Below, piece by piece: positions 1 through 43,661 of a DNA stretch of 43,661 nucleotides. The position numbers and the translations under genes were made by a program. The notes under the pieces are model-generated. The model had not been told where the DNA came from. It ran no database searches and saw only the letters and a program-made list of their open reading frames with translations. The stretch covers positions 1-43,661 of IMG/VR virus record IMGVR_UViG_3300040801_001816, one strand, 5' to 3'. Every line of letters begins with the position of its first letter. Within the stretch, counting starts at the first letter, position 1. Source of the DNA: a virus.

Positions 1-893
1 CCTCCGTACGTATTAGCCCCCCAGGAAGGCCAACGGGTTTCAATCTCTTCAAGATCATACTCTATCGACCCCTCAGACCAATCAATAAAAATTTGTTTGC
101 CTTCATTGCTGCCGTTAAATTGGTGGTGTAGAGCCATGCCGACAGTACGCCACCCAAGCCCATTTACAAACCCGTCGGGGTCCAACGCGTTTAACATGCT
201 GACCAATTTATCGGCCTCAATATTTATTGGGGGTACGAAGTTTTCAAAACTTGCGACGCCCTCGAGTTCACCCGCTTTGTTAAAACCCCCTTGCGGGGTT
301 ACCCTCCGAGACCGGCCCCCCGTTTGGGTCCATTGCTCGGGCGCAAGGCTTGTAAAGTACTCAAAAAGCGCGTTAATTTTATCGCCGGTTAAAACAGGCA
401 AGTCTAAGATGTCAAAGTCGTAAAGCTCGCCGCCGGTCCAACGGTACTCTTTTTTAGTTTTAGGGTGGACCCCATAGGCGACCCATTGCTGCCCCGTTGC
501 TTTGATTTCGATTTGGTGGGTGTTCCCCTCGGAATCTACGAACTTTTGAGACTTATCCGCCCCCAGCCCGCCCTTTGGCGCTGCGCAAGGAATGAGCGCC
601 CTCGGCGCGTCCCCCAGCCTAACAGGGGCGGGGCCTATATTAGTATGGCACCACTCTATAAGTTTTTTAACAACGGATGCGTCTTTAACGTCAATGTCGA
701 TACCAGGGGCGCAGGCCCCTAAAACACCAAACCCCCCATAATAGGGGCTGTGCGTCCATTTTATGATGTCTTCGCGGGTAGCTTGTATATTTTGCCAACC
801 TCGGGTCCTGGGGTCTTTCTCGCCGCGTTTGATAGGCACAACACTAAAGCCCGCCTCGAAAAGGGGCATCCCGTGGGTGTCTTTTATGCCCAT
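1..893 (-). CDS. Primase-polymerase/helicase fusion, N-terminal part (gene crosses the contig join)
   Basis: This is the N-terminal 297 codons of a 760-residue replication protein whose remainder is at the other end of the window. The start is the ATG at 891-893, which overlaps the end of the upstream zinc-finger gene. The translation shows an archaeo-eukaryotic Prim-Pol domain. The two catalytic aspartates are D66 and D68 in PGIDIDV. They are followed by an RLGDAPRAL segment and a QIEIKATGQQ..GVHP..Y.W segment, which are the later Prim-Pol motifs. After about residue 225 comes a PriCT-2-like linker domain (WRTVGMALHHQF, FIDWSEGS). The frame is open to base 1 and continues in frame at 43651 if the 10-base end repeat is collapsed. 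The family makes primers and short DNA at phage origins. No strong ribosome-binding site is visible, so translational coupling to the upstream gene is likely. Confidence 0.88.
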   Translation of the reverse strand, partial: MGIKDTHGMPLFEAGFSVVPIKRGEKDPRTRGWQNIQATREDIIKWTHSPYYGGFGVLGACAPGIDIDVKDASVVKKLIEWCHTNIGPAPVRLGDAPRALIPCAAPKGGLGADKSQKFVDSEGNTHQIEIKATGQQWVAYGVHPKTKKEYRWTGGELYDFDILDLPVLTGDKINALFEYFTSLAPEQWTQTGGRSRRVTPQGGFNKAGELEGVASFENFVPPINIEADKLVSMLNALDPDGFVNGLGWRTVGMALHHQFNGSNEGKQIFIDWSEGSIEYDLEEIETRWPSWGANTYG

Positions 894-1168
894 TTAGGCC
901 CGACCGACCCCAAAAAATCCGCATCTTTTGGGGCTAGCCCGTCCACACGGTGTTTTTGGCAATAAATTTGTTTGGTATCGCGGGTAGCAAACTCGTGTTT
1001 GCAGACTAAACAACGCCTCACGATAGCGTCGTTTAGCAGGTGATCGCAGTTATTAAAAAGGGGGTGGTGTTCTTGCACGGCTTTTATAAACTCAGCTAAG
1101 GGGACTTCCGCCCGCTTTACCACGCCGTTTTTGAACTCGGCTAAAACCCAAACTTTTAGTATCTTCAC
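884..1168 (-). CDS. Small zinc-finger protein (94 aa)
   Basis: The product is hypothetical. Residues about 49-68 read RCLVCKHEFATRDTKQIYCQ followed by KH, a C-x2-C...C-x2-H arrangement that would bind zinc, as in short phage zinc-ribbon proteins. The start is the GTG at 1166-1168, which overlaps the stop of the preceding gene as GTGA and is preceded by a good GGGGAGGG ribosome-binding site. The gene overlaps the Prim-Pol start by about 10 bases, so the two are probably translationally coupled. A role next to the primase, such as DNA binding or loading, is inferred only from position. Confidence 0.75.
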   Translation of the reverse strand: MKILKVWVLAEFKNGVVKRAEVPLAEFIKAVQEHHPLFNNCDHLLNDAIVRRCLVCKHEFATRDTKQIYCQKHRVDGLAPKDADFLGSVGPKWA

Positions 1169-1467
1169 AGAGCGCCCTCCCCTTTTATTAGCTTTTTAAA
1201 GTTGTCTTTGCCTAGTATATGCACCAGTATTTTTTTGTTTTTTTGTTTTCGCGGGTTATATATGCTAAGGACCGGCTTGTCGGCCCCATCGGGCATCTCT
1301 AAAATAAGCCTCGACCCCGTTTTGTACTTTATAGTATTGCGTTCGACGTTAACCCCCGAAGAGGCTTTATTAGCGGCGTATATAATACAGAAAAAAGATT
1401 CTGCCCTAAGCGGCTCCGATACATAAACGCTCCGCAGATCCTCAAGATTTTTAAACTTTTTGGGCAT
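1165..1467 (-). CDS. Hypothetical early protein (about 100 aa)
   Basis: I do not recognise a family. The protein is basic, with lysine-rich stretches near both ends and a central beta-rich segment (TIKYKTGSRLILEM, PVLSIYNPR). I chose the ATG at 1467; a TTG at 1473 that overlaps the upstream TGA is also possible. The C-terminus reads KGEGAL, because the junction to the next gene is the repeated nucleotide motif GGGCGCTCTGTGA. It is the second gene of the leftward early operon, between the RHH-like protein and the zinc-finger protein. Confidence 0.7.
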   Translation of the reverse strand: MPKKFKNLEDLRSVYVSEPLRAESFFCIIYAANKASSGVNVERNTIKYKTGSRLILEMPDGADKPVLSIYNPRKQKNKKILVHILGKDNFKKLIKGEGAL

Positions 1468-1469
1468 AC

Positions 1470-1649
1470 TCAACCCACTTTTTTATTTTGTTTTTTGCCT
1501 CTTGCTTTTATATCTTTTACGACAACCTCAAAGCTCCGATCTATCAGCTCTTCAAGGCAAGCCCCGTTACTTTTCGGGGCGAGCGCCCCTTTTAAAACAC
1601 AAAATTTATCGAAGTGCGTTTCTGAAATATCACATGTAACTCTCGCCAT
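1470..1649 (-). CDS. Small RHH-like putative regulator (59 aa)
   Basis: This short gene is the first of the leftward early operon. It begins MARVTCDISETHFDKFCVL, a beta strand followed by a helix as in ribbon-helix-helix (Arc/MetJ-type) proteins. A second helix (ACLEELIDRSFEVVV) and a lysine-rich tail follow. The ATG is at 1647-1649 and the TGA at 1470-1472 overlaps the start of the next gene. The leader contains the recurrent AAGGGCGCTAA motif directly before the ATG. It could regulate the adjacent divergent promoters at 1.69-1.77 kb. The fold assignment is by eye and tentative, but the gene itself is well supported by position and coupling. Confidence 0.6.
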   Translation of the reverse strand: MARVTCDISETHFDKFCVLKGALAPKSNGACLEELIDRSFEVVVKDIKARGKKQNKKVG

Positions 1650-1688
1650 TTAGCGCCCTTTTTTTGTTTAGTCTTCCTCGTTTAACGT

Positions 1689-1694
1689 ATTATA
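1689..1694 (-). promoter_or_regulatory. Putative -10 box of the leftward early promoter
   Basis: On the minus strand the bases read TATAAT, in a very AT-rich stretch about 40 bases upstream of the 1649 start. No good -35 box at 17 +/- 1 spacing is visible, so this is a moderate call based on the -10 match and the divergent layout. Confidence 0.4.
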
Positions 1695-1737
1695 AAAAGT
1701 ATTAAAAAGCAACAAAATATATTTTTTATTTTTTATC

Positions 1738-1766
1738 TTGCTTTTATACAAATTAGAGTTTAATAT
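1738..1766 (+). promoter_or_regulatory. Rightward early promoter (sigma70-like)
   Basis: TTGCTT (1738-1743), a 17-base spacer and TAATAT (1761-1766) lie 32 bases before the first gene of the replication operon. They sit in the AT-rich divergent intergenic region. The spacing is ideal, with 4 of 6 matches in the -35 box and a fair -10 box. Confidence 0.5.
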
Positions 1767-1798
1767 AGGGGTACGCAAAACGAAAATAGAGGTACACG

Positions 1799-2278
1799 AT
1801 GAAAATCAAAACAGAACGGATTCCCGATTTAAGCAGCTCGGGCCAGTATAAAATTCTGCTCGAGGGGGATTTGCTAAAGGCTAACGTTTTTATGGGGGTC
1901 GAGGGGCTTTTGGGTATCCTAGACGCGCTAGAAGCCGCTTGGACACGATGCGTTTACCAAGTCACTTCAGAGGAAAAGGCGCATTTTAAGTTTTTGAGAA
2001 AAATTGTAGCGTTTTATTTATTACGCACCGCAGTTGTTACGGACGGCGAGCACGGCGAGATTGAGGTTATAGGCCTACTTCCTGACAAGACAGCCAGTTA
2101 TGACGCGACACGCAACGAAGACGTTTTTGTATTTGGGGGCACCCTTAAAACACTAGAAAAACTAAGCAACGACGAATTTTCGGACGTTATGGTCGCGGAG
2201 CTTACAAGGCGGCGTGGAAATAAGGGGCTATCCCTTGCAGAAATTGAAATTATCGAGAAACTAATACCCTTAAGCTAA
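1799..2278 (+). CDS. Hypothetical early protein, first gene of the replication operon (159 aa)
   Basis: I do not recognise a family. The ATG follows a GAGGT ribosome-binding site. The sequence is of mixed alpha/beta character, with hydrophobic and charged segments and no membrane segment, signal peptide or cysteine motif. It is the first gene after the rightward promoter and lies 10 bases before the next gene. Its position ahead of the DUF2800/DUF2815 pair suggests a part in recombination or early takeover, but that is inference. Confidence 0.8.
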   Translation: MKIKTERIPDLSSSGQYKILLEGDLLKANVFMGVEGLLGILDALEAAWTRCVYQVTSEEKAHFKFLRKIVAFYLLRTAVVTDGEHGEIEVIGLLPDKTASYDATRNEDVFVFGGTLKTLEKLSNDEFSDVMVAELTRRRGNKGLSLAEIEIIEKLIPLS

Positions 2279-2288
2279 AGGAGCTAAA

Positions 2289-2840
2289 ATGAGTTTAGAG
2301 GAAAAAATCGACGCGTTAACCGTTGCTATCGACGAGCTACGCTTAACAATAACCGACGGCGTACAAAAGGCTGAGACTAAAAAGCCAGAAGCTAAAAAGC
2401 CAGAAGCTAAAAAGCCAGAAGCTAAAAAGCCAGAAGCTAAAAAGCCAGAAGAGCAAGCGCAAGGCGAAAATAAAAGTGTCTTAAAGGCTAAAATGCAGAT
2501 TCTTTTAGAAAAAAGGGGTCCGTCGGCGTTTGCGGAGATACTAAAAGCCGCGGGGCTTGAGGGTAAAAAAATGCGCGAAGTACCCGAGGAACTTTACCCT
2601 AAGTTAATAGGGCTAATTGATGATGCGCTTGCCCCGTCAACCGGTGGGGCCCTCACTTTGCCTAAACTTAGGGAGAAATTAACCGACGTACGCAACCACC
2701 CCGAGCTAGGCAACGATGCCCTTATGAACATATTTGATAAGTTCGGCGTAGCAAAAATAAAAGAAGTGGACCCAGAGGACTACCAAGCAATGTATGACGC
2801 TTGTGAGGATGAGTTAAAAACAGTGGAGGCTGAGGCATGA
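2289..2840 (+). CDS. Hypothetical protein with KPEAK tandem repeats (183 aa)
   Basis: The start has a strong AAGGAG ribosome-binding site. The N-terminal ~28 residues look like a helix (EEKIDALTVAIDELRL). A low-complexity linker of KKPEA repeats follows (about residues 30-55, encoded by near-perfect 15-bp tandem repeats). The C-terminal ~115 residues are a compact, mostly helical region with two similar halves: LLEKRGPSAFAEILKAAG...EVPEELYPKLIGLIDDAL and LMNIFDKFGVAKIKEVDPEDYQAMYDACEDEL. Small helical modules of this kind occur in phage recombination proteins next to DUF2800, but the function is unknown. It overlaps the DUF2800 start by 4 bases. Confidence 0.8.
   Translation: MSLEEKIDALTVAIDELRLTITDGVQKAETKKPEAKKPEAKKPEAKKPEAKKPEEQAQGENKSVLKAKMQILLEKRGPSAFAEILKAAGLEGKKMREVPEELYPKLIGLIDDALAPSTGGALTLPKLREKLTDVRNHPELGNDALMNIFDKFGVAKIKEVDPEDYQAMYDACEDELKTVEAEA
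2377..2453 (+). repeat. 15-bp tandem repeat (about 5 copies) encoding KKPEA
   Basis: The unit CTAAAAAGCCAGAAG is repeated head to tail within the preceding gene with almost no base changes. The near-identity at nucleotide level suggests recent expansion by slippage. The encoded lysine/proline/glutamate linker is expected to be extended and flexible. Confidence 0.9.
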
Positions 2841-4276
2841 GTGAACACGCAGATTTGAGCGCCAGCGGGTCCGCTAAGTGGCTATCGTGCCCCGCTGCGC
2901 TGTCGATGGAGCTGCTTAGCGGTGAGCCTAATATAAGCGGCCCCGCCGCCCAAGAGGGCACCGCAGCGCATGAAGTTGGCGAGATCTGCCTTAAGTCCGA
3001 CGGGGATAAAAAACCCTTGGATTTTATAGGCGATTTTATAGACGTTGATGTGGGAAAGCCGAACGAAAATAGGGTTTTAGTGGACGCCGAGATGGCCAGT
3101 AACGTCGAAGGGTACATCAACTACGTTGAGCGCCAAAAGGGAGCGTCGTCTGAGTGCCACATCGAGCTTAAAGTTGATTACTCAGAGTTTGCACCTGAAG
3201 GTTTTGGAAAAGCGGACTGCGTTCTAGTAGGGTTTAAAAGCCCTCCGCCAGAGCTGCACGACGATTTAGACCCCGACCAATCTTACTACTGCATTGATGT
3301 GATAGACTATAAAAACGGGATGCAACGGGTTTCGGCTCGTGGTAATACACAAACACGGTTGTACGGTATCGGCGCGCTGTTAACATTGGACCCCATGCTA
3401 CTAGACGAACCTATGTTTGTGGGTTTACATATATACCAACCAAAAATAGATAACGTGTCGGTCGAGTACATGCTAACCAGCGACCTGCTAGAGTGGGCGC
3501 GCACGACGTGTTTACCTGCGGCGCAGCTAGCCCATAAGCTTTTGTCTAATACCCGTAATAAGATTAAAAACAACCCCGATAAGTTACCCTCGAATCATTT
3601 AGAGGCCAAGTATTTTAAGCCAAGTAAAAGCGCTTGTAAGTGGTGCCTAGCGGCCCCGAAGTGTAAGCACAGACTTAAACAAGGCTATGAGGCCGCCGTT
3701 GATGGGTTTACCGATTTAACGGAGGAGGCTAAAAGCCAGCCCCAGCAAGCCAGGGAGGTTTTGAAAATATCGGAAAAAGACCCGTTGCCCCTAAAGGTGC
3801 CCCAGTTGATACACCCGGAAGACCTAGCGTCCATATACAAAGATACAAAGGCATTTGTAAAGTTTTTAAAAGATTTGGAGGCCCGCATACGCACCGACCT
3901 AGAGGCCGGCAAAGAGATACCCGGCCTTACTTTGGTCGCCGGTAAAAAAACACGCGGGTGGGTAACTGGTAGCGATGGGGCCGTCGACAGCGACAAAGTT
4001 ATTAGGTCCCTGCGTACGGCGGGTTTTGTAAAAAAGGATTACGAAAAAGTGTCGCTTATAACACCGCCCCAGGCCGAGGAGATGTTAAAAAAGCTAAAGC
4101 CCAAAGACCATAAAAAGAGATTTGAGAAGCTCACCTCCGCGGTTATAGTTGAATCGACCGGCAAGCAGCAGGTATCAACCGCGGAGTCGCCAAAAAATAA
4201 GGTGCATACCGAAAAAGAAATAAAAGCGGGTTTTGACGCCGAAAAAACAGGCGCTAATGACCTGCTCGATTTTTAA
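2837..4276 (+). CDS. DUF2800 family protein, Cas4/RecB-like PD-(D/E)XK nuclease
   Basis: The N-terminus (HADLSASGSAKWLSCP, then EGTAAHEVGE) is the hallmark of DUF2800, a phage branch of the PD-(D/E)XK exonuclease superfamily. Candidate active-site residues are D in GKADCVLVG (about residue 132) and D-x-K in VIDYKNGMQ (about 154-160). A cysteine cluster, CKWC...CKHR at about residues 267-277, resembles the iron-sulfur or zinc C-terminal motif of Cas4/AddB-type nucleases. It is paired with DUF2815 directly downstream, the usual neighbour, and the pair is thought to act in DNA recombination or replication. It starts ATGA-coupled to the previous gene. The last ~90 residues are less conserved-looking and rich in lysine. 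Confidence 0.88.
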   Translation: MSEHADLSASGSAKWLSCPAALSMELLSGEPNISGPAAQEGTAAHEVGEICLKSDGDKKPLDFIGDFIDVDVGKPNENRVLVDAEMASNVEGYINYVERQKGASSECHIELKVDYSEFAPEGFGKADCVLVGFKSPPPELHDDLDPDQSYYCIDVIDYKNGMQRVSARGNTQTRLYGIGALLTLDPMLLDEPMFVGLHIYQPKIDNVSVEYMLTSDLLEWARTTCLPAAQLAHKLLSNTRNKIKNNPDKLPSNHLEAKYFKPSKSACKWCLAAPKCKHRLKQGYEAAVDGFTDLTEEAKSQPQQAREVLKISEKDPLPLKVPQLIHPEDLASIYKDTKAFVKFLKDLEARIRTDLEAGKEIPGLTLVAGKKTRGWVTGSDGAVDSDKVIRSLRTAGFVKKDYEKVSLITPPQAEEMLKKLKPKDHKKRFEKLTSAVIVESTGKQQVSTAESPKNKVHTEKEIKAGFDAEKTGANDLLDF

Positions 4277-4315
4277 GAACCCCAAAAACCGAAAACCAAA
4301 AACGAAAGGAACAAA

Positions 4316-4906
4316 ATGGGAAAAGAAGACTTAATTTTAATCAAGAACGTGAGGGCGTCATACCCCCACTTGTGGAAGGAAGAGGAGAAAAACGGAAACG
4401 TGTACCCCCGAAGTGTAAATCTTGTACTTTCTAAAAAAGAAAACCTGGAGGTGCTTAAAAAGTTAAAGGCCCGCGTTGAAGAGGTCAAAAAAGGCACAAA
4501 GGGCATGGAGTCAGCGCTAACAAGGGACCCCTCAAGGGTGTGCTTAAAACCCGCGGACCCTGAAGCGTTGGGGGACCAGTACGCCGAGGGTATGTTTAGC
4601 CTTAAGGCAAACGTACAGAAGAACCAAAAAGTCTATGTACTGCACCAAAACGGCCAAAGGTGCGAGGATGAAGAGCAAGACCGTATATACGCAGGTTGTA
4701 GGGTTAATGCCAAGGTCGATATATGGCCACAAGATAATGCGCACGGTAAGCGCATAAACTGTAAGCTCGTTGCTATTCAATTCGCGGGCGACGATAAGCC
4801 TTTTGATGAGTCAGTGGTTACCGAAGACGTCGCGCTCGACGGGTTCGAGGCTATAGACGATCTAGGAGGTGGCGGCGCGGACCCACTAGCGGACGATGAT
4901 TGGTAA
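4316..4906 (+). CDS. DUF2815 single-stranded DNA-binding protein
   Basis: The opening (LILIKNVRASYPHLWK) and the general plan match DUF2815, an OB-fold ssDNA-binding family of phages. The tail is acidic (GADPLADDDW), like the acidic tips of other SSBs that recruit partner proteins. The ATG has an AAAGGA ribosome-binding site, 39 bases after DUF2800. A GC-rich hairpin with a T-run follows the gene. It may set the SSB level above that of the polymerase. Confidence 0.88.
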   Translation: MGKEDLILIKNVRASYPHLWKEEEKNGNVYPRSVNLVLSKKENLEVLKKLKARVEEVKKGTKGMESALTRDPSRVCLKPADPEALGDQYAEGMFSLKANVQKNQKVYVLHQNGQRCEDEEQDRIYAGCRVNAKVDIWPQDNAHGKRINCKLVAIQFAGDDKPFDESVVTEDVALDGFEAIDDLGGGGADPLADDDW

Positions 4907-4915
4907 AACTTACTA

Positions 4916-4945
4916 GGGGTGGGCTGCGGCCCCCCCTTTTTTTTT
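4916..4945 (+). terminator. Internal (probably leaky) terminator between SSB and DNA polymerase
   Basis: GGGGTGGG, a short CTGCGG loop and CCCCCCC are followed by nine T residues. The stem has one mismatch. The hairpin lies inside the rightward operon in the 59-base gap before the polymerase, so it would attenuate rather than stop transcription. Confidence 0.6.
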
Positions 4946-4965
4946 AACAACTCCACGAAGGCGCT

Positions 4966-6909
4966 ATGCAAAAAATTGACACCCTACATCTCGACTTCGA
5001 AACGTTTTCGGAGGCCAAACTTAAAGACGTGGGCCCCTGGGCGTACTCGATGCATCCCTCGACGGAGGTGTTAATGTTTTCGTGGTCTATAAACGACGGC
5101 CCTGTTAATTTATGGGTTAACCCCGAAAAGTACCCCGATTGGGTTTTTGATTTAAACCGCTGGCTCAAAAGTGAACCCTACGCGGAATTTTATATAAAGG
5201 CGCATAACGCGTTTTTTGAAAAATGCATCATGCGCAATGTGTTAAAATGGAGAGTACCTGGACCAGAATTTTGGAAAGACACCGCAGCAAAAGCTGCCGT
5301 CCTAGGATTGCCAAGGGATTTGGGCGGGCTAGGGGACGCGCTAGGGCTTCCCGATGAACACTTAAAGGACAAAAAAGGAAAAAACTTAATACAGTTTTTA
5401 TGCAAGCCCTATAAGGGCAAGCGCCGTGCGGTTAAAGATCACCCGGACAACTTTAAGGCCCTTGGAGATTATTGCGTAAAAGACACGATCAGCGAAATTG
5501 CGATTGATAAAAAGCTGCCCGAGATGCCCCCCTATGAAACTAAAATCTATGAGCTGGACCAGGCTATAAACATGAGGGGCGTTAGGTTTGACGTGGGGGC
5601 CGTGCGGGACGCCGTGGCTATTATTGATAAGGCAAGGGCCAAAGCGGCCCAAAAAGTGGAGGCCCTTACATTGGGGGGCGTTGACAACCCAAACTCGCGT
5701 AATCAGTTTTTAGAGTACGCCCAACAGGAGTACGGCATAGGGTTAGAAAACACGCAAGGGGAGTACCTTAGGGGCCTATTAAAAACAAGTATACCCTCGG
5801 ATCTTAAAGAGTTAATACGCCTACGGGTCGCCATGACTAAGACGTCGTTAGTGAAATATTCTAAGCTGCTTTCTTTAGTCGACGGGGACCGCGCGCACGG
5901 CCTTTTAAGGTATCACGGCGCCTCAACTGGGAGGTGGAGCGGTAATTTGTTTCAGCCCCAGAACCTGCCTAGGCCCAGTTTTAAAGATACCGATACATGC
6001 GTTAGGCTTTTTAAGCATAGAGACCCAGAATTAATCGAAAAGCTATACGGCTGCGCTTTTGAGGCGCTTAGCTCTTGCCTGCGCGCCATGATTATACCGA
6101 GTAACGGGTGCCGCTTAATTGTCTCAGATTTTGCGCAAATTGAAAGCCGCGTGCTAGCCTGGATAGCCTCCGCTTTTAAAAAACTCAGGGCCTTTGAGTT
6201 AGGCCATGATGTGTATAAACTAAACGCTTGCGACGTGTACGGGGTTGACTACGACGCCGTAACGGACCCCCAAAGGACTATCGGGAAAGTTGTAGAGCTT
6301 GGCTGTGGGTACCAAGGGGCCTACGGCGCGTTTGACCAGTTTCAAAAAATATATGGGCTATCGCTACCCAAGAGCCAGGTTATGCGCTTGATAGCCGCGT
6401 GGCGGGATAGCAACCCCGAGATAGTAGGCCTTTGGGGGTCTCTCGAAGACGCGGCTATTAGTGCCGTTAAAAACAAAGGCTCCGTCCAAAAAGTGAGCTT
6501 TTTTAAATTTAAGTACACTAATGATTTTTTATGGTGCAAGCTCCCGAGTGGCCGGTTTTTGAGCTACCATAGGCCTAAAGTCGAGGTGGGGAGCCGGGGC
6601 GAAAAGCTCACGTTTTGGGGCGTTAATAGCTTAACGCGAAAATACGAAAAGCTTAGCACTTACGGGGGCAAGTTGGCCGAGAACGTTACCCAAGCGGTCT
6701 CTCGGGATTTTATGGTGGAGGCCATGTTCAGGCTAGAGAAAGCGGGGTACCCCATAGTTTTAACAGTACATGACGAGATTGTGGCGGATGTGCCCATTAT
6801 GCACGGTAGTTTAAAAGAGTTTAACCAGTTGATGTGCGAGTTGCCTAGTTGGGCGTCAGGCATACCAATAAAAGCCGATGGGTACGAGGCGGAAAGGTAC
6901 CGGAAATAG
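4966..6909 (+). CDS. Phage DNA polymerase, family A (647 aa)
   Basis: The N-terminal third is a DEDD 3'-5' proofreading exonuclease: LDFETF (D10, E12), AHNAFFEK near residue 80 and YCVKDTISE near 170. The polymerase domain has motif A SDFAQIESRVLAWI (about residue 387), motif B RTIGKVVELGCGYQG (about 436-450) and motif C LTVHDEIVADV (about 602). All catalytic acidic residues are present. There is no 5' nuclease domain, as is usual for phage enzymes. The start follows the recurrent AAGGCGCT leader. With Prim-Pol/helicase, SSB and a possible clamp, it completes a phage-encoded replisome. Confidence 0.95.
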   Translation: MQKIDTLHLDFETFSEAKLKDVGPWAYSMHPSTEVLMFSWSINDGPVNLWVNPEKYPDWVFDLNRWLKSEPYAEFYIKAHNAFFEKCIMRNVLKWRVPGPEFWKDTAAKAAVLGLPRDLGGLGDALGLPDEHLKDKKGKNLIQFLCKPYKGKRRAVKDHPDNFKALGDYCVKDTISEIAIDKKLPEMPPYETKIYELDQAINMRGVRFDVGAVRDAVAIIDKARAKAAQKVEALTLGGVDNPNSRNQFLEYAQQEYGIGLENTQGEYLRGLLKTSIPSDLKELIRLRVAMTKTSLVKYSKLLSLVDGDRAHGLLRYHGASTGRWSGNLFQPQNLPRPSFKDTDTCVRLFKHRDPELIEKLYGCAFEALSSCLRAMIIPSNGCRLIVSDFAQIESRVLAWIASAFKKLRAFELGHDVYKLNACDVYGVDYDAVTDPQRTIGKVVELGCGYQGAYGAFDQFQKIYGLSLPKSQVMRLIAAWRDSNPEIVGLWGSLEDAAISAVKNKGSVQKVSFFKFKYTNDFLWCKLPSGRFLSYHRPKVEVGSRGEKLTFWGVNSLTRKYEKLSTYGGKLAENVTQAVSRDFMVEAMFRLEKAGYPIVLTVHDEIVADVPIMHGSLKEFNQLMCELPSWASGIPIKADGYEAERYRK

Positions 6910-7244
6910 TGCGCGAAAATCTGATTGAACCGAAAGCCGTTAAGTTTGCTAGGGCGCTGGGTTGGTTTGTTTTAAAAATATCCTCCCCCAACCGCAAAGG
7001 CCCTCATGACAGAATTTTTATAAAAAACGGGGTGGTGTTTACCATTGAGTTTAAAGCGACCGGTAAAAGCGCCTCCCCGGGTCAGTTGCATTTTGCGAAA
7101 GAACTGGCGGAAGCGGGGACCCCCTCAAGGTGTTTTGATAATGTGATTGAGTCTAAGCGCTTTATTTTAAAAATGGAGGCTATCGCTAATGACCACAGGG
7201 ATAAAATACTGCCGTTAGTATCGACTAAAACATTTGAACCCTAA
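6909..7244 (+). CDS. VRR-NUC domain nuclease (about 111 aa)
   Basis: This is a stand-alone VRR-NUC (PD-(D/E)XK) nuclease. Numbered from the chosen start, the active-site residues are D34 in GPHDR, E47 and K49 in IEFKA, and Q59 in SPGQ. I chose the GTG at 6909-6911, which overlaps the polymerase stop, because it gives the usual short N-terminus (RENLIEPKAVKFA). An ATG at 6849 inside the polymerase gene would add 20 residues. The family cuts branched or structured DNA and is commonly followed by an SNF2 helicase, as here; the start of that helicase overlaps in a TAATG. Confidence 0.88.
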   Translation: MRENLIEPKAVKFARALGWFVLKISSPNRKGPHDRIFIKNGVVFTIEFKATGKSASPGQLHFAKELAEAGTPSRCFDNVIESKRFILKMEAIANDHRDKILPLVSTKTFEP

Positions 7245-8833
7245 TGGTCGAGTATAAAAAAAGCGACTTACGCGCTAGCCAAACGTACACCGCCCTTTTT
7301 ATGGTTAGAACCCCCCGCTGTGGCGTTTTTAATGACATGGGCAGCGGCAAAACTATCTCAGCGCTAACCGCGCTAGAAATCGAGTTTAGGAGAGGCCTTA
7401 TAAAAAAGGCCCTAGTTGTCGCGCCTTTGGAAGTGTCTAAAAACACTTGGCCCCAGGAGGTGCCCTTATGGGAGCATGTAAGCGACCTTAGTTTTAAGTT
7501 TATAAGGGGCGCCCCCGCTAAAAGAGCCGAGCTTTTAAAAGGTGGCGAGCGGGTGCATATCCTAAACCAGGAAAACTTTGTTTGGCTGGTTGAGCGGGCC
7601 TACAAAAATTGGCCCTATGATAGAGTCATATTTGACGATACCCAAGGTTTTAAAACAAGCGAGAGAGTCACCAAACCAAAAAGTACTATCTGCATACTGA
7701 GCGATACTTGCCCTATATACGCTAACGCCTATGAAGGGGTGTGCGAGTTTAAGTCTAGCTGCACAGACTACCGACCCGACGTAGACGCGGTGTCGTGCGC
7801 TAATCCTTGCTCGCTGTTTAGGCAGGTAAAACGCGCCTCAAAAGCCTGCGAAGTGGTTTGTAATGACTTTACCCCAAAACCTGCCCGGTATACCCGATTT
7901 GGCGCTTTGCTAGCGGTGTCCGGTAAAATAAAAAAGTTAGCTGTGCTCACAGGAACCCCTAGTAGCAAAGAGCTTTTAGACTTGTGGCCCCTCGTGTACG
8001 TGCTCGATGGGGGCAAAAGGCTGAGCCCATCTTACAATAAGTATAAGCAAACATATTTTAATAAGTCCCATAATGGGTACAACTGGGATTTAAGGGAGGG
8101 GTCAAAGCAAAAGATCTTTAAGCGAATTAGCGATATATGCATATCTATTGACAGCGAGGCTGAGCTACCCAGGCGCCACGATATTGAGGTAAAGCTCAAA
8201 ATGCCCCCCGATATTGAAAAGATGTATGACCGTTTTGCTAAGGAGTATTACCTGAGCCTAACTAAGGGGGACGTGCTGGCGGTTAACCGTGGCGTGCTTG
8301 AGGGCAAGCTTTTACAAGTGTGCGAGGGGGCCGTGTATCTGTCACACGATCCAGGAGACCGCCGAGAGTGGGAACCCTTGCACGACGTCAAACTAAACGC
8401 CCTAGATCCCATCTTGGAAAAGCATAAAAACACCCCCGTAATAATCGCATACAACCATGGGCACGGCCTAGCCCGTTTGAGGGAAAAATACCCGCACGGG
8501 GTGACACTTAAAGACGTAAAAAATGGGGTCGCTATGTGGAATAACGGGGAGATCCCCCTGCTATTTTTACACCCTAAAAGCGGGGGCCATGGGCTTAACT
8601 TGCAAAAAGGGCCTGGCCATGTGCTTATCTGGTTTGGCATAAACTGGTCTTTGGACGATAATAGGCAACTCAATAAAAGGTTGTGGCGACCCGGCCAGAA
8701 AAACGCGGTGTACATATACCATTTAGTCATGGAGGGCAAAGCGGACCGGCGTATCGTGGAGCTTGTTAACAAAAAAGGGGCGACACAAAATGAGCTTATC
8801 GAAGCGGTAAAGCGGGACATTAAAAATAAATAA
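7244..8833 (+). CDS. SNF2-type DNA helicase/translocase with cysteine-rich insertion (529 aa)
   Basis: The superfamily 2 motifs are clear: Walker A DMGSGKT (residues 31-37), motif II IFDDTQGFK (about 129-137), motif III VLTGTP (about 234-239), motif V GGHGLNLQ and motif VI QLNKRLWRPGQ. Motif II reads D-D where most relatives have D-E. Between motifs II and III lies an insertion of about 70 residues with eight cysteines (150, 156, 167, 173, 185, 189, 202, 206), which I do not know from phage SNF2 proteins. It probably binds zinc or an iron-sulfur cluster. The gene pairs with VRR-NUC upstream. Expected role: DNA translocation or remodelling in replication and recombination. Confidence 0.9.
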   Translation: MVEYKKSDLRASQTYTALFMVRTPRCGVFNDMGSGKTISALTALEIEFRRGLIKKALVVAPLEVSKNTWPQEVPLWEHVSDLSFKFIRGAPAKRAELLKGGERVHILNQENFVWLVERAYKNWPYDRVIFDDTQGFKTSERVTKPKSTICILSDTCPIYANAYEGVCEFKSSCTDYRPDVDAVSCANPCSLFRQVKRASKACEVVCNDFTPKPARYTRFGALLAVSGKIKKLAVLTGTPSSKELLDLWPLVYVLDGGKRLSPSYNKYKQTYFNKSHNGYNWDLREGSKQKIFKRISDICISIDSEAELPRRHDIEVKLKMPPDIEKMYDRFAKEYYLSLTKGDVLAVNRGVLEGKLLQVCEGAVYLSHDPGDRREWEPLHDVKLNALDPILEKHKNTPVIIAYNHGHGLARLREKYPHGVTLKDVKNGVAMWNNGEIPLLFLHPKSGGHGLNLQKGPGHVLIWFGINWSLDDNRQLNKRLWRPGQKNAVYIYHLVMEGKADRRIVELVNKKGATQNELIEAVKRDIKNK

Positions 8834-8856
8834 AATAGTGCTTGCTTTATCAGATG

Positions 8857-8879
8857 CAGTGTAGTAGTTTAAACTACAT
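8857..8879. promoter_or_regulatory. Operator-like inverted repeat GTGTAGT-N7-ACTACAT
   Basis: The arms at 8859-8865 and 8873-8879 match in 6 of 7 positions. They surround a perfect inner palindrome GTAGTTT/AAACTAC that ends at the ATG at 8878. This 23-base element agrees in 18 positions with the operator over the promoter at 33,559-33,588. A weak promoter with the same geometry (TTGCTT at 8842, 17 bases, TAGTTT) can be drawn on the plus strand. Confidence 0.55.
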
Positions 8880-9117
8880 GCCTATTAAAAAATTGAATGA
8901 GATACCAAGCGATATTTTAAGCGCTTTAATTCGCAGAGCCCATAAACTGTACGGACCTAGCTACCCCGTGAAGGGTAGTTATCTAAAGGCGCTGTCCATC
9001 CCTAAAAAAGGGGTGTACCGGTTTAGGTTTAGGTCCGTGTTTACTAAGGGGGTTAAGACTATCGAAATAAATACAAAAAGAGGTCCCAACATTGGAAACG
9101 TTACCGAGATCGATTAG
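8878..9117 (+). CDS. Hypothetical protein (79 aa; start uncertain)
   Basis: I do not recognise a family. The short protein is basic (PIKKLNEIPSDILSALIRRAHK, then KGVYRFRFRSVFTKGVKTIEINTK). A helix followed by a beta hairpin suggests nucleic-acid binding. No ribosome-binding site precedes any candidate start. The TTG at 8842 or the ATG at 8854 would add 12 or 8 residues that read through the operator-like palindrome. If the palindrome is an operator, the ATG at 8878 and leaderless or coupled translation are more likely. It overlaps the next gene. Confidence 0.6.
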   Translation: MPIKKLNEIPSDILSALIRRAHKLYGPSYPVKGSYLKALSIPKKGVYRFRFRSVFTKGVKTIEINTKRGPNIGNVTEID

Positions 9118-9406
9118 GCTGCCGTCCGTCGTATGGCGCAAGCTAAGCACGGTCGCTGACGACGCGGGGCTAACTAAAGCGGGGCTATTGCGCCGGTTAA
9201 TAGTAGAGTGCCCTTTCGAGCTGTCTAAGCCAGGGACCCCCGAAAAAGTTTTTAGCATTAAGTACCGAGGAGGGGCGGGCCATATTGCGTTTAGGACTAT
9301 TAGCGCGTTTACTGCGGCGGAAGCGATTGTGAAAGCGCGCGCTCTTGGGGTTAGGGACCAAAAAATAATAAGCGTAACTTTGGTAGAAAGTGAGGGGTTA
9401 ACATGA
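9092..9406 (+). CDS. Ribbon-helix-helix putative regulator (104 aa)
   Basis: The start is the TTG at 9092, seven bases after a GAGGT ribosome-binding site. Residues 5-40 (RSIRLPSVVWRKLSTVADD, then LTKAGLLRRLIVE) fit a ribbon-helix-helix DNA-binding domain: one strand, a first helix, a turn and a second helix. The remaining ~60 residues (KVFSIKYRGGAGHIAFRTISAFTAAEAIVKARAL) form a separate alpha/beta module, possibly for oligomerisation or ligand binding. It overlaps both neighbours and is a candidate transcriptional regulator of the phage. Confidence 0.72.
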   Translation: METLPRSIRLPSVVWRKLSTVADDAGLTKAGLLRRLIVECPFELSKPGTPEKVFSIKYRGGAGHIAFRTISAFTAAEAIVKARALGVRDQKIISVTLVESEGLT

Positions 9407-9702
9407 CCACAGGTCTAGGCAACGATGATATTTCGGAAATGGGCTTTTATTGCAAGAAGCTGAAAAGCAAAATACCCCTACACGCCCTGCACACCCTATA
9501 TAGCAGCAACCCTAAAAACGCTACGGCCTCGCTTAGGGACCTATACAAGAAAAAATTTCCGAGGGGCCTTAGCTATGAAGAGCATTTAACAAACCCTAAT
9601 TGCGCGAATTGCGTCCGGCTCAACACTAAAAGGGTTCTAAGGTTTTGCTCGGGGCACCCAAGGCAAAAGGCTATCTGTTTCAAATTTATACCAAAAACTT
9701 AG
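9403..9702 (+). CDS. Hypothetical cysteine-containing protein (99 aa)
   Basis: Unrecognised. It starts ATGA-coupled to the RHH gene. The C-terminal part has a possible zinc site: NCANCVRLN, then FCSGH and ICF (C-x2-C...C...C). The N-terminal half is helical with many lysines. It may bind nucleic acid. Confidence 0.7.
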   Translation: MTTGLGNDDISEMGFYCKKLKSKIPLHALHTLYSSNPKNATASLRDLYKKKFPRGLSYEEHLTNPNCANCVRLNTKRVLRFCSGHPRQKAICFKFIPKT

Positions 9703-9714
9703 AAAGGTTCTCTT

Positions 9715-10245
9715 ATGGATAACAACACAATCTCCTCGCCCGAAGAAAAAGGGCCCGTTAAATTAGTATCGCTGGTTTGCTTGATACCCACCGACAAAAG
9801 CACCCCGCTTTTCGTGGTTAACAACTTCGAGGTCCCCCTGATCGAGGAAATAATGTTTCGCGGGGATACCCAACTAAAAAAAAGTGATTTAGGGGCCATA
9901 AAAGACCAGAGCCCCACACCCTTAAACCCCGTTTTTAGTATCACGGGTTACGCTCAAAAAGTCGAAGGGTATAAAAACGCTCTAAGAGCCTTTTTGTGTA
10001 GCGATCAGTTTCAGGGCGCCGTCGCTACCCTACGCGAAAAGTTTACCCCTGAAGGGGTTGAAAAGCAGAAAAAAGAGGCTTTTAAACATTTTGAAAAAGA
10101 GGCGGTAAAAGTAAGGCAGCGTTTAATCCAAATTAAAAAAGCGGCGTTTGCTAAAGACGCCGTAACTGAAGATATTACGGGCCTTAGCGAGGAGGAAGCC
10201 GCAAAGGTGTTAAAAAACTTTGGGCCTAAAAAGGGGGCGCAATGA
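9715..10245 (+). CDS. Hypothetical protein (176 aa)
   Basis: Unrecognised. The ATG follows AAAGGT. The N-terminal half is beta-rich (VKLVSLVCLIPTDKSTPLFV). The C-terminal half, from about residue 85, is strongly helical and charged (EKQKKEAFKHFEKEAVKVRQ), probably coiled coil. The stop overlaps the next start in an ATGATG, preceded by a GGGGGCGC variant of the junction motif. Confidence 0.75.
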   Translation: MDNNTISSPEEKGPVKLVSLVCLIPTDKSTPLFVVNNFEVPLIEEIMFRGDTQLKKSDLGAIKDQSPTPLNPVFSITGYAQKVEGYKNALRAFLCSDQFQGAVATLREKFTPEGVEKQKKEAFKHFEKEAVKVRQRLIQIKKAAFAKDAVTEDITGLSEEEAAKVLKNFGPKKGAQ

Positions 10246-10442
10246 TGGACACCTTAAAAATTGGGGGCGAGTACGCCGTAAAAACCCCCTCGGGTAAAAT
10301 TTTTGATTACGCCAAGCTTGTAAGTCGCAGGGGGGCCTCATTAGTGTTTGAGGTGCCCGTGATAGTGGACGGCGTAAAACAGATCACAAGGCAGCGGGTA
10401 CCGGGTGGGAGTTTTCTAAAAAAGTTAGGGGGCGCGCTATGA
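10242..10442 (+). CDS. Hypothetical small protein (66 aa)
   Basis: Unrecognised. The short protein is predicted all-beta (LKIGGEYAVKTPSG, ASLVFEVPVIVDG, TRQRVPGG) and could be an SH3-like or OB-like module. It overlaps both neighbours by 4 bases. The C-terminus GGAL arises from the recurrent GGGCGCGCTATGA junction. Confidence 0.7.
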   Translation: MMDTLKIGGEYAVKTPSGKIFDYAKLVSRRGASLVFEVPVIVDGVKQITRQRVPGGSFLKKLGGAL

Positions 10443-10993
10443 AACTGTGCGATAAATTTAACAAAATATACGAGCTAAAGGGCTTTTGTTTGCTAGCGTT
10501 AAAGTCAGTCGACGAATACATAGAGTTTATGGAGGGCACATATCCCGAGGTCGTCTTACGTAAGATGTGGGGGCGCTTTGGCGCTGAAACTTGTGTATCT
10601 GTTATAAACGACACCGTTGAGGGGTGTCTATCGCGTATACTAAAACCAAGGGGGTTCTATCCTCCAGAGGCCCCCACGGTATCCATTGACTTTGTTAAAA
10701 ATTTCCCTCTCGATATTTTACCTAAATATACAAGGGGGGACCGCGTTTTAGTCAAAAAAGAAAATAGGGGGTACTTAAAGGGTATCGTTTACGGCGCTAA
10801 AGCGGATAAATCTTTGCTTGGGTGGCAATACTCTATAAAACTGCCGGGGAACCCTGGGGCCTTTAAGAGCTACGAGGTCGACCTACTCATCGACGCGGAC
10901 CACCCCGCGAGCCAACCCCCCGAGGATTTTGTAAATAACGGAAGGGCGAAAATACGTGAACCGCTTAAGCCTAAAAAATCTAAAACGCGCTAG
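10439..10993 (+). CDS. Hypothetical protein with SH3-like segment (184 aa)
   Basis: Unrecognised; it is the last gene of the rightward operon. Residues about 97-150 (RGDRVLVKKENRGYLKGIVYG, then WQYSIKLPG and SYEVDLLI) have the strand pattern of a KOW/SH3-like barrel. The C-terminal tail is rich in lysine and arginine (KIREPLKPKKSKTR), which suits nucleic-acid contact. The gene is followed by about 110 bases and two terminator hairpins. Confidence 0.75.
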   Translation: MKLCDKFNKIYELKGFCLLALKSVDEYIEFMEGTYPEVVLRKMWGRFGAETCVSVINDTVEGCLSRILKPRGFYPPEAPTVSIDFVKNFPLDILPKYTRGDRVLVKKENRGYLKGIVYGAKADKSLLGWQYSIKLPGNPGAFKSYEVDLLIDADHPASQPPEDFVNNGRAKIREPLKPKKSKTR

Positions 10994-11083
10994 TCGGGTA
11001 TGCCTAAAACGCGCGGCCTTTAAGGTACGGTTTTGGGTGTACTCCTTAAAATCGGTTATAAAAAGATAAAAAAATAAAAAAGA

Positions 11084-11097
11084 CCCCCATATGGGGG
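11084..11097 (-). terminator. Terminator hairpin for the leftward late operon
   Basis: CCCCCATATGGGGG is a perfect palindrome. In the minus direction it reads CCCCCATATGGGGG-TC followed by T6 and a further T-rich run (11,063-11,082). It lies about 55 bases after the last late gene. Confidence 0.7.
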
Positions 11098-11103
11098 CCT
11101 TAT

Positions 11104-11143
11104 AGCGGGGAGGAAAGCGACCACACGGCGCCCCGCTTTTTTT
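11104..11143 (+). terminator. Terminator of the rightward replication operon
   Basis: The stem AGCGGGG/CCCCGCT encloses a 20-base loop and is followed directly by seven T residues. Together with the adjacent leftward hairpin it separates the converging operons. Confidence 0.8.
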
Positions 11144-11152
11144 AGTAATTAG

Positions 11153-11515
11153 CTAGCTTTTTTGATCGTGCACCTGCCTTGCGGCTTTGCAGTACTCGTG
11201 AGATACATACTCTTTTTTGACCTCCGATATAACGCCCTCTAGGGCCTCCCTGTGCTTTTCTATGCGCTCGTGCACTCGTCTAATAGACTCGTCATTAGAC
11301 AGCCGCTCGGCGTCTTTAGCTTGTATGATTTCTAACGCCTTACACATATTGGTCGAATGCTTTAGTGTATGGGTTTCTAAGTTATCTATCTTTTTATGTG
11401 CTTCTTTGATTTTTTCCTTATTGTTAACGATGTTATGGTACACCGAAAACGAGAAGCCTACGACTAATAGAACCGTTTCCGAGTTCTCCAGTACCAATTT
11501 TATAAAACCCTCCAC
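11153..11515 (-). CDS. Membrane-anchored coiled-coil protein, possible holin or spanin-like (120 aa)
   Basis: The GTG start follows AAAGGG. Residues about 10-28 (NSETVLLVVGFSFSVYHNI) form one transmembrane segment close to the N-terminus. The next ~85 residues are charged and helical with heptad-like spacing (KEKIKEAHKKIDNLETHT, RRVHERIEKHREALEG). One N-terminal membrane anchor with a long coiled coil is typical of inner-membrane spanins and some small holins. Its place as the last late gene, behind the tail fibre, also fits a lysis role. No lipobox partner gene is visible. Confidence 0.6.
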   Translation of the reverse strand: MEGFIKLVLENSETVLLVVGFSFSVYHNIVNNKEKIKEAHKKIDNLETHTLKHSTNMCKALEIIQAKDAERLSNDESIRRVHERIEKHREALEGVISEVKKEYVSHEYCKAARQVHDQKS

Positions 11516-11528
11516 AGTTTGCCCTTTC

Positions 11529-14276
11529 TTACAAAAATTCTAGTTCTACGGATAAAACATATACGTCACTTGCTAAGTTAGACGCGACTCCGGTGTCACG
11601 TGTGAGTCTTAGATCTAGGTACCCATCAAAGTTTTGGGTTATCAGCGCGTCCGCTTCTACCGGCAGGGACCAGGTGGTTTGCCTTAAGAACCCAGCGTTA
11701 AAACTTGGTAAGCTATCGGTTATATCTACCTCGGAGAACGAACTGGCTTCGACATCGGCGCCCACGCTTAAAGGCCTGTGGCCCAGTGTGAAACCTACCG
11801 TAGCGGCGGACCCAACAGTTGTGTCATTTATGTAGTTAACGCGGAACCTAAACTTTTTGTGCGTCCATTTAAAGGGTACTTTTAACGCCATGAAAAACGA
11901 GTCTGTGGACGCCGAGGTAAAAAGTAACCCAGAAAAGCGCCTCCGTGTGGCCGCCACCGTCCCTACATCTACCCTAGAGGACTCTTGGTTTGTGTTGCCA
12001 GACCAGCCAACCCAATCAATAGCGTTAAGCTCCCTAACAGGCTCACGGCCATAAAAAGGGGCCACACTGCCATCGGGGTGGCGTATGCTTAACCGGTTTT
12101 TGTCGTCTTCGTCCTGGAATATGTATCCGGGTTTAGCCCCCGATTCATGTTTTGAAAATTGGTTGCCTACTAAAATACCAAAGTCGTCTTTAGTTAACGC
12201 GAGGGCTCGTCTATTTAAAAGGCTAATATCGTCTAGGTCGTCACTGTTTTTAGATATACTAACCGAGTACTCACCCCCGACCATATCAGTTTTTATAGGG
12301 GAGCCTTTAACGGTAGCGGCGTCGTGCTCTAAGTAGTATAGCTCCGTAGTTGGCGCGGGGCTGCCTGTGTTTAAATCTGCGAGTGGGAAATAAAACTCGT
12401 TCCGCGCTTGGTAGCATACCACTTGCCCCGTGCTGAGGTTAGACCCACTCGGGGGGCTTTCTGCGGGGCTGTCCCAGGTTTCGCCCCCATCGCGCGAAAT
12501 AGCGTAGAAGGACAGGGACATCGAAAGTATGGTACCGTCAAGGCTCTTCGCTAGCCCCCTGTACGCCGAGTCTGTTTTTTTAGTCCAAGTCGCGCCCCCG
12601 TCGACGCTTTTGTAAATGCCTCTGGTACTAGACCCTGTATCGGGGGTTGATAATAAGAGTATATGCTGGCCATCGTGGTACGTTTCGAGCATATGCCTCG
12701 CTCTTTCGATCCCTGCTATGCTTACAGTCGTAAATGTGGCCCCTTTATCCGAGCTTTTGCGAATATTGTTGACACCATAACCCACAAAAATATCGCCCGT
12801 TTCTGAGTTCTCAAGTACCTCGTAATACCCCTTATAGTTGGCGGTGCCTATAACGTAGTTGGTGCCCGCAACAAAATTGTAATCCCCCACTCCTGGGGTA
12901 TAATGCGCCCTAAAATTGCTGCCGTCCGCAGTTATTAATACAAGGCTGCCATCTAATAAAACGGTTAGGCCCTTTACGTATAGGTCGGTCGTTATTTCCT
13001 CCACGGGAGACCAGGTTAGCCCGTCGTCCAAGGACCTGTAGACTTTTATGTACGCGGGGGCGCCGCCCTCGTGGTGGGCCGCCGCGAAAAAAGCGTTGGT
13101 TATGGGGTCGTATGCGACCGCGACCACCGACCTATCGTCGGTAAAAGAGGGGACGGCGTCAATACTAACAACACTAGACGACTCGTTTTCCGCGTCATAC
13201 CGCACAACTTGAGCGCCTGCGGTGTTTAACTCGGAGGCGCCTATCAGTATAACCCCCGTTTTTTGGTTTATGGCTACGCTCTTGCGGAGTTGCGTACTCG
13301 CGGCCCCCGTTTCGACCGCCGCATCTATACCTAATAGCGGCTGTATTACCCTACCGCCGCTTAAAAATGAGTCTCTGGGGCCGTGTGAGTTATAAGAGTC
13401 CCCCGTGTTATTGTATGCATGTAAATGCGTTGAGTAGGACCCGTGCCGCGTTAAATAAAACCACCTTGGATTAAAAGCCCCAAAAGCGGCGTCAACTTCC
13501 CCGCCAAAGCCAACAGCGTTGGCAAATTCCCAATGGCCGTTTTGCCGGTTCATGCGCGCAGAGTTTATTAGAGACGACGCTGCGTAACGGGCAAAGTCTA
13601 TAGTGTTGGTGTCGTCGTTAAAAAATATGGCGCTAGGGTAAGACGTGCCCCCTGAAGCGTCTAGCCCTGAGTCCGATATATACAAACCATAGAATAACCC
13701 TGAGCCCGTCGTAAAAGGGGCCGTGCCCGATACACTTTTTTCTAGTAAAAAGGTCCTGTTTCCTATCTGAAAATGCGGGACCGCGGGCTCTAGGTCGTCT
13801 TTAAAATTCCCGGCGCTACTGCACACCCCTATACTAGACAGGTAAGGCGCATTAAGGCCTTGCTGAGATACCGTTGTTAGCTCTATCCATGACCCTGAGT
13901 TGTATGCTAAAAAGGCTCGCCAGGTACCCGCTAGCATACTGGGGACCCCAGAAACAGAAAAAGGGGAGTTAATCGCCCTAGCTAGACCGACCCCTATATT
14001 GTGCAATGTGAGGGTTTTACCATCGGGCAGCGCGTTAGAGAAAGTAATGTCTTGAGATCCGCTTGGGGTGTCCGCAAATATCTTTAGATTACCCCCATAC
14101 TCAGCAAGGTCAACCGTTGCGGGGAAGGTGTCTATTTCTAGTATAGTTTCGGTTATGTGCCGCAACTCTACTTTTTTATTAGAACCTATCCCCACCCCGT
14201 CCGATACATGCGCAAGCGCGTTTTGGGGTGGCTGCGTTAACTCGGGTAATTCTGGTATTGTTAAACCTTTTGCCAT
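11529..14276 (-). CDS. Tail fibre / receptor-binding protein with sialidase-like propeller (915 aa)
   Basis: The N-terminal ~50 residues (GLTIPELPELTQPPQNAL) are the likely baseplate-attachment segment. Four Asp-box (BNR) motifs, SLDDGLTW, SSDKGATF, SVDGGATW and SRDGGETW, lie at about residues 417, 510, 559 and 597. They indicate a beta-propeller as in sialidases and other glycan-binding phage proteins. The last ~150 residues are beta-sandwich-like. Asp boxes are structural, so enzyme activity is not implied. It follows the DUF2612 baseplate gene, where fibres of this phage group sit. Confidence 0.85.
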   Translation of the reverse strand: MAKGLTIPELPELTQPPQNALAHVSDGVGIGSNKKVELRHITETILEIDTFPATVDLAEYGGNLKIFADTPSGSQDITFSNALPDGKTLTLHNIGVGLARAINSPFSVSGVPSMLAGTWRAFLAYNSGSWIELTTVSQQGLNAPYLSSIGVCSSAGNFKDDLEPAVPHFQIGNRTFLLEKSVSGTAPFTTGSGLFYGLYISDSGLDASGGTSYPSAIFFNDDTNTIDFARYAASSLINSARMNRQNGHWEFANAVGFGGEVDAAFGAFNPRWFYLTRHGSYSTHLHAYNNTGDSYNSHGPRDSFLSGGRVIQPLLGIDAAVETGAASTQLRKSVAINQKTGVILIGASELNTAGAQVVRYDAENESSSVVSIDAVPSFTDDRSVVAVAYDPITNAFFAAAHHEGGAPAYIKVYRSLDDGLTWSPVEEITTDLYVKGLTVLLDGSLVLITADGSNFRAHYTPGVGDYNFVAGTNYVIGTANYKGYYEVLENSETGDIFVGYGVNNIRKSSDKGATFTTVSIAGIERARHMLETYHDGQHILLLSTPDTGSSTRGIYKSVDGGATWTKKTDSAYRGLAKSLDGTILSMSLSFYAISRDGGETWDSPAESPPSGSNLSTGQVVCYQARNEFYFPLADLNTGSPAPTTELYYLEHDAATVKGSPIKTDMVGGEYSVSISKNSDDLDDISLLNRRALALTKDDFGILVGNQFSKHESGAKPGYIFQDEDDKNRLSIRHPDGSVAPFYGREPVRELNAIDWVGWSGNTNQESSRVDVGTVAATRRRFSGLLFTSASTDSFFMALKVPFKWTHKKFRFRVNYINDTTVGSAATVGFTLGHRPLSVGADVEASSFSEVDITDSLPSFNAGFLRQTTWSLPVEADALITQNFDGYLDLRLTRDTGVASNLASDVYVLSVELEFL

Positions 14277-14291
14277 GTTTTTTCCATTCTT

Positions 14292-14906
14292 TTATATGAC
14301 TAGTATCGGGGTGCCTTCGTTATCCCCTGGGGTATCGTCGTTTAAAATTATAAATTCGCCCTCTGGTTCGGGTTCGTTAAGCGCTAGCCATTGGCCTACG
14401 TTAACGGCGACACCCGCAGGGGCTATGCTCTCTAAATAGCTTTGCGGCGGGGCCCCAAGGTTAAGCGGGTCCTCTAACAGCACTAAAAAAGCTGCGGGTT
14501 CGGTGTCCGTGACCCATAGGGGACGGATCTCTATCCGCCCCGATTTGACCCCTATAGTCCCGTACCCTAAAACCTTTAAAATAAGTATAATCTGGTTAAC
14601 CGTCCCCGAGAGCTTAACGCCCCCAACGGCTATGATTCGAGCCCTAAATTTCTCGTCGTTCTCGCCCTCGCGGAACACTTGAAACTTATACCCAAGAATA
14701 TCTAATTGCGCCCCTTTGGCGTTTAAAACAGAGAAACCTTTGCCTATCTGGCTTAGAGCGGCTAGCACCTCTTGCCTCGACGCGCTAACCCCCTCAATTA
14801 GGCCTTTTAAGGCGTTAGCGTTACTAAACCGCTCAAGTACTTTAGGAGCGTACCAGTCTAAAAGGGTAAACCCTTCATCCTCCAGACCTATCGTACTCTT
14901 AGCCAA
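14292..14906 (-). CDS. DUF2612 baseplate/tail protein (204 aa)
   Basis: The segment LLDWYAPKVLERFSNANALK, followed by a helical region and QLDILGYKFQVFREGENDEKFRARI, fits the DUF2612 family. That family holds the place of gpI or tail protein I, linking baseplate J to the fibres. It lies immediately after baseplate J with a 1-base gap. The C-terminal region is proline- and acid-rich (NEPEPEGEFIILNDDTPGDN). Confidence 0.8.
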   Translation of the reverse strand: MAKSTIGLEDEGFTLLDWYAPKVLERFSNANALKGLIEGVSASRQEVLAALSQIGKGFSVLNAKGAQLDILGYKFQVFREGENDEKFRARIIAVGGVKLSGTVNQIILILKVLGYGTIGVKSGRIEIRPLWVTDTEPAAFLVLLEDPLNLGAPPQSYLESIAPAGVAVNVGQWLALNEPEPEGEFIILNDDTPGDNEGTPILVI

Positions 14907-14907
14907 T

Positions 14908-16428
14908 CTAAACCCCGCCTAGTGTTATGTTAGCAATATCAAGAGTGGCAACACTCGCGGAGCCTATAGGAATCGTATCCGTACTAAAAGGGTCTCCGCT
15001 CCCATTTATGCGGGCGCTTATAACCATCGAGCCGATACCGGATACATTGTTATATATGGGTACTATCAGCCTACTGGGTATTACATCTTTTCCCAGGCCC
15101 CAGTTATCGCGGGCGTAAGTGATAAGCGCGTCTTTTATTAGGTCGTCCCCGTCTGCGGGGTAATCGTTAAACTCTTCGTACAAAACACGTCCGACGTGTA
15201 CATCTATACTTATCCCCTGTATGGTGCTATAATACACTGGTTGTAACTGCCCGTCGTCGTCCTCTACCTCGATAGGCCCCTCAGTTCCAAATATTTCGAT
15301 GCCCGCGGGGGCCGCTTCAAAAATAGCTTCGGCTAGTACCTGTTGGTCCTCTGTCGGGGCACCGCTTAAAGGCCCCACGCCGTCCACGTAAGTTTGAAAG
15401 CTCTTGCCTGGCTGGCTGTTTGTGGGTGCCCCCGCCGCAAAGGGGGTTAGCGTTCTGTTGGACGCCACCACGCAGGCCGAAACAGAGGGGATTTGGTTTA
15501 GTACCCATTTTCTTATGGCGTTTTCAGTGGCGAAGCCTGTTGCAGAGGCGCCTATCGCTAAGCGTGCCCTGTATTCGGGGTCTAGCTCTACACCTGTTCC
15601 CGTCCCTACCACTTTTGGGTCTATGTTGTAAACTCTAGCCCAGCCGCTTTGCCCTGTGGCTATCTCGGATATAAACCCCTCGCCAACGGAGACAAACCCC
15701 TCCCTGAGCGCGGTGAAGTTGCCAGGGCTGCCGAACTCCTCTACAACTAAGTTAGAGGTGCCTTGTAAGTCAAAAGTGGCGCTAGCCCCCTCAACCCCGT
15801 CCCCGTAAAAGACCCGTATTAGTGGGTTGTTATCCGCATCGAAAACCTTTTCAGCGTTGAAACCTCCGGCGAGTAGCTCTACAACCATGGCGTCCGCAAC
15901 GTCCCCTGCGTTAGCCTGCACGCCCACGTTGTACGCGGTCCCGTCAATAGTTAAAGTGTATGTGTTAGTCACATCAAAATCAATGCTCAACCGTGCGTCC
16001 CTGCACGCGGTTTGCGTTATGGTGGCATTAGCGTCTAGTTCAAAATAAACTCTTTCCGAGTCCACATTAGTGGAGTTGCGCGCCCTTTTCCCTGTGGTTA
16101 CAACGGTACCCTCAGATCCATAAAGTACAACGTTTTGCACCTTGGCCTTTGTGGCGTCCTGTCGAAGTATACCCAGTAGGGAACCCACGTTATTATCGAG
16201 TGCAACCCCTACCGCTTTGTTAAGGTCGTTAGATGTATATATGTCCTGGGCTATGTCCCAGAGTTGGGCTTCGGTGGACGCTAAGTCGTCCAGTAGCTGC
16301 CCCGCTGCTTGCTCGGGGTCTAAATCAATGTCCTTGCCAAAAATACTCTTTAAAACGGTTTCGTAATAGGCTTTTAGCTCCTCGAAAGTTTTTTTAGTGA
16401 AACCTGTTTCGGTAACATATTCAGTCAT
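14908..16428 (-). CDS. Baseplate J-like protein (506 aa)
   Basis: The start (FTKKTFEELKAYYETVLKSI) and the region ALDNNVGSLLGILRQDATKA match Baseplate_J/gp47-type wedge proteins. The core includes ARLAIGASATGFATENAIRKW near residue 300. An insertion of about 100 residues (about 125-230: LSIDFDVTNTYTLTIDGTAY and onward) is beta-rich and resembles the extra domains in the sheath and cement proteins. The protein forms the wedge of the contractile baseplate together with gp25. Confidence 0.88.
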   Translation of the reverse strand: MTEYVTETGFTKKTFEELKAYYETVLKSIFGKDIDLDPEQAAGQLLDDLASTEAQLWDIAQDIYTSNDLNKAVGVALDNNVGSLLGILRQDATKAKVQNVVLYGSEGTVVTTGKRARNSTNVDSERVYFELDANATITQTACRDARLSIDFDVTNTYTLTIDGTAYNVGVQANAGDVADAMVVELLAGGFNAEKVFDADNNPLIRVFYGDGVEGASATFDLQGTSNLVVEEFGSPGNFTALREGFVSVGEGFISEIATGQSGWARVYNIDPKVVGTGTGVELDPEYRARLAIGASATGFATENAIRKWVLNQIPSVSACVVASNRTLTPFAAGAPTNSQPGKSFQTYVDGVGPLSGAPTEDQQVLAEAIFEAAPAGIEIFGTEGPIEVEDDDGQLQPVYYSTIQGISIDVHVGRVLYEEFNDYPADGDDLIKDALITYARDNWGLGKDVIPSRLIVPIYNNVSGIGSMVISARINGSGDPFSTDTIPIGSASVATLDIANITLGGV

Positions 16429-16430
16429 TG

Positions 16431-16829
16431 CTAATCCCCATTATTTAAAGTTACGGTTATTGTTTGCGATTTGCTAGCGTTTTCTTCCCCCTCAATAAGG
16501 AGGTCGATAGATGCGCTAAAGGCAGACCCGTCCGCGCTTATTTCGTCACGGTAGCCCACTACGTCTAAGACGTATTCCACCCCGACCGCCTCAGCGGTTA
16601 GTATGCTCTCCACAAGCTGCCGGTCAACGTCCCCCACTAAGATTTCTTGGTAATAGGGTACCCCAATATTTGGGTTGCGGTACCACTCCCCCCGTATAAG
16701 TTCGCAACGGGCTTTAACCGTATGCGCGACATACTCCCGCTTAGTCGACGACACCGCTATGTTTTGGTTTCGTACAGTAAGGTCATTGTTGCTGTCTAAA
16801 AGTAATGTTTTCTTTATGCCCACGCTCAC
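16431..16829 (-). CDS. gp25-like baseplate wedge protein (132 aa)
   Basis: Length, position before baseplate J and the central region (RCELIRGEWYRNPNIGVPYY, then ILTAEAVGVEYVLDV) fit the gp25/W family. These proteins sit at the base of the sheath and have lysozyme-like topology without lytic activity. It overlaps the spike gene by 4 bases. Confidence 0.8.
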   Translation of the reverse strand: MSVGIKKTLLLDSNNDLTVRNQNIAVSSTKREYVAHTVKARCELIRGEWYRNPNIGVPYYQEILVGDVDRQLVESILTAEAVGVEYVLDVVGYRDEISADGSAFSASIDLLIEGEENASKSQTITVTLNNGD

Positions 16830-17500
16830 CCCCCTGTCTTAACGGTTACTGTTTTACTGGCGGATATATCAAGCAACAAAGCCCCAGGCGTTCCGGTCGA
16901 ATCCCTTTTTTTGCCGAACTCCAGGTTAAGAGCGGTTACTAGCCCTTGTAGCGCCGTGTTAAGTTCATCGTATGTCACAAAGGACTTAGATGAGCCATTT
17001 AGTTTTATGGTCTCGGCGTTTATCGTATGGTCTCCTGACGCGGTGTGCGTTACGTCCCCACCCCGCTGTTTTACCCCGTTTTTTAAAGGGGGCACTTTTC
17101 CATAAGGGTACGCGCCTGGTATAAACATGGCGTCCGTCAGGTTAAACTTAGCTCCGTTGTCCGCGTCAGGTTCAGCGCCCCCGTTAAGCCAATTACCGAT
17201 ACCCGCCTCACTAAAAATAACGATGCCAGTCGCCCCGTTTTTTAGTTCTAGGTCCACGCGGTACCCTGGGGAGTCAGGCACAACAATAGGCACGCCTTGT
17301 ATCAGGGGGGCTTCGACGTAGCGCCCCCCTGGAAAGGGTAGGTTAACAGCGGGCTTCACATCGCCGCGCCGTTCATCGGCGTTGTAGTTTTCGAGGGTGC
17401 CCGGTAGCGAGGTATGCACCCCGAGCAGCCTATTCTCTAACCAGTGGTCCATTGTTTCTACTATATCGGGGTCTAATCCCTTAAAAGAGTGCTCCATCAT
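16826..17500 (-). CDS. Gp138-type central spike protein (224 aa)
   Basis: The N-terminal part (VHTSLPGTLENYNADERRGDV, split by one base of uncertainty in the fold boundary) and GNWLNGGAEPD fit the Gp138 N-terminal OB domain of phage spikes. The C-terminal half has repeated short strands (GDVTHTASGDHTINAETIKL) as in the beta-helical spike tip. It lies between hub and gp25, as expected for the puncturing device of contractile tails. Confidence 0.82.
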   Translation of the reverse strand: MMEHSFKGLDPDIVETMDHWLENRLLGVHTSLPGTLENYNADERRGDVKPAVNLPFPGGRYVEAPLIQGVPIVVPDSPGYRVDLELKNGATGIVIFSEAGIGNWLNGGAEPDADNGAKFNLTDAMFIPGAYPYGKVPPLKNGVKQRGGDVTHTASGDHTINAETIKLNGSSKSFVTYDELNTALQGLVTALNLEFGKKRDSTGTPGALLLDISASKTVTVKTGG

Positions 17501-18369
17501 AATTTGTCAACCTCACCCTGGCAGTTAAAAGGCCCTGCGCGGTTGTCGCCGAAGTATTCAACCGAGGTAGGGATATACCCCCCATTTAGCTTATCGTCTA
17601 ACGCGTCTATGCGTAATAAGCCGTTGGGGCGTATCTGGGGGTAAAGCAGGCTTTCAAAACGGTAAGAGACGCTTGAGTCCTTCGCGCCGGAACCCGCCTT
17701 CGCTTTTTTTTGCTCTTCAGTCTCTTCTAACTCAGTTAAGCTCACCAGCCCATTATTAAAATTTAAGGATACCGCGTCAAAAAAAGAAGGCTCCCCGACG
17801 TTATAGACGACTATCTCGTCGTTGTCTCTATATAGGGCCTTACCGTTGTCTCTTAGGATTTTTTCGGCGTACCGCAAAGCCCCCCTCGCGGTTGTGGCTT
17901 CTGCTAACCCGTTGGGCAGCGTTATATTTTCGGCGTTTTGCAGCCCGTAAGTAACCATATTTAGCAGGGCAGCAATATCGGCTATAAAATCTACTAGCCG
18001 AGACCCAGGGGCGTAGGTTAAACTCACCGGGGTGCTTGTTAAGGTCCCTTGTTTTATGTTTGCGGCGGTTAACCTAACCGCCCAGGTCGCCGCCTGTTTT
18101 TCTTGCTCGGCCTTAATCACGTTACCCACAAAGATGCGCTGCGCCCCTCCGCTGTCCGCGTATCCGGCGGAAAACTCAACGGAGGCGTCTTTTACCAGCA
18201 TGTTATTTCGGGTGTCTTTTTTAGCCCCATATACGATAAACTCTGCGGTATTTTCTGACAGCTTAATAGACCGCATAACCGAAAACTCAATATCTAAATC
18301 GGATATTACTAGCCCCGTGGACGCTCCCGGGCGGGCTACTACTAAGCGCGTTTGCCTACCCCAGGCCAT
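17497..18369 (-). CDS. Baseplate hub protein, gp27-like (290 aa)
   Basis: The N-terminal region (TRLVVARPGASTGLVISDLD, FSVMRSIKLSENTAEFIVYG) is typical of hub proteins that join tail tube to spike. So is the position between the plug and spike genes. A central helical linker (LEETEEQKKAKAG) is followed by a C-terminal barrel segment. The start overlaps the plug gene. Confidence 0.78.
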   Translation of the reverse strand: MAWGRQTRLVVARPGASTGLVISDLDIEFSVMRSIKLSENTAEFIVYGAKKDTRNNMLVKDASVEFSAGYADSGGAQRIFVGNVIKAEQEKQAATWAVRLTAANIKQGTLTSTPVSLTYAPGSRLVDFIADIAALLNMVTYGLQNAENITLPNGLAEATTARGALRYAEKILRDNGKALYRDNDEIVVYNVGEPSFFDAVSLNFNNGLVSLTELEETEEQKKAKAGSGAKDSSVSYRFESLLYPQIRPNGLLRIDALDDKLNGGYIPTSVEYFGDNRAGPFNCQGEVDKL

Positions 18370-18712
18370 TAGATAACCTCCAGGCCTCCAGCTCTTCAGC
18401 GGTGACTAAGTATGGCACCCACGACACCCCAAAGTTTGAATACGTTATAACTTCCTCGGAGCTGCTATCTTCGCGCAATACGAGTACATCCCCCGAAAAA
18501 TCTATAAACGCCTTGTTATTAGCTAATATGGGGAAATTTTCGACCAACCTTAGCCCTTGTATAGACCCCCCTAGCCCGTCGGATATATCCATGAAAAAGG
18601 CGCCTGATGGTTCATTCCATAATATCTTTAGTTGTAGTACCCTGCCGCTAAATGCTACTTGCTGAGTGGTGTTTGAGGCTAAGTCTACGTTAGTTAGTAT
18701 ACGTTTCATCAC
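18356..18712 (-). CDS. Baseplate plug protein, Pam3 gp18-like (118 aa)
   Basis: The protein is all-beta, with SGRVLQLKILWNEPSGAFFMD and GSIQGLRLVENFPIL. This is the pattern of the small baseplate plug described for cyanophage Pam3 and present in many phages of this group. It overlaps the genes on both sides. It probably closes the tube lumen at the hub. Confidence 0.7.
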   Translation of the reverse strand: MMKRILTNVDLASNTTQQVAFSGRVLQLKILWNEPSGAFFMDISDGLGGSIQGLRLVENFPILANNKAFIDFSGDVLVLREDSSSEEVITYSNFGVSWVPYLVTAEELEAWRLSNGLG

Positions 18713-19269
18713 TGCGCCCCTAGGTTTAAAACTGGGGAGGCCTGCCTATTATCTGGGTCCGTCATGTCCACATTAGTGGAGGCCCGTACAACACCCGCGT
18801 CGGGGGTGACTATGCGGGTTTCCTTGAACCCGATTGTGAAACTTTGCGCGCGGCCTTCGTCGGCGTCCCTATCCATCGTTAGCCTGTTTATAATCACGTT
18901 TTCATACTTACGCATAACGCAATAGATAGTTACAAGCTCGCCCCGTTGATACACCCGTTCAATTGCAGAGTACGCCGCCTTAAACCTGTCTTTTAAATAC
19001 CCGCTAGCTCCTGGTAACGCGTATACTGAGTGGTTAGATACTTTACCCGTAAGGGTACCCTGAGCCAGATTAAAATATATATGATCCGTTATGTCGGAAC
19101 CATTTTGAATCTTATTTTCGGTAACCTCAGCCGAAAGCTCGCGGGTTTCCTCGGTTACTAAATCAAAAAGAAATGAGTTCACCGCCCCTTGTTTGACCCC
19201 ATACCTAAACGGGTTTACTAGCAATAAAGACCTAGCCACCGCACCCGTTATTATCCCGCCTAATGCCAT
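18709..19269 (-). CDS. Dit-like distal tail/baseplate protein (186 aa)
   Basis: The segment SAEVTENKIQNGSDITDHIY, followed by TGKVSNHSVYA, resembles the N-terminal domain of Dit-like phage tail proteins. It is placed directly after the tape measure, where the first baseplate ring protein is usual. The second half (ELVTIYCVMRKYENVIINRL) is beta-rich. Confidence 0.75.
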   Translation of the reverse strand: MALGGIITGAVARSLLLVNPFRYGVKQGAVNSFLFDLVTEETRELSAEVTENKIQNGSDITDHIYFNLAQGTLTGKVSNHSVYALPGASGYLKDRFKAAYSAIERVYQRGELVTIYCVMRKYENVIINRLTMDRDADEGRAQSFTIGFKETRIVTPDAGVVRASTNVDMTDPDNRQASPVLNLGAQ

Positions 19270-21000
19270 CTAACTACCTAACGACGATGTGATTAATTTG
19301 TTTAGCTCCAACCCGAAAATAGACCGGTGGGCCTTTCGCAAAGATGCGTCTAACCCTTTAGCGCTTAGCCCTGTAGTCCCGTCTTTGGCGGCGGGGGCTT
19401 TAATAGTGTTCTTTTGTTCGACTTTCATGTTTATATTTTGGATGCGAACCTCTTTTCGTGCCCTGGCCACTTCCCCTATGCCTCGCAGTTCCCGCGAGCT
19501 ATCAGACAACGCTTTTTTAAGACGGCTCACCAATGTATCGGAGCCCTCTAAGGTCTCGCCCTCGGCGTTTTGTACCCCTGGGGTTTCTGGGTCAAAGTCC
19601 ACCTCCTTGATAGTGGCGCCCATTACGTCCTGTACCCCTGGGGTTTCGGGGTCAAAGTCGCCCCCAGGCCCTAAAAGGGTGCCCCCTGTTTCGTCCTGTA
19701 CTCCAGGGATGTCCGGGCGAAAATCCACTTTTACAATAGCGCCGTCGGGTACATCCTTACGGGTTTGCCCCTGCGCGTTTTGGACCCCCGGGGCGTTCGG
19801 GTTGTGGTCCACCACGGTTTGGCCAAAATCGCGCTCACGCTTTTTAGTTCGAGCATCCCTTAAACGCTCTTCGGCGGCTAGTTGTCTGTTGAGTTGTGAC
19901 AGCCCTTTAGCCGCTGTCTTAAATATCAGCGCCCAACCGCGCACCGCTTTTTCTATCACCCAACCGATAACCCCGAAGGCGGCTTTTATAGGAGCCATTA
20001 AGCCCAACGTTCGGGAAAGCCACGTAAAAAATTTAAACGCCTCCCCGGCTAGGGTTATCATATCGTCTACCATGCCGCGTACTTGTAAGATCTGCGGCTC
20101 AAAAGCCGCGCCAACCGCTTTTACCACATTGACTAACGCCCCCCAAGTCGCGACTATATAGTCCGTGATTTCCACAAAGGGAGTGAGTGTTTTAGATAGA
20201 CTCTCAAGTCTAGGTATAACGTTTTTTTCGAGATACCCATTAACCCATTTTAAAACGTTTTTTATTGTGGGGCCAAAATAGTTCCCTATCTCGACCCGCA
20301 CCTTCCGGATTATGCCCCAAAATTTAGACCATTGCCCCACCATGGTATCGCTTTGGCGCTCCATGTTCTTAAAAAAGCGCCCACCTTCTGACGTGGCCGC
20401 TCTAAATGCGTCAGCCACCATTTCCGCGCTAATAGCCCCCCGCTCCATTTCTTTTTTTAGCTCGGCCATCGACCGGCCAGTCTGTTTAGATATAACTTGC
20501 AGGGGGTTGAAACCCGCGTTAATCATCTGTAATAAGTCCTGCCCCATTAACCGACCAGCGGCTTGGTTTTGAGCAAAAGCTAAGGAAAGCGACTGGAACC
20601 TCTCTTTAGAGTTGCCCGCCACGTCGCCTAACATTTGTATGTTGCCCATTATATCCTCAGCCGCTACGCCAAAGTTGAGCATTAGTTTTGCGGACCGCGA
20701 AAAGTCCATAAAATCAAAGGGGGTTACTAACGCTTTGGCCTCAATTGCTTTTACTAGATCCTGCGCTTTGTCGGCGCTCCCCAGCATAACTTCAAACGCT
20801 GCGTTTATACTCTCCATTTCACCCGCTGACTTAATAGACGCGGCGCCGACAGCGGCCACCGCAGCGGATACACCGGCCAGCGCGAATTTAATTGAGCGCC
20901 TAACTTTTTGGGCATAGCGCCCTACCGCTGACTCCCCTTTTTTGAGCCCCCGGGTATCTACTTTATACCCCAGCTTAGTTACTAGCGTTCGTATATCCAT
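19270..21000 (-). CDS. Tape measure protein (576 aa)
   Basis: The N-terminal half carries the classic tape-measure core: GEMESINAAFEVMLGSADKA, MLGDVAGNSKERFQSL, AAGRLMGQDLLQMINAGFNP and MVADAFRAATSEGG. Hydrophobic helices follow at about 270-360. Residues about 400-485 hold four degenerate ~24-residue repeats with the core P-GVQ(N/D)-x2-G-x-T, which is unusual for a tape measure. At 576 residues the tail would be short, near 85-90 nm if 1.5 angstrom per residue holds. The ATG overlaps the stop of the frameshifted tail chaperone. Confidence 0.9.
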   Translation of the reverse strand: MDIRTLVTKLGYKVDTRGLKKGESAVGRYAQKVRRSIKFALAGVSAAVAAVGAASIKSAGEMESINAAFEVMLGSADKAQDLVKAIEAKALVTPFDFMDFSRSAKLMLNFGVAAEDIMGNIQMLGDVAGNSKERFQSLSLAFAQNQAAGRLMGQDLLQMINAGFNPLQVISKQTGRSMAELKKEMERGAISAEMVADAFRAATSEGGRFFKNMERQSDTMVGQWSKFWGIIRKVRVEIGNYFGPTIKNVLKWVNGYLEKNVIPRLESLSKTLTPFVEITDYIVATWGALVNVVKAVGAAFEPQILQVRGMVDDMITLAGEAFKFFTWLSRTLGLMAPIKAAFGVIGWVIEKAVRGWALIFKTAAKGLSQLNRQLAAEERLRDARTKKRERDFGQTVVDHNPNAPGVQNAQGQTRKDVPDGAIVKVDFRPDIPGVQDETGGTLLGPGGDFDPETPGVQDVMGATIKEVDFDPETPGVQNAEGETLEGSDTLVSRLKKALSDSSRELRGIGEVARARKEVRIQNINMKVEQKNTIKAPAAKDGTTGLSAKGLDASLRKAHRSIFGLELNKLITSSLGS

Positions 21001-21682
21001 TATTTACGGCCCCCTCGTTCGGATTCGTCGCGAGAATATTGCTCAACGGCGACTCGCGTGTCGTCCTGCATGTCCAAAAAGGCGTTGAACTCATAGACCA
21101 TGTGAAGGTCCCAAACGCCTTTAGCCTTAAGGTCGTTCATAGAGGGGCCTTTTTCGTCCAGTATAAGCCGCCAGATAGGGGTATACGCCGATAGGTCGGT
21201 ATGTAAGTCACCTACGCGCCCTACCTTTTTTTCGAACTCTTTTTCAAATTCGAGGCCCCGGGCGAGTTTATTATTTTCTCGATTTTGAACCCAGAGGCCA
21301 TTAATTCGAAAGGGACGAAACCGTTTTCCTCCATGACCGCCAGTATTAGGATGTATAGGTCGATAACTTTTAGGCCTAGATCGCCGATAACCTCGCGGCT
21401 ATCCAGTTGCACTTTCTCGTTGTCCTTCTCGGCGGTTATACATACGAACATGTCGACGCAAAGTTTCACGAAATCTTCGTGCGTTAGTGCTTCGAATAGT
21501 TTTTTCAACGCCGCTGAGAGATCCGATAAGTCCGAGCTTAATAAATCCCCGTCGGGTATGGCCTCGATGCCCTCCAAAACTACGGGTATTATCTCTTGGA
21601 TTCGCCGGTCTAGCCGGGCCGCTTCGAAAACGTCGAGCTTCCCAACGCTAAACCGTATGCCGTTTATATCTTTTCGTAACAT
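21000..21682 (-). CDS. Tail assembly chaperone, long form by -1 frameshift (GT-like)
   Basis: The -1 frame is open from well before the short form's stop to a TAA at 21000-21002 that overlaps the tape measure ATG. It encodes about 77 further residues (KVGRVGDLHTDLSAYTPIW, then MNDLKAKGVWDLHMVYEF). The extension has no start codon and no ribosome-binding site of its own. The slip site is probably the A7 run at 21226-21232, read AAA-AAA-AGG, where P-site slippage onto AAA followed by AAG gives the long form. Such frameshifts are conserved at this locus in tailed phages. I estimate about 225 residues for the fusion. Confidence 0.78.
21221..21682 (-). CDS. Tail assembly chaperone, short form (G-like, 153 aa)
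   Basis: Position between tube and tape measure, a helical acidic character and the downstream overlapping frame identify the lambda G-like tail assembly chaperone. The core reads LDVFEAARLDRRIQEIIPVV and LTHEDFVKLCVDMFV. It ends KKSSKKR at a TAG immediately after a run of seven A residues. Confidence 0.82.
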   Translation of the reverse strand: MLRKDINGIRFSVGKLDVFEAARLDRRIQEIIPVVLEGIEAIPDGDLLSSDLSDLSAALKKLFEALTHEDFVKLCVDMFVCITAEKDNEKVQLDSREVIGDLGLKVIDLYILILAVMEENGFVPFELMASGFKIEKIINSPGASNLKKSSKKR

Positions 21683-21731
21683 GGCTTTCCTTTCATTTTA
21701 CGATTAATTTGTTAAAGGCTCCTAGCAGAGC

Positions 21732-22148
21732 CTATATGTTACCCCCGCAGATATAAATTGCGGTGCCTGTACCAATCAACCATTCCCTCGACTCCATGGT
21801 GTCCGAGTAGGAAAGGTCTGGGCGCTTCATAATCCGGGCGATCGGGGCGAAAACCCGCGAGTCCCCTTGCAGATCATCAAAAAGATACGCGCCTATTCCC
21901 GCGTTAGACACCTTATCTAACTCATGCAAAGCGCTAAGCGCTAGATTAGACTCAGAGGTCTGCTTTAAGGTACATACGACGTCTAAGTCGTTCGCATTTT
22001 TGTTTATATAGTCGATACCACCATCGGAGCCTCGGTCTTTTTCGAAGCCGTCTTCGCTTGTGATAGACAGAAACGTCCCGGAGGCGTAGCCCGTTATTTC
22101 TACGCCGTTAAAGGATTGTTTTACTTGTTTTGGGTCTACGGTAGACAT
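21732..22148 (-). CDS. Tail tube protein, DUF3277 (138 aa)
   Basis: The protein shows the DUF3277 pattern: VEITGYASGTFLSITSEDGF, then DLDVVCTLKQTSESN and a C-terminal EWLIGTG. This family is the tube protein in PB1/KPP10-like phages. It follows the sheath gene by 11 bases. Confidence 0.88.
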   Translation of the reverse strand: MSTVDPKQVKQSFNGVEITGYASGTFLSITSEDGFEKDRGSDGGIDYINKNANDLDVVCTLKQTSESNLALSALHELDKVSNAGIGAYLFDDLQGDSRVFAPIARIMKRPDLSYSDTMESREWLIGTGTAIYICGGNI

Positions 22149-22159
22149 TTGTTAACCTC

Positions 22160-23863
22160 CTAGGCGGTGATTTTAAAGGTGACGTTTACTTTTTGGATGG
22201 CTCGTTGAATCTGAGCGCTTAGCACGATGCCCGAAAATACCCCGGCGTTTCGGTCAACTTCGGGGAGTTCTGAGAATTTGGGGTAAGTTACTTGCGAAGA
22301 GCCAGGAACTAAAGCCCCTTTAGACTCGGCCTCTTCGGCGGCCTCGATAACTTTGCCGACGACGGTTAACATACCATTGTCGTTTAAAGGTACAGCCCGT
22401 TTGTTAAGCAACTGCGTAAATATATTACGCTGCAATAGAAACGTCACCCAATCAATATTTATTATTGCTTCGATAGGCTCGCCTTGAAAAGTTCTATTGA
22501 AAAGCGTTACATTTTGGCCCGCTTTTATAGTGTAAACGTTATAATTTTTGCTAGACAAGTTTGCCCGCTCGCTTGACGTGTATACTTTAGCCGAAACCCC
22601 TTTGGGCGTTTTGAAAGACCATGTGTTTGCCTCTCCGGTCACTGGGGGGCCATAAGGTAGATTTTCCCCTGCGACAGCGTTATTAAGCTCACTGATAGGC
22701 TCGTTTTTGTCGAAGTGGCCGTAGCAACGGTCGTAAGACAAGCTTTTAAAATATGCGCCTATATCTGGCTGAGGGCTAGCCCCCGCGTCGTAAGCGGACC
22801 CGCTGGCGTCAGTGTCATTGGACACTACACCAAAAATACGTTCGTTAGATTGTACCCAGGCCCCGCACTCTTTAAGCTTAGTTTCTTGTGGGGTAGTCAG
22901 TGCGTCAATAGCGTAGGACCCAGCCGCGGGGGATAGCTCCGAATAGGTCGCCACCGCTTGAGAGGCGCCCCCCGTAACAGTGTATACTGAAGTTATGCGG
23001 TCCGCCGTTGGGATTGCGATTGTAACAGTACGCGCCACAGCATCGACGACTACAACAGACCCAGCGATAGCCGCCTCAATAGCTGTTTCGATATTGGCGT
23101 ATGTGGTGGCGTTGTCAGTGTCAAAGGGGACCGTGATTTCTGGTACAACAGTGTCCGAAGAGGACCCCGACCCGTACCTTAAATTTATTGCTATGCTATT
23201 GCTCGCCACAAAATCTGCATCAAATTCCGCTTGGTTAACGGCTCCGCCGGTTACCGCGACAGTCACATTTTTAATGGCTTTACCTGTGGCTGCGATGGAT
23301 ATAGTTTTGGCCCCCGCGTCCACTGTCACTGTATACCCTGTCAAAGCTGCCTCTATGGCGGCCTTTATGGCGGCGTAGGTTGTAGCGTTGTCCGTGTCAA
23401 AGTCAACTGCGGGAACCTCGACGGTCGCGCCGCTGGTAGTAATTGTTATGGCAATTGAGTTGTCGCTAACAAAATCTTTATCCATTGTTAGCACGCCAGA
23501 GCGGTCAAAGGTATAGTGTAAGTCGTAAAAGTCCGGTTGCTCATCCGCAATAGCGTTAAGCGCTGCGGCCATGTTGGCGTCGCCTGAGTCCTCACGGCCT
23601 ATTAAAACCCTGTCGACTGTTCGAGGCGATTGGCGTAAAAAAGAGTTAAGCGCAACGCGTAAAACGTGATCCGCGGGGAACCCGTCTAGCTCCATCTCAG
23701 AATCGGACCCGTAAAATTTAGCCCTTTGGTCCGCAGACCAACCACTAATACCCGCCTCGTCGAATAACGCTACTATCGCGGGGGTGTTAAAAGCGGGCTC
23801 CGTTAGCGCCGCCGTTTGTTGGTCTATTACGACTTCAACGATCTCGTTTAGTTCTTTAGTCAT
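22160..23863 (-). CDS. Contractile tail sheath protein, DUF3383 (567 aa)
   Basis: The N-terminal part (NEIVEVVIDQQTAALTEPAF, HVLRVALNSFLRQ, VDRVLIGRED) and the C-terminal part (WVTFLLQRNIFTQLL, VIEAAEEAESKGALVPGS) fit the DUF3383 sheath family. Between them (about residues 120-305) are two tandem copies of a ~90-residue beta-rich module. Each begins with DFV-x2-NSIAI, has VPFDTDNATTY-type centres and ends TGGAxQA. A related copy is found in the cement protein at 30.4-30.7 kb. The modules probably decorate the outside of the sheath. Confidence 0.88.
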   Translation of the reverse strand: MTKELNEIVEVVIDQQTAALTEPAFNTPAIVALFDEAGISGWSADQRAKFYGSDSEMELDGFPADHVLRVALNSFLRQSPRTVDRVLIGREDSGDANMAAALNAIADEQPDFYDLHYTFDRSGVLTMDKDFVSDNSIAITITTSGATVEVPAVDFDTDNATTYAAIKAAIEAALTGYTVTVDAGAKTISIAATGKAIKNVTVAVTGGAVNQAEFDADFVASNSIAINLRYGSGSSSDTVVPEITVPFDTDNATTYANIETAIEAAIAGSVVVVDAVARTVTIAIPTADRITSVYTVTGGASQAVATYSELSPAAGSYAIDALTTPQETKLKECGAWVQSNERIFGVVSNDTDASGSAYDAGASPQPDIGAYFKSLSYDRCYGHFDKNEPISELNNAVAGENLPYGPPVTGEANTWSFKTPKGVSAKVYTSSERANLSSKNYNVYTIKAGQNVTLFNRTFQGEPIEAIINIDWVTFLLQRNIFTQLLNKRAVPLNDNGMLTVVGKVIEAAEEAESKGALVPGSSQVTYPKFSELPEVDRNAGVFSGIVLSAQIQRAIQKVNVTFKITA

Positions 23864-23874
23864 GTGATGACCTC

Positions 23875-24504
23875 CTAAGTGTCGACGCTTGTTTGTACGT
23901 CGGTTATTTTGTTAAATGTCTCTTCTGACCTATACACAGATGCGAATATAAACTCTGCCATGCAGTCCGGCCCGAATTGGTTAGTTATCTCATTGTACAT
24001 AGGTATTGTTTCCCCCGCGGACAAGTTAGATACCCCGTTGTTTTTCATAAACGCCACCACGGTATCAAACCATAGATGCGCTTTAAGCTTTTGCAAAAGC
24101 TCGCCCCTGCCGCCGACCTGGTGGATCTCATAAACCGCTTGGTAATCATCTTTTAGCTCTTGGCGCCCTTCAATGCCAGAAAATACTTGCCACTGTTTTG
24201 AATCAGGGTTGCCTAGACTTTTAGAGCTTGGTATCTCGTTAATAACTATGTAAGGGTTTTGCGGCGCGCCTAAAACGCTATCCGCTTGTGGGGCTGAAAT
24301 GTTTTGGTATGCTGCGTAAATTCCCACTTGGGGGCCTAAGATATACTCTATGGTCTTATAAACAGACTCGTACATCTTAGATACGTCCACGCCCTTAGTT
24401 AGGTCCTCCTGCGACGCGCCGATAGACAGGCCACGTGTAATTAAAAACTTAGTCCCCCCTGGGGTAAAGCCTATTCCGGCGCCTATAAGCTCCTTAACTG
24501 CCAT
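23875..24504 (-). CDS. Tail terminator/neck protein, LIC_12616-like (209 aa)
   Basis: The region IVINEIPSSKSLGNPDSKQW and the place directly before the sheath fit the LIC_12616/gp12-like neck or tail-terminator family of this phage group. The N-terminal start begins at ATG 24504 and overlaps the stop of the upstream gene by one base. No catalytic motif is visible. Confidence 0.6.
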   Translation of the reverse strand: MAVKELIGAGIGFTPGGTKFLITRGLSIGASQEDLTKGVDVSKMYESVYKTIEYILGPQVGIYAAYQNISAPQADSVLGAPQNPYIVINEIPSSKSLGNPDSKQWQVFSGIEGRQELKDDYQAVYEIHQVGGRGELLQKLKAHLWFDTVVAFMKNNGVSNLSAGETIPMYNEITNQFGPDCMAEFIFASVYRSEETFNKITDVQTSVDT

Positions 24505-25445
24505 TACGCGCGGCGCCTACTAGTTGGGTTAGTTGCGTCGTCCAGATCAAATTCCATAGCATTGGCCCCCGCTAACGTCCTAACATACAATTTAAGGCCC
24601 GCGACGTAATAGTCCGCTACCGATTGCAACGTGGCAAAAAGCGCCTGGTTCAGCGTGGGCGCTTGCCCCGCAGCGGGGTAGCTCTCCGAGAGCACAGTGT
24701 TTAGAATGTCCGCGACCGAAATATCATTAAGCGCGTTTAGTAACGCGGGTATGGAGACGTTAGTGTCCTGTTCGATAGCCGCCAGTTTTGTTGAGCTATT
24801 ATCTATATCTGTAACTGATATATCGTTAAGCGCAGATATTAAAAGGGGTATATCTGTCCCCGTGTCCTGCACGATCTCTGCTAATTTAGTAGAGTTTAAA
24901 TCAATGTCGCTAACGGATATATCGTTAAGCGCTGTGATTAAGCCTGGTAACGAGGTGCCCGTGTCTTGCAGGATGTCCGCTAAAACGGTGGACCCTGCGT
25001 CTATATCCGCCACAGAAATATCGTTAAGATCGTCCAAGGTGTTTTTAGCCCCGCTAATAGAGTACCCCGATTTATCGTTGTTAGTCGTCACTACCGCTTT
25101 GTTGTCTTCGTATTCAATACCGAAGTACCCGAGATGGGCGTTTACGGCTTTACCGTCAATCGTTGCGCCCGCTAGCACAACGTCGTATCGGGACCCCGAG
25201 GTCCAAAACCCCGCGTCGCCGGTATCGACGTTAGTATCAATGGTTAACAGATTAACCCCCACCAAACTATCAAAGTCTCTCGCGTCTGTAATACCGTTAC
25301 CCGTATTTTTCTGCGCTATGCTGTCCCCCTTGTATATGCGTATTTCCCCGCCAACCGCTGCCACGCTGCTGCCGTCCGCAGCCACGGTGTCCCAAGGTAG
25401 TTGTATTTCCGCGTTTTCTTTGAAATTTCCTAGATATTTTCCCAT
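24504..25445 (-). CDS. Virion fibre-like protein with about 33-residue tandem repeats (313 aa)
   Basis: The N-terminal ~115 residues form a beta-rich domain (GEIRIYKGDSIAQKNTGNG, GFWTSGSRYDVVLAGATID), similar in style to phage attachment domains. Residues about 130-260 hold four tandem repeats of about 33 residues with the core LNDISV-x-DID-x3-TKLAxIxQDTG, likely a trimeric coiled or beta-spiral shaft. The last ~45 residues are a small cap. The position between head-completion and sheath genes suggests a neck or collar fibre. The function is inferred. Confidence 0.65.
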   Translation of the reverse strand: MGKYLGNFKENAEIQLPWDTVAADGSSVAAVGGEIRIYKGDSIAQKNTGNGITDARDFDSLVGVNLLTIDTNVDTGDAGFWTSGSRYDVVLAGATIDGKAVNAHLGYFGIEYEDNKAVVTTNNDKSGYSISGAKNTLDDLNDISVADIDAGSTVLADILQDTGTSLPGLITALNDISVSDIDLNSTKLAEIVQDTGTDIPLLISALNDISVTDIDNSSTKLAAIEQDTNVSIPALLNALNDISVADILNTVLSESYPAAGQAPTLNQALFATLQSVADYYVAGLKLYVRTLAGANAMEFDLDDATNPTSRRRA

Positions 25446-25451
25446 AATTTT

Positions 25452-26504
25452 TTACCTCACTAAACCCGCGTCCACTAGCCGTCCGCCACCTCCGCCGCCG
25501 CCTCCGTACTCACGGGGGAATCCTTGAGTCAGATAAGCAACGTTTACTAGCTCAGACTCTAAGCCGATAGGGTTAGCTATTGGGGCGCCATTGGCCCCGT
25601 CTTTTGGGTTGAAGTCATCCGCAGCGCGATCGTTATAGCCATCGTCGGGGTTATCACCTGTTAATAAAGTGTATTTGTCAATTTCGAAACCGGGGGCGCT
25701 AATATCATTCGTGGCTAATGGGTTATAAAAATTGCAATTTTCAACGCGCAAAGACCAATCACCCGTTACCGCGTTCGCCGCAGCGTGGTTAGTTATTTTT
25801 GTATTCATAAGCCAACTATTTGATGTGCATCGTACCGCTTCATTGTTTAAATGCCCATCAAGTACACAACCAACTATACTCACATACGGAGCTTGTAGCC
25901 AGACCCCTGAATGGTTATCGTGTAATAAACAGTTCTCCATCACAGATGATAGCCCCGTAAACACCGTAACGAATGTTGTCCCGTTCCCGATAAAGGCACT
26001 GTTTTTTATAAATGAATAGGAAATCGTCATCGCTCTGCTGCTGTTGTTTATAAATAGGCAGTTTCGTATGACTAAATAGCTTGAACTGTTTATAACGTAA
26101 TTTCCGTTGTTGTCGAATTGACAATTTATAAATCTGTTGTATTGGTCGGAAGACCCAGCAAAGGCGTAACTAACAGCCCCTGTAAACCGTATATTTTCGA
26201 AGTGCCAATAGTTTGACCCTGTTTTTGTAAGCACATTAGTCGCGGCAGAATCAGCGTCCCAAATAGCGAGGGTACCGTCATCAACCCCACTCGCGTTGAC
26301 CCCTATCACCCGTATATAGCTAGTAGTTGTACCAGGTTTACCCGATATTGCAAACGCCGCCGCCAATACTTGGGTGTTTGCCACAAAACACCTATCTCCG
26401 GCTGCTGCTACCGCTATAAAGGAGTTGAAGTCCACCCAAGCGTCTGCGAAGCTAGAACCATCGTTCGCCCCTGCTGAAAGGGGGTTAACCCAGTAATCGC
26501 TCAT
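25452..26504 (-). CDS. Right-handed beta-helix virion protein (350 aa)
   Basis: Residues about 75-260 show repeated short strands with N/S/C-rich turns (YWHFENIRFTG, YNRFINCQFDNNGNYV, LVIRNCLFINNS, MENCLLHDNHSG), the pattern of a parallel beta-helix as in tailspikes and pectate lyases. The N-terminus (YWVNPLSAGANDGSSFADAW) is typical of such phage proteins. A run of eight glycines precedes the last ten residues. The middle of the gene is more AT-rich than its neighbours, which suggests import. It lies with the neck genes, so a head or collar fibre that binds host glycans is plausible. Confidence 0.7.
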   Translation of the reverse strand: MSDYWVNPLSAGANDGSSFADAWVDFNSFIAVAAAGDRCFVANTQVLAAAFAISGKPGTTTSYIRVIGVNASGVDDGTLAIWDADSAATNVLTKTGSNYWHFENIRFTGAVSYAFAGSSDQYNRFINCQFDNNGNYVINSSSYLVIRNCLFINNSSRAMTISYSFIKNSAFIGNGTTFVTVFTGLSSVMENCLLHDNHSGVWLQAPYVSIVGCVLDGHLNNEAVRCTSNSWLMNTKITNHAAANAVTGDWSLRVENCNFYNPLATNDISAPGFEIDKYTLLTGDNPDDGYNDRAADDFNPKDGANGAPIANPIGLESELVNVAYLTQGFPREYGGGGGGGGRLVDAGLVR

Positions 26505-26707
26505 TTGTTACCTGTGCTTTTTAGTAAGTTAGTGCTTTTGTCTTTACGCCCTTTAGCTTCTTTGATTTTATCTTTTAGCATAAGCGTAGCCAGTTTGTTT
26601 GTGATTTTATCGTGGTGCGCATCGAAAAAATCGTCTTCTTGCTTCTTAGTCGCTTTTCTCACGTTGGGCTTTGCTAGTGGCCCCTTTATCACAACTCTAA
26701 ACGGCAT
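26501..26707 (-). CDS. Hypothetical small basic protein (68 aa)
   Basis: Unrecognised. The small lysine-rich helical protein (KATKKQEDDFFDAHHDKITN, then LKDKIKEAKGRKDK) overlaps the genes on both sides, which supports its being real. It lies among the neck genes. Confidence 0.6.
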   Translation of the reverse strand: MPFRVVIKGPLAKPNVRKATKKQEDDFFDAHHDKITNKLATLMLKDKIKEAKGRKDKSTNLLKSTGNK

Positions 26708-26966
26708 ACTCTTCGATCTCCACTTCGTCTTGGGATACTTGGCAACTTCCTATAAACGTGGTGCCTGGGGGCAATATGGCATTTTTACAATTGCTCTCGA
26801 TGATTGTTAGATCTTTGACCCCTTTGAATATCTCAGTATACCCCATAACTTGAGAGAGGTTTGACGCAATAATAATATCGCCGTCAGAAACGTCAGGTAG
26901 GTTTTGTATAATTTCGCCTGTTTTTTCGTTTAGATAGGATGAAAAATTACCTGTAAAATACCCCAA
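26697..26966 (-). CDS. Hypothetical neck-region protein (about 89 aa)
   Basis: Unrecognised. I chose the TTG at 26964-26966, because a strong GGGGAGG site lies seven bases upstream and the previous gene stops three bases before. A longer reading frame upstream would run into that gene. The protein is beta-rich with a segment GDIIIASNLSQVMGYTEIF and two cysteines near the C-terminus. Confidence 0.6.
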   Translation of the reverse strand: MGYFTGNFSSYLNEKTGEIIQNLPDVSDGDIIIASNLSQVMGYTEIFKGVKDLTIIESNCKNAILPPGTTFIGSCQVSQDEVEIEEYAV

Positions 26967-26968
26967 AA

Positions 26969-27310
26969 TTAAACCTCCCCTACATATTGGGCTAAATACG
27001 CGTAGTGATCTATGACCCCCTGGTTGTGCGTCTTTTCCGCTATCACTTCCCAACGGCCCCCGTCAAAGAATACAAAGTCCCCCTGGGAGGCGTCGCCCTG
27101 CTTAGCCACGTTTAGTTTATCGTTACACCGGATAATCACGAGGCCCTTATCTTTCCTCAAGATTTTTAAGCTTTCTAGCTCGCGCCCTCGATAGGGTTGT
27201 ATACTGCCGACCGTTGTTAGGGGCGTGGTGTTAGCGACCCGCGCTTTGCCAAATGCGAAAGAAATGGTGTTTCGCTCGCCTGTTATGGCTCGGGGGAATA
27301 AAACACCCAT
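26969..27310 (-). CDS. Putative head-closure/neck protein (113 aa)
   Basis: A short beta-rich protein (RELESLKILRKDKGLVIIRC, then FVFFDGGRWEVIAEKTHNQG). The strand-GGRWEVI pattern is common in head-closure and stopper proteins. Its place after the HK97 gp10-like gene supports this. The family assignment is tentative. Confidence 0.6.
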   Translation of the reverse strand: MGVLFPRAITGERNTISFAFGKARVANTTPLTTVGSIQPYRGRELESLKILRKDKGLVIIRCNDKLNVAKQGDASQGDFVFFDGGRWEVIAEKTHNQGVIDHYAYLAQYVGEV

Positions 27311-28008
27311 TATGTTAGCCCCCTGGCGTAGCGTATGTTTACCTTACTGCTTATGCTATTCACTAATGTGCGGGTGTCTATTAAAGGCACCGTGCTGGGC
27401 CTATTACGCCTTCGCCTAGCCGCTAATGTGGCGGCGCTTAGGGGCTTAAAAGGCCCATTGCGGTACCCTACTTTTAATTTAGCTTCGTACCAAACGCCCA
27501 GCCGCGCAAGTGCTGTACGGACGGGAAGCCCCTTTAAAACGTGGTTGTACAAGTCGGCGCTTTGGGTTTTAATATCTTGCAGATTGTTAGAGTAGGTAAG
27601 TCGGTTTGCGGGTCTGCTAGGTATCGCGGGCCCTTTGCCTGATACCGACCGGCTCCCTAGCTCATGGATAATCGCCAACCTGGCGACGTCCATAACCGTG
27701 GTGCCATCGGGGCTTACATAGTCTTTACCCCCCGGAAAACCAATGGACACGCTGGACCCGTTAAGCATAGCCAAAGACCGCGTAAGTTTTTTAGCGCCCG
27801 TGTCGTGTACTTCGGATTGTGAGGTGCCTTTTACTTTAAGGCTTTGTATATCTTTTAAAATTTGTTTGTTTAGTTTAGCAATGTCTTTTTTAGTAGCGGC
27901 ACCGCGTTTTTTTGTGATACCCGAAACAAGCCCCATCCGGGCGCCGCCCGCTCTTAAAGCGCGGCTGCCTAGCCTGATAACAGGGGCCAATAAAAAATTA
28001 ATAGCCAA
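27310..28008 (-). CDS. HK97 gp10-like head-tail completion protein (232 aa)
   Basis: The region VARLAIIHELGSRSVSGKGPAIPSRP is diagnostic of gp10-like or Mu gpG-like tail-completion proteins, which read HE.G.....IPARPF. The C-terminus (KPLSAATLAARRRRNRPSTV, then PLIDTRTLVNSISSKV) also matches, with the conserved PLIDTG-L-SI motif. It overlaps both neighbours. Confidence 0.82.
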   Translation of the reverse strand: MAINFLLAPVIRLGSRALRAGGARMGLVSGITKKRGAATKKDIAKLNKQILKDIQSLKVKGTSQSEVHDTGAKKLTRSLAMLNGSSVSIGFPGGKDYVSPDGTTVMDVARLAIIHELGSRSVSGKGPAIPSRPANRLTYSNNLQDIKTQSADLYNHVLKGLPVRTALARLGVWYEAKLKVGYRNGPFKPLSAATLAARRRRNRPSTVPLIDTRTLVNSISSKVNIRYARGLT

Positions 28009-28375
28009 CGTCGCGCCCTCCGGTTACGCCCACCGCTGCTATGTTTCCGCGCCGCAGGCTTTGGAGCTGACGGCCGTATTTAGTCAAACTCAAATCGCTG
28101 GAGTCCGCCGCAGCATCCGCCCCACCGTAGCTAATAGAAAGGTCCCCCTCTTTTTTACTTTTTACAGGGCCAGAACCCCCAGATCCCGCAAAGGCGGCGC
28201 CCTGGGCTATTTCGATTAAATGCGCGGCGAGCAACGCCACCGCGTAATTATAGTTGCCCCCAAACGCGTGCGCGCTAGTTCTTTGAGCGGATAGCTCTAA
28301 AAACGTAGCCTTATCGGCTGCCGCTGCGTATGCGGGGGCCACCGCATCGAAAATTTGTTCTACCGTTAGGGCCAT
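27998..28375 (-). CDS. DUF4054 head-tail connector protein (125 aa)
   Basis: The predominantly helical protein (EQIFDAVAPAYAAAADKATF, YNYAVALLAAHLIEIAQG) matches DUF4054, an adaptor-like family next to DUF2184 capsids. The position three genes after the capsid fits. Confidence 0.75.
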   Translation of the reverse strand: MALTVEQIFDAVAPAYAAAADKATFLELSAQRTSAHAFGGNYNYAVALLAAHLIEIAQGAAFAGSGGSGPVKSKKEGDLSISYGGADAAADSSDLSLTKYGRQLQSLRRGNIAAVGVTGGRDVGY

Positions 28376-28378
28376 TTA

Positions 28379-29029
28379 TTAACCTTTTTTCGCAGGCCAA
28401 TTGTTGATTTTAGCTAGACGGTCATTTATGGCGGCCATCACTGACGAGTCAATCCCCGGTAACGTTTTCCAACGTGACAGCGACTTTACATCGTTACAAT
28501 TTTTAGCAATATTGCGCTGCCCTTGGGGGTCAAATTGGTTAAATGCCATTGTGACAACACGCCCATTTTTAACGGCGCGCCCGTAAGGTTTTACTCCTGC
28601 TTTGTCTAGCTGAGATTTGCACGCTTCATACACGTCCGCCTCAACTTCGTTGTAACCGAGTTGCATGTGTATCGACTTCCCTTTGCCGGAGCGTGTTAAC
28701 GCTGGGGCGTTGGGGTCCACCTGCATGGGGGATGCGTATAGCAAGCCACGATAAACGCTTTTAACGATTATCATCTGGTTACCCGTTGGCTCGCCCTCTT
28801 CATCGTCGATATTATCGTCGGTTGGCTCAACGTCGGGCGGAGCGTCGATATTATCATCGGTTGGCTCAACGTCGTTATCGTCGGTTGGCTCAACGTCGTT
28901 ATCGTCGGTTGGCTCAACGTCGTTGAAGCCTAAAACGTCTTCGGTGCCGTCATTGAGGTCCAAAGCGTCTTCGGTGTTGGCGCTGGCTTTTTTGCTTTTT
29001 TGATTTCCGTTGGTTCTTTTTGTTGCCAT
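28379..29029 (-). CDS. Hypothetical virion-region protein with acidic octapeptide repeats (216 aa)
   Basis: The N-terminal 25 residues are basic. Residues about 36-80 hold tandem copies of VEPTDDND, encoded by near-identical 24-bp repeats. The C-terminal ~130 residues form a separate domain (MIIVKSVYRGLLYASPMQVD and onward). A short C-terminal helix-hairpin-like segment (TLPGIDSSVMAAINDRLAKI) could contact DNA. It lies between capsid and DUF4054. The role is unknown, perhaps a head protein or scaffold-like factor. Confidence 0.7.
   Translation of the reverse strand: MATKRTNGNQKSKKASANTEDALDLNDGTEDVLGFNDVEPTDDNDVEPTDDNDVEPTDDNIDAPPDVEPTDDNIDDEEGEPTGNQMIIVKSVYRGLLYASPMQVDPNAPALTRSGKGKSIHMQLGYNEVEADVYEACKSQLDKAGVKPYGRAVKNGRVVTMAFNQFDPQGQRNIAKNCNDVKSLSRWKTLPGIDSSVMAAINDRLAKINNWPAKKG
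28811..28924 (-). repeat. 24-bp tandem repeats encoding VEPTDDND
   Basis: Four to five copies of a unit that reads CGTTATCGTCGGTTGGCTCAA on the plus strand lie head to tail with few changes. The product is an acidic, extended linker. Confidence 0.85.
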
Positions 29030-29070
29030 GGTTACACTTTCCTTTTTAATGTGGTTGTTGGTTTGGTAGT

Positions 29071-29086
29071 GGGGCCACTAGGCCCC
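29071..29086. promoter_or_regulatory. Hairpin directly after the capsid gene
   Basis: GGGGCC-ACTA-GGCCCC is a perfect 6-bp stem with a 4-base loop, 25 bases after the capsid stop, without a T-run on the minus strand. It may protect the capsid mRNA 3' end after processing rather than terminate. Confidence 0.4.
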
Positions 29087-29110
29087 TCGTACACACGCTA
29101 TGGGGCGGTT

Positions 29111-30133
29111 TTAAATACCGTCCATATACGCAACGGATTGGGGATAGTAAACTACCACCCCGCCCGTTTTGACCTCACAGGGGACTACCCACTCCATGCC
29201 TTTTTGCTGGGCGCTGTAGGGGGTAAATGGTAGGGGTAATTGTAGCTCGAGGTTCATAGGGTTTCGAACATACATATACATACGGTCTGCGCCTCCTGCT
29301 CCGGCCCCGTTTAGCTCCTCGGCCCAATCCCAAAGGGTGATTTCGGGGAAGTTCTCCGCTAAGTAAGACAGTAGCGATTTGCCCGTGTCTGTTAGACGGG
29401 TGTGGCGTAAGTAGTTGTACTGAGCCAATGGCATGATACAAGCGTTGGGCACTTCTCGGCCTTTTGTGGGTACCGAGATACCATTAAATAGTGTGGAGAA
29501 AGTTGCGATCACTTCGTCAGGTGTTTTCAGGGCGAAAGTGTCGCCGCCAGCGCCCGAAGGGTTTGCAACTAGTGTGAGGCCCTCATAGCCTAGGAGCCCT
29601 GGGATACCCAATTTAGGGTAACCGCTAAACGCAGCAGTGTTAACCGCTTCATCGCAAGCGCGACGGGCCGCCATAGCTTTACGCTCTTGCAACCGAGGGT
29701 TTCGGCCCGTTTGTTTTGCGGCTAAAAGGTTTCGGCGAATTTCCTGAACGGACCAGCCGTAGGAGGTACCGAAAGACTTTAAAGGCGCTGTTTTTTCTTC
29801 GCCGTATACATCCGCTCGGGGAAAGTCGTTGGCGTAGTCCGCAATAGCCTTAGCGGTCCCGTACATGGTATACCCCTGGTAGCTGAACGTGTCAGCCCCT
29901 GGGTCGACTTCGCGAGACACAGGAAAAAACCGTGCGGCTCTTAACTCTTGCTGTTTTGTGTCGTACGTCTGGCGCAAAACGTAGAGTAAAGATCTTTCGA
30001 AAAATGCGGTCAAATCTGCATCCGAAAAGTCATGGTCTACGAGGCCAGGCTTGATACTTTTTTCGAAGTCGTCGGCGTCAAAAAGTGAAACGGACGCCGG
30101 GGTTGTTTTAAACGCTGTTAGGTTGATGTCCAT
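29111..30133 (-). CDS. Major capsid protein, DUF2184 (340 aa)
   Basis: The region LRAARFFPVSREVDPGADTF, then SYGWSVQEIRRN and KAMAARRACDEAVNTAAFSG matches the DUF2184 major capsid family (HK97 fold) of PB1/E217-type phages. It follows the cement gene by 11 bases. No cleavage site is obvious in the short N-terminus, so the prohead protease may act on other parts or on the scaffold. Confidence 0.9.
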   Translation of the reverse strand: MDINLTAFKTTPASVSLFDADDFEKSIKPGLVDHDFSDADLTAFFERSLLYVLRQTYDTKQQELRAARFFPVSREVDPGADTFSYQGYTMYGTAKAIADYANDFPRADVYGEEKTAPLKSFGTSYGWSVQEIRRNLLAAKQTGRNPRLQERKAMAARRACDEAVNTAAFSGYPKLGIPGLLGYEGLTLVANPSGAGGDTFALKTPDEVIATFSTLFNGISVPTKGREVPNACIMPLAQYNYLRHTRLTDTGKSLLSYLAENFPEITLWDWAEELNGAGAGGADRMYMYVRNPMNLELQLPLPFTPYSAQQKGMEWVVPCEVKTGGVVVYYPQSVAYMDGI

Positions 30134-30144
30134 TGTTTACACTC

Positions 30145-30864
30145 CTATGGTTTGTTGATTGTGATTTTTGCGAGGCCAGCCGCAGAAAGATTAGTTTCAA
30201 AAACCGCGTTGGCTATTGCGGTTCCCGCGTTGGCGAACTCACCAGACGAGTTGTAATAGACATCGTTGCCTGCCGAGCAAGAGGTGGCACAGTACACCCA
30301 AATGGCTCCCTCGTGAAGGATATTAACCATTTTGCCTGCTTCGTAGGGCACTGGGGTGTTATGCGTGAGCAATGAAACCCCCGCAAAAACCTGGTCCCCG
30401 CTGTTAGCTGGGGTTACTGTCGAACCCGCTTGAGACACGCCACCGGTTACGGTTACGCCCGAAACTGCGATTGCTGCGCCATCGTCAGAGTTTAAGGTTA
30501 CCTCGCGCGCGCCGGTACCTGCGGCGTCTATCCCATCGAGGGCGTCAAGCGCAGCAACTAACGCGGCTAGCGTTGTAGCTTGATCTGTGTCAAAAGTGAC
30601 TTGTACTGTTTCCTGTACCGTTTCCCCAATGGGGCCTGGACGTGATACGGTAACGCTAATAACGTTACTGGCCACAAAATCCGCGTCGAATAACACGGCG
30701 GATTCGTCGTTATTTAAAAGACCGCAACTTTCAGTTTCGCCTTTTAACGTAAAAATTGGATACCCCAGCGGGATGGCCTCAGCCGCAACACGGCTAGCGA
30801 CGCGGCTGTAAAGCCCATCTTTTAAACCCGCTACAGCATTATCGATATTTCCGTAAGCTCCCAT
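30145..30864 (-). CDS. Capsid cement/decoration protein, DUF2190-like, with inserted module (239 aa)
   Basis: The ends (VASRVAAEAIPLGYPIFTLKG at the start, and VPYEAGKMVNILHEGAIWVY then GNDVYYNSSGEFA at the end) fit the DUF2190/gp24-type structural cement fold. About 90 residues in the middle (about 55-150, DADFVASN through TGGVSQAG) are an insertion related to the two modules of the sheath protein. The position between protease and capsid genes agrees with a decoration role. Confidence 0.8.
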   Translation of the reverse strand: MGAYGNIDNAVAGLKDGLYSRVASRVAAEAIPLGYPIFTLKGETESCGLLNNDESAVLFDADFVASNVISVTVSRPGPIGETVQETVQVTFDTDQATTLAALVAALDALDGIDAAGTGAREVTLNSDDGAAIAVSGVTVTGGVSQAGSTVTPANSGDQVFAGVSLLTHNTPVPYEAGKMVNILHEGAIWVYCATSCSAGNDVYYNSSGEFANAGTAIANAVFETNLSAAGLAKITINKP

Positions 30865-32114
30865 TATTCTTTACCTCCGATTAAGTGGGCGTCCTGCAAA
30901 CGGTCGTGGAACATGTGTTCAAGATCCGCTGCGGAGGCCTTTTCTTTTTTGATGTTTTTGTCTACGGTGTCGGCTTGATCTTTAAAATCAGTACCGCTTA
31001 GCTTTCTGCGTGTGTCTTTCGCCTGCGAGAGCTTAGACGCGTTTACCTTGCTGGCTGCGTTGAAAAAAGCGCTGACCTCGGTTTCATTGTCGTCCGAAAA
31101 CTCGGCGTCAGGTAGCACCTTTTTTACGACTGCGATTTTAAGAGCCTTAACGCTGTCGGAGTCTTTAAACTCAACGCCCGCAGCCTTAGCGGTATCGCGC
31201 ACGTCGTTTATTTCCCGCGCACGGCGTTCGACCTCGGCGTCGTCAATGGTGTTAGCCTGGGCGTCTTTTAGTTCGACGTCCTTTGCGGCAAGTTTGGCCT
31301 TAAGGTCCGACTCGCCAGATGATAGATCGGACACTCTGGATTTAAGCGCCTCGTTCTCTGCTAGGATAGCGGTGTGGCTGTCAATAAATGATTGGTCAGC
31401 CTCGACCACTTGCCCATTTTTTAATGTGAATTTAGCCATGTGGCCCCCTTTTGGGTTGTTAGGTTGTGTTATCTTATCGCTTAACGTGGTGTCTAGGTCG
31501 TCCATCAGAACCGCGTCGCACTCCTCGAAGTCTATCTCGTGCTCGTGCCCGTCAGCCATTACGAAAGACGCAGCCGACCCCGCACGGGCCTTTTTAACAA
31601 TAGCTACGTGGTTGCCCCTTATATTGACCTGCTTAGCGTCGTACGCCTGCCCCTGCCACTCCCCGGAATCAAAGACTAGTCCCGCACGGTAGCCAATAGA
31701 TAGCTCTTTCATTTCGCCCGTAGCTATGAGATCTTGCGCCTTTTTAGCGGTGACAACGATAGGCGCATACACGTAATAGGCATCGTTTATGATGTCCTCG
31801 CCGAGAGACCCGACTTGTTTATTTTGGATAGTTTCAGGTGTAAAATTTTTGTTGGGGTGGCGTACCACTAGTGGTAACATTGCCAAGGTGCGTATACTCG
31901 CTGAATCAAAAACTTGGTCAGGCTCACGCAGGACCCGCAGAGTTTTACCGTCGGAGGTTTTATATGTTTGGATGCCCACACCCGCTATAATTGCGCGGCC
32001 GGATAAATAGCCGTTTTCGTCGCGCCTAAACGGCCTTATCATATCGTTGTTACCCGGTACAGCGTAAGAAACGACATCCATAAACAGCATATCCTTAATG
32101 ACCGCTTTAGCCAT
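30864..32114 (-). CDS. Prohead protease/scaffold fusion, DUF2213 (416 aa)
   Basis: The N-terminal ~190 residues (DENGYLSGRAIIAGVGIQTY, LPLVVRHPNKNFTPETI, MKELSIGYRAGL, VNIRGNHVAIVKKARAG) are the DUF2213 family, which holds the prohead-protease place. The H-P and S-x-G-Y positions are candidate catalytic residues. From about residue 240 to 400 it becomes a long charged helical region (LKSRVSDLSSGESDLKAKLA), as in scaffold proteins fused to their protease. Confidence 0.85.
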   Translation of the reverse strand: MAKAVIKDMLFMDVVSYAVPGNNDMIRPFRRDENGYLSGRAIIAGVGIQTYKTSDGKTLRVLREPDQVFDSASIRTLAMLPLVVRHPNKNFTPETIQNKQVGSLGEDIINDAYYVYAPIVVTAKKAQDLIATGEMKELSIGYRAGLVFDSGEWQGQAYDAKQVNIRGNHVAIVKKARAGSAASFVMADGHEHEIDFEECDAVLMDDLDTTLSDKITQPNNPKGGHMAKFTLKNGQVVEADQSFIDSHTAILAENEALKSRVSDLSSGESDLKAKLAAKDVELKDAQANTIDDAEVERRAREINDVRDTAKAAGVEFKDSDSVKALKIAVVKKVLPDAEFSDDNETEVSAFFNAASKVNASKLSQAKDTRRKLSGTDFKDQADTVDKNIKKEKASAADLEHMFHDRLQDAHLIGGKE

Positions 32115-32713
32115 TATCCAACCGCCCTTATTGATAGCTTGTGGTATTCCATAAAGACCTCGACGTCTGTTTGGTTCAGCGTAAAAGCGGAATCCCCCCA
32201 GATATAAACCTCGATAACTGCGCGGTTGGTATCCCCCGCAGCTAAAAGCGCGTTGTTTATTGTTGTGCGGATGCGGGTAACTGATAGGGTCACAGGGGAC
32301 CCGGAGCCGTTACCGTTTGAGGAAATAATTATAGGGGTGACCGGATTAGGGGCGCCGTTAACGTAGACGCCGATATTTAAGGTACGGGCGCTAAGCCAAT
32401 CGCCCACAAACCGAACAGTTGTAAAATATGCTCCAGGCTCCTTAATTAGTATCCGGTGGTTAGCTGCTTCCGGCTTAAAAAGAGCGTTTTCGACCATCGA
32501 GTCGGCGGTAAAGGTCTCTAGCTTAGCCGCGCTCCCCTGGCCAGCGGGTACCGCTATGCCGGGCACAACCCCATTTTCAATAACCGCTTTATAGTCGGCG
32601 AGGGAGTCCACTTGGTTGGTTAAAACTTGGCGCAACTCCGCCGCAGTGTTAGCCCCACCGTCGTTTATGGTGTCGATGGAAGCTTGCAGTTCAGTAGCGT
32701 TTAATATCGTCAT
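32114..32713 (-). CDS. Putative head fibre/decoration protein (199 aa)
   Basis: The N-terminal ~45 residues (TILNATELQASIDTINDGG, AAELRQVLTNQVDSL) form a helical stalk, common in phage fibres. The C-terminal ~130 residues form a beta-rich jelly-roll-like domain (GAYFTTVRFVGDWLSARTLN, ending DVEVFMEYHKLSI). The position upstream of the protease suggests a head ornament. No family is certain. Confidence 0.6.
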   Translation of the reverse strand: MTILNATELQASIDTINDGGANTAAELRQVLTNQVDSLADYKAVIENGVVPGIAVPAGQGSAAKLETFTADSMVENALFKPEAANHRILIKEPGAYFTTVRFVGDWLSARTLNIGVYVNGAPNPVTPIIISSNGNGSGSPVTLSVTRIRTTINNALLAAGDTNRAVIEVYIWGDSAFTLNQTDVEVFMEYHKLSIRAVG

Positions 32714-32725
32714 TCAAGAATACCC

Positions 32726-32857
32726 TTATGTGGCAAAGTCATTGCTGTTAAAATCGGCTGTTAAAAAATCGGTGGCCTCAGTAGTAACCGCAGCGCCAAA
32801 CAACCCCCGCCAAATCGGGGTCCAGATCGTTTTATACATGCTGCGTACGGTTGCCAT
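32726..32857 (-). CDS. Hypothetical 43-residue protein
   Basis: The ATG at 32855-32857 overlaps the stop of the previous gene (TAATG), and the TAA is at 32726-32728, 13 bases before the next gene. The sequence begins MATVRSMYKTIWTPIWRGLF and ends LTADFNSNDFAT. Tight packing on both sides supports coding. The function is unknown. Confidence 0.55.
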   Translation of the reverse strand: MATVRSMYKTIWTPIWRGLFGAAVTTEATDFLTADFNSNDFAT

Positions 32858-33177
32858 TAGTTAGGGATAAAGTTAGCGTGCGCCTCGACTGCACCGGCGA
32901 CCGATACTATTCTAAACGCCGCTGCGCCTTCCAATAGCGCAGAGTTAACGGCATTAACTTCGCCATCGGGCCAGTCTTCAGCGCCAGAGGTTCCGGCCTC
33001 TAGGTTTTCATTGTCGATTGTCGATTGGACTTTAGCAGTGCCCGCAGGTTCTACTTGTATAGCTACTTTGGACACGTTTCCAGGTATCTGGTACCAGGGG
33101 GAGGTTTGCCCGTCGCCGGTGTTAATGGTAACACGCTTTGACGTGCGACCGTCGACTTTAGTTTTAATAACTGCCAT
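32857..33177 (-). CDS. Hypothetical small structural-type protein (106 aa)
   Basis: Unrecognised all-beta protein (WYQIPGNVSKVAIQVEPAG, then AFRIVSVAGAVEAHANFI) of the size and style of small head decoration proteins. It lies just downstream of an intrinsic terminator hairpin, so its transcription depends on read-through or on a promoter I cannot see. Confidence 0.65.
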   Translation of the reverse strand: MAVIKTKVDGRTSKRVTINTGDGQTSPWYQIPGNVSKVAIQVEPAGTAKVQSTIDNENLEAGTSGAEDWPDGEVNAVNSALLEGAAAFRIVSVAGAVEAHANFIPN

Positions 33178-33193
33178 GCGTCCCCTTACAAAT

Positions 33194-33243
33194 AAAAAAA
33201 GGGACCTATATGCTAAAGTTTTTTCTTTAACGTATAGATCCCC
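33194..33243 (-). terminator. Strong intrinsic terminator inside the late region
   Basis: In the minus direction an 18-bp stem (one mismatch, two G-U pairs; arms at 33,226-33,243 and 33,201-33,218) with a 6-base A loop is followed by seven T residues. It ends the transcript of the 66-residue membrane protein gene and interrupts the late operon. Confidence 0.8.
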
Positions 33244-33329
33244 TCGGTTTTTCCGTCAGGAATTATTTAATTCGTCTACCCCTAAGTTACCACCGTTAGG
33301 GCGTTGTGTCAAGCTTTTTATTCAGCGGT

Positions 33330-33530
33330 CTAACAGGCGTTAGGTAAAAAAGTGTTTTTTAAGTCGATTTGCCCAAAATCGGGGGCTTTAGCTTCGTATT
33401 TTTTCACTCCGTGCTCCAAAGAGCAACCCGCTGGCTCCTGGTCCCCAACGGGGTAGAGCGCTAGGATCACTAATGCGATTGTCGCGGATACCGAAAAGAT
33501 TTTGCAGAGAGTGTCTTTTACGTTTTTCAT
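33330..33530 (-). CDS. Small membrane protein, moron-like (66 aa)
   Basis: Residues about 7-27 (TLCKIFSVSATIALVILALYP) form a hydrophobic segment after a short basic N-terminus (MKNVKD), either a membrane anchor or a signal peptide. A short acidic then basic periplasmic or cytoplasmic part contains two cysteines, which could form a disulfide. The gene has its own consensus promoter with an operator and its own terminator inside the late operon, the layout of a moron. Such genes often act on the host, for example by exclusion of other phages, but no function can be read from the sequence. Confidence 0.7.
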   Translation of the reverse strand: MKNVKDTLCKIFSVSATIALVILALYPVGDQEPAGCSLEHGVKKYEAKAPDFGQIDLKNTFLPNAC

Positions 33531-33549
33531 TTTTTAGCTTTCGTTTTGC

Positions 33550-33588
33550 GTGTAGTTCATTATACTACACTGGCGGCTAAAAGGTCAA
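33550..33588 (-). promoter_or_regulatory. Consensus sigma70 promoter with overlapping operator
   Basis: On the minus strand TTGACC (33,583-33,588), an 18-base spacer and TATAAT (33,559-33,564) lie 29 bases before the small membrane protein gene. The perfect inverted repeat GTGTAGT-N7-ACTACAC (33,550-33,570) covers the -10 box, an ideal repressor site. The same element occurs at 8,857-8,879. The -35 box overlaps the stop codon of the upstream gene. Confidence 0.8.
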
Positions 33589-33773
33589 CTAAAAAATCTT
33601 TTTCTTTCCTTCGTAACTACATCTATGGGGGAGTCCGAACCGGTGAACACTATCTCAATATTGCCATGGTCTAAATGACTTGCGCTTTCTTGGATGTGCA
33701 ACAACAGCTCTAAGGGTATACGGCCCTTTACTAGCCGATCAATTAGTTGTTTCTCTGGTTCCGTCATGCTCAC
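33585..33773 (-). CDS. Hypothetical small protein (62 aa)
   Basis: Unrecognised. A helical N-terminal half (EPEKQLIDRLVKGRIPLELL) is followed by a strand (NIEIVFTGSDS). The start overlaps the stop of the F-like gene by 4 bases. It is the last gene of the head operon before the terminator-bounded membrane protein gene. Confidence 0.65.
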   Translation of the reverse strand: MSMTEPEKQLIDRLVKGRIPLELLLHIQESASHLDHGNIEIVFTGSDSPIDVVTKERKRFFS

Positions 33774-34771
33774 CCCCGTATCGCGGGGTTAAGGGCCTCT
33801 TCTTTCTCGATCTGGGCGTCAACGTCCGCAATAAGGTCGTCAAACCCAGGTAACGCGGTGCACCTGCACTGAATTTGCGACCCCGGAGTGGCGCCGTTCA
33901 TTTCAGGGGGGCGGTTTTTATAATTTTTATCCCCTCGCGGTTTATACTTATTTGGCTCCGCCCATCTGTTAAAGGACCCAGACATTTTTCGGTGGGACGG
34001 CCGGACCCGTTCGTCCAACGCAGTCGACCAAATGTAGGAGTCGATACCCGCATCTTGTATACGCCCCTTTGTTAGGGAGGCGTTTAACGTGCCTATCTGA
34101 TCGCGAGCTATTAGCTCGGCTCGCGCCTTAGTCATGTTGCTATCCATTGCGCGGAGCTGCCCCATCACGTCACTATATAACGCCCCGCTCTGCACCCCCG
34201 TGGCTACTATCGTGTTAACTTTTTTTATGTACTCCTCAGATAGCGATTTTATTAGCACAAAATTTGTGTTTGTCCAGCTTCTTAAAAGGGGCTCGACCCA
34301 ACCCGAGTCTACGTCGAAGGCGGTACCGATGGCTAGCGACGTGACCCGCCCCCACTGGATTGCGTTAGCGGTGTTGGCAGCCTCGCCAAACCCAAGTACG
34401 TTCGCGCTAGTAGCCTCAAGGCCCTGCTCGAAAAACTCGTTTTGCAGCTCGCGGGCTTCCCCCATTAACTGCTCAAATTCGTCCACATACGCGTCGTAAA
34501 ACTCGCGCTCACTTGAATCAAAGGTATTAGACTCCGCTATCCACGCTTTTAGATTAGCCCTTATACGCGGTATCATAAGCGCGGAAAACTCGCGCATTAT
34601 ACCGCGTATAAATGTGTAATAGCTGCGCTCAACTTTTATGGGGTAAACCCACGCCCCGCGCTTGCCGCTCGGATTTCGGCGGCGGGCTTTTTTGCTCATT
34701 TTACGCCGCTTTTCTATAAGCTGTTGCCGCATGTACTGGCGTATGCTCTCGCGGGAGGCCAAAAAACTCAT
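33770..34771 (-). CDS. Minor head protein, SPP1 gp7/Mu F-like (333 aa)
   Basis: The C-terminal third has the conserved motif of this family: ELIARDQIGTLNASLTKGRI, then YIWSTALDERVRPSHRKMSG and a final PGSQIQCRCTALP. The N-terminal part is basic and helical. The protein is packaged in the head in small copy number and acts in head morphogenesis or DNA ejection. It overlaps the portal gene by 4 bases. Confidence 0.9.
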   Translation of the reverse strand: MSFLASRESIRQYMRQQLIEKRRKMSKKARRRNPSGKRGAWVYPIKVERSYYTFIRGIMREFSALMIPRIRANLKAWIAESNTFDSSEREFYDAYVDEFEQLMGEARELQNEFFEQGLEATSANVLGFGEAANTANAIQWGRVTSLAIGTAFDVDSGWVEPLLRSWTNTNFVLIKSLSEEYIKKVNTIVATGVQSGALYSDVMGQLRAMDSNMTKARAELIARDQIGTLNASLTKGRIQDAGIDSYIWSTALDERVRPSHRKMSGSFNRWAEPNKYKPRGDKNYKNRPPEMNGATPGSQIQCRCTALPGFDDLIADVDAQIEKEEALNPAIRG

Positions 34772-36141
34772 TTATCTTCGCCCCCGCTGCCTATCTTTTT
34801 TGGGTTTGGGTTAACGGGCTCCGGGGTCTCGTCGTCCATCAAAGTTATATTAAAAACAGTTCGCCCCGCGCCAAAGGTGCTAGATCGTATCTCTTCCGAC
34901 GAAAGGACCCCCATGTTAAAAAACCGCTCCATTGCTTGAGACCACTTGTCCATAAGCGCCACCTTGTCAGACGCCGGGGGCTCCCAAACTGGGGGGAACT
35001 CGATAACCGGCGGAGCGCCAGCGGGTAAAACTTTTAAGCCGTTATTGACCCAACTGGTAATACGTGTTAGCGGTTCGTGCATGATCTTAAGCCTCTTGGC
35101 TTCTATATCGGTGTAATAATTCTGTAAGCTCACATTGTCGTTATTAGACAACCCACCCTGTTGCTCGCCCGTTAACTTTGTTTTCGGGATGCACGACACC
35201 GTCGCGACCAACGTGTAAAGCCTGTCTAGTAAATCAGGCACCCCACTTAAGTTAAGCGTGTCACGTGTAAACTCTTCATCTTGCCCCATGAGTATCATGT
35301 TTATTACCGATTTAGACGTGGCGATTATATCCATCCGGTCGTAAAAGGCTTTAGAATTATTCTCGGCCAGTAGCTCCCCCAGGTTGCCCAATTTTAGCTT
35401 AGAGATGACTAGCTCTTGCAGTATGCCCGCTACGGATTGGTTAGCAGTCCCCAGGTACCCGATACTATCAAGGATAGCTTGGAGCGCGGGGAGGCCCCAA
35501 AACGCCTGGTCAGTATCGGGGGAAAACACAGCCCCCTTGGGTATCGCTTCGCCTTTAAACCACGCACACCGCGATTCGTGGACTCGAAATTGGGCCTGCC
35601 CTTCGCGGGGCGTTACGTTAAAAAACTCAGGCTCCCCCGCATTTGGGCTATCGCTGTCGTAAAGGTCAAGGGTGTTTAGCTGTACCTGCGACCTGTCAAA
35701 AAGGCGAAGGCGGACAACCTCCCCGTGGCCCTCGTTTAGCGGCTCCTCTAGGTCGGTCGTACCATCTATATCGGCAACGATAAGCGCGCCTCCATATAGG
35801 CGGGACCAGTAGAGCGCTTCATTAAGTATATTGTACATACCTAGCGCTTTCATCGCGTTGGCTATTTTTTTGTCTTCATCGCCCTTAACCGCGAACCCCG
35901 GCCGCGCCATATCGTCAGCGGGCACCGTGACAATCTTTTTACCCACACCCTCGTTGTACCAGACCTTAGTTAGCTCTAAATCAGGGATAATAAACTTAGA
36001 CCCGATCTGATTAGCCGTTGTGCGGTCCCTTGTGCCGCCTAAGCCTGAGAGTAAATTGCGCCACCCGTCCAAAAAATTTAGGTGGACACGCTTATCGTGG
36101 TTGGTTTGGCCTTTTTCGGCGTTTTCTTTAGTGTTACTCAT
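34768..36141 (-). CDS. Portal protein, DUF1073 (457 aa)
   Basis: The conserved DUF1073 portal features are present: VWYNEGVGKKIVTVPADDMA near residue 60, ALYWSRLYGGALIVADIDGT near 110-130 and PKTKLTGEQQGGLSNNDNVS near 325-345. It lies between terminase and the F-like gene and forms the dodecameric DNA channel. Confidence 0.92.
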   Translation of the reverse strand: MSNTKENAEKGQTNHDKRVHLNFLDGWRNLLSGLGGTRDRTTANQIGSKFIIPDLELTKVWYNEGVGKKIVTVPADDMARPGFAVKGDEDKKIANAMKALGMYNILNEALYWSRLYGGALIVADIDGTTDLEEPLNEGHGEVVRLRLFDRSQVQLNTLDLYDSDSPNAGEPEFFNVTPREGQAQFRVHESRCAWFKGEAIPKGAVFSPDTDQAFWGLPALQAILDSIGYLGTANQSVAGILQELVISKLKLGNLGELLAENNSKAFYDRMDIIATSKSVINMILMGQDEEFTRDTLNLSGVPDLLDRLYTLVATVSCIPKTKLTGEQQGGLSNNDNVSLQNYYTDIEAKRLKIMHEPLTRITSWVNNGLKVLPAGAPPVIEFPPVWEPPASDKVALMDKWSQAMERFFNMGVLSSEEIRSSTFGAGRTVFNITLMDDETPEPVNPNPKKIGSGGEDK

Positions 36142-36145
36142 ATTA

Positions 36146-37468
36146 TTACCATTTATTTAAAACGTTAGCTCTTTTGTTTGTGGTGTCTTCGGGGAAAAAC
36201 CCATTGCGCAGTATCGAGGCCAAGGAATCCGGCGCATCGTCCGGCTCTTCGCCTTCCACGTACCCGCAAACCTGGTCTATGTACCTCTCGTCTGTGTCGT
36301 GCGTGAAAACAACGTCGTCCCAATACTCCGAGATATACGAAACGATCTTTTGGTGTTTCTTCATTGACTCATGGTACGCCTCTACGTTAAGCCCCTTTAC
36401 CACCCCGTCCCTATCCCGTAGCTTTTCGGGTAGGTACTCGTTTTGGTCATTATTATTTTCACAAAATACTTTTTTAACACCCATCGCGCGACACATCGTT
36501 TTCATAAACGGTATCTTTAGTTTAACGTGCTCCGTAAAAACCCAGCCCTTTACCTGTATTTTACGGTCCGAGGGCCGCCGTGAGGCGATAGTAAAAGCCA
36601 TGGTGTCCTCACCCTTGTACTTGGCGTCTATGTGCGCCAGAACCCGCTTAGAACCTTTCTGCCAGTCGTCAAAGATTGGGTCCTGGAAAAGTAAGTCTTC
36701 ATCAGTGATGTGTTCTAAAAAATAATTGGCCCGCCATAGGCTGCGCGTGGTGGTCTTTAGCTTATCCAAGAGCGCTTCGTCCGATAGGATACCCACATCC
36801 TCAACCGAGTATTTTTTTATGGCTATCCCCGCGCCGTCTATGAAGCTCCACCCGTCGTCCTTATGCCAAGGGGTCCCCACAATCATTACCTGCTTACCAG
36901 GGTCGATTATGTTAGTTAAAATTTCTCGCAGGTTCTCAACGGTTTTTTCGCGCTTAGCTGCGGAATACCTGTCGTTTTTTGTCATTATATCGTCGCATAA
37001 AATTTTATCGTAATGCGATCCAGTCGCCACGGTATCAATCCCATAACAATCGATATTACCCTCGTTGGTCGCTTGCGCTTTGAAATTATACGCTACTGAA
37101 TCAGCACGATCAACCAGCGCCTTGGGCGGTACCTTGTGGGCGTAGGTAAAAATGGCGACGACTTCGGGGGTTTTCAACCCGCGTTTTATAGTGGCCAAGG
37201 TGTTAACCGCAGCTTTCCAGGTCTCACGGATTAGCGCTATCCGGTCGTTAGGATTAAAAAGCAGATACCAAATAGCCCCTGTTACCGTTATCGCCGATGT
37301 CTTATAGCTCCCACGGTGGCACTGTTGCCCCGTATGCCCCGCCGATTGCCAAACCTCCCGTATCCACTTATCGTGTATAGGTTTTAAATCAGTAAAGCCT
37401 ATTAAGTGCCCGATAAGGCGCGGTTCGTTTTTAATCCGTAAAAGCGAGGACTCAGTTAGCTTAAACAA
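36146..37468 (-). CDS. Terminase large subunit (440 aa)
   Basis: The ATPase has a Walker A-like HRGSYKTSA at about residues 52-60, a Walker B KILCDDIMT near 155-163 and a coupling motif VGTPWHKDDGW. The C-terminal RNase H-like nuclease has D in LAHIDAKYKG, E in VFCENNND and D in DAPDSLASIL. The start is a TTG four bases after the upstream gene, with no strong ribosome-binding site, so coupling is likely. The length is normal for this family. It cuts and pumps the genome into proheads. Confidence 0.92.
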   Translation of the reverse strand: MFKLTESSLLRIKNEPRLIGHLIGFTDLKPIHDKWIREVWQSAGHTGQQCHRGSYKTSAITVTGAIWYLLFNPNDRIALIRETWKAAVNTLATIKRGLKTPEVVAIFTYAHKVPPKALVDRADSVAYNFKAQATNEGNIDCYGIDTVATGSHYDKILCDDIMTKNDRYSAAKREKTVENLREILTNIIDPGKQVMIVGTPWHKDDGWSFIDGAGIAIKKYSVEDVGILSDEALLDKLKTTTRSLWRANYFLEHITDEDLLFQDPIFDDWQKGSKRVLAHIDAKYKGEDTMAFTIASRRPSDRKIQVKGWVFTEHVKLKIPFMKTMCRAMGVKKVFCENNNDQNEYLPEKLRDRDGVVKGLNVEAYHESMKKHQKIVSYISEYWDDVVFTHDTDERYIDQVCGYVEGEEPDDAPDSLASILRNGFFPEDTTNKRANVLNKW

Positions 37469-37471
37469 AAT

Positions 37472-37888
37472 CTATTTAGCGCGGCCCACAGCGATACGCC
37501 CAAAAGACACTTTCGGGTCGCTGCCCCTCCCTATAAGCATCCCGTGGTAAGGGAACCCCCCGAAGTCTACGCTTATGAACTGTGGAGGCCTACCGAGACT
37601 AAACGCGGCCTTTAATGACAACCCAGCGGGCTTTAGTGGGACCATAGTGTCGTACTTGTCCACAGCCCACCTATCGACGGCGTACAGCCCATAGCGCGCC
37701 CCTTTTATGGATATATCCAGCCTACGGGGGTTACTTTTAACGAGCCGCGCGAAGGTTTTACCCTTAAGGTCCACGGTTAACCAAAAGTCGTCCTTTTTCA
37801 GGTGGCCCAGGTGCTCCACCCAAAAAGTTAATACTACAATGGCCGCCGCTATAAACGGCGTAAATGCAAAAAACTCATGAATAGTCAT
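37472..37888 (-). CDS. Membrane-anchored hypothetical protein between terminase genes (138 aa)
   Basis: Residues 5-24 (EFFAFTPFIAAAIVVLTFWV) form a transmembrane segment. The soluble part holds two strand motifs: LDISIKGARYGLYAVD near residues 55-75 and RPPQFISVDFGGFPYHGMLI near 100-120. Both recur, in the opposite order, in the neighbouring 117-residue protein. The ATG follows the recurrent GGGCGCTCT leader and overlaps the upstream stop (ATGA). The function is unknown. Confidence 0.75.
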   Translation of the reverse strand: MTIHEFFAFTPFIAAAIVVLTFWVEHLGHLKKDDFWLTVDLKGKTFARLVKSNPRRLDISIKGARYGLYAVDRWAVDKYDTMVPLKPAGLSLKAAFSLGRPPQFISVDFGGFPYHGMLIGRGSDPKVSFGRIAVGRAK

Positions 37889-38238
37889 AGAGCGCCCTCT
37901 CTTATTAATGATGTATACTTTACCCCCTCGAGGGTGATCTTTAATAACTTTTGCTTTGTGCGCGCAAATATCGCCGCCTCTAGCCTGTTGCTTATTGATA
38001 AATTACAGATAATCCAAGGGTGCGGCGAAGGGTTAGCGCACTGGCCCTTATCGATAAACCCCACATACGGGACCCCCTCTATGACTAAATCAACTTCACT
38101 GGGGGGCCTAAGCTTAAAATTGAGCCGTTGATACTCGGCGGCGAAGTTAACCTTAAACGCCAGGTGGTTAAATGTTCGGTTCCGGGCGTTGTACGGGTTA
38201 ACAGCGTAGCACATAACCGAGGTGCATTTATTTTTCAT
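37885..38238 (-). CDS. Hypothetical protein, permuted relative of its neighbour (117 aa)
   Basis: There is no membrane segment. The protein carries RPPSEVDLVIEGVPYVGFID near residues 44-63 and, later, LLKITLEGVKYTSLIREG near 98-115. These are the same two motifs as in the membrane-anchored neighbour, but in swapped order. Both ends overlap other genes. It lies between the terminase subunits, so a link to packaging is possible but not shown. Confidence 0.75.
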   Translation of the reverse strand: MKNKCTSVMCYAVNPYNARNRTFNHLAFKVNFAAEYQRLNFKLRPPSEVDLVIEGVPYVGFIDKGQCANPSPHPWIICNLSISNRLEAAIFARTKQKLLKITLEGVKYTSLIREGAL

Positions 38239-38917
38239 TGAAAATCTTAGCTAAACGGTTTTCGGTTTCTTCGGTCATGCGCGGCTGGTCGTCCCCTGGG
38301 TCCTTATCGAAAAGCCCAAGGTACTCATTTAACATTTTAAGGGCGTTGTGCCTGTTAACCAATTTAATAGACGAAAAAGTAAAAGGCCCTGAAGACTTCC
38401 GCTCAATCCCCTCTATACATAGCCGCAGTTCTTTAGGTATGTTGTTTAGATCGACCCCCTGGAGCGTTATGTACTCCCCGTCGCGCTCTGTCTCTAGGGT
38501 GTTGGGTTTTATATTACCAGATGAATCAATAATATCCGCAGGGTCGAAAAACGCCTGTACAGCTAGCATTTTGATTGCCTTCTCTTTGCACTCTTCGCGT
38601 ATATCCGCAAACCACTGTTGACGGCAGGCTCTTATAACACGTTGTATCTTTTCGCGCTTTAGTAATCTTGACCCATATACCGCCGCCGCTTCGCGCGTTA
38701 AGCGGTTATTCGCCGCTGCCGCTGCGTTGGTGGCGTGCCCGCCGTTCAATATATAGTTGCCCACAAAGCGCAATTCCGCTATAGCCAGTTTGTCCTCAAC
38801 GTGTTGGGGTATAACGTTTTGTAGCTCCTTCTTATCCAGAATCATTGTTTTGCCCTCAACAACGAGTCTGTTAAAATAGGACGTTTTACCTCGATTAGCG
38901 GGTCTAGTTTTTAGCAT
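38228..38917 (-). CDS. Terminase small subunit, Terminase_2-like (229 aa)
   Basis: Residues about 40-95 (KLAIAELRFVGNYILNGGHA, then TRLTREAAAVYGSRLLKR-like helices) form the helix-turn-helix DNA-binding domain of Terminase_2 small subunits. The segment DPADIIDSSGNIKPNTLE near residue 125 is also typical. It is the first gene of the late operon. The large iteron region lies just upstream and could be its binding site (pac). Confidence 0.85.
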   Translation of the reverse strand: MLKTRPANRGKTSYFNRLVVEGKTMILDKKELQNVIPQHVEDKLAIAELRFVGNYILNGGHATNAAAAANNRLTREAAAVYGSRLLKREKIQRVIRACRQQWFADIREECKEKAIKMLAVQAFFDPADIIDSSGNIKPNTLETERDGEYITLQGVDLNNIPKELRLCIEGIERKSSGPFTFSSIKLVNRHNALKMLNEYLGLFDKDPGDDQPRMTEETENRLAKIFNEK

Positions 38918-39093
38918 TTGCCTACTTTCTATAGAAAATCACAACGTATACCCAAGTTATCATATTTTTAACCGCAGCGCAAGCGATAAACACCCAAATC
39001 GTCGGGATACCCGTTTTTTCAAAAAATTAAGTCTAAGTGCCGCAACGACTTACCAATATAGGCCGCCACATATTGATATTACGGAAAAAAGTT

Positions 39094-39142
39094 GTCCCGC
39101 TTTGTCCCGCTTTGTCCCGCCTCTGTCCCGCCTAAATCCCAC
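39094..39142 (+). repeat. Left iteron array (GTCCCGC x4)
   Basis: GTCCCGC starts at 39,094, 39,104, 39,114 and 39,125 (periods 10, 10, 11), followed by AAATCCCAC at 39,134-39,142. A solitary fifth copy is at 39,212-39,218. The 10-11 bp period places the sites on one face of the helix. Confidence 0.95.
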
Positions 39143-39166
39143 TTCAAAAAACTCAAATTTTTCGTG

Positions 39167-39198
39167 TAAGTCGTTGCCTTTAAACGACTTATTTTTTC
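39167..39198 (+). terminator. Plus-strand terminator-like hairpin
   Basis: TAAGTCGTT and AACGACTTA (9 bp, perfect) enclose a 7-base loop and are followed by a T-rich run. A smaller hairpin CGGG-ATA-CCCG with six T residues lies at 39,003-39,019. Both face rightward, although no rightward gene lies before them. Confidence 0.5.
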
Positions 39199-39253
39199 GG
39201 TTTTTTGATTTGTCCCGCTTCTCCCAAATTATATCCCTCTATAATATAAAACA

Positions 39254-39293
39254 CATTCACTACATAACATATTAACGTTAAAAACAGTGAATG
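39254..39293. repeat. Central dyad: CATTCACT/AGTGAATG around TTAACGTTAA
   Basis: Perfect 8-bp arms (39,254-39,261 and 39,286-39,293) enclose an AT-rich loop with the palindrome TTAACGTTAA at 39,272-39,281. The centre (about 39,273.5) agrees within a few bases with the centre of the flanking iteron arrays. Confidence 0.9.
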
Positions 39294-39402
39294 ACCTTTA
39301 TCCCGTGTATAAATATAAAATGAATATGTATAGACTGACTTTTTACCTCTCATAAGTACCATATTTTCCAAGGGGTTGGTAATCTGGACACCCCTCTATT
39401 TG

Positions 39403-39461
39403 GTGGGATTTAAGCGGGACAAAGCGGGATTAAGGCGGGACAAAGCGGGACAAAGCGGGAC
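39403..39461 (-). repeat. Right iteron array (GCGGGAC x5), inverted relative to the left array
   Basis: GTGGGATTT at 39,403-39,411 is followed by GCGGGAC/T at 39,414, 39,424 (variant), 39,435, 39,445 and 39,455 (periods 10, 11, 10, 10). The array is the reverse complement of the left one with one extra copy. Confidence 0.95.
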
Positions 39462-39482
39462 AGTTTTAAGTACTTTTTTACC

Positions 39483-39520
39483 ATATAGACCCACCTATAT
39501 AGACCCCTCCATATAGACCC
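39483..39520 (+). repeat. ATATAGACCC direct repeats (x3, 14-bp period)
   Basis: Copies start at 39,483, 39,497 and 39,511, and CCTATAT follows. They are a second, independent family of sites next to the right iteron array. Confidence 0.9.
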
Positions 39521-39730
39521 CCTATATTCGCAAAAGCCAAAACCGCGCCGCCCCAATTTTTTCACTGCCACCACGTAAAGCGCCCCCGCCGCCTAGGTTA
39601 GTCGTACTGTCAAAACCTCAAAAAGCTCAAAAAGCTCAATTCGCATCGAGAAAGTACGGGGGCTTTTGAGGCGCTAAATGAGAAGCCGCCCTCGCACTAC
39701 TGGGGGTTTCGGGCTTTTATTAAGGGCCGT

Positions 39731-40021
39731 TCAAACCCCGAAATAAATCGGCTTATCCTCTTGCCTAAATTCGTGCTGCCCGCAAGAGTGATTAAATGGG
39801 ACCTCCGGTTGCACCACACGGGTAAAGCCCTCTAGTTTTGTTATTGTTGGTGGAGATTCAGAACACATGTAGTTTAACGCTGTCACAAACCGCCCCCATT
39901 TGCAGTATCGACACTCTTTAGGTTTTTTGTGTATGCCTGTTCCGTACGAGCATTGCGGGCACGGTTTAACAGCTAAGTAGTAAGGATAGTGGCAATTAGG
40001 GCAATTTCTTAGTGCAGCCAA
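39731..40021 (-). CDS. Double zinc-ribbon protein (96 aa)
   Basis: The start is the TTG at 40,019-40,021, supported by a strong GGAGGT eight bases upstream. The first site is CPNC...CPQC (residues about 7-24). The second is CRYCKWG with later C and SCGQH. Two zinc ribbons suggest DNA or RNA binding. The gene overlaps the one before it by 26 bases and is the last before the iteron region. Otherwise unrecognised. Confidence 0.75.
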   Translation of the reverse strand: MAALRNCPNCHYPYYLAVKPCPQCSYGTGIHKKPKECRYCKWGRFVTALNYMCSESPPTITKLEGFTRVVQPEVPFNHSCGQHEFRQEDKPIYFGV

Positions 40022-40532
40022 TACCCACCTCCGCGCTTTGGTTTTTACTTCCCGTATATTTCATAAAATTTCGTTTTGACCCCGTTAAGAACAGCGCCAA
40101 CCCCGTTAAGAACAACGCCACCTCGTTCGTCCCTTCAGGGTTAATTACCTTTGCACTAAGGCAAGTTTTTTTAAATTTTTCCACGGGGACCTCTTTGCCT
40201 ATTTTGTCGGCAAAGTCCTGGATGATCTCTTGTATATCGCCCCCGCCATAATGTAACCTTTGCCCACTCGCGTAGTGCGTAAGGGCCCAAAGGCCCGCGA
40301 TCTTATGCACTACGCATTTTACGCCAAACAAATTAACCTCTCGGTACACCTTCGTTTCGATGTGTTCTTCTTTACCAGCTACCAAAAAGGTTTTAAGGCC
40401 CGACACGTTGTCTATCTCAAAGCGCTCTTCGCTTATCTTTTTTAATAAAAATTCAGATTCAGTTATAAAAAACCCAGTATTCACTAGGCGTTCTAGCTGT
40501 TCCTTAAAAATTTTATATTCGCGTTCTGTCAT
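39996..40532 (-). CDS. Hypothetical protein (178 aa)
   Basis: Unrecognised. It has a charged helical N-terminus (REYKIFKEQLERLVNTG), a middle with strands (VNLFGVKCVVHKIAGLWALT) and a small internal duplication, ALFLTG twice (near residues 138-150), encoded by an 18-base direct repeat. The start overlaps the stop of the HTH gene (ATGA). Confidence 0.7.
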   Translation of the reverse strand: MTEREYKIFKEQLERLVNTGFFITESEFLLKKISEERFEIDNVSGLKTFLVAGKEEHIETKVYREVNLFGVKCVVHKIAGLWALTHYASGQRLHYGGGDIQEIIQDFADKIGKEVPVEKFKKTCLSAKVINPEGTNEVALFLTGLALFLTGSKRNFMKYTGSKNQSAEVGIGCTKKLP

Positions 40533-40693
40533 TTAACGCCCTTTACCAATAGCTCGCATAGGATAAACGCCATTTTAGGGGGTTTTCGCTTACCGTACTC
40601 CCAGTGCTGGACCGCTGAGAGAGTTACCCCCAGCTCGGCCGCAAAGGCGCTTTGTGTAAGGCCAAATTTTATTCTGTATTTTTTAATCCGCAT
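40529..40693 (-). CDS. XRE-family helix-turn-helix protein (54 aa)
   Basis: This short gene has a complete small Cro/XRE-type HTH. The first helix is IKKYRIKFG, the turn with recognition helix is LTQSAFAAELGVTLSAVQHW and the ending is EYGKRKPPKMAFILCELL. The LTQ...A..LGV....V..WE.G.R.P pattern is diagnostic. It is translationally coupled to the next gene. No divergent partner or integrase is nearby, so it is more likely a Cro-like or late regulator than a lysogeny switch. It is a candidate for binding the GTGTAGT-N7-ACTACAC operators. Confidence 0.85.
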   Translation of the reverse strand: MRIKKYRIKFGLTQSAFAAELGVTLSAVQHWEYGKRKPPKMAFILCELLVKGVK

Positions 40694-40707
40694 ACTTATT
40701 AACCGAT

Positions 40708-41334
40708 TTAAAGCGCCATGTTATAAAAGTTAATATCGCTGTATGCGTCGGTAATTTCTTTTTTATTTCCAACCAACGGCATAACGATACCATAACAAGT
40801 AATATCGCCAGTTTTAAAGTTATACATAACCTTCTCGCTGTCTGTTTTATACATAGTTAAGTTATCCGCTGGAAAGGTTTTAGCTAGGTCTAAAACGACG
40901 TTAAAATTAAACCTAGCTCCAAATGTTGCGGCGTAGTGCGAAAACGCATCGAAGACACTTATTTCTTTATCTTTGTTTGTTCTACCTTTAATTTCAAAAT
41001 CCAAGCATTTCAACAATTTACCACAAAATGAAGCTTTGTAATTAGGGTAGTCTGCTACTGAGTCATTCGTGTCTATAATATCGGTATAGATTTTATCCTG
41101 CTTATAGATAGCCCCTAAAAAACTTTTTTGGGGTAATTCTAACCCGTAAAAATCCGACGGAGAAAATCTAACTGTTTTTAAAGCATATCCATTGGTTTTA
41201 GTGATAAAGTGAGAATCGTTCTTAAACTCAAAAGCTAGATTTTCTAATACTTCTCTATTTCCGCTTTTGTTACTTTTTAAATAGTTCAACCATTTTAAAG
41301 TTTTAGTTATTTCAGGATGATTAATTTTATACAT
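40708..41334 (-). CDS. AT-rich gene; possible sliding-clamp-like protein (208 aa)
   Basis: The ATG follows AAAGGA. The N-terminal part has FITKTNGYALKTVRFSPSDF, which recalls the TDGHRLA segment of beta clamps. The C-terminus has PADNLTMYKTDSEKVMYNF and YGIVMPLVG, which recalls the MP-L-ending last domain. At about 208 residues it would be a two-domain or shortened clamp. The gene is visibly AT-richer than its surroundings, which points to a separate origin. The clamp call is a weak family resemblance; it could be an unrelated phage protein. Confidence 0.45.
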   Translation of the reverse strand: MYKINHPEITKTLKWLNYLKSNKSGNREVLENLAFEFKNDSHFITKTNGYALKTVRFSPSDFYGLELPQKSFLGAIYKQDKIYTDIIDTNDSVADYPNYKASFCGKLLKCLDFEIKGRTNKDKEISVFDAFSHYAATFGARFNFNVVLDLAKTFPADNLTMYKTDSEKVMYNFKTGDITCYGIVMPLVGNKKEITDAYSDINFYNMAL

Positions 41335-41375
41335 TTTTTTTATTTCCTTTTGTTGACTGTCTATAATTTTTAGCT

Positions 41376-41477
41376 TTAGCCCCTGCCCAAATCACTTAGT
41401 ATTATTGCGAGGCATAGCGCCCACCCGGCCAACGCGATAACCGCGTAAAGGAGCTGCGCCTTCGTAGGCGCTTTCAC
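41376..41477 (-). CDS. Single-pass membrane peptide, possible holin (33 aa)
   Basis: The GTG at 41,475-41,477 overlaps the TGA of the endolysin gene (GTGA) and has AAGGA-type spacing upstream. The product has a basic N-terminus (VKAPTKAQ), one hydrophobic segment of about 20 residues (LLYAVIALAGWALCLAIIL) and a short polar tail. Coupling to the endolysin suggests a lysis role such as a small holin, but the size is at the low limit. Confidence 0.55.
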   Translation of the reverse strand: MKAPTKAQLLYAVIALAGWALCLAIILSDLGRG

Positions 41478-41839
41478 TCCGTTTCCTTTGGGTCAAACTC
41501 AACGTGTATGTGTGGACCGCTGCCGGCATCGTGATAAATCACATCGTATCGGGGGCCTAGTAAATCGTTGATCTCTGCGGCTAGCGCGTTCATGTCTATT
41601 ACGTCAGACGTTGTGTAAACCACATAATCAATCGCTAGCCCCACGTCATGCAGGCTTAGCTTTGCGCCCTGTTTTCGTTCTCGCTTTCCCGACGTGCGTA
41701 CCAGCGCAGCGGGCACGCCTCTAAGGTCGTGGTGCCGTCCCACGTAACCGGCTATTAAGGTGTCAGCCAACACGATAGGGGGTTGTAGTCCGTCCGGGTT
41801 GAAGCTGCTGGCGTTCCGTGTTATATAGTCCTCGTTCAT
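41474..41839 (-). CDS. Endolysin-like M15 peptidase (121 aa)
   Basis: The motif SLHDVGLAID (residues 62-71) matches S-x-H-x2-G-x-A-x-D of M15 zinc peptidases. The C-terminal GPHIHVEF (109-116) supplies the other histidine ligand. Likely zinc ligands are H64, D71 and H112 (or H110). M15 phage enzymes cut peptide links in the cell wall. There is no signal peptide or wall-binding domain, as is common for phages of Gram-negative bacteria. The segment between is short, so a catalytic acid is not certain. The gene has its own promoter upstream. Confidence 0.75.
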   Translation of the reverse strand: MNEDYITRNASSFNPDGLQPPIVLADTLIAGYVGRHHDLRGVPAALVRTSGKRERKQGAKLSLHDVGLAIDYVVYTTSDVIDMNALAAEINDLLGPRYDVIYHDAGSGPHIHVEFDPKETE

Positions 41840-41874
41840 TTTGGTTTTTTCTTTTGCTAATTTGCTATACTTAT

Positions 41875-41903
41875 AAGATACCCCCGTTGTATGTAAAAGT
41901 CAA
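41875..41903 (-). promoter_or_regulatory. Sigma70-like promoter of the endolysin operon
   Basis: On the minus strand TTGACT (41,898-41,903), a 17-base spacer and TATCTT (41,875-41,880) lie about 36 bases before the endolysin ATG. The spacing is ideal and the -35 box near consensus. Confidence 0.65.
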
Positions 41904-41921
41904 GAGGCTTTTTAAAATACT

Positions 41922-42260
41922 TTAAACCCTGTTTTTGCCTAAAACTCTATGGGCTCTGTCTCGCCAATTGTCGCGAGGGGACCCGAGGGCTATGTTACTG
42001 TCCGTAATGTTAAAGGGGTTGTCGTCTAAATGTCTAATGTGTACGTGGGACCCAAGCGCTTGTTTTTTAAAAAGCTGCCACGCTAAAAGTTGGTGGACCT
42101 TAACAGTGATAGGCCCCCTCTTTTTAGGGCAGTAGACCGAAAATCTTGGGTAGTGGTTATTGTACTGTATTTTAAGGGGGTCCCCCTTGGGGTTTAAAAC
42201 CTCCCCGTTTTTAACGCGGTAGCCTTTTTTATACGCGAGTATAGCGGATTTTGAGATCAT
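41922..42260 (-). CDS. HNH endonuclease, homing-type (112 aa)
   Basis: The region VHQLLAWQLFKK, then HVHIRHLDDNPFNITDSNIA and LGSPRDNWRD fits the HNH family of phage homing or free-standing endonucleases: H at the start, R-H-L-D-D-N as the centre, and N-I-x-L-G-S-P. It follows the Prim-Pol/helicase stop by one base. It may be a mobile gene or a packaging-associated nuclease; no disrupted neighbour is visible. Confidence 0.8.
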   Translation of the reverse strand: MISKSAILAYKKGYRVKNGEVLNPKGDPLKIQYNNHYPRFSVYCPKKRGPITVKVHQLLAWQLFKKQALGSHVHIRHLDDNPFNITDSNIALGSPRDNWRDRAHRVLGKNRV

Positions 42261-42261
42261 G

Positions 42262-43661
42262 CTAAAAAATGTCTTTAAACTCTTTTAGGGGGTTATAGCT
42301 CGTTTTTAAATGTATCTGATCCCCTGGTGTCTTCGCGGGGTGGTACCATACATAAGCCCTCGACCCTTCGTCAAGGCGTATGCGTTTACAATAATAACCC
42401 CTGTCTCTTAGCGCTCTTGTGAGGGAGCGTTGGGACACCTCGCCGTCGTTAAAATCGGGGGCGTAGTTACTAAGAGCACCTAAGGCGCCCTCGGTATCGA
42501 AAACGCGGGGGGCCTCCTCCTCAAGCCAACCGGTCAGCGCGTCAACCCCTGGGCCTAGCGAAGCCTGCACCATCTGGGTTTTGGTCTCAGTAACAGGGGC
42601 TCGCCTAAATTCCGCGTCGTTAACCGGTAGCGTTTTTAAGTAGTGAAAAAGCTCCGCTATGTTAGCGGGGTCTTCTTTCCAGGTTTTTAACGCGTCTATT
42701 TTAGAGTCGGGCAACGGATTTTCGGCGCCTTTCATCGCGTATATACGCCGCTCGTTCACATCGTCAATAGGTAGCGCGTCGATGTTGTTGGAGAATAACA
42801 AAAAGTTAGCGTACACAATCCCTGTGTAGCTGTCAAAACCTTTTTGCTGTATATTCGCCGAGGTGTCCGTTAATAAGCTTTTCATCCGCTCCCAAAATTG
42901 GTACTTGCGATCACCTGACGCGGCTTTAATCTCTTGCACGACAGCTATTAGGCATTTATCTAAAAAACCGTTGAACCTGCCCTCGATGTCGTCGCGGCTA
43001 ACGTCGTGGGTGTTGTGGCCGCCGACCACGAGGCGCAGCACTTCAAAAAGTAACCCCCGGCCCGTGCCCGTTACGGGGGTTATGTTTATGGGTGTTACAA
43101 AGGACCTGACAAAGGGGCGCTGCACTATGCGAGCGAGCCACTGTAAAAACCAAGCACGCTCAGTCTTTACCGGGAAAATGTGCTCTAATAGTCCTATAAA
43201 AGGCCCTATGCTTTCGGCCCCGCTAGTCTCTTTGTGCGGGGGGAAATAAAAGGTGTTTATGTATAGGGAGTCGTCGTCTAGCGCCCCAGGTCGGCGACAA
43301 AATCGTTTACCGCCCGGGTGATACACGTACCCCGCAAAATGCCTGGTGTTTTTAGAAGCCTTCCAAACGTCCACCAGGGGCTCGACCCTGATGTCTCCGT
43401 TTAGATCCAAAGACTTATAGATGTACCCCGCGTTGTGCTCCTTAAACGCTCTTAATGTGCGCCTGGGGGACCTGTGCAACGGCAACCCCGCGTCGTGTAC
43501 CTCGGTACCGTCCGGCAGCTCTACAAGCGCAAATCGCTTTTCCCAGTCCGATAGTTTTTTGCTTTTTAGCCTAAGTGTCGGATCCGTCACGCTCTTTTTT
43601 TCGGTGACGGCGTTATACATGGATACTATAGTCGCGGCGGTTACTGGCTGCCCTCCGTACG
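42262..43661 (-). CDS. Primase-polymerase/helicase fusion, C-terminal part (SF3/D5-like helicase)
   Basis: This is the C-terminal part of the fusion that begins at 893 and enters here across the join. Codons upstream of the internal ATG at 43620 (Y-G-G-Q-P-V-T-A-A-T-I-V-S) are open and continue the PriCT-2 domain. The rest resembles the DUF5906/D5-type SF3 helicases of phage primases. It has a P-loop-like TPVTGTGRGLL (about residues 489-499 of the fusion), a Walker B-like LIAVVQEIK, and a sensor segment LLFSN..ALPIDD.NERR. The P-loop has arginine where SF3 helicases normally carry the catalytic lysine. The C-terminus (about 100 residues) looks like a winged-helix or DNA-binding tail. The TAG stop lies just ahead of the HNH gene. 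Expected role: unwinding and priming at the phage origin. Confidence 0.85.
   Translation of the reverse strand, partial: YGGQPVTAATIVSMYNAVTEKKSVTDPTLRLKSKKLSDWEKRFALVELPDGTEVHDAGLPLHRSPRRTLRAFKEHNAGYIYKSLDLNGDIRVEPLVDVWKASKNTRHFAGYVYHPGGKRFCRRPGALDDDSLYINTFYFPPHKETSGAESIGPFIGLLEHIFPVKTERAWFLQWLARIVQRPFVRSFVTPINITPVTGTGRGLLFEVLRLVVGGHNTHDVSRDDIEGRFNGFLDKCLIAVVQEIKAASGDRKYQFWERMKSLLTDTSANIQQKGFDSYTGIVYANFLLFSNNIDALPIDDVNERRIYAMKGAENPLPDSKIDALKTWKEDPANIAELFHYLKTLPVNDAEFRRAPVTETKTQMVQASLGPGVDALTGWLEEEAPRVFDTEGALGALSNYAPDFNDGEVSQRSLTRALRDRGYYCKRIRLDEGSRAYVWYHPAKTPGDQIHLKTSYNPLKEFKDIF

Follow-up and report, generated by a model that had tools for sequence, protein, structure and literature searches.

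The repeat element at 39.09-39.46 kb of this phage is very probably its replication origin, working like the origins of PICIs and SaPIs. The first-pass annotation had proposed an origin whose iterons are bound by the Prim-Pol/helicase, with a packaging site as the main alternative, and of these readings the origin is best supported by sequence comparison. It is supported because most relatives have mirrored iterons on the 3' side of the primase gene, because one family of iteron words is common to phages with unrelated terminases, and because the experimental priming site of phage NrS-1 lies inside the equivalent array.

Architecture of the mirrored iteron element

The window, by which we mean the whole 43,661-bp stretch analyzed, is an IMG/VR-type virus record with a 10-bp direct repeat, CCTCCGTACG, at its ends (1-10 and 43652-43661). 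Joining this end overlap restores a single 760-aa gene, complement(42262..43661, 11..893), whose product has Prim-Pol, PriCT-2 and DUF5906 domains; we therefore take the record to be, most likely, a closed and complete circular genome. On the minus strand the primase is followed by an HNH gene and small ORFs, a 0.8-kb noncoding gap containing the array, TerS, two small ORFs and TerL (Table 1). The array lies 2.8 kb from the primase stop in the window, with other genes between, and 177 bp separate the left array from the start of the TerS gene. Genes for DUF2800, an SSB (Enc34), DNA polymerase A and an SNF2-type helicase diverge from the primase gene, and the window also has a long late-gene-like block besides TerS, TerL, Pol A and SSB.

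Table 1. Coordinates of the repeat element and of the replication and terminase genes in the window.
Feature	Position	Strand	Remarks
Primase-helicase, 3' part	42262..43661	-	SF3-type DUF5906, C-terminal winged-helix-like domain; presumed initiator
Primase-helicase, 5' part	11..893	-	Prim-Pol, PriCT-2; across joined ends
TerS	38228..38917	-	Next gene 3' of array
TerL	36146..37468	-	PHROG 38
Left iteron array, GTCCCGC x4	39094..39131	+	Copies at 39094, 39104, 39114, 39125
AAATCCCAC, degenerate innermost iteron, left arm	39134..39142	+	11-bp phase; inside 51-nt arm
Additional spacer iteron TTTGTCCCGC	39209..39218	+	Iteron at 39,212; absent from first-pass annotation
A+T-rich core between arms	39143..39402	.	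Presumed melting region; densest 39226-39325, 76% A+T
Inner inverted repeat CATTCACT / AGTGAATG	39254..39293	.	Arms 39254-39261 and 39286-39293; centre 39273.5
Palindrome TTAACGTTAA	39272..39281	.	Centre 39276.5
GTGGGATTT, degenerate innermost iteron, right arm	39403..39411	-	
Right iteron array, GCGGGAC x4 and GCGGGAT x1	39414..39461	-	Exact copies at 39414, 39435, 39445, 39455; GCGGGAT at 39424

All four left copies of GTCCCGC are exact, with spacings of 10, 10 and 11 bp. The right array had been described as five copies of GCGGGAC; four are exact and one ends in T. Three independent levels of symmetry had also been claimed. All are present and centred as described (39272.5 for the AAATCCCAC / GTGGGATTT pair, and as in Table 1 for the inner repeat and the palindrome), but they are not fully independent: the first two are one, because AAATCCCAC and GTGGGATTT are the innermost iterons of the two arrays (ATCCCAC and GTGGGAT), both in 11-bp phase. 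Both of these innermost iterons differ at the same two positions. The resulting 51-nt arms (39092-39142 and 39403-39453) are 84% complementary and are separated by 260 A+T-rich bp, whose densest part ranks third in A+T among the genome's 100-bp stretches (mean 51%). The array accounts for nine occurrences of TGTCCCGC, and the rest of the 43,661 bp for a single one (reverse, 8812).

The iteron region is the genome's top window for inverted 8-mers, with 24 per 600 bp against a median of 2 and a next best value elsewhere of 9. Within the 1-kb region, 26 inverted 8-mers were observed as compared to 5.2 +/- 2.2 in 100 shuffles, none of which scored as high. The inner two levels of symmetry are weaker, each modest alone: of 2000 shuffles compared post hoc, 0.6% had an 8-bp inverted repeat with its centre within 1.5 bp, 1.75% had a 10-bp palindrome with its centre within 4.5 bp, and none had both.

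Several other signals were considered and set aside. Cumulative GC skew, which the first-pass annotation had suggested as a check, did not point to an origin at 39.27 kb, where it shows no change; its minimum lies at 1.5-1.8 kb, close to the boundary between divergent genes. As it tracks gene strand we regard it as uninformative here. The only Rfam match, to MIR7533, scores far under the gathering threshold of that family (33.9 against 230) and is a by-product of the long inverted repeat. A cruciform or hairpin origin like that of pRN1 was rejected, as the arms are 260 bp apart and iterons fit better.

The array sits in the noncoding gap upstream of the TerS-led operon, and further repeats adjoin the iteron region (three copies of CATATAGACCC at 39481-39520), as might be expected of a transcriptional control region carrying phage repressor or activator operators before a late operon. 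We consider this reading highly improbable. Promoter and terminator scans of the region gave no excess of promoter- or terminator-like sites over shuffles, and nine helically phased copies in opposed arms around a melting core, kept 3' of primases, would be atypical operators.

Smaller features surround the element. Three copies of (C/T)ATATAGACCC, with 14-bp spacing, lie directly outside the right array (39481-39520). GCAACGACTTAC and its inverse GTAAGTCGTTGC stand on either side of the left iteron array (39042-39053 and 39166-39192); the GTAAGTCGTTGC copy, read on the plus strand, also gives a hairpin with trailing Ts that resembles a terminator, with no obvious gene upstream. A 60-aa ORF on the minus strand (39189-39371) runs across the core and is probably spurious.

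The array among relatives of the primase

A DNA similarity search found no similarity between named phages and this region of the window. Relatives were chosen by the primase: tblastn detected homologous primases in 408 phage records, the best matches being in Casjensviridae. Of the 21 loci in a comparison set, 15 have their densest inverted-repeat window directly 3' of the primase, a count that becomes 13 of 19 when L015 and SSL-2009a, originally found through the motif itself, are removed. In two loci (L016, L017) the densest window is further downstream of the primase, and an inverted-repeat scan of the fetched loci found no such array in the remaining four (phiA034, FoX4, VP5 and RDJL3). 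The array is immediately 3' of the primase, or nearly so, in L003, L015, L097 and NrS-1. The BcepNazgul array is not the inverted-repeat maximum over that phage's full genome. Conservation of the symmetry in related phages had been named as a check on the first-pass reading, and the mirrored-iteron architecture is indeed kept in most of these relatives. Several of the relatives come from related metagenomes and hence are not independent.

Iteron words differ between genera: TTCGGACC in BcepNazgul, TTGTAAC in Chi, YSD1 and Stilesk, ACTGTCAC in AhaSv and Suzuki, CCTACGCAA in JS26, CCCTAAG in Smarc1 and AGTGACGTT in Acinetobacter phage 4316. Close primase relatives, spanning 53-61% identity, carry TGTCTTG or TGTCCCG words. 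Mirrored TGTCTTG was found in L016 and L017 (primases 57-58% identical), in L089-L092 and L095 (59-60%) and in the TerL relative L003, while L097 (53%) has the word TGTCCCGT. A weaker array with a different word, CTCGAAAA, is present in L096.

These words bear on the packaging alternative, in which TerS would bind the array as a site where packaging starts (pac or cosB-like). In the window the gene next to the array is TerS, the arrays of L003, L015, L017, NrS-1 and Acinetobacter phage 4316 likewise lie on the terS side, and BcepNazgul, Suzuki, Stilesk and Smarc1 each have an annotated cos overhang located a few hundred bp away from the iterons. The terminases, however, match different families (PHROG 38 in the window and L003, 9 in L016, 2 in L015 and 24361 in L017), and all five phages have TGTCTTG or TGTCCCG words despite these four terminase classes. 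By sequence comparison, then, the iteron word family goes with the primase and not with the terminase. Chi and BcepNazgul have terS some 10 kb away, yet keep the array 3' of the primase; in Dhillonvirus and AAA_25 phages the arrays sit at the helicase 3' end; and a directional start needs no opposite-polarity arms around a 260-bp A+T-rich core. The packaging alternative is thus weakened by the terminase classes and the distant terS genes, and we think it quite unlikely. TerS itself, used as query, returned no confirmed relative.

Origin and packaging signals may nevertheless share a region, given the Casjensviridae cos sites a few hundred bp further on. A dual element, with origin iterons and a cos or pac in one noncoding region, is compatible with the origin reading, and annotated cos adjoins iterons in four Casjensviridae-type records; no cos or pac was identified in the window, for which we consider such an arrangement unlikely.

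Presumed initiator, iterons and known origin systems

The helicase region of the window's primase matches the solved primase chains 6k9c and 6k9e (E 1e-29), which are those of Nitratiruptor phage NrS-1 (100% match). Between its primase and terS, NrS-1 has 11 copies of GTTACACTT (6 forward, 5 reverse), and this region is its genome maximum of inverted repeats (34, median 3). The sole TTTGGTTA in NrS-1 (36.8 kb read) sits inside the GTTACACTT array. In experiments NrS-1 PrimPol primes at TTTGGTTA, and this sequence has been proposed to determine where genome replication begins (PMC8718748). NrS-1 thus resembles the window in its homologous Prim-Pol/SF3-type primase, in the position of the array between primase and terS, and in its many iterons in both orientations in A+T-rich DNA. 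It differs in its word (GTTACACTT as compared to TGTCCCGC) and in its interleaved arms, and the priming role of TTTGGTTA is one described for NrS-1. An annotated NrS-1 ORF, NRS1_29, overlies the GTTACACTT array (L088, 17055-17456) and is unlikely to be a real gene.

The last ~75 residues of the window's primase are predicted to fold as helix-strand-helix-helix-strand-strand, a winged-helix topology. The model of this C-terminus has moderate confidence (pLDDT 73), and its Foldseek winged-helix matches in the PDB are weak, with E-values of 0.006 or worse; an AlphaFold model of the full SF3 region was too poor for use (pLDDT 53). Within the predicted wing, residue 413 (counted in the fragment window:42262-43620, minus strand) is Arg in two of two phages with CCC iterons and Gln in eight of eight with TTG iterons. 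Arg usually prefers G and Gln prefers A. This association was first proposed from four sequences; L097, added afterwards, agreed with it. As sole predictor of the word, residue 413 fails in L096, which has Gln413 and the word CTCGAAAA. The naive chance of the match is 1 in 45 with the tree ignored, the CCC phages numbering two and the TTG phages being related. Covering few independent events, the match suggests that the primase binds the iterons.

PICI origins consist of two iteron sets around an A+T-rich region, 3' of rep (PMC6092414); SaPI Rep recognizes iterons by its C-terminal domain (PMC7581432), and pri-rep-ori can be followed by terS (PMC6092414, PMC7581432). The opposed arrays and A+T-rich core of the window follow this layout, and in that sense the element would work as a PICI origin does. 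PICIs are satellites without a full set of virion genes, whereas the window represents a phage of full size that carries capsid-side, terminase, polymerase and SSB genes of its own. Its array, too, lies 2.8 kb from the initiator gene with ORFs between, and not immediately 3' of it as in PICIs and SaPIs. Because of these two differences we do not file the element as a PICI origin. The window also departs from PICIs and SaPIs in its iteron word and in the fusion of its Prim-Pol to an SF3-type helicase.

P4-type origins comprise two separate repeat regions, ori and crr; in the window we found no such second array, with TGTCCCGC present once outside the array. P4 alpha unites a Toprim primase and an SF3 helicase in one protein, and its C-terminal winged helix binds the repeats of the origin (PMC4234260). 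The window likewise has primase and SF3 helicase in a single protein, with a predicted C-terminal winged helix, but its primase is a Prim-Pol. ORF904 of pRN1 joins Prim-Pol, SF3 and a C-terminal winged helix, with an origin 3' of its gene (PMC4234260); unlike the window, pRN1 needs one long stem-loop and not iterons.

Under the origin reading, the Prim-Pol/SF3 primase-helicase would bind the TGTCCCGC iterons via its C-terminal winged-helix-like domain, and each of the two opposed iteron sets would load a helicase ring directed towards the A+T-rich core. Once the core had melted, the Prim-Pol domain would begin DNA synthesis on both exposed strands, which would make replication bidirectional. 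Candidate priming sites are the GTGGGATTT words found where the core meets each arm. Extension of replication would then fall to the family-A polymerase, SSB and SNF2-type helicase of the phage.

A possible general origin type and the distribution of the iteron word

To our knowledge, most tailed-phage replication origins are unmapped. The comparison offers a checkable rule, namely mirrored iterons with an A+T-rich core 3' of a primase-helicase, often at the genome's inverted-repeat maximum, which predicts origin and initiator together, including those of NrS-1, with its PrimPol already well characterized in vitro. It also qualifies a 2018 statement that this origin layout is common to PICIs and to no other known bacterial replicon. 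Earlier descriptions of such origins from phages may exist. Phage origins of this layout suggest where satellites may have obtained theirs, and the match between Arg or Gln and the iterons makes initiator-origin specificity directly testable. A wider proposition is possible, though as a whole we hold it to be rather doubtful: that PICI-type origins, their iterons recognized through a primase-helicase C-terminal domain, form a general class among autonomous tailed phages whose initiators are Prim-Pol/SF3 proteins, NrS-1, Casjensviridae and the clade of the window included, that the iteron word evolves with a readable code (Arg-CCC, Gln-TTG), and that paired GTGGGATTT words are primer-independent start sites on both strands.

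Searching IMG/VR by motif only, we found TGTCCCGCNTTGTCCCGC in 41 stretches. Among the 25 loci with a recognizable helicase or primase neighbour, the array lies within 400 bp of that gene's 3' end in 24. Among these loci are those of E. coli Dhillonvirus and of helicases of the AAA_25 type that carry Prim-Pol or Toprim domains. Their arrays, at the 3' end of the helicase-primase gene, resemble that of the window in the GTCCCGC heptamer and its 10-bp phase; they differ in the unrelated ATPase (AAA_25), in being mostly of one orientation and in having no clear A+T-rich core. The presence of TGTCCCGC in 10-bp phase 3' of both AAA_25 helicases and DUF5906 primases (L011-L053) may reflect common ancestry or convergence. 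Dhillonvirus genomes also have a second array of GCGGGAC, located in the noncoding gap that precedes the tape measure gene (SSL-2009a, FJ750948.2, 11.5-12.2 kb; L020, 7237-7490). In SSL-2009a this second array is the genome's top inverted-repeat window, and it may be a second origin or have another function.
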